Assembly (NCBI GenBank): GCA_938049385.1 | Contig: CALIBQ010000041.1 | Span: 1-57,669, forward strand | From: an uncultured Anaerolineae bacterium | GTDB taxonomy: Bacteria > Chloroflexota > Anaerolineae > JACIWP01 | Reading direction: 5' to 3' | Length of the DNA: 57,669 nt | Shown here: positions 1 to 57,669 of the stretch, one piece after another | Position numbering within the stretch: the stretch's first letter is position 1 | Layout of the letters: every line of letters starts with the position of its first letter | The notes under the pieces: model-generated | Databases searched by the model: none | The model's input: only the letters and a program-made list of their open reading frames with translations | Told to the model about the DNA's origin: nothing | Program-made: the position numbers and the translations under genes

Positions 1-76
1 GGCAGTTGATAAAATCCAGGCAAGCGCGATGTCTTCTCGTCCATGACCGCCTGTTTCTGTGATTTGCAAGCACATG

Positions 77-106
77 AAAAAGCCTCGACGCAGGGCGAGG
101 CTTTTT
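77..106. terminator. Bidirectional rho-independent terminator
   Basis: A perfect 11-bp stem (AAAAAGCCTCG pairing with CGAGGCTTTTT) closes an 8-nt loop and carries A and T runs on its two sides. It could stop transcription in either direction. The gene it serves lies left of the window, since positions 1-76 hold no convincing coding sequence. Confidence 0.75.
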
Positions 107-190
107 CAATACAAGCATATTATAGCATTCGGGAACTGTCAAAATCTATCAAAAAGCTTTCAAGGCCTTTCAGAACGCGCGCAGAGATAG

Positions 191-485
191 GGGCTGTTGA
201 AAAAACCTGGCAGTTGAAACGGCGGTTGTGTTTGCGAACACTTCGCCTGGTGCTGAAGCACCGGGCTTACGGTGCCAAGCCCCGTAGGGGCTTCGCTTCC
301 TAAGCCGGCGGCTTCCAGCCGCCGGCGAACTTCCGAGGAGCAGGTAACCAATCTCCTGGGCCAAGTCGAGAGCGGCCAAGAAGGTGCTGAAACCCCAACC
401 CCACCCCTTCCCCGCAGACGGGGAAAGGGTGTAGGTGGATGGGATGTTTTGGGCCATAGTCAAACAGTACCTTTTCAACACCCTC
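191..485 (+). repeat. MITE-like repeat R1, copy a (long variant)
   Basis: The left end is GGGCTGTTGAAAAA and the right end is its imperfect inverse, TTTTCAACACCC. The direct repeat GAGATAG flanks it at 184-190 and 486-492, as expected for a target duplication. Inside are several hairpins, including GGTGCTGAAGCACC, a hairpin of AAGCCCC pairing with GGGGCTT, one of GCCGGCGGCT pairing with AGCCGCCGGC, and a CCCTTCCCCG/CGGGGAAAGGG stem. It has no coding potential of its own. The shorter relatives are at 7.8, 13.2, 16.1, 36.1 and 55.3 kb. Confidence 0.6.
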
Positions 486-562
486 GAGATAGAGCCACAG
501 GCGCCTCCCTCGGCCCCTCCTTTCTCGTCTGCGGGGAAGAGGCAAGAGGATGAGATAGACAG

Positions 563-1219
563 CTACTTTTCCCCCGTCGGCAGGGCGGCATGCTCCGCCA
601 AGAGCGCGCGGATACGCGAGACAATCATGTCCAGCGCCACGACGTTGAATCCCCCCTCAGGAATGATGATGTCCGCGTAGCGCTTGCTCGGCTCGACAAA
701 CTCCAGATGCATGGGGCGCACGGTCTCCATGTACTGCCGGATGACCGATTCCAGCGAGCGGCCGCGCTCCTGAATGTCGCGCTGGAGCCGGCGGATGAAG
801 CGGATGTCCGCATCGGTGTCCACGTAAATGCGCACGTCCATCAACTGGCGCAGGATTGGGTCCACGAAGATAAGGATGCCCTCGATGAGGATAATGGGGC
901 GCGGTTCGATGCGGCGGGTGGCCCCGGTGCGCACGTGCTGGGTGAAATCGTAGACCGGGATTTCCGCCGGCTGGCCGGCCAGCAACTGCCGGATGTGCTG
1001 GATCATCAGCTCGGTCTCCAGCGAGTCCGGATGGTCGAAGTTGACCTTCATGCGCTCTTCTGGGGGCAGGTGGGACAGGTCCCGGTAGTAGGAATCGTGC
1101 TGGATGTAGGCGATGTTCTCCGCGCCCACCCGCCGCAGGATCTCATTGGCCACGGTGGTCTTGCCCGAACCGGTGCCGCCGGCCACCCCGATCACGATGG
1201 AACGCTTTTTCTCCGTCAT
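563..1219 (-). CDS. udk: Uridine kinase
   Basis: The 218-residue product phosphorylates uridine and cytidine to UMP and CMP in the pyrimidine salvage pathway, in the cytoplasm. The N-terminus carries the P-loop GVAGGTGSGKTT (about residues 11-22), followed by QHDSYYRDLSHL and NFDHPDSLET, which are typical of the Udk/phosphoribulokinase-like family. Length is normal for Udk. The ATG at 1219 follows a GGAGG at a good distance. It is the last gene of a minus-strand run that begins with transketolase at 7679, 27 nt after the preceding small membrane protein. The linkage to that protein looks positional rather than functional. Confidence 0.95.
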   Translation of the reverse strand: MTEKKRSIVIGVAGGTGSGKTTVANEILRRVGAENIAYIQHDSYYRDLSHLPPEERMKVNFDHPDSLETELMIQHIRQLLAGQPAEIPVYDFTQHVRTGATRRIEPRPIILIEGILIFVDPILRQLMDVRIYVDTDADIRFIRRLQRDIQERGRSLESVIRQYMETVRPMHLEFVEPSKRYADIIIPEGGFNVVALDMIVSRIRALLAEHAALPTGEK

Positions 1220-1246
1220 ACCCTCCTCCCGGACCTCATAAGCCGC

Positions 1247-1618
1247 TCATCCCAGCCACCAGCGCAGGATGCCCCAGGCGCCGATGCCCACCGCCGTCCA
1301 GGCCAGCACCAAATCCACCAGCCAGGCCGAGGGACTGCGCCGCTCCGCCTGATGCCAGGAGCCGACGAGCAGAAGGAAGACCGCGCCGGCAAATCCCAGC
1401 AGTACCGGCGCTTGGCTGTCCAGGCTCTCGCCCCCCAGCCAGGCCGCGCCCACCAGCAGGACAGCGAGGCTGAACATCAGGCGCAGACGGCGGTCCAGCG
1501 GGCGCCGGCGCCGGGCTTCCCCCAAACGCCGCAGTTGGATGCTCATCCAGACAGCGCCGGCGAGCGCCAGCGCCCACCCAATCAGCATCAACCAGCCCGA
1601 CCATGATAGGGTATGCAT
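1247..1618 (-). CDS. Small four-helix membrane protein of unknown function
   Basis: This 123-residue protein has about four hydrophobic helices (near residues 8-26, 46-62, 68-85 and 100-119) separated by a strongly basic loop, EARRRRPLDRRLR. I do not recognise a family. Its ATG overlaps the TGA of the ResB-like gene by one base (TGATG), so the two are probably translationally coupled and may act together in the membrane. A role as a partner in cytochrome c assembly is possible but is inferred only from position. Confidence 0.75.
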   Translation of the reverse strand: MHTLSWSGWLMLIGWALALAGAVWMSIQLRRLGEARRRRPLDRRLRLMFSLAVLLVGAAWLGGESLDSQAPVLLGFAGAVFLLLVGSWHQAERRSPSAWLVDLVLAWTAVGIGAWGILRWWLG

Positions 1619-3018
1619 CACAGCACCTTCAATTCGTCCAGCCGCTCGCGGTGCCCCCCGTCCACGGCACTGCATTCCCACTGGACAGTGACCGTGTTCC
1701 GCACGATGCGAAAGCGCCAGCACTGCCAGCCGGCCGGCGCCATCAGCGCCAGCAGGATGCCGGCGGCCGCCAGCAACGCCCCGCCCCACAGCATCCCGCT
1801 GGCCGGCGCGTACCCCACGCTCAGCACAACATAGTGGTCCGATTCGAAGAACAGGCGCTCCCCATCCAGCTCTACCGCGCCGCGTCCATCCCACTCGCGC
1901 ACCAGCGCCGGCCCACTCTCGCCGGCACGGTACGCTTCCAGGCGGACCTTTCCATCCGCTAACTGGAGGCGGAAGACACTGCCGGTGGTCAGGGAGCGGA
2001 AGTAGCGCTCGGACTGCCCGGGGGCGAAGGCCAGGTTGAGCATGGTGCCGGCTTCCCCGACCCGCGGATGTGCTTCCAAGCGGGCCGGTGCGCCGTCGGG
2101 GGCGGTGCCGGTCACCCGCACCAGCGGCCCGCGCGCACGCAGGCGAATGGAAAGGGCAACATGCCGGAGCGTCGGGGAGGCGTCGGTCAGGATGCCCCGG
2201 GACACGGGGGTCTCGCGCTGGAGCAGTGTTACCTGTTCGGCCGGCGAAGCCGCATCCCCGCTCGATACCTGCACATGTTCCACCTGCAGGGAATAGTCCC
2301 CACGCCCCAGCGATACCGCCTCGCCAGGGGGCAGGGCCAGTTCCGGGATGCGCCAGCCCCAGCCGGCGTTCAGCGCCAAGGCCAGGAGGATGGCCAGTGC
2401 TCCCAGGTGCGCGGGGACGCTGGCCGGCCAGGGGACGGCGCGCAGTTCCGCTTCCTGATCCTCGCCGGCCTGGAAGACCAGATAGCGGCGCAGTAACAGC
2501 TCCTGGCGAAGGCGTGCCCTGGCTTCCCGCAGGTCTTCGATGGTGCCCGGCCGGCGCCACTCACGCCGGACACGGGGCACCTGCTCCGCCGGCCACTCGC
2601 CGGCGCGCCAGAAGCGCCAGATGGCCCAAAGGGAATCGGCCAGAATGACCAGGATGTTCCATGCCGAAAGAGCCAGCAGGGCGCGAAACCAGGGCGCCTG
2701 AGCGACGGAAAACAGGCGCAGGGCATGCATCCAAGCGGCTTGAGCGCGCAGACCGGTCGAGAGGCCGGCCATCCAGCGCGCCGCCGCGGCGGGGTCTGCG
2801 GCGAATTCCGCCGGCATCTGGGGAATCAGAGCACGCAGCAGCAGACAGCCGGCCAGCAGGATGCTCCACAGCGCGGCCGCATAAGGCGAGACCATCCCAC
2901 GCCATAGGCGCGTCAGGATGTCCCGCCCGGCCGCTTGCACAGGGTATTCCTCAGGGCGTCCTGCGTTCATGCCAGATCGGTGACCTTCGCGGCAGGTTAC
3001 TGCCGGCGATTGTATCAC
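1618..3018 (-). CDS. ResB-like cytochrome c biogenesis membrane protein
   Basis: In System II cytochrome c maturation, ResB works with CcsA to move and attach haem outside the membrane. This 466-residue protein has the ResB plan: an N-terminal helix (SPYAAALWSILLAGCLLLRA), a second near WFRALLALSAWNILVILA, a third near HLGALAILLALALNAGW, a long extracytoplasmic region, and a C-terminal helix after YVVLSVGYAPASGM. No CcsA/ResC partner is visible in the window. The GTG start at 3018 overlaps the preceding stop (GTGA) but has no clear ribosome site. An ATG at 2970 is the alternative start. Family assignment rests on architecture and local similarity. Confidence 0.7.
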   Translation of the reverse strand: MIQSPAVTCREGHRSGMNAGRPEEYPVQAAGRDILTRLWRGMVSPYAAALWSILLAGCLLLRALIPQMPAEFAADPAAAARWMAGLSTGLRAQAAWMHALRLFSVAQAPWFRALLALSAWNILVILADSLWAIWRFWRAGEWPAEQVPRVRREWRRPGTIEDLREARARLRQELLLRRYLVFQAGEDQEAELRAVPWPASVPAHLGALAILLALALNAGWGWRIPELALPPGEAVSLGRGDYSLQVEHVQVSSGDAASPAEQVTLLQRETPVSRGILTDASPTLRHVALSIRLRARGPLVRVTGTAPDGAPARLEAHPRVGEAGTMLNLAFAPGQSERYFRSLTTGSVFRLQLADGKVRLEAYRAGESGPALVREWDGRGAVELDGERLFFESDHYVVLSVGYAPASGMLWGGALLAAAGILLALMAPAGWQCWRFRIVRNTVTVQWECSAVDGGHRERLDELKVL

Positions 3019-3401
3019 ATGCAGGAGGGGGTGGACAAATCGCCGCGGCCGGGGCGCGCCGGCCTCGCCGCGGTTTCCAGATGCCGGCGCAGTCGCTCCA
3101 TCAGGCGCATAAGGGCCCCATCGCGCCGCAGGCCGTAGACCACCAGGTCACCATCAGTATACCTCTCCAGGATGCCCAGAAGCGCCATATCTTCCAGCTC
3201 GCGCGCCAATGCCGCATACTGCCGGCCCAGACGCTCCGCCAGGGCTGTCGCGGTATCGCGCGCCTGCGGGTTCAGGGCAAAGAACGTCAGGATGTCCCAC
3301 TGCAGGGGGGTGCGGGCATGCCGGGACAGGAAGAGGGTCAGCTCCAGGTCCATCTGGATATAGCCGGCGCTCTGCCATTCCTGGGTTATGGGATGTGTCA
3401 A
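3015..3401 (-). CDS. Small winged-helix DNA-binding protein
   Basis: This 128-residue protein looks like a MarR- or TrmB-type winged helix. A first helix contains LTLFLSRHARTPLQWDILTFFALN, a helix-turn-helix follows (TATALAERLGRQYAALARELEDMALLGIL), and a short wing is formed by ERYTDGDLVVYGL. The start is TTG at 3401: an AGGAGAG seven bases upstream supports it and no ATG fits as well. That ribosome site overlaps the stop codon of the methylase-like gene, so the two are co-translated. It could regulate the surrounding operon. No ligand-binding domain is seen. Confidence 0.75.
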   Translation of the reverse strand: MTHPITQEWQSAGYIQMDLELTLFLSRHARTPLQWDILTFFALNPQARDTATALAERLGRQYAALARELEDMALLGILERYTDGDLVVYGLRRDGALMRLMERLRRHLETAARPARPGRGDLSTPSCM

Positions 3402-3413
3402 GGGCGTTCTCTC

Positions 3414-5771
3414 CTATAACAGCCGCGGCTGTGGCTCGTCCTGCACGATAATGGGGTCCAGCGCCAGCATTTTCAGCAGTTCCCCTGCCTCGCGGGGCAT
3501 TTCGCCGGCCAGCCGGCGCATCAGCCGAAACTTCACCAGCCGCCAGCCGTAGCGCTGTACCATCCTGTTCCATAGGGGACAGGCGCGCCGGCGGTACAGC
3601 ACCAGCGGGGCGCGCCCACCGGGAACCACCAGGAAGAGCAGGGGGGCGTTGGCCAGCAGTGGCGCCGGCGGACGAAGATGCTCCAGCACGGTGTCCGCCG
3701 CCACCCGGAACAGCCACACACGCTCGCCGGCCCAGAGGGCATCCTGGGGTGAAAGCCCCAGCTCCTGGCCGGCCGGCGAGTCCGGCGGTATGGCCTGCAT
3801 GCCCATGCGCGTCCCGATGGTGCGAATGGCGTCGGCTAATTCCAGGCATTCCGCCTGCCGGCGGGCTGGGGAATCTTCCGGCCGCAGTATCCAAAGGTTG
3901 TCCGACGCCGGCCGGCCGTAGGATGCCAGACAGACAGCGATGGCTTCCTGCGGCGGGGTCAGAAGGCCTGGGAAATGCTCATATACGGCGCGGCACAGGG
4001 TCGGGGCCGGCGCCGGCCCTTCCCGTTCGAGCCAGTCGCGCACGAACCGCTCAAGGCGGTCGGTGAGTGGAGGCTGGCGCAGGCTGGCCTCCAGGCCGGC
4101 CTGCCACCAGAACAGGGGGCGCAGGCCCGGCTCCGGCGGCCGCGCGGCTGGGATCTCCCCATCGCCTTCCATGGGGAAGATATCCTGCGCGCCGGCGATG
4201 TCCTCCCAGATGTGGTCAGTGATGAAGTAAAACAGAGGTGCGGGAAGAGGGATGCGGCCGGCGGTGCCCCAGGGGAAGGCCTCAGCCAGCCGGCGGTAGG
4301 CCGCCGCGTGCAGGTACAGCCCATGTGTGGGTTCGGTGCGCAGGGAGAGCACCTCTTCGACGGCCTGACGGCCGATATGACGCAGGCCGGCGGCCAGCCC
4401 ATCCTGCGTCTCGGGAAGCGAGAGGGTCAGGCGCATCTGCCGCGGCCCGGGGCGCAGTACCAGGCGGTATTCCGCCGCCGGCGGGCCGCCGTCCAGCGGT
4501 TCGGCCGGCTGACAGGCAAAGCCGGCGATATCCAGGCCGGCCATCCCCACCGCCGTCATCAGCGCCTCGATCCAGCGCTCCTGTTCCGAGCGCAGGATCA
4601 GGACGATATGCCCTTCGGAAGTCAGCAGATGGGTCAGGGCGCGCAGGGTGCGTTGGAACACCTCGGCGTACCAGTCCCAATCGGTCAGGTGATGCGCCAG
4701 CCACGGCTCCAGCGGCTCCGCCTGCGGCCGGCCCCACAGCCAGGTGGTCCAGAGGAAGGATATGATCCAGAACGCCGGCTCGGGAGAGGGCGGGGCAGTG
4801 ATGATCAGGGAGATGCTGTTCGCCGGCAGGAGCTTACGCAGTTGTCCGACAGCGGCGGTTGTGACTGTGGTAGGTGGAAGGGGGGTCTGCCATTGCGTGG
4901 CGGTAGGCAGGGGCCGGCGTGTCTCGATGAGCCGGCGGGCCCATTCGCAAGCCTCCTCGAACACCAGCCAGACGTTGCGCTCCAGGAAGCGGGCCGGCAT
5001 GGCCGGCCGCGTGGTGCGGCGTGCTCGCTCCGGGGAATCCAGGCCGGCGCCGGCGTCCAGACAGTACAGCAGGATGACGCGCCAGAGGTCCTGTGCCGCG
5101 GGCTGGGGATGGCGTTCTGCGAAAGCCTCCAGCCGGCGCGTCAGCTCGAACAGGGCGTATAGGTTGCGCGGGGTATACAGCTCCAACAGCTCCTGAAGAC
5201 GTTCATAGGCCGGGTCATCGCGCCGGGTCAGGCGATGCAGGGCGCGCCAGTAGCTAAGTGCCCGAGCCGGATAAGCGGCGGCGATCTGCTGGTCGGCGTC
5301 GTCCGCCGGCGCCTCGCCGGCACTGCCGCAGGACTCACAGCGGTAGCGTCGGGCCAGCAGTTTGCGGGGCTCCCGCTCCCAGATGAACAGCTCGGCCGAG
5401 AGGTTCCAGCCGCAGTCCGGACAGCGCCCCCGGTACAGGTCCAGCAGGTGCTGGCGCAGGGTGAGGCCCATATGGGGCGAGGTAGCCACAGCGGCGTACA
5501 GACGGTCGAGCAGTTCGGCCGGCGGTGGGGAGAGCTGGAGACGGGTGAGCAGTGTGCAGAGGGGATTGCCGTGGACGCTGATCGAGCGCCGGCCGTGGGC
5601 CGCAGCCGCCCGCGCCGCGGTGTCCGACTGGACGAACGGCGTCAGCACAACCTCCCCCGGCTCGGTAAGCCCTTCCATGTACTCCTCGAGCGCCGTGAGG
5701 GGGAGGGGTTGGAGATACGCCTTGAGCGGGCCGTCGGGTGGATCACGCCGGCCGGCCACGAAGCGCTCCAT
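3414..5771 (-). CDS. DNA-methylase-like protein with eroded catalytic motifs
   Basis: The 785-residue protein follows the layout of permuted N4/N6 DNA methylases. There is an N-terminal SAM-binding-like segment (residues 39-71, GEVVLTPFVQSDTAARAAAA and on to HGNPL). A zinc ribbon comes next (C117, C120, C145, C148), and then a motif-IV-like strand at about residues 321-330 (SLIITAPPSP). In active enzymes these read DPFxGSGT and DPPY or NPPY. Here Asp is replaced by Thr in the first and by Ala in the second, and GSG by QSD, so methyl transfer is unlikely. The reading frame is long and intact, so the protein is probably kept for binding DNA or another partner. ATG 5771 follows GGAGG by seven bases. 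The adjacent winged-helix gene is coupled to it. Confidence 0.65.
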   Translation of the reverse strand: MERFVAGRRDPPDGPLKAYLQPLPLTALEEYMEGLTEPGEVVLTPFVQSDTAARAAAAHGRRSISVHGNPLCTLLTRLQLSPPPAELLDRLYAAVATSPHMGLTLRQHLLDLYRGRCPDCGWNLSAELFIWEREPRKLLARRYRCESCGSAGEAPADDADQQIAAAYPARALSYWRALHRLTRRDDPAYERLQELLELYTPRNLYALFELTRRLEAFAERHPQPAAQDLWRVILLYCLDAGAGLDSPERARRTTRPAMPARFLERNVWLVFEEACEWARRLIETRRPLPTATQWQTPLPPTTVTTAAVGQLRKLLPANSISLIITAPPSPEPAFWIISFLWTTWLWGRPQAEPLEPWLAHHLTDWDWYAEVFQRTLRALTHLLTSEGHIVLILRSEQERWIEALMTAVGMAGLDIAGFACQPAEPLDGGPPAAEYRLVLRPGPRQMRLTLSLPETQDGLAAGLRHIGRQAVEEVLSLRTEPTHGLYLHAAAYRRLAEAFPWGTAGRIPLPAPLFYFITDHIWEDIAGAQDIFPMEGDGEIPAARPPEPGLRPLFWWQAGLEASLRQPPLTDRLERFVRDWLEREGPAPAPTLCRAVYEHFPGLLTPPQEAIAVCLASYGRPASDNLWILRPEDSPARRQAECLELADAIRTIGTRMGMQAIPPDSPAGQELGLSPQDALWAGERVWLFRVAADTVLEHLRPPAPLLANAPLLFLVVPGGRAPLVLYRRRACPLWNRMVQRYGWRLVKFRLMRRLAGEMPREAGELLKMLALDPIIVQDEPQPRLL

Positions 5772-5820
5772 AGGCTGGCCTCCTTCGCTCTGCCCCAGGC
5801 CACGGACTGTTGTCCCCGCG

Positions 5821-6846
5821 TTACCGTCTTTTGCGCTGGAGCACCTCTCTGGCGGCGCCGGCGATGTGTTCCGCCGACAGGCCGTATTTCTTGATCAACG
5901 CCCGGTACGGGCCGGACTCGGCAAAGCGGTTGCCCACTGCCACCCGCTTCATGGGGATGGGATAGTTTTCCACCAGCACCTCCGCCACCGCGCTCCCCAA
6001 TCCGCCGTACATGATGTTCGACTCAGCGGTGACGATGGCGCCGGTCTGGCGCGCCGCCTCCAGGATGGTGCCTTCATCCAGCGGCTTCAGGGTGTGGCAG
6101 TCAATGACGCGCGCCTGAATCCCCTCGCCGGCCAGCATCTCCGCCGCCAGCAGGGCCTGGCACACCATGTCGCGGATGGCAACGATGGTCAGGTCCTCTC
6201 CCTCGCGAATCACCACCGCCCGGCCGATCTCAAACGGGTAGCTCATATCGAACAGTATGGGCACGGGGTCGCGGGTGAAGCTCAAATAGACCGGCCCATC
6301 CCATTCTGCCGCCGCCCAGACCGCCAGTTTCGTGGTGGGGGCGTCTGCCGCCGCCACGATGGTGGAATGAGCGATGGCGCGGATGAGGGAGAGGTCCTCC
6401 TGCCCCTGATGGGTGACGCCGTCCGGCCCGGGCGTCAGGCCGCCGTGGCTGGCGGCGATCTTCACGTTCAGGCGCGGATAGTGGATGCTGTTGCGCACCT
6501 GGTCCAGGGCGCGCATGCTGGCGAAGACGGCGTAGGTGGTGGCGAAGGGGATGAGGCCGGCGGTGGCCATGCCGGCGGCCGCCGCCATCATGTTCTGCTC
6601 CGCTACCCCAAAGTTGAAGGAGCGATCAGGAAATTTCTCGGCGAACTTGCTGGTGCCCACCGACTTGGACACGTCGGCATCCAGCACCACCACCTTGGGG
6701 TTCCGCTCACCCAGCTCAATAATGGCCTCGGCATAGGCGTAGCGCGTGGCCTGCGCCTTTGCCCCGAACAGCAGTTCCTCCGAGGCCAGCAGGGGAATGA
6801 CTTCCGGCAGGAGCTGGTGATAGCGACCCGGGTCAACCTTGTTCAT
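5821..6846 (-). CDS. Transketolase, C-terminal subunit
   Basis: This is the pyrimidine-binding and C-terminal half (341 residues) of a split, thiamine-diphosphate-dependent transketolase of the non-oxidative pentose phosphate pathway. Recognisable parts are VVVLDADVSKSVGTSKFAEK, the FNFGVAEQNM motif with the catalytic Glu that activates the cofactor, and the C-terminal domain that starts near YPFEIGRAVV. Its ATG overlaps the stop of the N-terminal subunit by four bases, which fits assembly of the two chains in equal amounts. 1-Deoxyxylulose-5-phosphate synthase is less likely because that enzyme is normally one chain. Confidence 0.93.
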   Translation of the reverse strand: MNKVDPGRYHQLLPEVIPLLASEELLFGAKAQATRYAYAEAIIELGERNPKVVVLDADVSKSVGTSKFAEKFPDRSFNFGVAEQNMMAAAAGMATAGLIPFATTYAVFASMRALDQVRNSIHYPRLNVKIAASHGGLTPGPDGVTHQGQEDLSLIRAIAHSTIVAAADAPTTKLAVWAAAEWDGPVYLSFTRDPVPILFDMSYPFEIGRAVVIREGEDLTIVAIRDMVCQALLAAEMLAGEGIQARVIDCHTLKPLDEGTILEAARQTGAIVTAESNIMYGGLGSAVAEVLVENYPIPMKRVAVGNRFAESGPYRALIKKYGLSAEHIAGAAREVLQRKRR

Positions 6847-7679
6847 ACCAGGCAGCTCCTCAGCTCGCGCAGTGCTTGTTCCGCTTCCTCACGACACGGC
6901 GCCTTGCCGTGCCAGACCACCTGGTTCTCCATGAAGGAGACGCCCTTGCCCTTGATGGTATGGGCGATGATCATGACGGGCCGGCCGCGAAAATCCCTGG
7001 CCCATTCCAGCGTGCGCACGATCTGCTCCATGTCATGCCCGTCAATCTCCACCACCTCCCAGCCAAAAGCGCGCCACTTGTCCGCCAGCGGCTCGACAGG
7101 CATCTCGGTATCCACACAGTCATCGTTCTGCAGATGGTTGCGGTCAAGGATGGCGGTGAGGTTGTCGAGCTTCCATTTGGCGGCCGCCATGGCCGCTTCC
7201 CAAATCGAGCCTTCCTGCACCTCGCCGTCGCCGACGATGACCCACACGTGGTAGTCCTTCTGGAGCAGGCGGCCGGCCAGGGCCATGCCGACGCCCGCCG
7301 ACAGCCCATGCCCCAGGGAGCCGGCGGTCATGTCAATGCCCGGCGTCTTGCGCATATCCGGATGCCCTTGGAGGATGGAATCGAGCTTGCGCAGGGTGCG
7401 CAGGTGGGATTTATCAAAATAGCCCCGTTCCGCCAGCGCGGCGTACCAGACCGGGCAGGCATGCCCTTTGGAGAGGATGAACCGGTCGCGATCGGGCCAG
7501 TCCGGGCGCTGGGGGTCAATGCGCATAATGCGGAAGTAGAGCGCGGTAACAATGTCCGCGGCGGAAAGGGAGCCGCCCGGATGGCCGGCCCCCGCCTCGC
7601 AGGTCATCTCGATAATATCACAGCGAATTTCCACGGCGATGCGCTTCAGCTCTTCCACTGATGCCGGCACCTGCCACAT
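6843..7679 (-). CDS. Transketolase, N-terminal subunit
   Basis: The 278-residue chain is the diphosphate-binding half of the split transketolase. It has EAGAGHPGGSLSAADI, ILSKGHACPVWYAAL, and the cofactor-binding GDGEVQEGSIWEA followed by the conserved Asn in ILDRNHLQ. ATG 7679 is preceded by AGGAGG with five bases between. An extended -10 lies at 7718-7723, so this is the first gene of the minus-strand run down to udk. Confidence 0.94.
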   Translation of the reverse strand: MWQVPASVEELKRIAVEIRCDIIEMTCEAGAGHPGGSLSAADIVTALYFRIMRIDPQRPDWPDRDRFILSKGHACPVWYAALAERGYFDKSHLRTLRKLDSILQGHPDMRKTPGIDMTAGSLGHGLSAGVGMALAGRLLQKDYHVWVIVGDGEVQEGSIWEAAMAAAKWKLDNLTAILDRNHLQNDDCVDTEMPVEPLADKWRAFGWEVVEIDGHDMEQIVRTLEWARDFRGRPVMIIAHTIKGKGVSFMENQVVWHGKAPCREEAEQALRELRSCLV

Positions 7680-7717
7680 AATACCCTCCTGACACGCGGC
7701 AACTCACTACTTGTACT

Positions 7718-7723
7718 ATTATA
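7718..7723 (-). promoter_or_regulatory. Extended -10 promoter for transketolase operon
   Basis: Read on the minus strand this is TGATATAAT, an extended -10 element, about 40 bases upstream of the transketolase start. No good -35 is seen, which is tolerable with an extended -10. Confidence 0.5.
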
Positions 7724-7756
7724 TCACAGAATCCGTCCGACTGCCCGTCCAGAAGC

Positions 7757-7920
7757 ACTGAAAAAATCCAGGCGGCTGGAAGCACCGCAAGTCCTGCAGG
7801 GGGCTTCGCTTCGTAAGCCAGCGGCTTTCAGCCGCCGGCGAACCTGCCGGCCTATGGCTCAATCGGAACTTCGGTTACATGCGGACACCACCCTCTCCTA
7901 CACGCGCCTGTTTCAACATC
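7757..7920 (+). repeat. MITE-like repeat R1, copy b (degenerate)
   Basis: The left edge is CTGAAAAAATCC and the right edge TTTCAACATCC, a worn version of the family ends. The interior shares GGGGCTTCGCTTC and the GCGGCTT/AGCCGCC hairpin with copy a. No flanking duplication is visible. It fills most of the divergent gap between the transketolase operon and dihydropyrimidinase. Confidence 0.45.
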
Positions 7921-7955
7921 CATGCGGCGTGCCTTTCGACAGCTTGCGCGCTCAA

Positions 7956-7964
7956 TGGTATAAT
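7956..7964 (+). promoter_or_regulatory. Extended -10 promoter for dihydropyrimidinase
   Basis: TGGTATAAT forms an extended -10 just beyond the repeat, 33 bases before the start codon at 7998. The -35 region (near TTCGAC at 7935) is weak. Confidence 0.5.
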
Positions 7965-7997
7965 GACGCCGGCACTCCATCCGTGCGGAGGTCCTGC

Positions 7998-9413
7998 ATG
8001 AAAGCCTTTGACCTGGTCATTCGGGGCGGCACAATCGTCACCCCCGCCGGCACGATGCACGCTGACATCGGCATCGAGGGCGAACGCATCTCCGCCATCG
8101 GCACTGACCTGCACGGCCGCGAGGAGATAGACGCCCGCGGGCTGTACGTCTTCCCCGGCCTGATTGACGTCCATGTGCACCTGCAGATGCCCGCCGGCGA
8201 CATCGTCACCACCGACGACTTTTTCACCGGCACCGCGGCCGCGGCCTGCGGCGGCACCACCACTATCATTGACTTTATCGAACAACTGCCAGACGAATCG
8301 CTGCGCGCCGCCGCCGACGCCCGCCGCGCCGAGGCCGATGGGAAGGTCGCCGTGGATTATTCCCTGCATCTCACCGGCAACAGCAGCGCGCCGGCGTTCC
8401 TGGAGGAAATCGCCGCTCTGGTCAGGGAGGGCTACACCAGCCTCAAGCTGTACACCACCTACACCGACCTCATGGTGGACGACAAGGATATCCTGCGCCT
8501 GCTGGAGACCTGCAAATCCCACGGCCTTCTGCCCATTGTCCACGCGGAGAACGATGCCATCATCGCTTATGAGCAGGCGCGCTTGCTGTCCGCCGGCATG
8601 ACCGCGCCGCGCTATCATCCTCACAGCCGGCCCTGTACCGCCGAAGCCGAAGCGGTCCAGCGCGTGCTGGCCCTGGCCGCTGTGGTCAATACGCCTGTCT
8701 ATTTCGTGCACATCTCCTGCGCGGAGAGCCTGGAAGCGGTCGAGCGCGCCCGTGCCGCCGGCCAGACCGCATACGTCGAGGTCACGCCCCAGCACCTGCT
8801 CCTGGATGATCAGGTCTACGACCAGCCGGGCTTTGAGGGAGCCAAATACTGCTGTGCCCCGCCCCTGCGGCCACGCCGGCATCTCGACGCCCTCTGGCAG
8901 GGCCTGCAGTGGGGAAAGGTGCAGACCGTGGCCACCGACCACTGTCCCTGGGATTTCGCCACCCAGCGTCAGCGCGGCCGGGACAACTTCACCCTGATTC
9001 CCAACGGACTGCCGAGTATTGAAACGCGCGCCATGCTGTTGTATCACTTCGGGGTCAACGCCGGCCGCATTTCCCTGCCCCGCTTCGTCGAGCTGTGCGC
9101 CACCGCGCCGGCCCTCCTCTTCGGCCTGGCGCCGCGCAAGGGGGACATCGCCGTAGGCGCGGATGCGGACCTCGTGCTGTGGGACCCAGGGCGGGAAATC
9201 ATCCTGTCCGCCGGCTCGCTCCATCAGCGCGTGGACTACTGCCCGTACGAAGGCTGGAAGGTGCGCGGCGCGCCCCATACTGTGCTGTTGCGCGGCAGGG
9301 TCATCGTGCGCGACGGAAAGTTTGTCGGTGCGCCGGGCATGGGGAGATTTGTGCCCCGTACACCCTTTCGCCCCCCATTTCGCGGAGGCATGACCAATGA
9401 ACGTGCCCATTGA
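7998..9413 (+). CDS. Dihydropyrimidinase / D-hydantoinase
   Basis: The 471-residue cytoplasmic metalloenzyme opens the ring of dihydropyrimidines or hydantoins. It has the DVHVHLQMPAGD metal site, GGTTTIIDF, a likely carboxylated lysine in SLKLYTTYTDL, HAEND, VHISC and ATDHCPWDF, all in family order. A longer frame begins at 7854, but the ATG at 7998 has GGAGG seven bases upstream and begins MKAFDLVIRGG, the normal family start. The downstream genes (a membrane peptide, PdxA and RibD-C) follow on the same strand. Allantoinase or phenylhydantoinase activity cannot be excluded from sequence alone. Confidence 0.88.
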   Translation: MKAFDLVIRGGTIVTPAGTMHADIGIEGERISAIGTDLHGREEIDARGLYVFPGLIDVHVHLQMPAGDIVTTDDFFTGTAAAACGGTTTIIDFIEQLPDESLRAAADARRAEADGKVAVDYSLHLTGNSSAPAFLEEIAALVREGYTSLKLYTTYTDLMVDDKDILRLLETCKSHGLLPIVHAENDAIIAYEQARLLSAGMTAPRYHPHSRPCTAEAEAVQRVLALAAVVNTPVYFVHISCAESLEAVERARAAGQTAYVEVTPQHLLLDDQVYDQPGFEGAKYCCAPPLRPRRHLDALWQGLQWGKVQTVATDHCPWDFATQRQRGRDNFTLIPNGLPSIETRAMLLYHFGVNAGRISLPRFVELCATAPALLFGLAPRKGDIAVGADADLVLWDPGREIILSAGSLHQRVDYCPYEGWKVRGAPHTVLLRGRVIVRDGKFVGAPGMGRFVPRTPFRPPFRGGMTNERAH

Positions 9414-9564
9414 CTGGGCCGCTCTGTTCATTGGCTGTACCGGTGTCGGACTGCTGGCGCTCTCCGCCGGCATGATCGCCCTAGTGTTCTGGCAGTCGCG
9501 GCGCATAGAGGCAAAGCACCGCCAGCGCGCCAGCAAGCATGACGATGAACAGCCGCCGGCATAA
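9397..9564 (+). CDS. 55-residue single-pass membrane protein
   Basis: This frame encodes MNVPIDWAALFIGC, a hydrophobic helix reaching to IALVFW (about residues 8-31), and a basic then acidic tail (QSRRIEAKHRQRASKHDDEQ). GGAGG at 9384-9388 is eight bases before the ATG. The first 17 bases overlap the 3' end of the hydantoinase gene in another frame. Good ribosome site, positive-inside charge pattern and snug placement before pdxA support a real gene. Function is unknown. Confidence 0.65.
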   Translation: MNVPIDWAALFIGCTGVGLLALSAGMIALVFWQSRRIEAKHRQRASKHDDEQPPA

Positions 9565-9612
9565 ACACCTGGCCATATCCCAATGATTATCTGGAACACG
9601 GAGGGAAAGAGG

Positions 9613-10653
9613 ATGCGGGAGCTCTGGGAATCGGAACGTCCTATCATCGCCATCACCATGGGCGATGCGGCTGGCATTGGGCCGGAGATTGCGGTGCGAG
9701 TGCTGTGCGACGTAGGGATATACCGCTTGTGCCGGCCGCTTATTGTCGGCGATGCCTCGGTCATCCGGGCAGTGCTGGACGGCATGCGTCTCAATTTCGC
9801 CGTCCATCCCATCGCCGGCGTGCGCGAGGCGCGCTTTGAACCGCGCTACCTGGATGTGCTGGACCTGCACAATATCGACATGGGGCGCCTCAAGAAGGGT
9901 CAAGTGGACCCCATGGCCGGCGCGGCCGCTTACCAATACATCATCGCCGCGGCGGACCTGGCCCTGCACGGCGAGGTGGATGCCGTTGTTACCTGCCCCA
10001 TCTGCAAAGAGGCGCTGAACCTGGCCGGCTATGAATACCCCGGCCACACGGAGATATTCGCCGAACGCACCGGCGCAAAGGAATATGCCATGATGATGAG
10101 CGCCGGCGCTCTGCGGGTGGTCATCATCAGCACGCACCTCCCCTTACGTGCCGCGCTGGACCTTATCAGCCAGGAGCGCATCCTGACCGCGGTGCGGCTG
10201 GCGGATGAGCTTGGCCGGCTGTTAGGCATGGGCCTGCCGCGCATCGCGGTTCCTGGGCTCAACCCTCACGCCAGCGAAGGGGGCATCTTCGGACACGAGG
10301 AGCAGGAGATTATTATCCCTGCCATTCGTCAGGCCCAGGCCATGGGCTTTCAGGTCAGCGGCCCTTTCCCCGCTGACATGGTCTTTTACCGCGCTGTGCA
10401 GGGAGAGTTCGATTTCGTCATCGCGCTGTATCACGACCAAGGATTGATCCCCATCAAGCTGTTGGGCTTCGGCGCCGGCGTCAATGTCACGCTGGGGTTG
10501 CCCATCGTGCGCACCTCAGTGGACCACGGCACCGCGTTCGACATCGCCTGGCAGTTCCGCGCCAGCGCTTGCAGTCTTACCGAGGCCATCCGCTGGGCTG
10601 TGCAGTTGAGCAAAGCCCGCCAGAAAGCGCGGGCGAACCGCGCGCCGGCGTAA
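9613..10653 (+). CDS. pdxA: PdxA-family 4-hydroxythreonine-4-phosphate dehydrogenase
   Basis: The 346-residue NAD-dependent, metal-dependent dehydrogenase belongs to the PdxA family, which oxidises 4-phosphohydroxythreonine in pyridoxal phosphate synthesis. It shows ITMGDAAGIGPEI at the N-terminus, the metal-binding His in GYPGHTEIF-like GYEYPGHTEIF, NPHASEGGIFGHEEQ, and HDQGLIPIK with VRTSVDHGTAFDIA near the end. The ATG at 9613 follows GGAGGG by seven bases and is preferred over 9583. Some PdxA relatives (PdxA2) oxidise phosphothreonate instead. With no other pyridoxal genes nearby, and a hydantoinase upstream, a catabolic PdxA2 role is possible. Confidence 0.85.
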   Translation: MRELWESERPIIAITMGDAAGIGPEIAVRVLCDVGIYRLCRPLIVGDASVIRAVLDGMRLNFAVHPIAGVREARFEPRYLDVLDLHNIDMGRLKKGQVDPMAGAAAYQYIIAAADLALHGEVDAVVTCPICKEALNLAGYEYPGHTEIFAERTGAKEYAMMMSAGALRVVIISTHLPLRAALDLISQERILTAVRLADELGRLLGMGLPRIAVPGLNPHASEGGIFGHEEQEIIIPAIRQAQAMGFQVSGPFPADMVFYRAVQGEFDFVIALYHDQGLIPIKLLGFGAGVNVTLGLPIVRTSVDHGTAFDIAWQFRASACSLTEAIRWAVQLSKARQKARANRAPA

Positions 10654-10686
10654 TAACACCTATCATAGGAGGCTCAAAGGAACGCT

Positions 10687-11379
10687 ATGCCGCGACCATG
10701 GATCATTGTCCACTGTTTGATGAGCGTGGACGCACGCCTGACCACTGCCCGCCGGCTCGAGACCCATTGGGAGGAAATCGCCCCCACCGCTGTGCATGAA
10801 TACTACCGCCTGGCCAGACATCTGGGTGTGCAGGGCATCCTGACCAGCGCCTCCTTGATCTCTCTGGCGGAACACACACTTGCCGAGCAGGATATCGTGG
10901 CTTCTGACCCGCGGCAGTTGGCGCCGGCCGTCATCGTCCCGGACAACCGCGGCCGCATCAATTGGACGCTCATCAAGCGCAAGCCCTGGTTCCGCTCCGC
11001 CGTCGCCCTTTGCTCCAAGAAAACGCCGAAGGATTACCTGGAGTACCTGGATGAGGAGGGCATCCATTACATTGTGGCCGGCGAGGAGCACGTGGACCTG
11101 GAGGCCGCGCTGGACGCGCTCTGGGAGCGCTACCGCATCGGCATGCTGGCCTGCCTGGGCGGCGCGCAGTTGACCGGCGCGCTTCTGCGGCGCGGCCTGA
11201 TTGACGAGATCAGCGTGGTCATCGCGCCCCTGGCCATCGGCGGCATTACCACACCGACCCTCTTTGAGGCCAGCGACCTCTCCAGCCTTCAGCAAATCCT
11301 GCGGCTCCGGCTGTCGCACTTTATGGGTCTGGAAGGAGGGGCGGTCTGGCTGAGGTATGAGGTGATCCCCAAGGAATAG
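10687..11379 (+). CDS. RibD C-terminal-domain reductase (dihydrofolate-reductase fold)
   Basis: The 230-residue protein matches the RibD-C family of NADPH-dependent reductases, which includes the diaminopyrimidinone reductase of riboflavin synthesis. Features are HCLMSVDARLTT at the substrate site, SVDARL, VPDNRGRINW, an internal glycine-rich GGAQLTGALLRRGLIDEI cofactor motif, and the C-terminal region VIAPLAIGG. AAAGGA lies five bases before the ATG. It ends six bases from the convergent transpeptidase gene. Without rib genes nearby the substrate is uncertain. Confidence 0.75.
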   Translation: MPRPWIIVHCLMSVDARLTTARRLETHWEEIAPTAVHEYYRLARHLGVQGILTSASLISLAEHTLAEQDIVASDPRQLAPAVIVPDNRGRINWTLIKRKPWFRSAVALCSKKTPKDYLEYLDEEGIHYIVAGEEHVDLEAALDALWERYRIGMLACLGGAQLTGALLRRGLIDEISVVIAPLAIGGITTPTLFEASDLSSLQQILRLRLSHFMGLEGGAVWLRYEVIPKE

Positions 11380-11384
11380 CCGGC

Positions 11385-12089
11385 CTAATGCCGGGGCGCC
11401 TCCGCCAGTGAGCGCTTCCCTGTCCACGGGGTGATAATAATCGGCACTCCCTTGGGGTTCCAGAAGGTCAGCCAGCGCGCCTCATCGGGGTGAATGCGGA
11501 TACAGCCGTGAGAAACGGGATAGTGGCCCAGCGCATCCAGCTCCAGATAGATGCGCCGGCCGTTCCCGTCGAAAATGTAGGGCGCGCCGTGAATCATGAT
11601 GCGCCCATGATCATCGAACAGGTACCAGGCATAATCCGCAAAGGTGCCGTAGGAGAAAAAGGTCCCTACGTACTCGCCCACCACACCGCGCCAGGCCTTG
11701 GTGCCGTGATTTTCGGGGTCACCGGTACTGCAGGGAATCGCCCGGATTTCCACCCCGTCCTCAAAGATGTACATGTACTGCTGATCCTGGTCCACCAGGA
11801 TAGCGCGGCCGGTCTTCGGGACTTCGGCGGCCGCCGGCGAGGAGTACGTCGGGGTTGGCGTCGGCGCAGCGTGAGGTAATACAGCCGTAGCAGTGGGTGT
11901 CGGCGGTACAGCACTGTCCCGGGATACTTGAACGATCGGCGGCGTAGGCGTGAACGTCGGCTTGGGAGTGCGGGTAGGCAGAGGCGCCAAAGTATGCGGC
12001 TGAGGTGCACACCCAGCCAGTATTATGAATATCAAGAACATGAGCGCGGCCGTCCACCTTCTCTGGCCGGCGGGCTGACTCCGGGTCAT
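11385..12089 (-). CDS. L,D-transpeptidase lipoprotein (YkuD family)
   Basis: YkuD enzymes cross-link peptidoglycan or attach proteins to it outside the membrane. The 234-residue protein starts with a lipoprotein signal (LIFIILAGC), then a Thr/Pro-rich spacer of about 60 residues, then the catalytic domain from about residue 95 with AILVDQDQQYMYIF, IMIHGAPYIF and the active-site SHGCIRIHPDEARWL. The ATG at 12089 follows AGGAG by seven bases and is better than the in-frame TTG at 12095. It lies just downstream of lgt, the enzyme that would lipidate it. Confidence 0.92.
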   Translation of the reverse strand: MTRSQPAGQRRWTAALMFLIFIILAGCAPQPHTLAPLPTRTPKPTFTPTPPIVQVSRDSAVPPTPTATAVLPHAAPTPTPTYSSPAAAEVPKTGRAILVDQDQQYMYIFEDGVEIRAIPCSTGDPENHGTKAWRGVVGEYVGTFFSYGTFADYAWYLFDDHGRIMIHGAPYIFDGNGRRIYLELDALGHYPVSHGCIRIHPDEARWLTFWNPKGVPIIITPWTGKRSLAEAPRH

Positions 12090-12155
12090 GCACAATCTCC
12101 TACGAAAGCGGTATCGTGAGCCACAAAGCTGGGAAGTTCGCTCCCTATCAAAGGC

Positions 12156-13094
12156 TCAGCTTTCCTGTTCTCCCTGCTCTTCCGCCGGCGGTTCGGGCGC
12201 GGCAGGAGACGCCTCCTCCGCCTGCTCCGTAACAGTGAGCGGCTTCGCCGCCGGCAGGGCCGGCGCGGGATACGGCTCCGCCCGCCGCTGGCGCCAGTTC
12301 AGCACCAGCACACCGCCGATCACGAACAGCACGGACAGCAGGCGCGAGTAGCTGAAATCGGTGCCCGGGATGCGCGGCTGGTCCGGCCGGAAGAACTCGA
12401 TGATGAAGCGGCCGATGCCGTGCAGGATGAGATATGCCCCGAACACGGAGCCCACTTTCCAGCGTTCGCCCAGCCGGCGGAGCAGGTACATCAACAGCCC
12501 GAAGGCCAATAGGTCGTAAATGGTCTCGTACAGAAAGGTCGGATGAAAGCGGGTGCTGAGCGGGAAGCGGGTCAGGTCATCATACGGCGGTATGCGGTGC
12601 TGGGCGTCAATGGGAATGCCCCACGGCAGGGTAGTGGGCGGGCCGTACAGCTCTTGATTGACGTAGTTGCCCCAGCGGGCCAGCCCCTGCCCCAGCAAGA
12701 CGCCGGGCGCGACAAAATCCAGATACATCCAGAAGTTGAGCCGCTTGGCGCGGCAGAACAGGATGATGGTCAGCATGCCGGCCAGCAGAGCGCCGAAGAT
12801 GTTCAGCCCGCCGGCCCGCACGTTGAGAATCTGCAAGGGATTCTGGAGATAATAGGGATTGCCGCCCAAGGTAGCGGTGATGACGTACCACAGGCGCGCC
12901 CCGATGATGCCCACGAATACCACCAGGACGAACATGTCCCAGATGGGTTCGGGGTTCTGGCCGCGCCGGCGCGCTTCATACGTCGCGTAAAGGGTCGCCG
13001 CCAGCACGCCAATAACGATGGAGATGCCGTACCAGGTAAACTCCAGCGTCCAGCCCAGGAACGGCAGTGGAACGCGCAGTGCAACGGGGTCCAT
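12156..13094 (-). CDS. lgt: Prolipoprotein diacylglyceryl transferase
   Basis: Lgt transfers diacylglycerol from phosphatidylglycerol to the lipobox cysteine of prolipoproteins. This 312-residue multi-pass protein has the signature GLARWGNYVNQELYG, FHPTFLYETIYDL, and the C-terminal RFIIEFFRPDQPRI. After residue 270 there is an extra soluble tail rich in Ala, Glu and Pro. ATG 13094 is preceded by GGAGG. It lies 66 nt upstream of the L,D-transpeptidase lipoprotein on the same strand. A good promoter is at 13151-13179. Confidence 0.95.
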   Translation of the reverse strand: MDPVALRVPLPFLGWTLEFTWYGISIVIGVLAATLYATYEARRRGQNPEPIWDMFVLVVFVGIIGARLWYVITATLGGNPYYLQNPLQILNVRAGGLNIFGALLAGMLTIILFCRAKRLNFWMYLDFVAPGVLLGQGLARWGNYVNQELYGPPTTLPWGIPIDAQHRIPPYDDLTRFPLSTRFHPTFLYETIYDLLAFGLLMYLLRRLGERWKVGSVFGAYLILHGIGRFIIEFFRPDQPRIPGTDFSYSRLLSVLFVIGGVLVLNWRQRRAEPYPAPALPAAKPLTVTEQAEEASPAAPEPPAEEQGEQES

Positions 13095-13150
13095 GAGATC
13101 CCTCGCCTCCGTACGCCAGCCTGGATTCCGGCTCCAGCCGGCCTGGGAGC

Positions 13151-13179
13151 ATTGTAGCCAGAAGCAGGGATTGCGTCAA
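13151..13179 (-). promoter_or_regulatory. Sigma-70-type promoter for lgt
   Basis: On the minus strand TTGACG and TACAAT are separated by 17 bases. The expected start site is about 50 bases before the lgt ATG. Confidence 0.6.
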
Positions 13180-13192
13180 ATATGCGGCGAGG

Positions 13193-13401
13193 GGGTGTGG
13201 AAAAAGCCAAGATTGTCATTCGATTTGCGGGTATCGGCTCATCGCCTGGCAGTTAAAACTGCGGCTGTGCCTGCGAAGTCGGCCTGCGCCGACTTCGTGA
13301 AGCCTGCGCAGACAGGCTTCACAGTTGCTGCCGCGGCTCCAGCCGCCAGGCCGCATACCGCCGGCGTTTGTCTTGTCTTTGCGAGCCTTTTTCCGACACC
13401 C
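13193..13401 (+). repeat. MITE-like repeat R1, copy c
   Basis: This 209-bp copy runs from GGGTGTGGAAAAAG to the inverse CTTTTTCCGACACCC-like end. The interior shares with copies e and f the stretch from GATTGTCATT through TTTGCGGGTAT to CGCCTGGCAGTT. It has two hairpins, GAAGTCGGC/GCCGACTTC and GAAGCCTG/CAGGCTTC. No flanking duplication is seen. It separates lgt from the PDZ gene, which are divergently transcribed. Confidence 0.65.
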
Positions 13402-13436
13402 TGGATTAAGCTTCCTTTAATTTTCGTATGGCATGG

Positions 13437-13448
13437 TATATTTATAAT
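13437..13448 (+). promoter_or_regulatory. -10 region for PDZ-domain gene
   Basis: Two overlapping -10 candidates occur, an extended TGGTATATT and a TATAAT at 13443-13448, directly after repeat copy c and about 65 bases before the gene. The -35 is poor for both. Confidence 0.4.
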
Positions 13449-13510
13449 AGAATCACGCAGGGCGACTGCGGTATGCCCAACCCGAACTGTACCGCGTAGG
13501 GGGTGGAACC

Positions 13511-14053
13511 ATGACCGAACAGCGACAGCCACAGGGCTGGATTTGGGCGGTAGTTATTGGTGGTGTAGTGCTCAGTCTGATACTGGGCTGTATGGCCGGC
13601 GCAGTTGCCGGCTTCTTGGCCGGCCGCTGGGCAGTGCGGGACCTGGAGGAAAAGGCGCCCTGGGAGCGCATTATCCCGACCCCGGAGTTCCTGGTGCCGG
13701 AGAAGATCCCTACCCCTACCCTCCCAGCCATGCCCCGGCTGAGCGGCGCGGCGCTGATCACCGAGGTGATAGACGGTTCGCCGGCGGATAAGGCCGGCCT
13801 GCGCCGCGGGGACATCATCCTGGCGGTGGACGGCGAGCGGCTCAGCCAAACCTATTCCCTAGCCGATGCGCTGTCCGAACACCAGCCCGGCGATAAGGTC
13901 ACGCTGACGGTGTGGGAGCGGGGGCGCCGGCGCGAGCTCAACGTGACCTTGGCGCCGCACCCGGACGATGCCTCGCGGCCGTATTTGGGGGTCCGCTACT
14001 CCGTCATCGCCTTTCCGGACCTGCCGCAGGATGATTCTAAAAACCCTGATTGA
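13511..14053 (+). CDS. Membrane-anchored PDZ-domain protein
   Basis: The 180-residue protein has one N-terminal helix (WIWAVVIGGVVLSLILGC and on, about residues 10-38), a proline-rich linker with IPTPTLPAMP, then one PDZ domain (about residues 76-150: ALITEVIDGSPADKAGLRRG and DIILAVDGERL). This is the C-terminal half of a DegP/HtrA-like layout without the protease domain, so it probably binds peptides or tethers partners outside the membrane. GGGGGTGG precedes the ATG. A terminator follows at 14109-14154. Confidence 0.8.
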   Translation: MTEQRQPQGWIWAVVIGGVVLSLILGCMAGAVAGFLAGRWAVRDLEEKAPWERIIPTPEFLVPEKIPTPTLPAMPRLSGAALITEVIDGSPADKAGLRRGDIILAVDGERLSQTYSLADALSEHQPGDKVTLTVWERGRRRELNVTLAPHPDDASRPYLGVRYSVIAFPDLPQDDSKNPD

Positions 14054-14108
14054 CCTCTCTGTCCGAGGTGGCACGATTTAACATTTAGGGCATCCTCGGG
14101 GCTGGGAA

Positions 14109-14154
14109 GGGGGCCGGCGCGGCATTCTCCATATGCCGGCGGCCCCCTCTTTTC
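14109..14154 (+). terminator. Rho-independent terminator after PDZ gene
   Basis: A GC-rich stem (GGGGGCCGGCG... pairing with ...CGGCGGCCCCC, with two small bulges) is followed by TCTTTTCT. Confidence 0.7.
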
Positions 14155-14520
14155 TGCCCTGTGTTCATCCCCTGTGCTAGACGATAAACCACGTAAAAAG
14201 GGTTCTGTTGAGCCCTGGTTAACAGTTCCGTTTAGCAATATGCGGATTTTCTAAGGGAATTCGAGTAATATTTCCGCTTATTACAGAGAATTACTGCAAG
14301 ATATTGCCGTTTTCTCCCAAAAGCTTCTCATTGCTTTTGATATTACGCTAGTTACCCTCATCGCCCTCTCCAATAAGGCACGAAGATGCCTCAGTATTTG
14401 ACCATAACCAGCATTAAAGGGCGATAAAGGGTCGCGGTTAACATGCCGGCGAACCCCGGTCGTAATATGCTACTATATACCGTGGTTATAAACGATAAAT
14501 GCCCATATTTAGGAGAGGGG
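14155..14520. other. AT-rich convergent intergenic stretch
   Basis: This 366-base stretch is far richer in A and T than its surroundings and lacks the usual GCCGGC hexamers except near its right end. It sits between two converging genes, so no promoter is needed here. I see short inverted repeats (for example AGGGTTCTGTTGAGCCCT) but no RNA family I recognise. Confidence 0.4.
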
Positions 14521-14607
14521 ATGTCACAAAGCCGGCTAGACACTACACGGCCGGCCAAGAGGAAGCACCGCATACACTTGACAATATACAAGGTTAAAGA
14601 AGGATGA
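14521..14607 (+). CDS. Possible 28-residue basic peptide
   Basis: The frame reads MSQSRLDTTRPAKRKHRIHL and ends TIYKVKEG. An AGGAGAGGGG runs right up to the ATG, and TAATAT and TATATA sequences lie 30-60 bases upstream. It is basic and has no membrane segment. The only support is the ribosome site and the odd AT-rich setting, so it may be chance. Confidence 0.25.
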   Translation: MSQSRLDTTRPAKRKHRIHLTIYKVKEG

Positions 14608-14625
14608 TGAGGGCCGGCTTAAGGT

Positions 14626-16023
14626 TCAACAGCGCGGCCGCTCCTCCGGCGGAACACATTCCAGGGGTAGCGTAATGACGAATGCCGCGCCGGCGGCACA
14701 GCTTTCATCCAACCGGATGGTGCCGCCGTGGTCCTCGACAATCTTGCGGGCGATGGCCAGCCCCAGGCCGGTCCCCTCGCGCTTGCCAAACGTGACAAAG
14801 GGTTCGAACAGCCGCTCGCGCAGGGCCGGCGGAACGCCCGGGCCATTATCACGCAGGCGGAATACCAGCCCCCGTTCCTCGACGCAGACGCTGATGCGCA
14901 GTATCCCGCCTGGCCCCAGGGCTTCGCGAGCATTGTTGGCGATGTTCATCAGGGCGCGCGTCAGCCGGCCTTCATCGAAGACCGCCGGCCCGGTATAGCC
15001 CACCTCCATCTCCAGATGCAGGCCGCGTGCCTTCCATTCCGGCTGGAGCAGGATGCGCAGACGCTCCATGAACTCCGGCATGTACACGATGCGGGGGACG
15101 ATAGTCACCTCACCGCGGGCGAAATCCAGCAGTTCCTGACACATGGAATTCAGGCGGTCCACCGCCTGCAAGATATAGTGGGTCAACTGCCGGCGCTCTT
15201 CCGGACTCGGTTCGCCGTTGCTCAACAAGCCGGCATATCCTTTAATTGTATTCATGGGACCGCGCAGGTCGTGGACGACGCCGGCCGCTACCTGCCCCAG
15301 CATCGAGAGGCGCTCCGCTTTGGTCAGCTCATGCCTTGTCCTATCCAGCTCGCGCAGGGCCGACTCCAGCCGCTCGTTCTGCGTCCGCAGGTCAGCGATC
15401 AGCCGCGCCAGAGCGATCGCGACAGAGGCTTGGGAAGCCATGGCTTCCAGGGTCTGCAGGTCTACCTCGCTGAACTGCCGCACCCGCTGGCGGGTGTCCA
15501 GGTAGAGCGCTCCCAGGATTTCATCCTTAAGGGACAGCGGCGCGCACAGCACCGAGCGAATATGATAGCTGGCGATGCTGGCTGACTCTTGAAAACGGGG
15601 ATCATGCGCGGCATTGGTGGTGCGGAGGGGCCGGCGTCCCTCGAGGACGCGGCGGACAATCGTCTCGCTGGGATGTTCACTGTCGGAGCCTCCCGGCGGA
15701 TAACGGTGGGAAACCTTGAGCATTGGTTCTCCCGTCTGGCCAACCAGGATGCAGAAACCGCGCTCCGCCTTTGTCAGCTCGACGGCACGCTCCAGGGTGG
15801 ATAGGATGACCTGGTCCACGTCTTCAAACGAAGCGAGGTCCTCACAGGACTTCACGACAGTGTGATAGGCGCGCTCCCTTTGAGACAGGGAGATCATCTG
15901 CTCACGAACCAAGTGTATCAGGGAGAGCATATGCCGGCGCTGGTCCTCAGGAACCTCACCTAGACCCAACACCTGGTGTTCGAGAGTATCGAGATATCCC
16001 TGTGCGCAGTCTGATGCACTCAT
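14626..16023 (-). CDS. GAF-domain sensor histidine kinase (soluble)
   Basis: This 465-residue kinase has no membrane helix. An N-terminal coiled region (to about 70) leads to a GAF domain (about 75-220, ERGFCILVGQ, SVLCAPLSLKDEILGALYLD), a short coiled coil, the phospho-acceptor helix with VVHDLRGPMNTIKGY (an H-D-L variant, as in HPK4-type kinases), and the ATPase domain with NIANNARE, DNGPGVPP and GTGLGLAIARKIVEDHGG. No response regulator is adjacent, so it is an orphan. The ATG at 16023 follows GAGG by eight bases. Confidence 0.9.
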   Translation of the reverse strand: MSASDCAQGYLDTLEHQVLGLGEVPEDQRRHMLSLIHLVREQMISLSQRERAYHTVVKSCEDLASFEDVDQVILSTLERAVELTKAERGFCILVGQTGEPMLKVSHRYPPGGSDSEHPSETIVRRVLEGRRPLRTTNAAHDPRFQESASIASYHIRSVLCAPLSLKDEILGALYLDTRQRVRQFSEVDLQTLEAMASQASVAIALARLIADLRTQNERLESALRELDRTRHELTKAERLSMLGQVAAGVVHDLRGPMNTIKGYAGLLSNGEPSPEERRQLTHYILQAVDRLNSMCQELLDFARGEVTIVPRIVYMPEFMERLRILLQPEWKARGLHLEMEVGYTGPAVFDEGRLTRALMNIANNAREALGPGGILRISVCVEERGLVFRLRDNGPGVPPALRERLFEPFVTFGKREGTGLGLAIARKIVEDHGGTIRLDESCAAGAAFVITLPLECVPPEERPRC

Positions 16024-16064
16024 GGTCGTTACCTCAAGCGGCCTCCGGGCCGGATATTGTCGCG

Positions 16065-16186
16065 GCCTGGCGGCTGAAGCCGCGGCAGCAACTGCGAAGC
16101 CTGCCTGCGCAGGCTTTTACCAAGTCGGCCTGTGCCGACTTGGTAAGTACGGCCGCAGTTTCAACTGCTAGGCGTTTTCAACACCC
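16065..16186 (-). repeat. MITE-like repeat R1, copy d (partial)
   Basis: The right end GTTTTCAACACCC and the two internal hairpins (GAAGCCTGC/GCAGGCTT and CAAGTCGGC/GCCGACTTG) are present. The outer left end and the GATTGTCATT segment are missing. It lies between the orphan histidine kinase and the tRNA promoter. Confidence 0.6.
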
Positions 16187-16200
16187 TCTGCTGTTCTAAT

Positions 16201-16230
16201 TTGACAAATTGCCCCAATCTGATATATATT
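16201..16230 (+). promoter_or_regulatory. Promoter of tRNA-Glu
   Basis: TTGACA at 16201-16206 and TATATT at 16225-16230 are 18 bases apart. The tRNA begins 13 bases downstream, so the leader would be only a few bases. Confidence 0.75.
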
Positions 16231-16242
16231 TATCAGCGATGT

Positions 16243-16319
16243 GGCGCATTCGTCTAGCGGCCTAGGACATCGCCCTCTCAAGGCGAAGATCGGGGGTTCG
16301 AATCCCCCATGCGCTACCA
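16243..16319 (+). tRNA. tRNA-Glu (anticodon CTC)
   Basis: The 77-base gene includes the encoded CCA end. The acceptor stem pairs GGCGCAT with ATGCGCT (a G-U at the first pair). The anticodon arm is TCGCC, loop CTCTCAA, GGCGA, giving anticodon CTC, and the T arm is CGGGGGTTCGAATCCCCC. It reads GAG codons. Confidence 0.95.
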
Positions 16320-16325
16320 GCAAAA

Positions 16326-16348
16326 GCCCGCCGGCGGCGGGCTTTTTT
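16326..16348. terminator. Bidirectional terminator of tRNA-Glu and the propeller gene
   Basis: GCCCGCC and GGCGGGC form a perfect 7-bp stem with a three-base loop, followed by six T and preceded by four A. It lies seven bases after the tRNA and 12 before the convergent gene's stop. Confidence 0.85.
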
Positions 16349-16359
16349 GCTACCATGGG

Positions 16360-18597
16360 TTATTCCCCCCGGCCCAGGATAGGCAGCCAGGCGCGCGGCG
16401 GCAAACGAGGCGCCGGCGAGCTGGTTGCCGTGGCCGTGCTGGTAGCCGTGGGAGTAGGAGAGGCCGGCGGGGTCATCGTCGGCGTCGGCGTGAAGGTGGG
16501 GGTCGCGGTCGGTGTTGGGCTGACAGTGGCAGTGAAGGTCCGGGTAGCGGTCGGCGTAGGACTGCCGGCCGACGGGCCGGGAAGATACTGCCAGATGCCC
16601 AGGCCGCGCGTCCCAACGAGGAGCACCGGGTTGATGGGATAATTGGGGGCGAAGGCCAGTGCCCCGATCGAAACTCCCTGCCATGCCGCATCGCTGACAT
16701 TCTGCCAGCTCACGCCGGCATTGCGGCTGACGTACACACCGGCATGGGTGCCGGCATACATCGGGCCGGCCGGCCAGTCCGGTGCCAGCACCAGCGCCCG
16801 CACAGCGGCCCCGGGGAAGGGGCTCACATTCACCCAGGAATTCCCGCCGTCCATGGACTTGCGCAGGCCGGTGGGACTCTCCCCGCCTACGAACACCGTG
16901 TTATCCACATCATAGCGTGGGGAAATGACCACGGTATTCAGGCTTCCCAACGTGCTGGCCTGCCCCGGCGCGGCCCAGGTCCATCCGCCGTCGGTAGATT
17001 TATACAGGCCGGAAAATTGGGTAGCGGCGAAAACGGTGCGGTCCCGGCTGTACGCCGGCGAGAAGGCCAGCTTGGTGACCATGCTCAACCCATTATCGCT
17101 CCGCACCCAGGTGAGGCCGGCATCGGTCGAGCGGAAAATGCCGCCGGCGGTCGCCGCGAGGACACAGCGTGTCGTCGCGAAGTCCGGCGCAAAGACGATA
17201 TCCGCGATGCTGAAGTTGTCCAGGCCGGCATTGGCCGGCGACCAGGTACTGCCGGCGTCGGTGGAACGGAACAGGCCCCGCTCCGGTGTCCCCACTAGGA
17301 TCAGCCGATCGGAAGCAAAGGTGGGCGAGAAGGCCACCACGCTGATTTCCGCCCCCATTTCGGGGGAGATGAGCTGAGACCAGGAAGCGCCGGCGTTGCC
17401 CGAACGGAACAGGCCGGAATGATCACTGCCAACCATGATCAAGGGGCTGGAGGCATAGTTCGGTGCCATGGCGATACTGCCCACGCTGACGTTCGCCAGC
17501 CCACTGCTGGCCGGCACCCAGCGGGCGGCCGCCGTGGTGGTCTTAAAGACGCCGCCGCCCTCACTGCCGGCGAAGAGCGTGTTATCGGCCGAGAAGCTGG
17601 GTGATATGGCCAGGACATTGATGCTGTCCAGCGTCTCGCTGATGCCGCTGCTGAGATACGTCCAAGACGCTCCACCGTCCGTGGAGGCGTATACCCCTTT
17701 CCAGGTGGCGGCATAGAGCCGGCGGTCGGCGCCCACTCCAAAGCCCGGCGAGATGGCCAGGTCCCGCACTGCCCAGGTATCCAGCCCGCCGGTCGGCATG
17801 GGTTCCCAGGTACTGCCGTCATTGCCCGAACGATACAGACCGTGATGCTGAGTGCTGGCGATGAGGGTGCGGCCGGCAGTGCCCGGTGCCAGCACCAGCG
17901 CGGTGAAGTCGTTGTTGACCAACCCTTCCGTCTGTAAAGTCCAGGTGGCGCCGGCATCGGTAGAGCGGTAAATGCCTCCCCAGGTAATGACCGCCCAGAT
18001 GGTGCGGTCGGCGGCATATTGGGGGGAGAACAGGAACTCCACCACCGCCCGGCGGTGCCACATGGTGCTGACCCAATGCGCACCGCTGTCATGGGAGACG
18101 AAGATGCCGGCGTTCAGAAACCCCAGCACGATGGTGGGGTCCGACGGATACTGCGGGGAAAGCCCGATAGCAGTCAGCGGCATAGACGAAGGGCTGGGGA
18201 GTTCCTGCCAGGTTGTGCCGGCATCGGTGGAGCGGAAGAGCCGGCCGCTCTCGGTACCGACGAATAGAGTGCGGTCGGTGGAAAAGCGCGGTGAGATGGC
18301 CATGGCGCGTATATGGAGGTCCGCCAGCCCCTGGTTGACGGCGGTCCAGGAATCGCCGGCGTTCAGGGAGCGGTATACCCCGCCGGCCTCGGTGCCGGCG
18401 AAAAGGGTTCGATCCTGCGCGAATTGGGGGGAGACCACCAGGGTGCGGATGACGCCGCCCCACAGCCCCTGGGTAAGCGGCGACCACCCTTCGCCCTGGG
18501 CACGGCCGATGGGGGCAAAAAAGGCTGTAACCAGACCGGCCAGCAGGAGCGCCAGGATACCCAACCCCAGGGCAGGTCGCTTCCAGTTCAGGCCCAT
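16360..18597 (-). CDS. Secreted 13-repeat beta-propeller protein (YCF48/BNR-like)
   Basis: The 745-residue protein has an N-terminal signal or anchor (GLGILALLLAGLVTAFFAPI), then 13 copies of a roughly 50-residue unit. Each unit ends in a pattern such as RSTDAGTTW or KSMDGGNSW and includes DRTLFVGTESG. These units are typical of YCF48 or BNR (sialidase-type) propellers. From about residue 675 comes a Thr/Pro-rich spacer, and the chain ends APRLPPRAWLPILGRGE. It is likely displayed outside the cell, and ligand and enzyme activity are unknown. ATG 18597 is chosen because hydrophobic residues begin soon after and AAGGAG lies 12 bases upstream. An in-frame extension to 18675 has no better site. 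Confidence 0.8.
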   Translation of the reverse strand: MGLNWKRPALGLGILALLLAGLVTAFFAPIGRAQGEGWSPLTQGLWGGVIRTLVVSPQFAQDRTLFAGTEAGGVYRSLNAGDSWTAVNQGLADLHIRAMAISPRFSTDRTLFVGTESGRLFRSTDAGTTWQELPSPSSMPLTAIGLSPQYPSDPTIVLGFLNAGIFVSHDSGAHWVSTMWHRRAVVEFLFSPQYAADRTIWAVITWGGIYRSTDAGATWTLQTEGLVNNDFTALVLAPGTAGRTLIASTQHHGLYRSGNDGSTWEPMPTGGLDTWAVRDLAISPGFGVGADRRLYAATWKGVYASTDGGASWTYLSSGISETLDSINVLAISPSFSADNTLFAGSEGGGVFKTTTAAARWVPASSGLANVSVGSIAMAPNYASSPLIMVGSDHSGLFRSGNAGASWSQLISPEMGAEISVVAFSPTFASDRLILVGTPERGLFRSTDAGSTWSPANAGLDNFSIADIVFAPDFATTRCVLAATAGGIFRSTDAGLTWVRSDNGLSMVTKLAFSPAYSRDRTVFAATQFSGLYKSTDGGWTWAAPGQASTLGSLNTVVISPRYDVDNTVFVGGESPTGLRKSMDGGNSWVNVSPFPGAAVRALVLAPDWPAGPMYAGTHAGVYVSRNAGVSWQNVSDAAWQGVSIGALAFAPNYPINPVLLVGTRGLGIWQYLPGPSAGSPTPTATRTFTATVSPTPTATPTFTPTPTMTPPASPTPTATSTATATSSPAPRLPPRAWLPILGRGE

Positions 18598-18677
18598 GAA
18601 ACGATACAGCTCCTTTGGTAAGAATTCCTCGGGTGTTGCGCCGGCCTGTGATGGAGGCGGCCTGCCGCAACGCACCC

Positions 18678-18706
18678 ATTATATCATACTATAGGGAGTG
18701 CGCCAA
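18678..18706 (-). promoter_or_regulatory. Promoter of the propeller gene
   Basis: On the minus strand TTGGCG and TATAAT are 17 bases apart, with TGATATAAT also giving an extended -10. The leader is about 75 bases. Confidence 0.65.
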
Positions 18707-18709
18707 AGT

Positions 18710-18735
18710 GGGAAAAGCCCGCCGGCGCTTTTCCC
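18710..18735. terminator. Symmetric hairpin between divergent promoters
   Basis: GGGAAAAGC and GCTTTTCCC form a perfect 9-bp inverted repeat around eight bases. The internal A and T runs resemble a two-way terminator. It lies between the promoters of the propeller gene and the gyrB operon, so it could insulate them or serve as an operator. Confidence 0.4.
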
Positions 18736-18753
18736 CTTCCTCCCGTTTTGTGG

Positions 18754-18759
18754 TAAAAT
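18754..18759 (+). promoter_or_regulatory. -10 element for membrane protein-gyrB operon
   Basis: TAAAAT lies 30 bases before the preferred start at 18790. The earlier ATG at 18766 falls at the expected transcription start, which argues for the later start unless the message is leaderless. No strong -35 is seen. Confidence 0.35.
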
Positions 18760-18789
18760 AGTGGGATGAGAAAGGAGCGCAGTAAGCGT

Positions 18790-21740
<2,951 letters not shown>

Positions 21741-21749
21741 GCCGCACAG

Positions 21750-21785
21750 AAAAGCCCCTGCGGGTCTCGCTCCGCAAGGGCTTTT
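21750..21785. terminator. Bidirectional terminator between gyrB and copA
   Basis: AAAAGCCC, then CTGCGG, pairs with CCGCAA then GGGCTTTT, with one mismatch. A and T runs face both converging genes. Confidence 0.75.
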
Positions 21786-21787
21786 GA

Positions 21788-24202
21788 TTATTCGGCGATA
21801 CGGGCGCGCCGCAGGCGCAGGCTGTTGGTCACCACGAAGATGGAGCTGAAAGCCATGGCGCCGGCGGCCAGCATGGGATTGATCATGCCCAGCGCCGCCA
21901 CCGGTATCAGGATAGTGTTGTAAAAGAAAGCCCAGAACAGGTTCTGCCGAATGGTGCGCATGGTGCGCCGCGCCAGCAGTATCGCCCGCCAGAGGGCATG
22001 CAGACTGCCGGCCATCAAGGTCACATCGCCGGCCTCCATAGCGATATCGGTGCCTGACCCCATGGCGATGCCGACATCGGCCTGGGCCAATGCCGGCGCG
22101 TCATTCACCCCATCGCCCACCATGGCGACCTTCAGCCCCTGGGATTGAAGCTGTCGGATAGCTGTGGACTTGTCCGCCGGCAGGACCTCCGCCAGCACCT
22201 GCTGAATGCCCACCTGTCGAGCCACCGCCTGGGCGGTGCGCGCGTTGTCGCCGGTGAGCATGATAGGTTCGATGCCAGCGTCCCGCAGTTTGCGGATGAC
22301 CTCCGGCGCCTCTGGGCGAATGGTGTCGGCGATGCCGATGACACCCAGCACCTGCCGGTCGCGCGCCGCGATGATGGCGGTCTTGCCCTGGCTCTCCAGC
22401 GTTTCCAGAAGCCCGCGCGCCGGCCCCAGGTCAATCCCTTCGCCTTCCAAGTACGCCGGCGAACCGATCATCACCGTACTGCCGTTGAACGAGGCGATCA
22501 CACCGCGCCCTGGCACCGCGAAGAAAGTATCCGGATTCCGCAGTGGGAGCATTTCCTCGCGGGCGCGCGCCACTACCGCTTGTCCCAAAGGATGCTCGCT
22601 GTTCTGCTCCACAGCCGCGGCCAGGGAGAGCAGTTCCTCCGCTGACACACCGTTCTCGGTAAGGGGCAGGACATCGGTTACCGCCGGCCGGCCCAGGGTG
22701 ATCGTGCCGGTCTTATCCAGCACCACCGCATCCAGCTTCGCCAGGCGCTCCAGCGCCTCCCCGGACTTGATGAGCACGCCCATCTGCGCGCCCTTGCCTG
22801 TGCCGACCATCACGGCGGTCGGGGTAGCCAAGCCCAGCGCGCAGGGGCAGGCGATGACCAGCACCGCCACCATGGTGAAGAAGGCACGCGTGAAGCCGGC
22901 GCCGGCCAGCATCCAGCCGGCGAAGGTCAGCAGGGCCACAGCGACGACAACCGGCACAAAGACGGCGGCCACGCGGTCAGCCAGGTGCTGGACGGGTGCC
23001 TTGGTGCCCTGCGCCTGCTGGACCAACCGCACGATATTTGCCAGCGCTGTCTCGGCGCCGACGCGGGTTGCCTCGATAACCAGCCGGCCCTCGCGGTTCA
23101 CCGTCCCGCCGATCACCTCTGCCCCCACGCCTTTATGCACCGGCAGGCTCTCGCCGGTCAGCATGGACTCATCCACGGCCGACTGCCCTTCCACGACGAT
23201 GCCGTCCACTGGGATGCGCTCCCCCGGCCGCACCACTACCCAATCCCCCACCTGCACCTGGGAAGCGGGGATTTCCACCTCCTCGCCGTCGCGAAGCAGG
23301 CGGGCGGTTTTCGGGCGCAGGTCCATGAGCCGGCGGATGGCCTCCGAGGTATGCCCTTTGGCGCGTGCCTCCAGGAACTTGCCCAGCACAATCAGCGTGA
23401 TGATGACCGCCGCCGTGTCGTAATAGACGTGTCCAGGGATCAGGAAAGTGGTGGCCAGGCTGTAAAGAAACGCCGCGCTGGAACCCAGGGCAATCAGCAC
23501 GTCCATATTGGCACTGCCGGAGCGCAGGGAGCGGTAGGCGCCGGCGTAGAACTGCCGGCCGACATAGAACTGCACCGGTATGGTCAGCGCCAGCAGGATG
23601 TACTTGCGGACGGCGAAATCGGGCAGAAGACCGAGGTCCGGCAGTATGCTCAGCAGGAACACCGGCACGGTGAAGATGAGGCCGATGATAAGCAGGCGGC
23701 GCTGTCGTTCGATCTCCGCGCGCCGGGCCTGGCTTTCCACATCCTCCGCGGCCTCTTCCAGCGCCGCGGTCGTGGGGACGCGGTAGCCGGCCTCCTCCAG
23801 CACCCGCTTCATGGCACTGACTGGCGCCAGGCCGGGGATATATCGCACCTGGACCCTGCCGGCCGTCACATTTGCCTTCACCTCCAGCACGCCGTCCAGC
23901 CGTGAGAGCAGTTCTTCTGCCTTCGCCGCGCTGCTCGCATCCGTCATGCCCTGCACCGGCAGTGTCACCAAGCCGGTGGCCACATCATAGCCGGCGTCCC
24001 GCACACGCTGTACCAGGACCCGTGTGTCCACGCTGGCCGGGTCATACACCACCTGGGCGCGCTCCAGGGCGAAGTTGACGCTGGCAGTCTCTACGCCGGC
24101 GGTGCGCTTCAAGTTGCGCTCGATGGTCAGCGCACAGTTGGCGCAGGTCATCCCCAAGACGGGGATGGCGGCCTGCTTTTTCTCAGCCGCTGTTTGCTCC
24201 AT
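21788..24202 (-). CDS. copA: Copper-exporting P1B-type ATPase
   Basis: CopA pumps Cu(I) out of the cytoplasm. The 804-residue protein begins with a metal-binding domain ([15 protein letters not shown], Cys20 and Cys23). A second HMA-like domain has the fold ([20 protein letters not shown]) but has lost both cysteines. Then come eight helices, the actuator loop, the CPC membrane site in [14 protein letters not shown], the phosphorylation site DKTGTITLG, the SEHPLG motif and [16 protein letters not shown]. The ATG at 24202 follows GAGGA by nine bases and is preferred to 24229. It is 23 bases downstream of copZ in one operon. Confidence 0.93.
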
Positions 24203-24225
24203 GGGTACACTTCCTCTATCGGAGG

Positions 24226-24429
24226 TCACCCCTCCGCTGGATAGCCGATCTCCGCCAGCGTCTGTCTGATGACGTCAAGGGCGTCTCCATCGAATTCGAC
24301 GCGGACCTCCTTGCGCTCGACACTGCCCTCGACCTTGCGCACCGCCGGCAACTGCTTCAGCTCGCGCGTGATGGTCATAATGCAGTGATGGCAGCTAATA
24401 TTAGGGACCTTCAACATGACTTCTGCCAT
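24226..24429 (-). CDS. copZ: CopZ-like copper chaperone
   Basis: The 67-residue HMA-domain protein delivers copper to CopA. The metal site reads [11 protein letters not shown], so a CHHC pair replaces the usual CxxC context MTCxxC, and the added histidines may tune binding. The ATG at 24429 has a near-perfect GGAGGTGA seven bases upstream. A longer frame to 24615 is an artefact. It is the first gene of the copZ-copA pair. Confidence 0.88.
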
Positions 24430-24474
24430 GATATCACCTCCGCGGTGGATATGCCGGCCTCCGCCGGCACATTC

Positions 24475-24504
24475 AGTATACACCTTGTTTAGCAAAATTG
24501 TCAA
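24475..24504 (-). promoter_or_regulatory. Promoter of copZ-copA
   Basis: On the minus strand TTGACA and TATACT are 18 bases apart. Long spacers are common in metal-regulated promoters, but no CopY or CsoR box is obvious. Confidence 0.65.
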
Positions 24505-24579
24505 GTAATAGCGGTTACATCCCGGCAGGCCGGCACCGGGTAGTAGCGACACGGCTGTGCCCCCACACATCGCGCCCCG

Positions 24580-24609
24580 TTTGGCGCATCCGCCAAAATA
24601 TGCTATAAT
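24580..24609 (+). promoter_or_regulatory. Promoter with palindromic operator for the sugar ABC ATPase
   Basis: TTGGCG (24581-24586) and TATAAT (24604-24609) are 17 bases apart. The perfect palindrome TTTGGCG-CATC-CGCCAAA at 24580-24597 covers the -35 and most of the spacer, where a repressor would block polymerase. Confidence 0.55.
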
Positions 24610-24962
24610 GAACATGCTGGTAGCGGTTCGTGCCTTTCATCACCAGAAAAGGAGGTGTAGCCAAAAGGGGCCTGATCGCGTCCGACCCATTGGCCCTGCA
24701 TCTCTGCCTCCAATGCACTATCTTCCTGCCCCGTTCTGCGATCGGCCCGCGGGACAAAATCAACGCCATGTTTGCATTCGATGGAATTTGGCGGGCGCTC
24801 TGGGGAGCGGTTTTGGCCGTGTGCCCGGCACGCCGGCGGAGGGCGCGCAATGCCGGCGTTGGCTGACCGAACAGTTCTGTCCCCGAGCGAGATACCCCCA
24901 CGATGGACAAGCGCGCCGTATTATTGCATATTGCAAATCCTATCAAACGGAGAAAGTGACGG
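24610..24962 (+). other. Long leader of the ABC ATPase gene
   Basis: About 350 bases separate the promoter from the start codon. There is an AAAAGGAGGTG at 24646-24656 with no sensible start codon after it and no ORF that looks real. I recognise no riboswitch class. Confidence 0.35.
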
Positions 24963-26063
24963 ATGGCGAGTGTCACCTATGATCATGTGACCAAGCGCTT
25001 TGGCGACGTGACTGCGGTCAACGATCTGTGCATCCATATCGAGGATGGGGAGTTCCTCGTTTTCGTCGGTCCTTCCGGTTGCGGCAAGACCACTTCACTG
25101 CGCCTGCTGGCCGGCCTGGAGGAAATCACCTCCGGCAATATCCTCATCGGCGATCGCGTGGTCAACGACGTGCCGCCCAAGGACCGCAACATCGCTATGG
25201 TGTTCCAGAGCTACGCGCTCTATCCCCATATGAGCGTGTACGACAACATGGCCTTCGGCCTGAAACTGCGCAAGGTCCCCAAGGCGGAGATTGACCGCCG
25301 GGTGAAAGAGGCCGCGGCCATGCTGGGCATCGAGAACCTGCTGGACCGCAAGCCCAAACAGCTTTCCGGCGGCCAGCGGCAGCGCGTGGCGCTTGGTCGC
25401 GCCATCGTGCGGGAGCCGGCGGTCTTCCTCCTGGACGAGCCCCTCTCCAACCTGGATGCCAAACTGCGCGTCCAGACCCGCGCCGAGCTCTCGAAACTGT
25501 ATCAGCGCCTGGGCACCACCTTCATCTACGTCACCCATGATCAGGTCGAGGCCATGACCATGGGAACCCGCATCGCGGTGATGCGGGACGGTATCCTCCA
25601 GCAGGTGGATACCCCCCAGCGCCTGTACGAGGCGCCCGATAATATCTTCGTGGCCGGCTTCATCGGAAGCCCCTCCATGAACTTCTTTGATGCCACCATC
25701 GTGGACGTGGACGGCAAGCTGTTCGTGGACGGCGGCACCTATCGCCTCCCCATTCCCGAAGAGAAGGCCAACGCGCTCAAGCCGTACAAGGGCAAGGAGG
25801 TCATTTTCGGCATCCGACCCGAGGATATTTTCGCCAAGCCTTATGTCCCGCCCGGCATCTTCGAAGCCATCATGAAGGCCGACGTGGATGTCACCGAGCT
25901 GATGGGCAATGAGATTTTCCTGTATCTGCTGACCGGCAAGCGGAGCTTCATCGCCCGTGTGGACCCGCGCACGCCGGCACGCGCCGGCGACCAGGTCGAG
26001 CTGGTGGTGAACATGCACAACGCCCACTTCTTCGACCCGCAGACTGAGCGTGCGATCCGCTAG
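24963..26063 (+). CDS. Sugar ABC transporter ATP-binding protein (UgpC/MsmX type)
   Basis: The 366-residue ATPase energises uptake of sugars or oligosaccharides by CUT1-type permeases. It has Walker A GPSGCGKTTSLRLLAG, the Q-loop MVFQSYALYPHMSV, signature LSGGQRQRVALGRAIV, Walker B VFLLDEPLSNLDAKLR and HDQVEAMTMG. The C-terminal TOBE/MalK regulatory domain has FGIRPEDI. No permease or binding protein is nearby, so it is an orphan that may serve several transporters, as MsmX does. The glycolytic genes follow on the same strand. Confidence 0.93.
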   Translation: MASVTYDHVTKRFGDVTAVNDLCIHIEDGEFLVFVGPSGCGKTTSLRLLAGLEEITSGNILIGDRVVNDVPPKDRNIAMVFQSYALYPHMSVYDNMAFGLKLRKVPKAEIDRRVKEAAAMLGIENLLDRKPKQLSGGQRQRVALGRAIVREPAVFLLDEPLSNLDAKLRVQTRAELSKLYQRLGTTFIYVTHDQVEAMTMGTRIAVMRDGILQQVDTPQRLYEAPDNIFVAGFIGSPSMNFFDATIVDVDGKLFVDGGTYRLPIPEEKANALKPYKGKEVIFGIRPEDIFAKPYVPPGIFEAIMKADVDVTELMGNEIFLYLLTGKRSFIARVDPRTPARAGDQVELVVNMHNAHFFDPQTERAIR

Positions 26064-26120
26064 GCCGGCCGTAGCTTGCCGCTCGCACAACTTTTCACAA
26101 CAACGACGTGAACAGGCGCA

Positions 26121-26160
26121 AAGGGGCAAACCGTACGGCGGCGTATGGTTTGCCCCTTCT
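26121..26160 (+). terminator. Terminator after the ABC ATPase gene
   Basis: A perfect 12-bp stem (AAGGGGCAAACC with GGTTTGCCCCTT) encloses 14 bases, with a weak T tail (CTTAC). Confidence 0.65.
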
Positions 26161-26211
26161 TACGCGCGAAATCACTGACAAATCACGGCCTGCATTGAGG
26201 AGCATGATACA

Positions 26212-27420
26212 ATGGTGAGTTTCGAAGTACTGCGGGAACTGCATATCCCGGCGGAAACGAAGATCATCATGCTGGTGATGGACGGGTTGGGAGGCCTGCC
26301 GCTCCAGCCCGGCGGGAAAACCGAGCTGGAAACGGCGCGCACGCCGCACATGGACCGGCTGGCCGGCGAAGGCATCTGCGGCCTCAGCGTCCCGGTGGCC
26401 GCCGGCATCACCCCCGGCAGCGGCCCGTCCCACCTGGCCCTGTTCGGCTACGACCCCTTCCGCTACGAGATCGGGCGCGGCGTGCTGGAAGCCCTGGGCA
26501 TCGGCTTCGAGCTGGGGCCGGACGACCTGGCGGCACGCGGCAACTTCTGCACCGTGGATGAAGAGGGGCGCATCACCGACCGGCGCGCCGGCCGCATCCC
26601 CACCGAGAAATGCGCCCAACTGGTGGAAAAACTGCGCGCCATCCAACTTCCCGGCGTCGAGGTCTTTGTCGAGCCAGTCAAGGACTACCGCTTCGTGCTG
26701 GTCCTGCGCGGCAAGGGATTGTCCGATAAGCTGACCGAGACCGACCCCCAGCAGGTGGGCAAAAAGCCCCTGCCGGTGACAGCCTTAAGCCAGGACGCGG
26801 AGCACACGGCGCAACTGCTCAACACTTGGATCGCTGAGGCGGCCAAGGTCCTGGCGAGCGAGAAGCCGGCCAACATGCTGACCCTGCGCGGCCTGGCCAA
26901 AAACCCCGGCCTGCCGCCCATGTCCGAGGTGTACGGCCTGCGCGCCGCCGCCATCGCCACCTATCCCATGTATCGCGGGGTCAGCCGGCTGGTCGGCATG
27001 ACGGTGCTCGACGTCGGCGGGGAAACGCTGGAGGACGAGATTGCCGTCCTGCGCCGGCATTGGGCCGACTTCGATTTCTTTTATGTGCACGTGAAGAAGA
27101 CCGACAGCGCTGGCGAAGACGGAGATTTCCAGCGCAAGGTAGAGATCATCGAATATGTGGATGCGCTGATACCCGACATCATGGCGCTCAAGCCGGACGT
27201 GCTCATCATCACCGGGGACCATTCCACGCCGGCACTCCTCAAGAGCCACAGCTGGCACCCAGTGCCGACCATCCTCTGGTCGCGGGTGTGTCGGGCCGAC
27301 GCGGTGCGGGAGTTTGGCGAAACGGCGTGCTCGCAGGGCGGGCTGGGGGTTTTCCCCGCCACGGACCTGATGCCCCTGGCGCTGGCCAACGCCGGCCGCC
27401 TCACGAAATTTGGTGCATGA
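26212..27420 (+). CDS. apgM: 2,3-bisphosphoglycerate-independent phosphoglycerate mutase, archaeal type
   Basis: ApgM interconverts 3- and 2-phosphoglycerate in glycolysis and gluconeogenesis without a bisphosphate cofactor. The 402-residue protein belongs to the alkaline-phosphatase superfamily: metal site MDGLGGLPLQ, nucleophile region ITPGSGPSHLALFGYDPF, and C-terminal metal ligands in HVKKTDSAGEDGDF and ITGDHSTPAL with SHSWHPVP. Length is typical. GAGGAG lies nine bases before the ATG. PPi-PFK follows after 71 bases and H+-PPase after that. Confidence 0.93.
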   Translation: MVSFEVLRELHIPAETKIIMLVMDGLGGLPLQPGGKTELETARTPHMDRLAGEGICGLSVPVAAGITPGSGPSHLALFGYDPFRYEIGRGVLEALGIGFELGPDDLAARGNFCTVDEEGRITDRRAGRIPTEKCAQLVEKLRAIQLPGVEVFVEPVKDYRFVLVLRGKGLSDKLTETDPQQVGKKPLPVTALSQDAEHTAQLLNTWIAEAAKVLASEKPANMLTLRGLAKNPGLPPMSEVYGLRAAAIATYPMYRGVSRLVGMTVLDVGGETLEDEIAVLRRHWADFDFFYVHVKKTDSAGEDGDFQRKVEIIEYVDALIPDIMALKPDVLIITGDHSTPALLKSHSWHPVPTILWSRVCRADAVREFGETACSQGGLGVFPATDLMPLALANAGRLTKFGA

Positions 27421-27438
27421 GGGGCGGAGGGATACAAT
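27410..27438 (+). promoter_or_regulatory. Possible promoter of the PFK gene
   Basis: TTGGTG and TACAAT are 17 bases apart, overlapping the end of apgM. This would give the phosphofructokinase its own start. Confidence 0.4.
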
Positions 27439-27491
27439 AATCTGTACCATTCGGCTCTGCCTGACTTGCAGGGCCGGGGAGATATTGGATC

Positions 27492-28712
27492 ATGGCTGGT
27501 AATCTGCTGGTTGCACAATCCGGCGGGCCAACGGCGGTCATCAACGCCAGCCTGGCCGGCGTGGTGCAGAGCGCCGTCGCATCTGGGCGCTTTGGCCGAG
27601 TCTTCGGCGCGCTCGATGGGACGCTGGGCATCCTGCGCGAGACGCTGGTGGACCTGACCCAGGAAGAGCCGGCGATCTGGAAGCTGGTCCAGCAGACGCC
27701 CGGCGCGGCATTGGGCACCAGCCGGCTGAAGCTCACCGACGCCCATTATGACCGCATCCTGGCCGTGCTGAAAGTCCATAACGTGCATTACCTCTGTCTC
27801 ATCGGCGGCAACGACTCCATGGATTCGGCCTGGAAGCTGTCGCGCCTGGCCGCACACAGCGGCTACGAACTGCTGGTCATGGGCGTGCCCAAGACTGTGG
27901 ATAACGACCTGGCCTTCACCGACCACTGCCCGGGCTACGGAAGTGCCGCCCGTTTCGTGGCGGTGACGATGCGCGATACCTGCATTGACAGTTGGTCCGG
28001 CAAGCTCTCCACGCCGGTCAAAATCGTGGAGATCATGGGCCGGCATGCCGGCTGGCTCACCGCTTCCGCCGCCCTGGCGCGTGCAAGCACCCCCGATGGC
28101 GCTCCTCACCTCATCTATGTCCCGGAGCGGCCCATCACCCTCGAGCAGTTCCTCGAGGACGTGGAAGCCGCCTACCGCCGGCACGGTTATGTGGTGGTCG
28201 CCCTGTCGGAGGGGGTGCGCAACCCGCAAGGGGAACTGCTGGGAACCGCTGTGGAAGCGGTGGACGCCTTCGGTCACCGCCAATTGGGCGGGGTCAGCGC
28301 TGTGCTGGCGGAAAAGGTCTCGGAGCGACTGCGGCTGAAAGCCCGTTTCGAGAAGCCGGACACCATGCAGAGATCTTCCTCCGCCCTGGTCTCGCAGGTG
28401 GACCGGGAGGAGGCACTGCGCGCCGGCCAAGAAGCGGTGCGCGCCCTGCTTCAGGGCATCAGCGGCAAGATGATCACACTGGAGCGGGAGGAGGGGCCAA
28501 CGTATCACTGCCGCACCGGCCTGGCCGACCTGGACAAAGTCGCCGGCGTCGAGCGACTGCTCCCTGAGGCCTACCTGGACACCAACGGGCACGATGTCAC
28601 GCCGGCCTTCTTGGACTATGTGCGTCCGCTCATCGGCGAGCCGCTCCCGCCGGTGGGATTCTTGCGGCGTCATGCGGTGCCGGCCGGCCTGCCGCCTTGG
28701 ATTGAAGCATGA
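27492..28712 (+). CDS. Pyrophosphate-dependent 6-phosphofructokinase
   Basis: The 406-residue enzyme phosphorylates fructose 6-phosphate, reversibly if PPi is the donor. The phosphoryl donor is inferred from two positions. IGGNDSMDSAWKL has Asp where ATP enzymes have Gly (GGDGS), and VMGVPKTVDNDL has Lys where ATP enzymes have Gly (PGTIDND). Other motifs are AQSGGPTAVINAS, IMGRHAGWL and ALSEGV. The neighbour is a membrane pyrophosphatase, so PPi is a central currency here. Start ATG 27492 has GGGGAG ten bases upstream. Confidence 0.92.
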   Translation: MAGNLLVAQSGGPTAVINASLAGVVQSAVASGRFGRVFGALDGTLGILRETLVDLTQEEPAIWKLVQQTPGAALGTSRLKLTDAHYDRILAVLKVHNVHYLCLIGGNDSMDSAWKLSRLAAHSGYELLVMGVPKTVDNDLAFTDHCPGYGSAARFVAVTMRDTCIDSWSGKLSTPVKIVEIMGRHAGWLTASAALARASTPDGAPHLIYVPERPITLEQFLEDVEAAYRRHGYVVVALSEGVRNPQGELLGTAVEAVDAFGHRQLGGVSAVLAEKVSERLRLKARFEKPDTMQRSSSALVSQVDREEALRAGQEAVRALLQGISGKMITLEREEGPTYHCRTGLADLDKVAGVERLLPEAYLDTNGHDVTPAFLDYVRPLIGEPLPPVGFLRRHAVPAGLPPWIEA

Positions 28713-28718
28713 GCGAAT

Positions 28719-28748
28719 TTGCGTAAACCGCAGACAATATTATATACA
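28719..28748 (+). promoter_or_regulatory. Possible promoter of the pyrophosphatase gene
   Basis: TTGCGT and TATACA are 18 bases apart in a locally AT-rich gap, about 65 bases before the start codon. Confidence 0.4.
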
Positions 28749-28814
28749 GCGTACCATTCCTGCCGGCCCTGCATTTCTTCCAAAAATTTTATGTAAGGAG
28801 GAGCATCAAGGGGT

Positions 28815-31085
28815 ATGTATGAACTACATCTGACCACCTTGGAACTCGCAGGCGTCTGGAGCGTCATCGGCGTTGCCATCCTTTCCCTGCTGTATGCGCT
28901 TTGGCTACGCAGTGACGTCCTGTCCAACGAGAAGGGCACGGATGCCATGCAGAAGGTCTGGCTCGCCATCAAGGAGGGGGCAGAGGCGTACCTTGGCCGG
29001 CAGTTGCGCACCATCCTCCCCTTCATCGGCGTGCTGGTCTTCGTCCTCTTCGCCAGCGTCTGGATCGCTCAGCCAACCCCCGAGGCGAAAGAGATGTTCG
29101 GCGATAAGGCCCATCTGTACATCGCCATCGGGCGTGCGGCGGCCTTCATCCTGGGGGCCTCTTTCTCCCTGATGGTGGGACAATTGGGCATGCGCATGGC
29201 AATCGAGGGCAACATCCGCGTGGCCGCCGCTTCCATGCGTGATTTCGGTGATGCCCTGCGCATCGCGTACCGCTCGGGCACCATCACCGGCATGCTGACC
29301 GACGGCCTGGGCCTGCTGGGCGGCACTACCATCTTCATCATCTTCGGTAAGGCCGCGCCCGACGCCCTGCTGGGCTTCGGCTTCGGCGGCACCCTGCTGG
29401 CGCTGTTCATGCGCGTGGGCGGCGGCATCTACACCAAAGCCGCGGACGTGGGCGCTGACTTGGTGGGTAAAGTCGAACAGGGGCTGGAAGAGGATGACCC
29501 CCGCAACCCCGCCTCTATCGCGGACCAGGTGGGGGATAACGTGGGTGACTGCGCCGGCATGGCCGCCGATATCTTCGAGTCCTACGAGGTGACCATCGTC
29601 TCAGCCCTGATCCTGGGCCTGGCGCTGATGCGCCTCACTGGCGACGTGCACTGGATCATCTTCCCGCTCATGGTGCGCGCCATCGGCGTCATCAGCTCCA
29701 TGATCGGCACTTTTTCCGTTCCGGTCTGGGAGCGCACGGTGGCCAAGGGTGATGCATGGCACAGCATGGAAATCGCCTACGAGGTGTCCTCGGTCATCAC
29801 TATCGTTTCCTCCACCCTGCTGTCCTGGTTCTACATGCATGACCTGCGGCCAGCCATCATGGTCTCCGCCGGCGTGATCTTCAACGTCATCGTCAACCGC
29901 CTGACCGCCATGTTCACCGCCAAAGAAACGTCGGCGGTGCAGGAAATCGCCAAGAGCACCCGCTTTGGCCCTGCCACGACCATCCTGACCGGCCTGGCGG
30001 TGGGCTACGAATCCAGCGTCTGGGCGATCCTCGCCATCGCCGCCGCCATCCTGGTCTCGGTCATCACCTACCAGTCCCTGGGCGTGCAGTACGTGCTGTA
30101 CGGCGTGGCCCTCATCGGCATCGGCTGGCTGACCCACGCCGGCAACCTGGTCTCCATGGACTCCTTCGGCCCCATCTCCGATAACGCCAACGGCATCGGC
30201 GAGATGGCCAAGATGGACGAGAAGGCCCGCCACATCATGACCGACCTGGATGCCGTCGGCAACACCACCAAGGCCATCACCAAAGGCGTGGCCATCGGTT
30301 CCGCCGTCATCGCCGCCGTCTCGCTGTTCGGCTCCTTCTTCACCGACATCAAGCTGGTGGACCCGACCTTCGGCGACGTCATCAACATCGCCAGCCCGAT
30401 CGTGTTCATCGGCCTGCTCATCGGCGGCGCGGTGCCGGTGTTGTTCGGCAGTCTGCTGGTGAAGGCGGTGGCGCGTGCCGCCGGCGGTATGGTGGCGGAG
30501 GTGCGCCGGCAGTTCCGCATTCCCGGCGTCCTGGAGGGCAAGGTCAAGGCGGATTATGCCCGCACGGTGGAAATCTCCACTCGCGCCGCCCAGCGCGAAC
30601 TCATCCCGGTCGGCATCCTGGTGGTGCTCATCCCCATCGTGGTGGGCTTCCTGCTGAAGGCGGAGGCCCTGGGGAGCTTCCTGGTGGGCGTCATCCTCTC
30701 CGGCCAGCTCCTGGCGGTTTTCATGGCCAACGCCGGCGGTGCCTGGGATAACGCCAAGAAACTCATCGAGGACGGCCTCTTCGGCGGCAAAGGCTCCGAG
30801 GCGCACAAGGCCAGCGTGGTGGGCGATACTGTGGGCGACCCGCTAAAGGACACTTCCGGTCCTGCCCTGAACCCGCTCATCAAGGTCATCAACCTGGTCA
30901 GCCTCATCATCGCGCCTATTGTGGTGCGCTACAAGACCACGCCGCCGCTGATGTGGGTCATTATGATCATCCTGCTGGCGGTGATCGCCTGGGCCATTTC
31001 CATGAGCAAGCGGCCGGCGGATTACGGCGCCGACGAGGCGCTGGAAGGCGAGCCGCTGGCCTCCAAGGCCGGCGCCAGCAAGTAA
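28815..31085 (+). CDS. hppA: K+-independent proton-translocating pyrophosphatase
   Basis: The 756-residue membrane enzyme couples PPi hydrolysis to proton export, or the reverse. It has about 16 helices and the conserved loops DVGADLVGKVEQGLEEDDPR, DNVGDCAGMAADIFESYE, DNANGIGEMAKMD and GDTVGDPLKDTSGPALN. The cation-dependence site reads GNTTKA. Lysine there marks the K+-independent class, whereas K+-dependent H+- and Na+-pumps have alanine (GNTTAA). It lies 102 bases after PPi-PFK. A terminator follows the gene. Confidence 0.95.
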   Translation: MYELHLTTLELAGVWSVIGVAILSLLYALWLRSDVLSNEKGTDAMQKVWLAIKEGAEAYLGRQLRTILPFIGVLVFVLFASVWIAQPTPEAKEMFGDKAHLYIAIGRAAAFILGASFSLMVGQLGMRMAIEGNIRVAAASMRDFGDALRIAYRSGTITGMLTDGLGLLGGTTIFIIFGKAAPDALLGFGFGGTLLALFMRVGGGIYTKAADVGADLVGKVEQGLEEDDPRNPASIADQVGDNVGDCAGMAADIFESYEVTIVSALILGLALMRLTGDVHWIIFPLMVRAIGVISSMIGTFSVPVWERTVAKGDAWHSMEIAYEVSSVITIVSSTLLSWFYMHDLRPAIMVSAGVIFNVIVNRLTAMFTAKETSAVQEIAKSTRFGPATTILTGLAVGYESSVWAILAIAAAILVSVITYQSLGVQYVLYGVALIGIGWLTHAGNLVSMDSFGPISDNANGIGEMAKMDEKARHIMTDLDAVGNTTKAITKGVAIGSAVIAAVSLFGSFFTDIKLVDPTFGDVINIASPIVFIGLLIGGAVPVLFGSLLVKAVARAAGGMVAEVRRQFRIPGVLEGKVKADYARTVEISTRAAQRELIPVGILVVLIPIVVGFLLKAEALGSFLVGVILSGQLLAVFMANAGGAWDNAKKLIEDGLFGGKGSEAHKASVVGDTVGDPLKDTSGPALNPLIKVINLVSLIIAPIVVRYKTTPPLMWVIMIILLAVIAWAISMSKRPADYGADEALEGEPLASKAGASK

Positions 31086-31109
31086 TCCGGCGGTCTATTC
31101 GCACTCGCG

Positions 31110-31150
31110 ACATGTGCCGGGGAGGGCTATCCTTCCCGGCACATGTTTGT
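31110..31150 (+). terminator. Terminator after hppA
   Basis: ACATGTGCCGGG and CCCGGCACATGT form a perfect 12-bp stem, followed by TTGT. Confidence 0.7.
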
Positions 31151-31165
31151 CATGGCGGAGAAGCG

Positions 31166-31816
31166 ATGACGAAACGACAGTGGATCCTAGCTTCCGCATC
31201 CCCACGCCGGCAGGAACTGCTGACCCTGTTCGGCCGGCCGTTCCAGGTACTGCCGGCGGATATTGACGAGACCAATCACGGGCAGGTAGCGGCGGAGGAC
31301 TTCGTCCGCCGGCTCAGCCAGGCCAAGGCCCGTGCCGCGGCGAAAGGCGTGGACGGCGGCCTGGTCATTGCCTGCGATACCATCGTGGTGCTGGACGGCC
31401 GCATCCTGGGCAAACCGGGAACGCCGGCGGAGGCGCGGGAAGTGCTGAGGGCACTGCGCGGCCGGCCGCATCAGGTCATGACCGCGGTGACGGTGCTGGA
31501 CACCCCCAGCGGCCAGGAGCACACTGCCTGCGATATCACCGAAGTATGGATGCGGCCGTACACAGATGACGAGATCGAGGAATATGTGGCCAGCGGAGAT
31601 CCCATGGACAAGGCCGGCGCCTATGCCATCCAGCACGCCGGCTTTCGGCCGGTGGAAGCAGTGCAGGGCTGTTTCGCCAGCGTGATGGGACTGCCCCTGT
31701 GCCTCTTATACCGCCTGCTGTGTGAGGCCGGCGAGGAAATCGAGCCGCCGGCGGAGGCCTGCCAGCGACACACTGGCTGGCAGTGCAAGATATATCGGGA
31801 TATCCTGAAGGAATAG
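31166..31816 (+). CDS. maf: Maf-family nucleoside triphosphate pyrophosphatase
   Basis: Maf proteins hydrolyse dTTP, UTP or modified nucleotides to monophosphates, releasing PPi. The 216-residue protein begins LASASPRRQELL and continues with ADIDETN, SQAKARA, ACDTIVVLDGRILGKP and the MDKAGAYAIQ motif. A tail after residue 190 (ACQRHTGWQCKIYRD) is longer than usual. ATG 31166 is chosen over an upstream frame because it starts the conserved fold and GGAG precedes it. Release of PPi next to a PPase is probably coincidence. Confidence 0.9.
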   Translation: MTKRQWILASASPRRQELLTLFGRPFQVLPADIDETNHGQVAAEDFVRRLSQAKARAAAKGVDGGLVIACDTIVVLDGRILGKPGTPAEAREVLRALRGRPHQVMTAVTVLDTPSGQEHTACDITEVWMRPYTDDEIEEYVASGDPMDKAGAYAIQHAGFRPVEAVQGCFASVMGLPLCLLYRLLCEAGEEIEPPAEACQRHTGWQCKIYRDILKE

Positions 31817-31822
31817 GGCTTG

Positions 31823-32422
31823 TCAGCCGGCCGCTGGCTCCTCGGCCGGCGCTCCCTCTGTTCTCGTTATTTCACCTTCTTCCAGGCGGTAAAACAGCAG
31901 GAGCGTGCTCCCGTAGCGCCGTTCGTCGAACAGGCAGAGCCGGCGCAGACGCACCTCCTGGCGCTCCTTGGGGTGAATCTGGACGATGGCCACGCCGCCG
32001 GGAGCCAGCACCTCCCCCTCGTCCACTGCCTGGAGAGCGCGTATCCAGATGCCCTTATACTGCGGCGGGGCGATATAGACGAAATCAAAGCGCTCATCGC
32101 CCGGATTCTTAAGGAAGCGGAAGGCATCGCCGGCTACCACCCTTGCCCGCTCCGCCAGCCCCGTAGCCTGCAGGTTGTGCCCGATGGTGCGCAGGGCCAG
32201 CCGGTCCCGCTCGCAGAACACGGCACGCGCGGCGCCGCGGCTCAGCGCCTCGATGCCGACCGCGCCCGTGCCGGCGAACAGGTCGAGGAAGCGCGCCCCT
32301 TCGATGGACGCCCCCAGGATGTTGAACAGCGCTTCCTTAACCCGGTCGGTGATAGGCCGGGTGGACGTGCCGGGAACAGATTCCAGCTTGCGGCCCTTGG
32401 CACTGCCGGCGATGACACGCAT
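31823..32422 (-). CDS. rsmD: 16S rRNA (guanine966-N2)-methyltransferase
   Basis: RsmD methylates G966 of 16S rRNA on the small subunit. The 199-residue protein has MRVIAGSAKGRKLESVPG, RPITDRVKEALFNIL, the SAM-binding FLDLFAGTGAVGIEALSRGA and a catalytic strand reading YIAPPQYKG, where most members have DPPY. It is the last gene of the 40.9-31.8 kb minus-strand run. It converges on maf with six bases between. Confidence 0.9.
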   Translation of the reverse strand: MRVIAGSAKGRKLESVPGTSTRPITDRVKEALFNILGASIEGARFLDLFAGTGAVGIEALSRGAARAVFCERDRLALRTIGHNLQATGLAERARVVAGDAFRFLKNPGDERFDFVYIAPPQYKGIWIRALQAVDEGEVLAPGGVAIVQIHPKERQEVRLRRLCLFDERRYGSTLLLFYRLEEGEITRTEGAPAEEPAAG

Positions 32423-32431
32423 ATCGCGCTT

Positions 32432-32950
32432 CTACCTTCCCTCTCGGAGAAGCCTGACCAGCCGCTCCGGTCGGTACCATCCCCTTTGTATGATCGTCCA
32501 CGTCAGGATGACCAGCCCCACCAGTTCAAACAGCACCAGCTTCGGCTCCTCGCGCACCACCTGGCGGTACGCATCGAGGAAGGCCGCCGGCGACCCCACA
32601 TGCCGCCACTGGTGGAACGAACAGCCGCGCAGGGGCCATAGAAAGGTCTGTAGAAAGCCCCAGATGCGGTCCTCCAGCAGGTGGCCGGAGAATGCCAGCA
32701 GATAGGGAAGCCACTGCCGGCGCTGTCGGCCGGCGGCCAGCCAGACCAGCGCATGCAGTAACAGGGTGTGGCCGAAGAGCAAAGCCGCGTTAGAGCGCCG
32801 GAAGACGAACATCGCCAGCGGCTTGTCCAGCATGTCCGGCGCCAGGGCGGCCAGGGCGGCCAGGCGGTAATCGGCGTCCGGGAATTTGCCGGCGCGCTGG
32901 AGGGCATGCAGTGCTCCCCAGGTGAAAGCGACGTGGCCGAACGGAAGCAT
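32432..32950 (-). CDS. Putative membrane metal-dependent hydrolase-like protein (DUF457/YdjM-like)
   Basis: The 172-residue protein has three to four hydrophobic helices and conserved-looking polar pockets: FGHVAFTWG at the start, LAPDMLDKPL, LLFGHTLLLH and FSGHLLEDRIW. Repeated His/Asp in membrane segments resembles DUF457/YdjM-type putative hydrolases, but the match is by eye. It lies 5 bases after the LmbE-type gene and 9 before rsmD. Confidence 0.55.
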   Translation of the reverse strand: MLPFGHVAFTWGALHALQRAGKFPDADYRLAALAALAPDMLDKPLAMFVFRRSNAALLFGHTLLLHALVWLAAGRQRRQWLPYLLAFSGHLLEDRIWGFLQTFLWPLRGCSFHQWRHVGSPAAFLDAYRQVVREEPKLVLFELVGLVILTWTIIQRGWYRPERLVRLLREGR

Positions 32951-32955
32951 GGCAG

Positions 32956-33699
32956 TTATGATTTCCTGTTATCGGCCGGCGGCTCGGCGTTGCGCGGGAA
33001 GACGTGCTCTGCCGGCCGAAAGATGATGCGGTGAAAGCCCTCGGCATACGCAGTGCCGGCTTTGGCGCCCACATCTGCCGCCCACTGCCGCACACGGTCC
33101 TGCCAGTCGGGCATCTGTGCCAGTTGGGTCTGATGGCAGGCCACAGCATCCAGCTTGTCCTGCAGGGTCTCGGTGATATCCTCAAAGTAGTCCGGGTCGT
33201 CCGTGCCCCACAGGTACAGCTCTGATGGAGCATGGGGTGGAAGCCCAACAATTTCCAGCACAGGCACAAAGAGATGGTCGCGGGCCAGGACGATGGCGTC
33301 GCAAGCGGCCAGGCCGGCGGCGCGGTGGTCGGGATGGATCTGATACCGCCGCCAGGGGTCATGGGTGAAGATGATCTGGGGGCAGAAGCGGCGGATCAGC
33401 ATGGCCAGCTCCATCCGCAGGTTCGAGCATGCTTCCAGCTCCCCATCGGGATGCCGCAGGAAAATCACCTCCTTGGCGCCGATGCGCGCCGCCGCTTGGC
33501 GTTGTTCTTCCTCGCGCAGTTCCGCCAGGCGGAATGGCGACAGACTGCGGTCATGAGTGCCTTTATCGCCGTTGGTGCATACCACATAGATAAGCTCGCG
33601 GCCGGCCTTGGCCCATTTGGCCGCCGTGCCGCCGCAGGAGAGCTCTACATCGTCCGGATGCGCCGCGATGAACAGCACGCGAACAGTGTCCCCTTCCAT
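32956..33699 (-). CDS. PIG-L/LmbE-family deacetylase
   Basis: Members remove N-acetyl groups from GlcNAc-linked substrates such as those of mycothiol (MshB), bacillithiol (BshB) and GPI anchors. The 247-residue zinc enzyme has AAHPDDVELSCGGT and HPDHRAAG as metal sites and THDPWRRYQIH between. ATG 33699 follows GAGGA by five bases. It is 25 bases downstream of an MshA-like glycosyltransferase, whose GlcNAc product would be a natural substrate. Confidence 0.9.
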   Translation of the reverse strand: MEGDTVRVLFIAAHPDDVELSCGGTAAKWAKAGRELIYVVCTNGDKGTHDRSLSPFRLAELREEEQRQAAARIGAKEVIFLRHPDGELEACSNLRMELAMLIRRFCPQIIFTHDPWRRYQIHPDHRAAGLAACDAIVLARDHLFVPVLEIVGLPPHAPSELYLWGTDDPDYFEDITETLQDKLDAVACHQTQLAQMPDWQDRVRQWAADVGAKAGTAYAEGFHRIIFRPAEHVFPRNAEPPADNRKS

Positions 33700-33724
33700 A
33701 GAAATCCTCGAACAGCGATGGGTA

Positions 33725-35029
33725 TCAGGATGAGCAGGCGAGTCCGCGCGAGGCGGCCGTGCGCCGGCGGGCCGGGAGCGCTTCCCGCTGCACTTCGGTG
33801 TAGAGCGCCGTAATCTGGTCGGCGATGTGCGACCAACTGTACTGGCGGGCCCATTCGGCGGCCTGCCGGCCCAGCCGCGCCTGAAGCTCTGGATTCAAAA
33901 GGATCTGCTCCAACCGGTCCGCCAGAGCCTGATGATCACGATAAGGGATATGGAAGCCGGTTATCCCATCCTGAACGGTGAACGCCATCCCGCCGACCTT
34001 GGAGGCGATGACCGGTGTGCCGCAAGCCATGGCCTCCAGCGCCACCATGCCGAAGGATTCGTAGTGTGAGGGTACGACCACGACCTCGGCGGCAGAGTAA
34101 TAACAGGGTAGGACCTCCTGGGAGCGTGCACCGAGGAAGGTGACCACTTGGGTGATGCCAAGCTCCTCCCGAAGGGCATGCAGGCGAGCCATTTCGATAT
34201 CCATTTTTTCGGGCGGCTGGTCCGGGTCGCCCCCCACGATGGTTACCACCAGGTTCTGTGCCCATTCTGGCCGGCGCTGGATCAGCAGTGCCACGGCATG
34301 CAGGAGTGTGTCAATCCCCTTCAGCGGTTCGATGCGCCCGACGAACAGGATCATGCGCTGGTGTTGAGATAACCCCAGACAGCCCTTGGCCCACTGGCGC
34401 GGCTGGGGATAGAACTGCTCTAAGTCCACCCCGCACGGGATGACGTGAATTCTGGCGGGGTCGGCCCCATACAGCCAGGTCATCTGCGCCTTCTCCAGCG
34501 GCGTGGCGGCAACCAGCGCGTCCGCCTCGCGCATAAGTTCCGTTTCCACGATGAGCCGGCGCTCCGGCTCGTACTCCTCCGGCCGCTGGGCAACGCTGTT
34601 CTTCATATGGCCCAGCGTGTGGAACATTTGGATAAATGGAATGCCCCAACGTTCCCGCAGGCAGACGGCTACCTTGCCCGACAGCCAGTAGTGGCTGTGG
34701 ATGATGTCGTAGCGGATGCCCTCCTGACGGGCGAAGGCTTCGACGCCGGCGGTGAACTCGTCCAAGTGGTTGTAGAGGGCGTATTTATTGTACGGCGCCG
34801 GCGGGCCGGCCTTGACATGGATCACACGGGTGCCGAAACCCAGACGGTCGGTCACACGTGGGCGATCTGGGTCCTGGAGACGGGTAAAGATGTCCACGTG
34901 GTACCCGCGCCGGCCCAGCTCGCGCGATAGATCGCGCACATATACATTCATGCCGCCCGTCTCTTTGCCGCCCAGAGTAGCCAGCGGGCAGGTATGCACG
35001 CTTAACATGCACACACGCAAAGGTTCCAT
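33725..35029 (-). CDS. MshA-like GT4 glycosyltransferase
   Basis: The 434-residue GT-B enzyme resembles MshA (GlcNAc transfer to inositol phosphate) and related sucrose-phosphate-synthase-type GT4 enzymes. Evidence: MLSVHTCPLATLGGKETGGM at the N-terminus, NVYVRDLSRELGRRGYHVDI, DIIHSHYWLSGKVA, HVIPCGVDLEQFYP, FVGRIEPLKGIDTLL and the nucleotide-sugar site SHYESFGMVALEAMACGTPV. The ATG at 35029 is four bases after the acetyltransferase stop. The donor and acceptor are not proven by sequence. Confidence 0.85.
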   Translation of the reverse strand: MEPLRVCMLSVHTCPLATLGGKETGGMNVYVRDLSRELGRRGYHVDIFTRLQDPDRPRVTDRLGFGTRVIHVKAGPPAPYNKYALYNHLDEFTAGVEAFARQEGIRYDIIHSHYWLSGKVAVCLRERWGIPFIQMFHTLGHMKNSVAQRPEEYEPERRLIVETELMREADALVAATPLEKAQMTWLYGADPARIHVIPCGVDLEQFYPQPRQWAKGCLGLSQHQRMILFVGRIEPLKGIDTLLHAVALLIQRRPEWAQNLVVTIVGGDPDQPPEKMDIEMARLHALREELGITQVVTFLGARSQEVLPCYYSAAEVVVVPSHYESFGMVALEAMACGTPVIASKVGGMAFTVQDGITGFHIPYRDHQALADRLEQILLNPELQARLGRQAAEWARQYSWSHIADQITALYTEVQREALPARRRTAASRGLACSS

Positions 35030-35033
35030 CGGT

Positions 35034-36044
35034 TCAGTGACGCTCCATCTCGATCTGGTACACATAGGTATCGCGAGCGCCGAAGCGGTACTTATATTCC
35101 TCGTCGCCGCGCAGGAAGTCAAACTCGCGCCGGCCCAGCTCGATGGCATGCTGGATGCAGAGCGAGATCAGCACGCTGCCCGGGCTGAGATACGGATGCC
35201 CTTCGGGGTCAAACCCCGAGTTGTACAGCAGGACGGCATTATCGTAGTCGAAGGAGAGCATGGATGCCTCATGCCGGCCGTCCAGCACCAGATGGCTGAG
35301 CTGAAGCCAGCCGGCATCGAACAGGGCGCGCGCCATGGCGCGGAAAAAGGCCTCGGTGCGCGGCGTCATGAAGGCGTGCTTATCCGGCCGGCTCTTGCGG
35401 TGCAGTTCCAGGAAAATCTCCAGCTCCCGATCAAAGTCGTGCTCCGGCCCGACGATATACCATTCCAGGACCGCCTCGGACTGCGCCCGGCGCAGTTTGC
35501 GGCGGATCTCATGCCGCTGTTTCTTGTCCAGCATCGTCATGTATGCTTCCCAGCTCGCCGGCAGGGGGATCACGGGACACACATCCCTCTGCCGCACCTC
35601 CACCGCGAGGCCGGCGGATCGCGCCAGCTCCGGCAACAGCCGTAAGGTGGCGGAAGCCTGAGGAATATTGCACAGCTCAACCTTATCCCATGCCGGCGCG
35701 GCCGGCCCAAGCAGAGACTCCACGAAGAGCGGGAGCAGGGCTTCCTCATGCCCCTGCGCCGTGATGAGGTCGAGATAATCGGTCACTTCGACACAGCCGA
35801 TGAAGCGCAGGAACCGCCGGCCGTCCGATTTCAGCACATGGCAGGGGAAAACTGCAAGGAGCACGCCGGCGGGGTCCCGCACGGCTGTAACCCACAGCTC
35901 GCCCTCCCCTAGATGCTGCCACCAGGCCTCCTGCCATTGGATAGTCAGGAAGACCTCGTTGGAACTGCTGGCGAACACCAGGTTATTCCATTCGGCGCGC
36001 AGGGCATCGAACGCGCTGGCATCATGATAGTGTTGAACCTGCAT
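35034..36044 (-). CDS. BioF2-like/CelD-type GNAT acyltransferase
   Basis: The 336-residue protein fits the BioF2-like (CelD/FemAB-related) acetyltransferase family, which modifies sugars or peptides of the envelope. It has HYHDASAFDALRAEWNNLVF, MLDKKQRHEIRRKLRRAQSE at the centre of the domain and the C-terminal PGSVLISLCIQHAIELGRRE with FDFLRGDEEYKYRFG. The frame extends to 36170, but the extra 42 residues come from repeat copy e, so the start is ATG 36044, after GAGAG. Its entire upstream region is that repeat. Confidence 0.75.
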   Translation of the reverse strand: MQVQHYHDASAFDALRAEWNNLVFASSSNEVFLTIQWQEAWWQHLGEGELWVTAVRDPAGVLLAVFPCHVLKSDGRRFLRFIGCVEVTDYLDLITAQGHEEALLPLFVESLLGPAAPAWDKVELCNIPQASATLRLLPELARSAGLAVEVRQRDVCPVIPLPASWEAYMTMLDKKQRHEIRRKLRRAQSEAVLEWYIVGPEHDFDRELEIFLELHRKSRPDKHAFMTPRTEAFFRAMARALFDAGWLQLSHLVLDGRHEASMLSFDYDNAVLLYNSGFDPEGHPYLSPGSVLISLCIQHAIELGRREFDFLRGDEEYKYRFGARDTYVYQIEMERH

Positions 36045-36072
36045 CTGCTTCTCTCGCGTGCCTTTCACGGCC

Positions 36073-36230
36073 CCTGGCGGCTGAAGCCACGACAACAACT
36101 GCGAAGCCTGCCTGCGCAGGCTTCGCGAAGTCGGCGCAGGCCGACTTCGCAGGCACAGCCGCAGTTTCAACTGCCGGGCAATAAGCCAATACCTGCAAAC
36201 CGAATGACAATCCTTGACTTTTTCAACACC
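36073..36230 (-). repeat. MITE-like repeat R1, copy e (left end missing)
   Basis: The right end CTTTTTCAACACC abuts the NUDIX stop codon. The interior is nearly identical to copy f on the same strand (TTCAACTGCC..., ...ATAAGCCAATACC). The hairpins GAAGCCTGC/GCAGGCTTC and GAAGTCGGC/GCCGACTTC are perfect. The outer left end is absent. It splits the minus-strand operon between the NUDIX and acetyltransferase genes. Confidence 0.7.
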
Positions 36231-36878
36231 TCATATCTCCGGCCTGGCGGACTGCCGGAACCAGAGGCCGTGCACGAACGCATGGGCGAGGGCGCGAAAA
36301 CGCCCCCAGTCCTGCCACTGTCCGTCGAGGCCGGCCAGCGTACGCGCCACGTGCGCCAGCTCCGCCGGCGGCACCCGTCGAAAACTGCAGATACGCTCAC
36401 TGCTGTCCTGTGGATGAGGTTCCGCCGTGCCGATCTCGAAGCGGAACACGAAGGAGGAGAACCGCTGGAAGCGTCCCTGGCGGAACAGCGCATACCGCAG
36501 GAGGCCCAGGCACTGGGCCGGCTCGCCCTCAACCCCCAACTCCTCCCGCAGTTCGCGCACAGCCGCCTCCCAGGCGGTCTCGTCCAGATGGACGCCGCCG
36601 CTCGGCAGGCGGTAGATGCCGGCGGGATAAAAGGATTTGGTATGCAGCCAAACCGTGCCGTCAGCATGAAAAGCAACCAGCATCACCTCGGCGCGCCGGC
36701 CCTTTGCTCTTCCCTCCCACAGCTCATCAAAGAAAGAGGGGGCCGGCCCATCCATTTCCAGCACACAGTCCCGCACTTCCAGCCCGGGGAACTGCCGGCG
36801 CAGGGATGCCAGGTCCTGCTCTTCCGCCTGAGCGCGTCGCAGATCAAAGGGATCAGGGGCCGGGGATGTAACGCTCAA
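36231..36878 (-). CDS. NUDIX hydrolase
   Basis: NUDIX enzymes cleave nucleoside diphosphates linked to another group. The 215-residue protein has the full box in GGVHLDETAWEAAVRELREE followed by LGV, matching G-x5-E-x7-REUxEExGU. The start is TTG at 36878: AAGGAG lies seven bases upstream and the codon is 12 bases after the flippase stop. An ATG at 36947 would overlap that gene by 58 bases. Substrate is unknown. Confidence 0.85.
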   Translation of the reverse strand: MSVTSPAPDPFDLRRAQAEEQDLASLRRQFPGLEVRDCVLEMDGPAPSFFDELWEGRAKGRRAEVMLVAFHADGTVWLHTKSFYPAGIYRLPSGGVHLDETAWEAAVRELREELGVEGEPAQCLGLLRYALFRQGRFQRFSSFVFRFEIGTAEPHPQDSSERICSFRRVPPAELAHVARTLAGLDGQWQDWGRFRALAHAFVHGLWFRQSARPEI

Positions 36879-36889
36879 TGGGAGGCTCC

Positions 36890-37879
36890 TTACTCTCCAG
36901 ACTGCCCGGCCAGGGATTGACGGGCCGGCCGGCGCCGGATCAGCCATACCACACCGCCCGGTAGGCTGGAAAGGTAGATGATGCTCTGCATCACCAGCGA
37001 GAACGTGACGGCCAGCTCGCTGGAGGTAGTACGGCCCAAGGTGGCGTACAACAGGTCATAGGCCCCCTGATTAACCCCCAGGCCGCCGATGGATGGTATC
37101 AGGATGGGAGCGAAAGCCACCAGCGGGTTAAAAACGAAGATGTAGAGGAGCGGGATGCCGGCCCCCACCGCTTCGGCCAACAGCCAGTTGACGGCGTTGG
37201 TGATGAGCAGGACCCCCAGGGAGATGAGGAAGGCCTGCACCAGCCGGCCGGGGTTATCCCGATAGGCCTGCACAGAGCTGGACAGGCGGTGATATATCGG
37301 TGCCAGCCGGCGCAGGAACGGCAGGGCGAACAGCCGCTCAAAGAGGGAACGCAGGCGCCGGCTGAGCATGCTGGCGAACCCCAGCATGAAAGCCAAGAAG
37401 GCGGCGCAGACAACCACTGCCAGCCCCTGCAGGTCCGCGCGGCCAAGCCCCCAGACCGCATACAGGCTCATCAGCGCGCCGGCGGTGATGAAGGCCAGCA
37501 GACCCACCAGTTTGTCCACCAGGACCGACACGGCGGCCTCAGCGGCCTTTTCCGTATCGCGCGCCAGGCCGTAGCCGCGCACCACATCGCCGGCCACCAT
37601 GGGGAGCAGAAAGTTGCCAAAGAACAGGCCGACAAAGGTGAAGGAAAGCAGGTGCGGCAGGGGCACGGGCAGGCCCTGAGTGCGCAAAAGCACCTGCCAT
37701 TTGTAACAGCCCAGGGTGATAGCCAGGAAATAGAGCGCCAGGGCCAGCAGATAGTAGAACAGGTTGGCGCCGGCGATGGCCCGGCCGACCTGCGCCAGGT
37801 CCACTTTGAAAAGGAGCAGGTAGCCGATCAGTCCCAGGCTGATGACCGCCTTCAGCACTGTCATCAAGCGGTTCTTCAT
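36890..37879 (-). CDS. LPG-synthase-TM/AglD2-like membrane protein (putative flippase)
   Basis: The 329-residue protein has about eight helices and matches the UPF0104 family. Features are AVISLGLIGYLLLFKVDL at the N-terminus, LLSFTFVGLFFGNFLLPMVAGD with GDVVRGYGLAR (a family hallmark), and ILIPSIGGLGVNQGAY. Members often lie beside glycosyltransferases and may move lipid-linked sugars. It overlaps the GT2 gene by four bases. Confidence 0.8.
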   Translation of the reverse strand: MKNRLMTVLKAVISLGLIGYLLLFKVDLAQVGRAIAGANLFYYLLALALYFLAITLGCYKWQVLLRTQGLPVPLPHLLSFTFVGLFFGNFLLPMVAGDVVRGYGLARDTEKAAEAAVSVLVDKLVGLLAFITAGALMSLYAVWGLGRADLQGLAVVVCAAFLAFMLGFASMLSRRLRSLFERLFALPFLRRLAPIYHRLSSSVQAYRDNPGRLVQAFLISLGVLLITNAVNWLLAEAVGAGIPLLYIFVFNPLVAFAPILIPSIGGLGVNQGAYDLLYATLGRTTSSELAVTFSLVMQSIIYLSSLPGGVVWLIRRRPARQSLAGQSGE

Positions 37880-38895
37880 AGCGGCATTTTCTCCGAGGAG
37901 GAGATCGGGGGTTCGGGCGCAGGGCCGGCCGTCCCCACATGCGGGTTCTTCTGCTTCTCAATGGCCACCGGTTTGGTGCTCCAAGCCATGTCCCAGACTA
38001 CGTGGCGCTCGTGCCGGACGTAATAGTCATAGGCGCCGAGCAGACGGGAGACGGCCTCCAGGCTGGCCAGGGCGAAGAGGACGTAGAGCAGGCGGATGGC
38101 GCCCCAGATTTCGCCCAAGGCGATGCGCAGGACGCGTTTGGTGTCCAAGCTGGAGACGCGGTAGCCGTACTTCTTTTTGAGGTGCAGGTGGCCGGCGTAG
38201 TTGCGCCGGCGCTGTTTGATAAAGTCCCCGACCGTTGTCGGCCCCATGTTGTAGACAATGGCTTCTGGCGCGTAGCGCACCTGCAGACCGCGCTGGATCA
38301 CCAGCGCCTCCACGAACGCCTCATCCATGGCCACATCGGGTGGGATCGTGTCAAACACCTTGCGGAAGGCGATCAGCTCTCCCAAGCGCGGGATTTCCAG
38401 GCAGAGCTGATGCTCCATCCTCAGGCGCAGGTGGGAGAGATAATCCACAATGTGATCGGGGGTATTGACCGCCACTTTCTGGGCGCCGGTCATGCCAATG
38501 CTTGGGTCTGCAAACATGCTCACCATATGCTCGATGGCGTCCGGGTGGGGCAGGGTATCCCCGCTCTCCAGCACGCAGATGTCCTCTTTGGCGGCTTTCA
38601 GGAAGAGATTGACCGCCGCGCTTTTGCCCTCGCGCCGCTCCTGCACGATGAGTTTGATGCGGGGACAGCGCTGCATCCATTCCTGGACGATGTCCACCGT
38701 GCGGTCGGTGCATCCGCTGGCCACCACGATGATTTCGGTGATTTCGACGGTATGGAGCCGCTGGCTGATCAAGGCTTCCAGGAGCGCGCCGATATTGGCC
38801 TCTTCATTGTAGGCGGTGACGCCCACACTGCATCGGATCTTTGAGGATGCCGGCTCGCATGCTGGAGCAAGTATAGCCTGTTCCTGGTCCACCAT
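37876..38895 (-). CDS. Glycosyltransferase family 2
   Basis: The 339-residue protein carries a GT-A fold. SVGVTAYNEEANIGALLEAL starts the domain, IIVVASGCTDRTVDIV binds the nucleotide, ICVLESGDTLPHPDAIEHMV holds a variant metal site (ESGDT instead of DxD), and QRRRNYAGHLHLKKKYGY follows the catalytic part. A weak helix near LLYVLFALASLEAVSRL may anchor it. GGGAGG precedes the ATG. It is probably a processive or lipid-linked sugar transferase paired with the flippase-like protein downstream. Confidence 0.85.
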   Translation of the reverse strand: MVDQEQAILAPACEPASSKIRCSVGVTAYNEEANIGALLEALISQRLHTVEITEIIVVASGCTDRTVDIVQEWMQRCPRIKLIVQERREGKSAAVNLFLKAAKEDICVLESGDTLPHPDAIEHMVSMFADPSIGMTGAQKVAVNTPDHIVDYLSHLRLRMEHQLCLEIPRLGELIAFRKVFDTIPPDVAMDEAFVEALVIQRGLQVRYAPEAIVYNMGPTTVGDFIKQRRRNYAGHLHLKKKYGYRVSSLDTKRVLRIALGEIWGAIRLLYVLFALASLEAVSRLLGAYDYYVRHERHVVWDMAWSTKPVAIEKQKNPHVGTAGPAPEPPISSSEKMPL

Positions 38896-38921
38896 TATTC
38901 CTCCCTGCTTGGGGGACTTGT

Positions 38922-39470
38922 TCAGCGCAAATGGAGTTTAATCTCTCGCACCAGTTCCGCCGGCGGGACGTACATCGTCCGGTCCGGCTTATTCGGCGCA
39001 CCGTAGTCTTTGATCCAGGCGATCTTACCCGAAGCATCCACCAGGATGAATGTATGGCTGGGCTCGCCGCTGGCAACCGCCCACTTGAGCACGTCGTAGG
39101 CGCGTGATACGGAATGATCGGCATCAATAGCCATGGGCACACCGGCGATACCGTACTCTTGGATAAGCCGCAACTGCTCCTCGCGAGAATCAAACGCGAT
39201 GCTGACAAGACCAACGTTCAGAGCCTGAAACTCAGGATCATTGTACAGATCCACGATCTGTTTCACGCAGGGCGGTCAGCCGGCCGCCATGTGGAAGAAC
39301 AGCAGGACCGGCTGTTTGCCTACATAGTCGGACAAGGAGACTGTCTCACCGGTGGCGGTCGGCAGGCGGAAATCCGGAGCTCTAGCGCCTTCTTTTAAGC
39401 TGCCGGCATCCTGACCGCATCCTGCCAGGACAAGCAAGAGGACTAAAGCAAGCCATAAGACCTTGCGCAT
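38922..39470 (-). CDS. Putative selenocysteine-containing thioredoxin-like lipoprotein
   Basis: One 182-residue protein if the TGA at 39278-39276 is read as selenocysteine (residue 65). The N-terminus has a lipobox (VLLLVLAGC, residues 10-18). A TlpA/AhpC-type domain follows: ARAPDFRLPTATGETVSLSD, VLLFFHMAAG, then U-P-P-C in place of C-x-x-C, then KQIVDLYND. The C-terminal half (GVPMAIDADHSVSRAYDV, HTFILVDASGKIAWIKDYGA) is complete and in frame. GGGAGG precedes the ATG. It is the second gene of the minus-strand run, after a radical SAM protein. Loss of the codon by mutation (pseudogene) is the main alternative; the intact second half and the stem-loop after the TGA argue against it. Confidence 0.8.
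39245..39275 (-). promoter_or_regulatory. Putative bacterial SECIS hairpin
   Basis: On the minus strand, 14 bases after the TGA, ACAGATC pairs with GATCTGT around a GTG loop (arms at 39261-39255 and 39251-39245). Bacterial SECIS elements are small hairpins close behind the UGA with a G (usually GU) in the apical loop, as here. The spacing from the UGA to the loop is 21 bases. Confidence 0.65.
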
Positions 39471-39497
39471 GGGATAGAAACCTCCCGTCGGAATAGG

Positions 39498-40892
39498 TTA
39501 ATCTGTACTTGTCACCACGGTGCGCCAGGCCATGCGTAGAGTGCGCGGAAGCTGTAACCAGGTCTGTTTGCGCATCAGGGTGCGGGCGATGCGGTGCGGC
39601 CGCAGGTAGAAGCGGCGGTAGGCCTCGCGCCACTTTCGCTCCACCAGCTCCGCCGGCAGATCAGGCAGTTCGAAGCGCGCCTTCCCCTCGAAAAAGACGA
39701 AGTCATCCCAGGTCTCCGCCAGGATGCGCCCCTTCTCTTTCACGATCTCGTACAATTCGGTGCCGGGGAAGGGCGTGGCGATGGAAAAGTTGGCGACCAG
39801 AGGGTCCAGCTCACAGGCGAAGCGGATGGTGTCATCCATGGTTTCTTCGGTTTCGCCGGGCATGCCGATGATGAAAAACCCGATGGTCTCCATACCGACC
39901 TTCTTGGCGGCGGCGAAGGCCTTACGCACTTGGTCCAGGGTGAGCTGTTTATGGATGATGGTGTCCAGGATGCGCTGGTTGCCGCTCTCCACGCCGAAAG
40001 CGGTGCGGATACAGCCGGCCTGGCGCATTTTGCCCAGCAGTTCCTCGTCGGCCAGGTTGGCGCGAATGCCGTTGATCATGATCCAGGGCACGTGCTGGAG
40101 GCCGCGCTCGATGATGAGGTCACAGATGCGCATCACCCGCCGGCGGTCAATATTGAAGGAATCGTCCAGCACACCGATCTCCGCCGCGCCCATCTCGCGC
40201 ACCAGCCATTCCCATTCGTCCACCACGTCTTCCGGTGTCCGCATGCGCCAGCGCCGCTCCATAATTTGGGAGCAGTAGCTACAGCGGTAGGGACAGCCGC
40301 GCGAGGTCATGATGGGGAAGCTGTAGCCCTCCACATGATCCACCGTAGGCTGGAGGTTGGTGTAGCGGTCCATCTTGAAGTAGTGGTACGCCGGCCGCGG
40401 CAGGGTGCTGAGGTCAAGCGCCGGCCGGTCGGGTTCGTCCACGATGGTGCCGTCGGGCCGGCGGTAAGTGATGCCGCGCACGCCGGCGAGCTCCGCCCCC
40501 TTCTCAATGCGCTCCGAAAGCTCCGCCCAGGTCGCCTCGCCCTCCCCGCGCACCACAATATCAATCTCCGGTCGTGCGGCGGACTCATGGGGCAGTACAG
40601 TAGGGTGCGGCCCACCGATGACAATGGGCACATCCCCCAGCGCCACTTTCAGACGGGCGGCCTCGCGCCAGGCGGACATGACCTGGGTGGTATTGGCGGT
40701 AATACCGATAAGGTGTGGGTGGAACTCTCTCGCTACCTCTTCGACCGGCCGGTCCTCCACGTCGCCGTCGTGGATGCGCACTTCGTCCCCGCGGCGTTCG
40801 GACACGGCGGCTAAATATGCGAGCCCCAGAGAAGGAGAAGTGCGGGTATCAATCGGCAGTTTGGACTTCGGGTTGACCAACAGTACGCGCAT
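39498..40892 (-). CDS. B12-binding-domain radical SAM protein
   Basis: The 464-residue protein has an N-terminal cobalamin-binding-type domain (MRVLLVNPKS, ITANTTQVMSAWREA, IVIGGPHPTVLP), then the radical SAM core with the cluster motif CPYRCSYC, GVLDDSFNIDRRR, AFGVESGNQRIL and FFIIGMPGETEETM. Such enzymes often methylate or rearrange lipids and natural products. The ATG at 40892 follows AAGGGA by about six bases and is preferred over GTG 40907. It is the first gene of the 31.8-40.9 kb run and may modify envelope lipids. Confidence 0.88.
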   Translation of the reverse strand: MRVLLVNPKSKLPIDTRTSPSLGLAYLAAVSERRGDEVRIHDGDVEDRPVEEVAREFHPHLIGITANTTQVMSAWREAARLKVALGDVPIVIGGPHPTVLPHESAARPEIDIVVRGEGEATWAELSERIEKGAELAGVRGITYRRPDGTIVDEPDRPALDLSTLPRPAYHYFKMDRYTNLQPTVDHVEGYSFPIMTSRGCPYRCSYCSQIMERRWRMRTPEDVVDEWEWLVREMGAAEIGVLDDSFNIDRRRVMRICDLIIERGLQHVPWIMINGIRANLADEELLGKMRQAGCIRTAFGVESGNQRILDTIIHKQLTLDQVRKAFAAAKKVGMETIGFFIIGMPGETEETMDDTIRFACELDPLVANFSIATPFPGTELYEIVKEKGRILAETWDDFVFFEGKARFELPDLPAELVERKWREAYRRFYLRPHRIARTLMRKQTWLQLPRTLRMAWRTVVTSTD

Positions 40893-41093
40893 GGGATGTC
40901 CCTTCACCTGTCAATTCGAAAATCAGACGGGCCGGCAAGGCTCGATGGTTCCCATCCGTCCTGGCGCCATTATACCCTGATTGGGGGAAAGCGAGAAATC
41001 GGGCCGGCCGTTCACTCCACGCCGCGAGCAGGCACCAGCCACTTGCGAGGTGACTGCCACATCATCTCATCACCTGAACCCCTAATAACCCCC
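40893..41093. other. Divergent intergenic region
   Basis: This 200-base gap holds the leftward -10 element at 40969-40974 and several short repeats (CACCTG, TCATCTCATCACC) but no ORF I can support. Confidence 0.3.
40969..40974 (-). promoter_or_regulatory. -10 element for the radical SAM-selenoprotein run
   Basis: TATAAT on the minus strand, in GGGTATAATGG, about 77 bases before the start codon. The -35 region is weak. Confidence 0.45.
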
Positions 41094-41122
41094 TTGACCG
41101 CGCCCTTATTATGGTGTATGAT
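41094..41122 (+). promoter_or_regulatory. Promoter of the helix-hairpin-helix gene
   Basis: TTGACC and TATGAT are 17 bases apart, about 70 bases before the start codon. Confidence 0.6.
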
Positions 41123-41193
41123 AAAAATGGATGCGGTCCCTTGATATCAGATCGCCTTTCTGGTAGCAGGCCAGCACGAATTGGAGGTGACCG

Positions 41194-42093
41194 ATGGCGG
41201 TGAACAGGATCAATATCAATCGTGCTTCAGCAGAGGAGCTGGAAAGCCTGCCGGGTATCGGCCCTGTCCTGGCCAAGGCGATCGTGGAACTGCGGGAACG
41301 CCAAGGACCATTCCAGAAAATGGAAGACCTGCTTCCGATTCGCGGCATCGGTCCGGTGCTGGTGGAGCGTCTGCGCCCCCTGGTGACCTTTGCTGAGGAG
41401 GTTCCCCGCCGGCCGATGAAGGACGAGACCGAACCCGATGTGCGCCCGGTCGTCGGCCCGGAGATCATCGTCGAGGAAGAACCGGAGCTTATGCGCGAGC
41501 GCTCCGTACCCCTGGTGGAGAACGCAGAACAATCAAGCGTCAACACTACTGCAAAGGAGAAACCGACAGTGACAGGAGAAGAGTACCCACTGCCTCCCCC
41601 GCTCCAGGTTGTGGAATCTGGCCGGCTGACCTTCTGGAAAGGGCTGTTGCTGGTGGCCCTGGGGGGTCTGCTGGGCGCCGTGCTGTCCCTGCTGGTCGTC
41701 TGGGCCATCAACCGCACCCTGCTCTTCACGTCGTACGATTTCGGCAGTCATCTGAACGCTGAGGTCGTGCGCCTGCAGGGACAGGACGAGACCTTCCGCC
41801 AGGAACTGGACCTCACCAATCAATCCGTGCGGGAACTGCGCGACACGGTGCGGGTCATCCCGCAGATGCAGGCCGACCTGGCCGCCCTCCAGGGACAGAC
41901 TGCCGCCCTGGAGAAAGGGCTGGAGAACGCACAGAAGCAGGTGGATGCGCTGACAGGGCGGGTTGAAGAAGTAAGCCGGCAGGTGGCCGCCATGCAGGAC
42001 GAGCTGAAGGCGGTCAGCGAAAAGGCCAAGCGCTTCGACGCTTTCCTGGCCGGCCTGCTGGAACTGTTGAAGCAGACCGCGCCGGCGCCCTGA
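41194..42093 (+). CDS. Helix-hairpin-helix protein with membrane helix and coiled coil
   Basis: The 299-residue protein has a ComEA-like double helix-hairpin-helix at residues 1-66 (ININRASAEELESLPGIGPV and DLLPIRGIGPVLVERLRPLV). An acidic, proline-containing linker follows, then one membrane helix (about 148-171, LLLVALGGLLGAVLSLLVVW) and a long coiled coil (about 188-285). ComEA has the reverse order, with the anchor first and the DNA-binding domain outside. Here the DNA-binding part is predicted inside the cell and the coiled coil outside. GGAGG precedes the ATG at a distance of about seven. Function is unknown. Confidence 0.8.
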   Translation: MAVNRININRASAEELESLPGIGPVLAKAIVELRERQGPFQKMEDLLPIRGIGPVLVERLRPLVTFAEEVPRRPMKDETEPDVRPVVGPEIIVEEEPELMRERSVPLVENAEQSSVNTTAKEKPTVTGEEYPLPPPLQVVESGRLTFWKGLLLVALGGLLGAVLSLLVVWAINRTLLFTSYDFGSHLNAEVVRLQGQDETFRQELDLTNQSVRELRDTVRVIPQMQADLAALQGQTAALEKGLENAQKQVDALTGRVEEVSRQVAAMQDELKAVSEKAKRFDAFLAGLLELLKQTAPAP

Positions 42094-42194
42094 ACGGCAG
42101 GCCCTTCTCTTTGAATCCTTCGCCGGCACGCGACGGGGGCTCTGTGCGAACGGAGTCCCCGTTTCGCTGACTTTGACCTAGTGCAGGGAGGCGT

Positions 42195-43403
42195 ATGGAA
42201 TCCCCGCGTCTTGGGCTGAGCGTCAGCCAACTGACCCAGCACATCAAGGCCCTGATGGACAATGACCCATTATTGCAGGACGTCCTGGTCTACGGAGAGG
42301 TGTCCAATTACAGCCGCTCCGCCGCCGGCCATGTATACTTCACCCTGAAGGATGCCGAGAGCGCCATCCGCTGTGTGATGTGGCGTTCACGTGCGGACTG
42401 GTACGGCAGACTGCCGGCGGACGGGGAATCTATCCTGGTGCGGGGATATGTCTCCCTGTACCCTCCCCACGGCCAGTATCAGCTCTACGTCGAGGAATGG
42501 CAGCCGCTAGGTGCCGGCCGGCTCTACCTGGAATTCGAGGCGTTGAAAGCACGTCTGCAGGCGGAAGGGCTGTTCGACGCCGGCCGTAAGCGCCCTCTGC
42601 CGGCGTTCCCGCGTGCCGTCGGCATCGTCACTTCCCCTTCCGCCGCCGCGTATCAGGATATCCTGCGGGTCCTGCGCCAGCGCTTTCCCCTAGCGCGGGT
42701 GGTGCTGGCGCCCACCCTGGTCCAGGGAGAGGATGCGCCCCCGCAGATCGTGCGCGCCATCGAATCGCTGAACCGCATCCGCGAGCAGGCGGAAATTGAC
42801 GTCATCATCGTGGCGCGCGGCGGCGGTTCGCTGGAGGAACTGCGGGCCTTTAACGATGAGCGGGTGGCGCGCGCCATCGCATCATCTCAGGTGCCGGTCA
42901 TCACCGGTGTGGGCCATGAGGTGGATTTCACCATCGCCGATTTTGCGGCGGATCACCGTGCACCCACGCCGACCGCGGCCGCGGCAGCCGCGGTGCCCGA
43001 TCAGCAGGAACTGCGGCAGAGGCTGATAGCGCTGAAATCTGCGCTGACGCAGATGATGCTGAGCCGGCTGGATGAGTCCCGCCGGCAGATAGAATCCCAC
43101 CGCCGCATGCTCCGACGCCTCTCGCCCGAGCACCGCATCGCGCAGGAGCGTCAGCATGTGGACGAGCTGATCCACCGCCTTCAACAGGATGTGATGCACC
43201 AGCTTGCTATGGCGCGGGAGCGGATCCAGCAGTACAGCGCGCGGCTGGAAGGCCTGAACCCGACCGCCGTGCTGGGGCGTGGGTACGCGGTGGTGCGCCG
43301 GCGCGATACAGGGCAGGTGGTGACGCATCCAGCCCAGGTGCGGGCCGGCGACCCCCTCGACATTCGGGTGAGTGAGGGCAGTTTCGGCGCCCTGGTAGAA
43401 TAA
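42195..43403 (+). CDS. xseA: Exodeoxyribonuclease VII large subunit
   Basis: XseA with XseB forms an exonuclease that degrades single-stranded DNA. The 402-residue protein has the N-terminal OB domain (LSVSQLTQHIKALM, VYGEVSNYSRSAAGHVYFTL), the catalytic domain with VGIVTSPSAAAYQDILRVL, DVIIVARGGGSLEELRAFN and TGVGHEVDFTIADFAADHRA, and a C-terminal coiled coil. It is followed by xseB 34 bases later. Confidence 0.95.
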   Translation: MESPRLGLSVSQLTQHIKALMDNDPLLQDVLVYGEVSNYSRSAAGHVYFTLKDAESAIRCVMWRSRADWYGRLPADGESILVRGYVSLYPPHGQYQLYVEEWQPLGAGRLYLEFEALKARLQAEGLFDAGRKRPLPAFPRAVGIVTSPSAAAYQDILRVLRQRFPLARVVLAPTLVQGEDAPPQIVRAIESLNRIREQAEIDVIIVARGGGSLEELRAFNDERVARAIASSQVPVITGVGHEVDFTIADFAADHRAPTPTAAAAAAVPDQQELRQRLIALKSALTQMMLSRLDESRRQIESHRRMLRRLSPEHRIAQERQHVDELIHRLQQDVMHQLAMARERIQQYSARLEGLNPTAVLGRGYAVVRRRDTGQVVTHPAQVRAGDPLDIRVSEGSFGALVE

Positions 43404-43437
43404 CATTTGCATATCCTGGACAACAGTGGAGAAGACC

Positions 43438-43677
43438 TTGAGCGTGAACGTGGAAAAGTCGATTGAAGAGATGAATTTCGAAGAGGCTCTGCAGGCCCTG
43501 GAAGCGATCGTCCGCGAGATGGAATCCCAGCCCCTCCCGCTGGAAAGCGCCCTGGCCTATTACGAGCGCGGCATGCGGCTGGCCCGACGCTGTGAAGAAC
43601 TGCTGGACCAGGCGGAACTGCGCGTGACCGAACTGCGCCTGAACATGGAGCAGGGACCCCAGGGAGAGATGCCGTAG
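43438..43677 (+). CDS. xseB: Exodeoxyribonuclease VII small subunit
   Basis: The 79-residue helical protein matches XseB: FEEALQALEAIVREMESQPL followed by LESALAYYERGMRLARRCEE. The start is TTG at 43438, with GGAG six bases before. GTG 43426 is also in frame but sits inside that site. It partners with XseA encoded just upstream. Confidence 0.9.
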   Translation: MSVNVEKSIEEMNFEEALQALEAIVREMESQPLPLESALAYYERGMRLARRCEELLDQAELRVTELRLNMEQGPQGEMP

Positions 43678-43687
43678 CCGCCGGCAT

Positions 43688-43734
43688 ATAGTACCACAGT
43701 ACTATTGCGGCGCCCCGCGAACTCCCCTTATCAT
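43688..43734 (+). promoter_or_regulatory. Palindrome and candidate promoter of the secreted-protein gene
   Basis: ATAGTAC-CACA-GTACTAT (43688-43705) is a perfect inverted repeat right beside a candidate -35, TTGCGG at 43705, with TATCAT 18 bases on. It looks like an operator, but no regulator is identified. Confidence 0.4.
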
Positions 43735-43771
43735 GGGAGTAGAGGCCGCCTAAGCTGTGGTGGGAGGGGAA

Positions 43772-44206
43772 ATGCCCATGAAAAAGTTGGTCCTTGCGAG
43801 TCTGCTGGTCATCGCGCTGTTGTTCGCCACCAGCGCCTGGGCCTGGGGTGGGTATATCTTTCAGGACCCCCAGATCAAAATCGGAGACCGCACGGTCAAC
43901 GTGCTGGTCGCGATGGATGTGCCGGAGGGAGCGGCAGTCAGCCGGCCGTCGCACCTGGTCGCTCATGTGCCGCGCAATGTGCCGGCAGAAGTAATTGACC
44001 CATTCGGCTGGCGCGTCCACGTCGTGCCGGCACCGCCGCAGGCCGGTCCAACGGTGGTGTCTGTCCTGATAATACGCGTAGCGCGCACGGATCGGGGTGA
44101 TGCGTATCCGGTACAAGTGACGGTCTTTGACGACGCCGGTTTTTCCACCACTGTGAACGGCCGCGCCGGCGAGCTGATGGCGGTGCCGTACGTCCAGACC
44201 CGCTGA
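43772..44206 (+). CDS. Secreted protein of unknown function
   Basis: The 144-residue protein has a signal peptide (KKLVLASLLVIALLFATSAWA) and a mature domain of about 120 residues rich in beta-prone stretches (VNVLVAMDVPEGAAV, VHVVPAPPQAGPTVVSVLII). No family recognised; the fold may be a small immunoglobulin-like sandwich. GGGAGGGG lies before the ATG at 43772, and an ATG two codons later is equally possible. Confidence 0.7.
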   Translation: MPMKKLVLASLLVIALLFATSAWAWGGYIFQDPQIKIGDRTVNVLVAMDVPEGAAVSRPSHLVAHVPRNVPAEVIDPFGWRVHVVPAPPQAGPTVVSVLIIRVARTDRGDAYPVQVTVFDDAGFSTTVNGRAGELMAVPYVQTR

Positions 44207-44221
44207 CGACAGCAGTACATC

Positions 44222-44256
44222 AAAAGCCCCAGCCTGGGCAAGGCTGGGGCTTTTTT
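44222..44256. terminator. Bidirectional terminator
   Basis: AAAAGCCCCAGCC and GGCTGGGGCTTTT make a 13-bp stem with seven bases between and six T after. It serves the secreted-protein gene and the convergent amidinotransferase-family gene. Confidence 0.85.
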
Positions 44257-44265
44257 GTCGCATCC

Positions 44266-45243
44266 CTATTTGTCGCCCACCAGTTCCCGCTCCAGCACAC
44301 CGGTCATACAGCCGATGGCGCCGGCGGCTTTCATCAACTCACTCACTGCCGCAGTGTGACATACGATGCCCGCACGCTCGTAAAACGCCTGGGTGATCGG
44401 ATTGCCAGCCGGCATCAGCACGTGCCGGGGCCCCAGCGCCACGATATTCAGCGCCATCCCCTGCTCCGCTTCTCGCTCGTCCGGGATAAAAAGCACCCGA
44501 AATCCCCGTTGGTGCAGGGCTTCCACTGCGGCATACGGCACACGCCCCGGCCAGGCGAGCGCCAGGTCGCGGTCCACGATGCGCAGGGTGCCCATCAAGT
44601 GCATGGCGCCGTACGGCAGTCCGACCTGAATCACCTCCACACCCAGCTCCCGCAGGGTGCCGGCGACCTGGGCGGCGCCCTCCGCGTTGGTGCGGATGCC
44701 CGTGGCCAGCAGGACGGTGCGGGGGTCCAGCCACATGGCATCGGCGCCCTCAAAGGTGCCGCGGCCGTGCAGGGTGCGCAGGATAGGGATGCCCAATTCA
44801 GCCAGCCGGCGCGCCACCCAGCGCTCCTCGCCGGCGCGCACAGTGGAGGCGGGCCGGCCGATGATGGCGCCCTCGGGGGTCATGAAGAACAGGTCTGCGG
44901 CGAACAGGAGATTCGGCGGCGGCGTCTGGGAAGGCGCAACCAGATGGACGGTCACGCCGGCAGAGCGGTAGGCATCCGCGAGCGCGCGGTGCTGTTGCCG
45001 CGCCAGGCCGGCGTCTATCGGCGCCAGCATTTGCACGGCGTTGGGGTCGCGGATATCTTCCAGCTCCGGGCCTGGCTCATGCAGGAGCACAGCGCGCAGA
45101 GGTGCCCATTCCGAATCCATGCCGCAGGGATGCCAGAGGACGCCAACTTCCTGGCGCGCGCTCTGTCGGCGCGGAGACCACCCTTCGCCCCCATAGGCGG
45201 CGGTTTCGTACGTAGAAAGGGCCGGCCTTTCACCACCGCTCAT
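44266..45243 (-). CDS. Amidinotransferase/dimethylargininase-family protein
   Basis: The 325-residue protein belongs to the guanidino-modifying superfamily (arginine deiminase, DDAH, amidinotransferase). Recognisable active-site segments are DLFFMTPEGAIIGRPAS (Asp), GTFEGADAMWL (Glu), MHLMGTLRIVDRDLAL (His) and the C-terminal IGCMTGVL (Cys). It could hydrolyse arginine or methylated arginine, or act on another guanidino compound. The N-terminal 40 residues are basic and less typical, so the start (ATG 45243) is uncertain. It overlaps the nitroreductase by 14 bases. Confidence 0.75.
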   Translation of the reverse strand: MSGGERPALSTYETAAYGGEGWSPRRQSARQEVGVLWHPCGMDSEWAPLRAVLLHEPGPELEDIRDPNAVQMLAPIDAGLARQQHRALADAYRSAGVTVHLVAPSQTPPPNLLFAADLFFMTPEGAIIGRPASTVRAGEERWVARRLAELGIPILRTLHGRGTFEGADAMWLDPRTVLLATGIRTNAEGAAQVAGTLRELGVEVIQVGLPYGAMHLMGTLRIVDRDLALAWPGRVPYAAVEALHQRGFRVLFIPDEREAEQGMALNIVALGPRHVLMPAGNPITQAFYERAGIVCHTAAVSELMKAAGAIGCMTGVLERELVGDK

Positions 45244-45739
45244 AGCTCACCAGTTCCTCCAGCGGCTTGCGGCGTTTCGGGCGCGGTTCGTCGGCCGGGT
45301 AGCCCAGCGGGGTGAAGGCCAGCGGCTCCGCGTCCGCCGGAATGCCCAGCACTTGGCGGGCGGCATCGGGGTCAAAGGCGCCAATCCAGCAGGTGCCCAG
45401 GCCCAGGTCCGTCGCCGCCAGGATCAGATGGTCCATGGCGATAGCCACGTCCACATCCACATACGCCTTGCCATCGCGGCGCACCCAGCTCTTGCCGGGG
45501 ATGCCCACCGCGGCGATGACGATAGGCGCCTGCACGAACCAGTCAGCGGGGTAAATTTTGCGCAGTTCTTCCTCGCGGCCGCGCGTGTGGATGACGATGA
45601 AGCGGAAGGGCTGACGGTTGGCCGCGCTGGGGGCCAGCCGTGCCGCTTCCAGCACTTGGCGCACCTTTTCCTCTTCCACTTCGTTCGGGCGGTAGGCGCG
45701 CACGCTGTAGCGTTTGCGGATCAAGTCGGAGAATTCCAT
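45230..45739 (-). CDS. Nitroreductase-family flavoprotein
   Basis: The 169-residue FMN-dependent oxidoreductase has RKRYSVRAYRPNEVE, the FMN-binding APSAANRQPFRFIVI and a C-terminal MDHLILAATDLGLGTCWIGA. Length is typical of the smaller members. The ATG at 45739 follows GGAGG by five bases. A -10-like TATAAT at 45796-45801 could give it a start separate from the aldolase gene. Confidence 0.88.
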   Translation of the reverse strand: MEFSDLIRKRYSVRAYRPNEVEEEKVRQVLEAARLAPSAANRQPFRFIVIHTRGREEELRKIYPADWFVQAPIVIAAVGIPGKSWVRRDGKAYVDVDVAIAMDHLILAATDLGLGTCWIGAFDPDAARQVLGIPADAEPLAFTPLGYPADEPRPKRRKPLEELVSYERW

Positions 45740-45803
45740 GAGCACCTCCTTTTAGGGGATGGATGTCACGCCGGCGCGAAAGGCACCGCGCCGCAATTAT
45801 ACC

Positions 45804-46562
45804 TTATTCCGTGTGCAGTTGGGTCAGGACGGCGCGGGCGCCGTCGTACACGCTCCAGCTATCGCCAAAGGCCGTCACGAAAAGGAATCCCATAGCGAGG
45901 TACTTCTGCGCGTTATCGGGGTTACAGGCGATGCCGGGGATTTTGCCGGCCTGCCGGCAGGCGGCCAGCACGTGACGGATGGCATCCTCATGCCGGCGTT
46001 GGTCCGCCGGCTGGCGCAAATCCAGCCCCATAGAGTTGGCCAGGTCCGCCGGCCCGATCCAGCAGGCATCCACACCCTCCACCCGCATGATAGCTTCCGC
46101 GTTCTCCACGGCCTGCCCAGACTCGATCTGCACCGCCAGGAAGACCTCGTCATTGGCCGCCGTGCGGTAATCCGGACCGTACATCCGGCATCCATATGCA
46201 CCTTCGGATCGGCCGCCGCGCGGGGGATAGCGCATGGCGAAGGCCGCTGACTCGGCATCCGCCGGCGTGTGGACCATAGGGACGATAATGCCGAGCGCCC
46301 CGCGGTCCAGCATGGCGCCGATGAGGTAGAAATCGTTCTTTCCCACGCGCACCATAGGCACCGCGCCGGCCAGCCGGATGCTCCGAAAGGCGTCCATGGC
46401 AGACTTGGGGTCCCAGATGCCGTGCTGGTCATCCAGCAGGACGTACTCACTGCCGGCCAGCGCCAACAGTTCCGCCGCCAGCGGCGAACCCAGGGCGGCC
46501 AGCCCTCCGATGGAAGGTTTGCCGGCCAGCATTTTTTCTTTGACGACATTCCAGCGCAGCAT
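45804..46562 (-). CDS. HpcH/HpaI-type aldolase
   Basis: The 252-residue metal-dependent class II aldolase cleaves or forms 2-oxo acids. It has LLDDQHGIWDPKSAM (usually DxEH; here DDQH), MVRVGKNDFYLIGAMLDRGA, GIIVPMVHTPADAES, AVQIESGQAVENAEAIM with the metal-binding Glu, and WIGPADLANSMG. The Gln for Glu in the DxEH site is unusual. AAGGAG lies seven bases before the ATG at 46562. Substrate is unknown. Confidence 0.85.
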   Translation of the reverse strand: MLRWNVVKEKMLAGKPSIGGLAALGSPLAAELLALAGSEYVLLDDQHGIWDPKSAMDAFRSIRLAGAVPMVRVGKNDFYLIGAMLDRGALGIIVPMVHTPADAESAAFAMRYPPRGGRSEGAYGCRMYGPDYRTAANDEVFLAVQIESGQAVENAEAIMRVEGVDACWIGPADLANSMGLDLRQPADQRRHEDAIRHVLAACRQAGKIPGIACNPDNAQKYLAMGFLFVTAFGDSWSVYDGARAVLTQLHTE

Positions 46563-46628
46563 GGTATTGCTCCTTGCGGATGGAAGGGATAGCAACCCGC
46601 CGGCGAAATTCCGGCGCCGGTCTGGTCT

Positions 46629-46657
46629 ATCCTAACACAGGCGGGCCGGCAGGTCAA
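46629..46657 (-). promoter_or_regulatory. Promoter of the aldolase gene
   Basis: On the minus strand TTGACC and TAGGAT are 17 bases apart, about 70 bases before the start codon. Confidence 0.55.
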
Positions 46658-46673
46658 ATTTTCCCGGAAATGT

Positions 46674-46709
46674 GCCAGGCCCTTCCCCGGGGATGAGGAA
46701 GGGCCTGGC
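46674..46709 (-). terminator. Terminator-like hairpin after the hydrogenase gene
   Basis: GCCAGGCCCTTCC and GGAAGGGCCTGGC are perfectly paired over 13 bp with a ten-base loop. There is no clean T run after it, so termination strength is uncertain. Confidence 0.55.
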
Positions 46710-46746
46710 CGCTTGGCGCGCAGAGAAAGAGGGAAGAGAAGATGGG

Positions 46747-49700
46747 CTATCCTGTGACAGGTTTGGTTTCTTTCTCCAGGGCCGGCAGGATGTACTCTTC
46801 GACGAACGCCTTGACGTTGTCCGGGTCCACATGCATGACCTTATGCCGGCCAATGGTGACCGAGGGCCCGTTGGCGCAGTTGTTGGCGCAGAAGCGCGCC
46901 CGCACACGGAAGCGGTCGGTAAGGCTGCGCTGGCGCAGTTCTTCCGCCAGCTCTTCCATGATGCGCCAAGAGCCTTTCAAGTAACAGTTGGTGCTGACGC
47001 AGACGCCCAGGTCAATGACGGGCTGGGTTTCCAGCAGTTCCTCGATGGGCTGGTCGACGCGCATGGAGCGCCGGCCGTAGGTGGTGTGCAGGGCACGATG
47101 CGAGACCTCGCCCAGCGGCTCGCCCAACCATTGGCTGTAGATGGCCTGGACGGCCGGGTTGTCCTGGCTCTTCTTGACCGAGGCGGCGGCGTCCATACGG
47201 TAGAGCACCTCCAGGCGCTCCTCGCGATCGGTGGAAAGCTGAGGCGCCGGGTTGCCTGAACCGTTGATGCACCCACCCGGACAGGCCATCACCTCGATAA
47301 AGTGATAGGGCGCGTCGCCGGCGCGAATGCGGTCAATGAGCTGTTGCGCGTTCTGCAGGCCGCTGACCACCGCCAGGCGCACGGTGATACCGTCCAACTC
47401 AATGGTCGCTTCCTTGATGCCCTTGAGGCCGCGCACCTGGGTGTACTCCACATTGTCGAGGCGTTTGCCGGTGATGCGCTCCGCGGCCAGGCGCAGGGCC
47501 GCCTCAGCGACGCCGCCGCTGGCGCCGAAGATGATGCCGGCGCCGCTGACGTTGCCGAAGGGCAGGTCCAGCTCCTGCGGCTTCAGCTCCAGCGGGTCAA
47601 TGCCCTTTTCGCGGAACATGCGGATGACCTCGTTGGTAGTGATGACCGCGTCGACATCGGGTACGCCGTCATGGCAGAACTCCGGCCGCCGGCTCTCGTA
47701 CTTCTTGGCGTTGCACGGCATGATGGACACGAAGAAGAGCCGGTCGGGCTTCACGCCGAGCTGTTTGGCGAAGTACTGCTTCACCACCGAGCCGAACATC
47801 TGTTGCGGCGACTTGCAGGACGACAGAAGCGGCAGTAGATCGGGTGCCATCTTCTCGCAGTAGTTAATCCAGGCCGGACAGCAGGAGGTGAACTGCGGCA
47901 AGCCCTCGCCTTTCGCCAGCCGGCTCAGCAGTTCGGTGCCTTCCTCCATGATGGTGAGGTCGGCGGCCCAGCAGGTATCGAAGACGTAGGCGAAGCCCAT
48001 CTGCTTGAGGCCGGCGCACAGCCGCCCCATAGCTTCCTCGCCGGTCAGTCCGTAGTACTGGGCGAAAGCAGCGCGCACCGCCGGCGCAATCTGCGCCGCG
48101 ACGATAAGCGATGTGTTATTCAGTGCACGATACACGTTCGGTAGGGTGGGCTTCAGGGTCAGCGCACCCGTCGGGCAGACGGTCACGCAGTGTCCGCAGG
48201 AGACACAGCTCGTCTTATCCAACGGCCGCTGGTCAACCGGACCGATGGTCAGCGTGCCGTTGACCTCGTAATAAGTCAGCGCGGCCGAACCTTCCATCTC
48301 CCGACAGGCCTTCAGGCACAGGCCGCAGAGGATGCACTTGCCCGGATCGCGCACCAGGATAGGGTGATTCTCGTCCACCGGCACACGGCGCATGGGACGC
48401 GCTTCGGCATCAAAGGTCACCTGGTACTGGGTGGCGTACTGGCGCACCTGACAGTCATAGCGCTCAGTGCACCCACACTGGAGACAGCGCGCGGCCTCGC
48501 GCATGGCCGTCGCCACATCCCAGGTCTCACTGACCTCCATGAAGTTGACCTTGCGCTCCTCCGCCGGCACCATTGGGATGGGGTTGCGCGGGCTGGGGCG
48601 CACATTGCGGAACTCCTCCTTGGGTACCTCGTCCCAGCGCCCCTTGGAGCAGGTGTATGTAGGCATCTGCGGGGTGACCCGGCCGGTGCGCAGGTACTCG
48701 TCGATAGCGGCGGCGGCGCGGTGGCCGGCGCCGATAGCAGTTACGGCGATATCCGGCCCGGTCTGACAATCGCCGCCGGCGAAGACGCCCGGGATAGATG
48801 TTTGCAGGGTCAGCGGGTCTACCTGGATCGTGCCGCGCGGTGTGCGGGCCAGCTCCGCCGGCAGACCATCATCCTCGACTGTATGTCCGATGGCCGCCAG
48901 GATCGTACTGCAGGGCAGGACGAACTCGGAGCCGGGGATGGGAACCGGCCGGCGGCGCCCCGATGCATCCAGGTCGCCCAGCTCCATGCGCACGCAGTGG
49001 AGCTCCAGCCCCGCCGGTCCTTGTCGGATGGCGGTGGGAGCGGCCAGGAACTCCAACTGCACCCCTTCTTCGATGGCCTCTTCCACCTCGGTATCCAGCG
49101 CCGGCATCTCGTCGCGGGTGCGGCGGTATAGGATGGTCACGGAGCGACAGCCCAGGCGGATGGCGGTGCGGGCGGCGTCGATGGCCGTATTGCCGCCGCC
49201 GATAACCACCACGCGGTCGCCCAGGCGCGGCTGACGCCGCAGGGTCACCATGGTCAGCAGGTCAATGCCGGCCATCACCCCGGGCAGGTCCTCGCCCTCG
49301 ATGTTCAGACGGGACGATCCCTGTGCGCCAATGGCCAGGAAGACGGCATCGAAGCCGCTGGCCTTGAGCGAGTCAAGGGTGAAATCGCGGCCAAGCTTCT
49401 TGTGATACTGGATTTTGACGCCCAGGTCGAGGATGGATTCGATCTCGGCGTTCAGCACCTCGTCCGGCAGGCGGTAGCGGGGCACGCCCCAGCGGAGCAT
49501 TCCGCCGGCGGCGGAACGCATCTCGAAGATAGTGATGTCATGGCCCATGCGGCGCAGGAAGTAGGCCGCGCTGAGGCCGGCCGGGCCGCTTCCGATCACC
49601 GCCACTCGCTTGCCGGTATCTGGCGCGCAGGCCGGCTTATACGGCAGGAGCTGATAGCTGTCCCAATCGGCGACGAAGCGCTTGACCGCGTTGATGTTCA

Positions 49701-50190
49701 CCGCGCCGTCCACGGCGTTGCGCCGGCATTCGGTCTCGCATGGATGCGGACAGATGCGGCCGCAGATGGAAGGCAGGGGATTGTTTTCCTTGATGACGGC
49801 CAGCGCCTCGGTGAAGTTGCCGGCGGCCACGTGGTAGAGATAGCGCTGGATATCCACGTTGGCGGGACAGCGCTGGACGCAGGGCGCCGCACAGTCGCCG
49901 TAGTGGTTGCGCAGGAGGGACTGCAGATAGATTTTGCGGAAGCTCTCCAGGGCCGGCGATTCCGTGCGAATCTTCATGCCCGGCGCAACTTTGGTGGATG
50001 TCGCCGAGACGAAGCGCACGCTGTCGCCATCTATCAGCTCGACAGTGGACAGCTCCGCGCCAGAAGGGGGACTGAGCCGCGGGTCATATCCCAATGCCGG
50101 GATATGAATCCCGTTTTGCCGGGCGGCTTCGATAATGGTAATACCGTCCGGCACGGTGCACTTTTTATCGTTGATGGTAATTTTGATCAT
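46747..50190 (-). CDS. [FeFe]-hydrogenase fused to a GltD-like flavoprotein
   Basis: This 1,147-residue protein joins several redox modules. Residues 1-80 are a ferredoxin-like domain with no ligand cysteines. Residues 95-510 are GltD-like: cysteines at 100, 104, 108, 143, 147, 151 and 155, VIGSGPAGLSAAYFLRRMG for FAD, and VVVIGGGNTAIDAARTA for NAD(P). Two 4Fe-4S sites follow (C619-C629, C662-C672). The H-cluster domain shows all three motifs: TSCCPAW (768), MPCNAKKYE (824) and EVMACPGGC (966). The end is a NuoE-like 2Fe-2S site (C1064, C1069, C1101, C1105). It probably links NAD(P)H and H2. The ATG at 50190 follows GAGGG. Maturases are not in the window. Confidence 0.9.
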   Translation of the reverse strand: MIKITINDKKCTVPDGITIIEAARQNGIHIPALGYDPRLSPPSGAELSTVELIDGDSVRFVSATSTKVAPGMKIRTESPALESFRKIYLQSLLRNHYGDCAAPCVQRCPANVDIQRYLYHVAAGNFTEALAVIKENNPLPSICGRICPHPCETECRRNAVDGAVNINAVKRFVADWDSYQLLPYKPACAPDTGKRVAVIGSGPAGLSAAYFLRRMGHDITIFEMRSAAGGMLRWGVPRYRLPDEVLNAEIESILDLGVKIQYHKKLGRDFTLDSLKASGFDAVFLAIGAQGSSRLNIEGEDLPGVMAGIDLLTMVTLRRQPRLGDRVVVIGGGNTAIDAARTAIRLGCRSVTILYRRTRDEMPALDTEVEEAIEEGVQLEFLAAPTAIRQGPAGLELHCVRMELGDLDASGRRRPVPIPGSEFVLPCSTILAAIGHTVEDDGLPAELARTPRGTIQVDPLTLQTSIPGVFAGGDCQTGPDIAVTAIGAGHRAAAAIDEYLRTGRVTPQMPTYTCSKGRWDEVPKEEFRNVRPSPRNPIPMVPAEERKVNFMEVSETWDVATAMREAARCLQCGCTERYDCQVRQYATQYQVTFDAEARPMRRVPVDENHPILVRDPGKCILCGLCLKACREMEGSAALTYYEVNGTLTIGPVDQRPLDKTSCVSCGHCVTVCPTGALTLKPTLPNVYRALNNTSLIVAAQIAPAVRAAFAQYYGLTGEEAMGRLCAGLKQMGFAYVFDTCWAADLTIMEEGTELLSRLAKGEGLPQFTSCCPAWINYCEKMAPDLLPLLSSCKSPQQMFGSVVKQYFAKQLGVKPDRLFFVSIMPCNAKKYESRRPEFCHDGVPDVDAVITTNEVIRMFREKGIDPLELKPQELDLPFGNVSGAGIIFGASGGVAEAALRLAAERITGKRLDNVEYTQVRGLKGIKEATIELDGITVRLAVVSGLQNAQQLIDRIRAGDAPYHFIEVMACPGGCINGSGNPAPQLSTDREERLEVLYRMDAAASVKKSQDNPAVQAIYSQWLGEPLGEVSHRALHTTYGRRSMRVDQPIEELLETQPVIDLGVCVSTNCYLKGSWRIMEELAEELRQRSLTDRFRVRARFCANNCANGPSVTIGRHKVMHVDPDNVKAFVEEYILPALEKETKPVTG

Positions 50191-50272
50191 GTGAGCCCTC
50201 GAGAGCCAGGATGTTCCGCTCTCATCGCCCGTGGAGCGGCTGTGTTGTACCAATTTCGTGCTTTCATTCACA

Positions 50273-50301
50273 ATTATAACCGGGTAATGCGGATTTGTCA
50301 A
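50273..50301 (-). promoter_or_regulatory. Consensus promoter of the hydrogenase gene
   Basis: On the minus strand TTGACA and TATAAT match consensus with 17 bases between. Copies of TTGTGAAT (minus strand) flank it at 50310-50317 and 50266-50273. Confidence 0.8.
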
Positions 50302-50352
50302 GTGCTAGAATTCACAAATTGGAACTTACGTGGGGTACAGGACACGGGCATC

Positions 50353-50381
50353 TTTCCAAGTTTCCAGAAAGGAGTTATAAT
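50353..50381 (+). promoter_or_regulatory. Promoter of the GT39-like gene
   Basis: TTTCCA and TATAAT are 17 bases apart, 37 bases before the ATG at 50418. The -35 is poor and the -10 perfect. Confidence 0.45.
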
Positions 50382-50417
50382 GTACGGGCGACAAGCCTGC
50401 ACTCGGAGACAAACCGT

Positions 50418-53219
50418 ATGCCTCTGCGCGACAGCCGGCGCTGGTTACCGCTCATCCTGTGCTTGGCGTGGGGATTATGGCTGTACCACCTGCGGGATAT
50501 CCCCTACGGCCTGCATCACGACGCCATGTTCAACCTGGTGGACACCATCGAGGTGCTCCACGGCCGACTGCGCCTTTACTTCCCCGCCAATTTCGGGCGC
50601 GAGCCGCTGTTCATCTACTCCACGGCCGGCATGGCCCGCCTCATGCACGCCGATTGGATCTGGGTCCAGCGGCTGACTTCTGTGGTATGGGGCATGTTGG
50701 GACTGGCCAGCACCTATCCGCTACTGCGCCGGCTGATGGGGCCGCGCGCCGCCGGCTGGGGGATGGCGCTCGCCGCCGGCTCCTTCTGGCTGTTAATGGT
50801 CAGCCGGCTTGGACTGCGCGCCGTCACCCTGCTTTTCTTCGCCAACCTGACCGCCTTCGCTGTCTTGAAAGCCGTGGAGCCAGGTCAGCGCCGGCCGATT
50901 CTCTGGTGGTGTTTGGCTGGGGCCGCCGGCGGCCTGGCCCAGTACACGTATCTGGCCTCCCGCGCGCTGTTCCTTCTGCCGGCCGGCATGCTCCTGTGGG
51001 CGGCTTGGCCGCGCCGATCCCCCGGACAGCCGCTCTGGCGCCGGCTGGCAGGTCCCCTGTTGGCTATCAGCATGATGACAGCGCTCTTTCTCCCCCTCCA
51101 GATGGAAATGAGCCGCACAACCCAGCCGGCCCGCCTGCAGGAGCTGGACGCACCCCTGCGCATGGCCCTGGCCGGCCAGCCCCTCCCCCTGCTGAAGGCC
51201 ATGGGTGAGACGGTGTCGGCGCTGTTCTGGCGCGGGCCGGAAGCCCCCTCGGATTATCTGTACAACGTGCCGGGCCGGCCGGCGCTCTCCCTCCCCCTGA
51301 CACTGGCATTCGTCATCGGGTTGGCTTCCCTGCTAGCGGGGCGAGAGAGCCGGCGGATGGCGCCCTGGCTGGCGTTCTTTGGCCTTGCCGGCCTTCTGCC
51401 GGACCTGCTTTCCTCCGGCGGGCCGCTGTACCTGCGCGGCATTATCGTCCTGCCGTACCTGTTCGGTGCGGCCGGTGCTGGCCTCGAAGGACTGCGCGCA
51501 CTGCTTCGGCAAAGGGCCGGCCGGCTGGGAAGAGCGGCCGGCGTCTGCCTAGCCCTGGCACTGCTGGCATGGCAGTACGCTGAAAGCAGTCAGGCCTACT
51601 TTCGCCAATGGGCCCTAGCCCACCAGACCCTGCGCATCTACAACGGTGACCTGCGCGCTCTGGCGGATTCTGCGCCGGATGTAGAAGGAGCGCGCACATA
51701 TATCAGCACCGATTTCTGGCTCGACCTGGATCAGCAGACCTTTCAGTTTCTCTCTGCTCATCCTGGGGTAGTCGAATGGTTCCGCATCGGGTACGGCCTG
51801 CCGCTTCCCGCGCGAGGAGGCGCCGTCTATTGGATCACCCTTTCCACGCCTATGCCGGCGGAATGGCAGGAGTTCTTCCGCCGTGCCAGCCAGCAGATTG
51901 CGGTTTCCGGGCCCGATGGACACACCCCTCTCGCAATCGGGTACGTCATGGACCAGGCCGGCATCCAGGCCGGCGCCTCTGCCCTGGGACTGCAGGTATT
52001 GGACGAAGCTGTCACATATGGAGAACTGCTGACGTTGGAGTCCGTGCGAGCGGAGCAGTCCAGCAGTGAAGTGCTCCTCTGGACGCAGTGGCGGATTACC
52101 AGCGCCAACCGGCCTTCTGCGCCCGTACATATCGTTGCGCAACTGGCCGGCACGGATGGGCTGGTGTGGAATCAGGCAGACTTTCCGCTGGCCTGCGCCC
52201 ATCAGTCCTGGCAGGAAGGAGATCGTTGTGTGCAGATGAGCCGGCTGTCCGTGCCCGGCGATATGCCTCCTGGCGATTACATCGCGCGAACCTATCTGTA
52301 CACTGATCCGGCGGCACCGCTGGCGATGCGCGCCGGCGGCAACTTCCTGGCCGCGCCGCCGCGCGCGGCAACGGTTACCATAACGGGCCAGCCGGCCGGC
52401 CCACTGCCGGCCCCGCCCTATCCAGTCGAAACTGTGCTCGCCGGCCGGCTGGTACCCTTGGGCCGCTGGGAGAGTTGGGACAGGGTGTATGCCGGCGTGC
52501 CCTACATCGCCCATATCCGCTGGCAGGCGGTGGAAGATGTGGAACCCCAGCGTCTGCGCTTCATACTGCGCGCCCTGGCGGATGATGGAAGCACGGTGTG
52601 GGAAGGGGAAGCGCCGGCACAGAACGAACTGCCCGGGGCCTGGCCGGCCGGCCGCTCCCTGCGCCTGGCGCACCGCTTTACGATGGGCACTGCGGATACA
52701 TCAGACAATTTGCCCTCGGTGACCCTGCAAATTTGTGCCGAGCCGAGCGGCGCAGTGGATAGCTGTGCCGGCCTGGGGAGGGTAGAATGGGCCAATCCGC
52801 CGCGGCTGTGGGAGCTGTCAAGGCCGCCGGCGCACCCTATTGAGGCACACTGGCCGGCCGGCCTCTCCTTGGCGGGATATGACCTTTCCATGCAAGCAGG
52901 GCTTCTGCGTTTGACATTGTATTGGAGGGTCGTTCAGCCGCTGGAGAACGAGGTGGTGCGCTTCGTGCATGTGCTGGATGCCGGCGGACAAATCATTGCC
53001 CAGAGCGATGTGCGCCTGAGCAACCAGGGCATCCCGCAGACGGCATGGCTCCCCGGCGAGTATATCGCGGACAGCGTTGATGTCCCGGTGCCGGCCAGCG
53101 CAGTGCCGGCGAAGCTCCGCATTGGCCTGTACTGGCCGGAAAGCGGGGAACGGCTTCCCCTCACCGCACCATCTGACGTGGAGCAGTCGGAACGCAGTCT
53201 CCTGGTCTCGCTTCCCTAG
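50418..53219 (+). CDS. GT39-like membrane glycosyltransferase with large extracytoplasmic region
   Basis: The 933-residue protein has about ten helices in its first 430 residues. Its first luminal loop has YGLHHDAMFNLVDTIEVLHG and GREPLFIYS, the layout of dolichyl-phosphate-mannose-type (GT39/ArnT-like) enzymes. The catalytic acidic pair is reduced to one Asp (HHDAMFN rather than DE). The rest is a large outside region of beta-rich domains with no cysteine pattern. It probably adds lipid-linked sugars to proteins or envelope polymers. The ATG at 50418 follows GGAG; the longer frame to 50295 has no site. Confidence 0.75.
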   Translation: MPLRDSRRWLPLILCLAWGLWLYHLRDIPYGLHHDAMFNLVDTIEVLHGRLRLYFPANFGREPLFIYSTAGMARLMHADWIWVQRLTSVVWGMLGLASTYPLLRRLMGPRAAGWGMALAAGSFWLLMVSRLGLRAVTLLFFANLTAFAVLKAVEPGQRRPILWWCLAGAAGGLAQYTYLASRALFLLPAGMLLWAAWPRRSPGQPLWRRLAGPLLAISMMTALFLPLQMEMSRTTQPARLQELDAPLRMALAGQPLPLLKAMGETVSALFWRGPEAPSDYLYNVPGRPALSLPLTLAFVIGLASLLAGRESRRMAPWLAFFGLAGLLPDLLSSGGPLYLRGIIVLPYLFGAAGAGLEGLRALLRQRAGRLGRAAGVCLALALLAWQYAESSQAYFRQWALAHQTLRIYNGDLRALADSAPDVEGARTYISTDFWLDLDQQTFQFLSAHPGVVEWFRIGYGLPLPARGGAVYWITLSTPMPAEWQEFFRRASQQIAVSGPDGHTPLAIGYVMDQAGIQAGASALGLQVLDEAVTYGELLTLESVRAEQSSSEVLLWTQWRITSANRPSAPVHIVAQLAGTDGLVWNQADFPLACAHQSWQEGDRCVQMSRLSVPGDMPPGDYIARTYLYTDPAAPLAMRAGGNFLAAPPRAATVTITGQPAGPLPAPPYPVETVLAGRLVPLGRWESWDRVYAGVPYIAHIRWQAVEDVEPQRLRFILRALADDGSTVWEGEAPAQNELPGAWPAGRSLRLAHRFTMGTADTSDNLPSVTLQICAEPSGAVDSCAGLGRVEWANPPRLWELSRPPAHPIEAHWPAGLSLAGYDLSMQAGLLRLTLYWRVVQPLENEVVRFVHVLDAGGQIIAQSDVRLSNQGIPQTAWLPGEYIADSVDVPVPASAVPAKLRIGLYWPESGERLPLTAPSDVEQSERSLLVSLP

Positions 53220-53227
53220 GCTTTCAT

Positions 53228-53251
53228 GACCCAAATTGGAGGAATTGGGTC
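53228..53251. terminator. Hairpin between convergent genes
   Basis: GACCCAAATT pairs with AATTGGGTC (one bulged A) around GGAGG, in a 35-base gap between the GT39-like and YyaL genes. T runs are weak. Confidence 0.45.
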
Positions 53252-53254
53252 CGT

Positions 53255-55072
53255 TTACTGTTCCGGATGGAACAGCATATCCAGCGCCAGGTATATGGCG
53301 GAAAAGGCCTGGGGGCTGTGCGTCATGCTGTGGCCGAACCGCTCGATGGTCCGCCGTGCCCTCTCCTGCCACACCGGCCGGCTCAGCCATCTCCCCAGCG
53401 TCAGCAAGTTTTGTGCCATGACGGCATTGCCGGAGGGGATGGGCAGGTCGCTGAAGATGACCGGACGCGCAATAAGCGGCTCATGCTCGTCGCTGGTGAA
53501 GAAAAAGCCGCCCAGCTCATCGTCCCAGAAATGGGAGATGACTTGCTCCGTCAGCCGGCCGGCCTCTTCCAGCCAGCGCGCCTCACGATGGGCCGTGTAC
53601 AGCGCCAGCAGGCCGAAGATAAGGTGTGCGTAGTCATCCAGGAACGCCAGGCCGCGTGCCTGGCCGGCGGCGAACCAGTGAGAAAGCCGGCCGGCATCAT
53701 CCACCAGATAAGCCAGGATGAACTCCGCCGTGCGGCGGGCGGCATCCAGATAGTCCGGCCGGCCCAAGGCACGGCCGGCCTCCGCCAGCGCGGCGATAGC
53801 CAACCCGTTCCAACCGACCAGCAGTTTATCATCGCGCGCCGGCGGTACCCGCCAGGCCTGGCGCGCTTCCAGCAGGCGCCGGCGCGCTTCATCCACCCGC
53901 GCCCAGGCCCCTTCTTCGTCGGTGTTCAGCCGGCGCGCCAGCTCCGCGATGGGCATGGACTGGCGGAGCAAGGTCATGCGGTGGTAATTGCCGCGCGCCG
54001 TCACCCCGAAAAACTCGCGCGCCCATTCCTGGTCCGCTTCCCCCACCGCGGCATCAAATTCTTCTGCGGTCCAGGCATAATAGCGCCCTTCCCCTTCAGG
54101 AGTATCCGCGTCCTGGGCGGAGGCGAAGCCGGCCGGCGCCAGCGCCATCTCGCGCAGGAGATAATCCAGCGTCTGCTCAGCCGTGCGGCGGTACTGCTTT
54201 TGCCCGGTGAGCTGATAGGCATGCACATATATCGGTGCCAGGAGGGCTTGGTCATAGAGCATCTTCTCAAAATGGGGCACCAGCCAGCGCTCATCCACGG
54301 AGTAACGGTGAAACCCGCCGCCCACCAGGTCATACATCCCGCCCAGCGCCATCTGGTCCAGCGTGTGCAGGAGGATAGAGCGGACTTCCTCATCGGCCGG
54401 CGCCCAGCGCGCCAGTAATGCCAGCGTGGCACCCTGCGGGAACTTGGGACGCACGCTGAAGCCGCCGTAGCGGCGGTCCACCGCGTCCAGCAAGTGCCCT
54501 CGCGCCTCCACCAGCATGCTTGCGGAGATCGGGCCGGCGGTGCGTGCCGCACGGACAGTATCCCGCAGGGCGCGGGTTGTCTCTTCAGCTACCCGCTCGA
54601 CATCCTGCCGGCGCTCGCGATATGCCTCGCTCAGCGCCAGGAGCAGGGTGCGGAAGCCCGGCAGGCCGTGGCGATCTTCCGGCGGGAAGTACGTGCCGCC
54701 GTAAAACGGCCGGCCGTCGGGCAGGAGAAAGACAGTGAGGGGCCAGCCGCCCTGGCCGGCGATGAGCTGTACCGCCGTCATATAAATCTCGTCCAGGTCG
54801 GGCCGCTCCTCGCGATCCACCTTGATGTTCACGAAGCGTTCGTTCATCAGGCCGGCGGTTTCGGGGTTGTCGAACGACTCATGGGCCATGACATGGCACC
54901 AGTGGCAGGAGGAATAGCCGATGCTGAGCAGGATCGGCTTGTCCTCGGCCCGGGCGCGCGCCAGTGCCTCCGGCCCCCAGGGATACCAATCTACCGGCTG
55001 ATGCGCGTGCTGGCGCAGATACAGGCTGGCCTCGCCGGCCAGGCGGTTGGCATGTGCAGTCGCCTTATCCAT
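53255..55072 (-). CDS. YyaL/DUF255 thioredoxin-domain protein
   Basis: The 605-residue cytoplasmic protein starts with a DUF255 thioredoxin fold (about residues 1-160): [40 protein letters not shown] and [13 protein letters not shown]. An alpha/alpha-barrel region follows, with [34 protein letters not shown] and [13 protein letters not shown]. Family members are widespread, with no firmly known activity; a role in carbohydrate or thiol redox chemistry has been suggested from structure. The Cys-His-Trp-Cys pair is intact. AAAGGA lies seven bases before the ATG. Confidence 0.9.
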
Positions 55073-55246
55073 GATGCAGTCCTTTCAAGATGGATCGCTG
55101 AATCTATGATACCCCATGCCGGCATGAACCTGTGTAATTTCCCCTACATTGTCTGCGGGGAGGGGCGGGGGTGGTATAGCCCTGTGCATGAGGAGAGGCC
55201 TGGGGTAGGAGAACCCCGTGGTGATAGAGTATCTTGACCCACAAAG

Positions 55247-55275
55247 TTGATAAATTTTCGAAACTATGCTATCGT
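55247..55275 (+). promoter_or_regulatory. Possible promoter upstream of repeat copy f
   Basis: TTGATA and TATCGT are 17 bases apart. If used, the transcript for the two-component system would cross the repeat and have a leader of about 250 bases. Confidence 0.25.
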
Positions 55276-55280
55276 ATCTA

Positions 55281-55479
55281 AGGTGTGGAAAAATCCAAAT
55301 ATACAATCTATGGAAGAGCGGCCTGGCGGCTGAAGCCACGGCAACAACTGCGAGGCCTGCCTACGCAGGCTTCGTGAAGTCGGCGCCGGCCGACTTCGCA
55401 GGCGCAGCCGCAGTTTCAACTGCCAGGCGATAAGCCAATACCCGCAAATCAAATGACAATCTTGACTTTTTCAATACTC
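55281..55479 (-). repeat. MITE-like repeat R1, copy f, with target duplication
   Basis: The 199-bp element runs from AGGTGTGGAAAAATC to GACTTTTTCAATACTC. The 9-base direct repeat TCGTATCTA flanks it at 55272-55280 and 55480-55488, which is what a transposase-driven insertion leaves. Two internal hairpins (GAAGTCGGC/GCCGACTTC type) match the other copies. It lies between yyaL and the two-component system. It is the least worn copy. Confidence 0.75.
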
Positions 55480-55525
55480 TCGTATCTACAGCTTGCTCAA
55501 CCCTATAGAGAGAGGGTGATGTACA

Positions 55526-56233
55526 ATGGCGGGAGAGACAATCCTGGTCATAGACGACGAACAGAACATCCTTGACCTCATTGGTGCCTACCTACGCCGT
55601 GAGGGCTATCGGGTGCTGACCGCGCAGGACGGCGTCAATGGGTTGAAGCTGGCGCAGTCGGGCCGGCCGGATATCGTCATCCTGGACGTCATGCTCCCCG
55701 GCATGGACGGCATTGACGTCTTGCGCGAGCTTCGCCGAACGTCCAGCACCTATGTTATTATGCTGAGTGCCAGATCAGAGGAAACGGACCGCATTGTGGG
55801 CCTTACGCTGGGAGCGGATGATTACGTGACCAAGCCCTTCAGCCCGCGCGAACTGGTGGCGCGGGTGAAGGCGGCGCTTCGCCGGTTGAGCGCTCCAGCG
55901 TCAACAATAGCGGCGCCGGCGGCGCTGGAGTTCCGCCGTCTGCGCATTGACGCCGGCCGGCGGCAAGTCTGGAAAGATAATCAGCCGGTCGAGTTGACCG
56001 AAATCGAATTCGACATCCTTTGGGCGCTGGCGCGCCATCGCGGGCTGGTGCTGACCCGTCAGCAAATCCTCTCCCAAGTCTGGGGTGAGGACTATTACGG
56101 CGAAGAGCGAGTCGTGGATGTGCACATCGGCAAGATTCGCCGCAAGCTCGAGGATGACCCGGACCAGCCAAGCTTTATCGTAACCGTGCGCGGCGTAGGA
56201 TATCGGTTCGAGGAACAGGAGCGAGAGCTGTGA
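55526..56233 (+). CDS. OmpR/PhoB-family response regulator
   Basis: The 235-residue protein has a receiver domain (acidic pair in VIDDEQNILDL, phospho-acceptor Asp54 in VILDVMLPGMDG, and Lys in YVTKPFSPREL). A winged-helix output domain follows (LTEIEFDILWALARHRGLVL, VVDVHIGKIRRKLED, VRGVGYRFEE). It overlaps the histidine kinase by four bases, so the two are a cognate pair. GAGGG precedes the ATG by nine bases. Confidence 0.95.
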   Translation: MAGETILVIDDEQNILDLIGAYLRREGYRVLTAQDGVNGLKLAQSGRPDIVILDVMLPGMDGIDVLRELRRTSSTYVIMLSARSEETDRIVGLTLGADDYVTKPFSPRELVARVKAALRRLSAPASTIAAPAALEFRRLRIDAGRRQVWKDNQPVELTEIEFDILWALARHRGLVLTRQQILSQVWGEDYYGEERVVDVHIGKIRRKLEDDPDQPSFIVTVRGVGYRFEEQEREL

Positions 56234-57387
56234 TCGCCTGGATCCGCCGTAGTTTGAGCCGCAAGCTGTTCGTATCATATTTGCTGGTGATCGCGACCGG
56301 CATGGTGGTGCTGGCGCTGACGGTACAGCTCAGCGGCCGGCCGGCGTTCGACCGCCATCTGGCCGCCATGGCCCAGATGATGGGGAACTCGATGATGGGC
56401 CGGCCGATGATGGGCCCCATGATGAACGCCCAGGCGCTAGAAGCTGATCTATACATCAACTTTCAGAGTGCACTGCGAGAATCCCTGGCATTGGCCACGC
56501 TGGTAGGGATCATCATCGCAGTACTGGCCAGCCTGTTCATGAGCCAGCAGATCGTCGCCCCACTGCGGCATCTGCTGTATGCTACACGGCGCATTGCCGC
56601 CGGCCATTATTCTGAGCGCGTGCCGGCCCCTGAGATATCCGCCGGCGATGAGCTGACGGAATTGGCCCACAGCTTTAACCGCATGGCCGAATCTCTCGAG
56701 AAGGCAGAAGCCATGCGGAGGGACCTGGTGGCCAACGTAGCCCACGAGTTGCGCACCCCGCTGACTTCTGTGAAAGGCTATCTCGAAGGGCTGATGGATG
56801 AAGTCATACCCGCCGCGCCGGAGACCTACGAGAGGCTTCACCGCGAGGTACACCGGTTAGAGCGCCTGATTGATGACCTGCTGGAGCTGAACCGGGTGGA
56901 GGCCGGCGTGTATGAACTGCACCGCCAGCCGGTAGCAGTACAGGAGCTGGTGCGCAGTACGGTGGAACGCTTGGACCTGCAGTTTCGGGAGAAGGGGGTG
57001 CACTTGGTCCAGCAGGTGCCGGCAGACCTCCCTCGCGTGATGGTGGATGTGGGGCGTATGGGGCAGGTGCTTATGAACCTGCTGGGCAACGCCCTGCAGT
57101 ACACGCCGGCCGGCGGGACGGTCACCATCTCTGCCCTGCGCGAAAAGGACTTTGTGCTGATACGCATCGCCGATACTGGCATTGGCATCGCCGCGGAAGA
57201 CCTGCCGCACATATTCGAGCGCTTTTACCGCGCTGACCGCTCGCGCGCCCGCTCCAGCGGTGGAAGCGGCATTGGCCTGACCATCGCCAAACTGCTGGTC
57301 GAAGCTCACGGAGGTTTCATCCGGGCGGAAAGCGCCGGCCTTGGCAAGGGCAGTACCTTCACCCTCGGCCTACCCATCGCGTCGTAA
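56230..57387 (+). CDS. Sensor histidine kinase with Met-rich extracytoplasmic loop
   Basis: The 385-residue kinase has two membrane helices (about 13-33 and 88-106). Between them is a short loop with nine methionines in residues 47-66 (MAQMMGNSMMGRPMMGPMMN). HAMP, then the phospho-acceptor helix VAHELRTPLTSVKGYLEGL, then NLLGNALQYTP, DTGIGIAAEDL and SGGSGIGLTIAKLLVEAHGG follow. Methionine clusters bind Cu(I) or Ag(I) in other proteins, so a copper- or silver-sensing role is possible. The start is GTG at 56230 in the overlap GTGA. Confidence 0.93.
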   Translation: MIAWIRRSLSRKLFVSYLLVIATGMVVLALTVQLSGRPAFDRHLAAMAQMMGNSMMGRPMMGPMMNAQALEADLYINFQSALRESLALATLVGIIIAVLASLFMSQQIVAPLRHLLYATRRIAAGHYSERVPAPEISAGDELTELAHSFNRMAESLEKAEAMRRDLVANVAHELRTPLTSVKGYLEGLMDEVIPAAPETYERLHREVHRLERLIDDLLELNRVEAGVYELHRQPVAVQELVRSTVERLDLQFREKGVHLVQQVPADLPRVMVDVGRMGQVLMNLLGNALQYTPAGGTVTISALREKDFVLIRIADTGIGIAAEDLPHIFERFYRADRSRARSSGGSGIGLTIAKLLVEAHGGFIRAESAGLGKGSTFTLGLPIAS

Positions 57388-57600
57388 CGCCCTCGGCTCT
57401 GTGCATGCGGGAGGCAGGAAGCGCCAAATTCTTTACTAATTTTTTAAATTAGCTTAATGCTTTCTTTATATCCGGCGGTTATTTTAAGAAAGATAGGGTA
57501 CAGCGGTAGCCCGCTGTCCTCACCTGTGTACTAGTACTTGACCACGTTGGTTTCATACGGTATCCTTCTCTCCATGACATTCATGTGGAGGGAAGGAATC
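57388..57600 (+). other. AT-rich region before the partial transposase
   Basis: Contains CTAATTT/AAATTAG and ACAGCGG/CCGCTGT inverted repeats and AT-rich stretches unlike the rest of the window. It may include the left end of the insertion sequence. TTGACC and TATCCT (17 bases apart, 57538-57566) are a possible promoter for the transposase. Confidence 0.35.
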
Positions 57601-57669
57601 ATGCCCAGGCCCAAGGTGTACGCAGTCGAGCTGACCGGGGAACAACGATCACGTCTGCTTGAGCTGGTC
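57601..57669 (+). mobile_element. N-terminus of an IS630-type transposase (cut by window edge)
   Basis: The first 23 codons read MPRPKVYAVELTGEQRSRLL and then ELV. This resembles the helix-turn-helix start of IS630-family transposases (pattern Y-x-V-x-L-T-x-E-E/Q). The rest lies beyond the window, so the element's completeness cannot be judged. Confidence 0.55.

Follow-up and report, generated by a model that had tools for sequence, protein, structure and literature searches.

The StnC subunit of StnABC passes electrons from NADPH through FAD and the clusters C7, C6, C5, C4 (a [2Fe-2S] cluster) and C3 to the bifurcating StnAB, and StnC alone, with its GltD site, passes on electrons from NADPH with no bifurcation (PMC10482914). 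In the putative glutamate-synthase-linked hydrogenases of HydDB group A2, a GltD-type partner is present without NuoF (PMC5037454); for example, the GltD-like and HydA genes are adjacent in Collinsella aerofaciens. GltD and group-A HydA also occur together at loci of Clostridia and others, where GltD is fused to NuoF (HydB) and not to HydA. In bifurcating HydABC, the HydA subunit (T. maritima 7p5h_A; T. kivui 8a6t_A) combines a Fer4 pair with an H-cluster domain.

Here, we describe a gene in a window of 57,669 nucleotides, contig C41 of an uncultured Anaerolineae bacterium, whose product shares parts with all of these systems. Over residues 1-680 it is like StnC (8oh5_C) and the NfnA of NfnABC (9bov_A of Caldicellulosiruptor saccharolyticus and 9n5u_A of Thermococcus sibiricus), with which it has in common the Fer2 fold, the GltD module with FAD and two [4Fe-4S] clusters, the site at C569-580 and the Fer4 pair; the match to 9bov_A (E 7e-192) keeps the Fer2-GltD-Fer4 order over ~680 residues. 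However, an H-cluster domain and a NuoE-like tail stand where the characterised StnC has an FdhF-like domain, the four cysteines of the Fer2 fold have been lost, and the NuoE/NuoF partner genes are absent at the locus. The Fer4 pair and the H-cluster domain are shared with the HydA of bifurcating HydABC, and the C-terminal NuoE-like domain with that of T. maritima (the best PDB match of the tail is 7p5h_A, 572-625), whereas the inserted GltD, the missing N-terminal [2Fe-2S] cluster and the lack of a HydB at the locus set the chain apart from HydABC. Group A2 has separate genes, while GltD is an internal part of the HydA chain here and is a member of the Stn/Nfn-ABC clade. The A2 criterion is a GltD without NuoF in the protein just downstream; in the window, GltD is in the same chain, no NuoF is near, and the downstream gene encodes an HpcH/HpaI aldolase.

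The initial annotation regarded the NuoE-like tail as the unusual part of the chain. However, T. maritima HydA and the Chloroflexota chain L005 carry such a tail, and the odd part is the StnC/NfnA-type NADPH front, residues 1-680. The domain arrangement of the fused chain is new, and the chain most likely functions in the manner of a single-chain NADPH hydrogenase; whether it is active in the host depends on its maturation. A hydrogen-making core follows straight on from a Stn/Nfn-type NADPH front, and one relay cluster for bifurcation has been removed; the fusion could be regarded as a natural experiment that separates the cofactors for bifurcation from those for plain NADPH-hydrogen exchange.

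Domains and cofactor sites of the chain

The gene is an intact open reading frame with an ATG start and GAGG 5' of it (Table 1). It stands alone between the genes of a PMT_2 membrane protein and the aldolase, and its GC and GC3 are similar to those of the neighbour genes. The Pfam domains along the chain are Fer2_4 (residues 1-78), Fer4_20 (100-177), Pyr_redox_2 (195-489), Fer4_7 (618-676), Fe_hyd_lg_C (697-977, E 3.6e-93), Fe_hyd_SSU (989-1041) and 2Fe-2S_thioredx (1061-1133), and the curated NCBIfam cut-off of TIGR02512 is passed (478.8 vs. 405.95 bits). The single-chain fusion of GltD and [FeFe]-hydrogenase proposed initially is borne out by the open reading frame and these domains. The N-terminal Fer2 fold without cysteines had been overlooked.

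Table 1. Features of the fused gene in the window (L033, L034 and L035 are described in the text)
Feature	Position	Strand	Basis or remark
Whole gene, fused GltD / [FeFe]-hydrogenase / NuoE-like chain, 1,147 aa	46747..50190	-	Same chain in L033, L034, L035
Residues 1-95, Fer2 (NuoG N-terminal-like) fold, four [2Fe-2S] Cys ligands lost	49906..50190	-	Pfam Fer2_4, E 7e-10; alignment
Residues 96-560, GltD/NfnB-like FAD and NADP(H) module	48511..49905	-	Pfam, NCBIfam; matches 9bov_A, 8oh5_C, 5jca_L
Residues 569-580, CLQCGCTERYDC, predicted all-Cys [4Fe-4S] site	48451..48486	-	In the place of the HydA His/Cys3 (FS4C) cluster
Residues 619-672, ferredoxin-like 2x[4Fe-4S]	48175..48336	-	Pfam Fer4_7; cysteine pattern
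Residues 697-1041, H-cluster domain and fused small-subunit segment	47068..48102	-	Pfam, motifs; fold match to CbA5H, CpI
Residues 1061-1133, NuoE/TRX-like [2Fe-2S] domain, C1064/1069/1101/1105	46792..47010	-	Pfam 2Fe-2S_thioredx

The GltD module shows the Rossmann motifs GSGPAG and GGGNTA as well as YRRTR, and it is inserted exactly inside the HydA His/Cys3 cluster motif, as in StnC. Five [4Fe-4S] clusters are predicted outside the H-cluster from the cysteine count, in place of the two reported initially: two at the N-terminus of GltD (C100/104/108 and C143/147/151/155), one at C569/572/574/580 and two in Fer4. By the same count, the only intact [2Fe-2S] site is that of the C-terminal tail; the four ligand cysteines of the Fer2 fold are replaced by G34, A45, S48 and T64. 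The AlphaFold model reproduces the domains (mean pLDDT 81.9, low at 34-47) and matches CbA5H and CpI in the H-domain (Z 53-56) and, in its front part, NfnABC/StnC. Its pTM of 0.54 gives the mutual arrangement of the domains low confidence, and therefore the model was set aside for cluster distances.

As had been read initially, all three H-cluster motifs are intact (TSCCPAW, IMPCNAKKYE and EVMACPGGCINGSGNP), with C771, C826, C970 and C974 as the cysteine ligands. The proton path of CpI (C299, E279, E282, S319 and R286) corresponds to C770, E750, E753, S790 and R757 here, all five being conserved. The motifs are identical in the Anaerolineae and Syntrophaceae fusions despite ~36% overall divergence. 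The variant GSGNP in place of GGGQP in L3, also noticed before, is specific to the fusion clade: among ~90 chains scanned, it was found in the window, L033, L034 and L035 only. In the H-domain tree, the fusions form a long branch (0.91) beside the HydA chains of the Chloroflexota genome G089. The chain is assigned to the group-A [FeFe]-hydrogenases by sequence only, and not as a proven active enzyme, since HydE, HydF and HydG were not found in the host genome.

Reality and origin of the fusion

The same 1,147-aa chain, with GAGG likewise kept ahead of the start, is present in another Anaerolineae MAG, RSWS7 (L033, 96% identity), and chains of 1,150 and 1,160 aa with ~64% identity were found in L034 and L035, two MAGs of Syntrophaceae type, the former being filed under Deltaproteobacteria. 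Against the RSWS7 chain, dN/dS amounts to 0.045 overall, 0.049 in GltD, 0.044 in the H-domain and 0.107 in the tail. With low dN/dS in every domain, the fused chain is real and under purifying selection. An assembly or frame artefact, in favour of which nothing was found, is thus practically out of the question: it would have to recur as an uninterrupted chain of 1,147-1,160 aa in three further MAGs from two phyla, and to show a dN/dS of 0.045 across the domain joins. The assembly join, which the initial annotation named as a reason for caution, was rejected on the same open reading frame in L033, L034 and L035, whose domain order agrees.

Matches were found with exact peptide patterns, and the best 80 were kept together with the window. 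Among these best 80 of the genome collection and the window itself, GltD and the H-cluster domain lie on one chain in only four proteins, and at ~30 other loci among the matches listed, GltD is part of a NuoF chain and HydA is encoded separately next to it; with a list made in this way, the rarity of the fusion is an impression and not a count. In a tblastn search of plasmids, the single row with >80% query coverage was a split gene arrangement and not a fusion.

In the Syntrophaceae, the fused gene belongs to a hydrogenase island that also includes a HydS-like sensor, a SpoIIE phosphatase, HydABC and HydF; in G303, HydF is located ~14 kb from the fused gene within the same island. In addition, on contig C22 of the host (L127:6631-9647), a gene for a HydS-like sensory [FeFe] protein (TSSCP and IGPC motifs) precedes one for a SpoIIE phosphatase; this pair is also found behind the Syntrophaceae copies of the fused gene.

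The GltD tree groups the fusion clade with a Stn-like chain from contig C61 of the host as its sister (support 100/97), and the NuoF-GltD hydrogenase subunits constitute a clade separate from the fusions. The C61 locus (L126:5484-9842) consists of NuoE (164 aa), NuoF (591 aa) and a Fer2-GltD-Fer4 chain (692 aa), which has no FdhF domain, is the nearest relative of the front of the fusion and is 50% identical to residues 2-699 of the fused chain. The C61 chain, adjoining NuoE/NuoF, keeps all four Fer2 cysteines, whereas the hydrogenase chain of the same genome lost them; all four are replaced in four of four fusions and retained in C61, G138 and L005. At least one of the G089 HydA chains, L005, bears the NuoE-like tail as well. 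By the two trees and the L005 tail, the front half is assigned to the Stn/NfnABC family and the back half to a HydA, and the donor HydA probably already bore the NuoE-like tail.

The in-frame TGA at C61 was considered as the selenocysteine codon of a formate dehydrogenase, and this was rejected. The match to the fused chain stops just past the TGA (residue 699), and the gene that follows (by eye, folate-synthase-like) starts 83 bases past it. Consequently, the TGA is read as the ordinary stop of the 692-aa chain. Another Fer2-GltD-Fer4 chain, of ~1,190 aa with intact Fer2 cysteines and a C-terminus that is molybdopterin-oxidoreductase-like by eye, was observed in G138 (L004, contig C29), a genome of ~0.9 Mb that also carries a group-A HydA.

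Putative electron route

Our best explanation, to which we give somewhat better than even chances, is that the chain is a cytoplasmic single-chain non-bifurcating H2:NADP+ oxidoreductase, a Stn/Nfn-ABC front fused to a group-A HydA with a NuoE-like tail. Electrons would run reversibly from NADPH to the FAD of GltD, the two GltD [4Fe-4S] clusters, the C569-C580 [4Fe-4S] cluster, the two Fer4 [4Fe-4S] clusters and the H-cluster, and the branch that dead-ends in StnC would here terminate in the H-cluster. The hand-over from FS4C to FS4B would be direct, as presumed by analogy with CpI. Of the working models, an exchange between NADPH and H2 within one chain is the simplest. The loss of the N-terminal [2Fe-2S] relay, which in StnC leads towards the bifurcating NuoF-type subunit, would sever the chain from bifurcation, and the C-terminal [2Fe-2S] domain may be a second port, for ferredoxin or another partner. 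We infer the route, its direction, the activity and the NADP(H) preference, NADP over NAD being suggested by motif similarity.

Several points count against this explanation. The StnC path passes C5-C4-C3, and if FS4C lies far from FS4B in the fusion, the loss of C4 would break the NADPH-H2 wire. The long branch of the H-domain and GSGNP for GGGQP also weigh against it as sequence features, as do the lack of HydE, HydF and HydG in the host and RSWS7 and the low confidence of the domain arrangement in the model.

Electron bifurcation of the HydABC type within one polypeptide, which the initial annotation had offered, is unlikely because neither the chain nor the locus has a NuoF, the ligands of the [2Fe-2S] relay are lost, and the GltD site of StnC is non-bifurcating. 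A search of the host genome with the profile of the NuoF-type FMN domain, PF01512, found none in the fused chain or on contig C41, and matches on contigs C40, C56 and C61 only. The chain could instead bifurcate electrons as an NADPH-linked hydrogenase in trans with the NuoE/NuoF of the Stn-like C61 locus or with a different NuoF; the same genome does have NuoE-NuoF beside a close relative of the front half, and in HydABC, a NuoF-type subunit is the partner of HydA (PMC9304861). However, we consider this improbable: the [2Fe-2S] relay ligands are absent from all four fusions, the locus of the fused gene is without NuoF, and the NuoF of C61 has a partner chain of its own.

Maturases and hydrogen in the host

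HydE, HydF and HydG are the maturases that [FeFe]-hydrogenases ordinarily require for assembly of the active site. In HMM searches, none of the three was found over the cut-off in the host genome G000 (98% complete) or in RSWS7 (G301; same contig matches as G304, 92% complete), where the answers were generic GTPases and weak radical-SAM matches; it should be noted that a very divergent replacement would escape such searches. The hydEFG genes had been proposed as a check on the enzyme, called probably active at first, and their absence argues against activity. In both Syntrophaceae with the fused chain, HydE, HydF and HydG are all present, and there the fusion is expected to be an active hydrogenase. 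In the Anaerolineae host, it would be active only if the di-iron subcluster comes from genes that are unrecognised or unassembled.

Among 301 sampled Chloroflexota genomes, ten contain a group-A [FeFe]-hydrogenase over the cut-off (G000, G007, G020, G048, G049, G057, G089, G136, G138 and G176). HydG over the cut-off was found in none of the 301, and HydE or HydF in none of the ten, four of which are single-contig genomes. The H-cluster motifs are intact in the examined members of the ten, and their hydrogenases are located at several separate places in the H-domain tree. We found no paper reporting [FeFe]-hydrogenases without maturases in Chloroflexota or Dehalococcoides, the subscription literature being outside the search. 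For Rhodospirillum rubrum, the [FeFe]-hydrogenase has been called probably inactive or differently used because the maturases are absent, and hydrogenases without maturases have also been noted for some anaerobic eukaryotes (PMC4967309).

The candidate explanations for the host are alternative maturation, missed genes or a domain without the di-iron site. It is rather unlikely that HydEFG are present in the organism with ordinary maturation and were missed through a binning or coverage gap. The host and RSWS7 genomes are MAGs of 85 and ~320 contigs, hydEFG can form one cluster and be lost together, and the Syntrophaceae have all three genes; however, two separate MAGs of the genus are without all three, and so are all ten Chloroflexota genomes with a group-A HydA, including the four on a single contig. 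A second alternative, of similarly low probability, is that the H-domain of the host lacks the di-iron subcluster and holds at most the [4Fe-4S] part, the chain being an NADPH-dependent electron-transfer enzyme and no hydrogenase. The absence of HydEFG from both Anaerolineae genomes, one of them 98% complete, and the same conclusion drawn for R. rubrum (PMC4967309) are in line with it, whereas all the checked residues of the di-iron site, the Cys, Lys and Met of the proton relay among them, are kept, and purifying selection on the H-domain is as strong as on the rest. With the same reserve, it may be suggested that Chloroflexota, including the host genus, build working H-clusters without HydEFG, by another maturation route or by cofactor uptake, having acquired group-A hydrogenases several times and the known maturases never, among the genomes sampled. 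With the maturases missing, there are two possibilities: either a further maturation pathway exists, or the catalytic motifs of the Chloroflexota proteins are complete and yet the proteins are not hydrogenases.

Contig C40 of the host carries a [NiFe]-HydABCSL-like cluster (L202, G000:C40:11000-24000) with a HydB fused to GltD (1,036 aa), a HydA-like protein (569 aa), small and large subunits, a maturation protease and a HypA-like gene, which were named by eye except for the PF01512 match. With this locus, the host probably has a means of handling hydrogen that does not depend on the [FeFe] enzyme.
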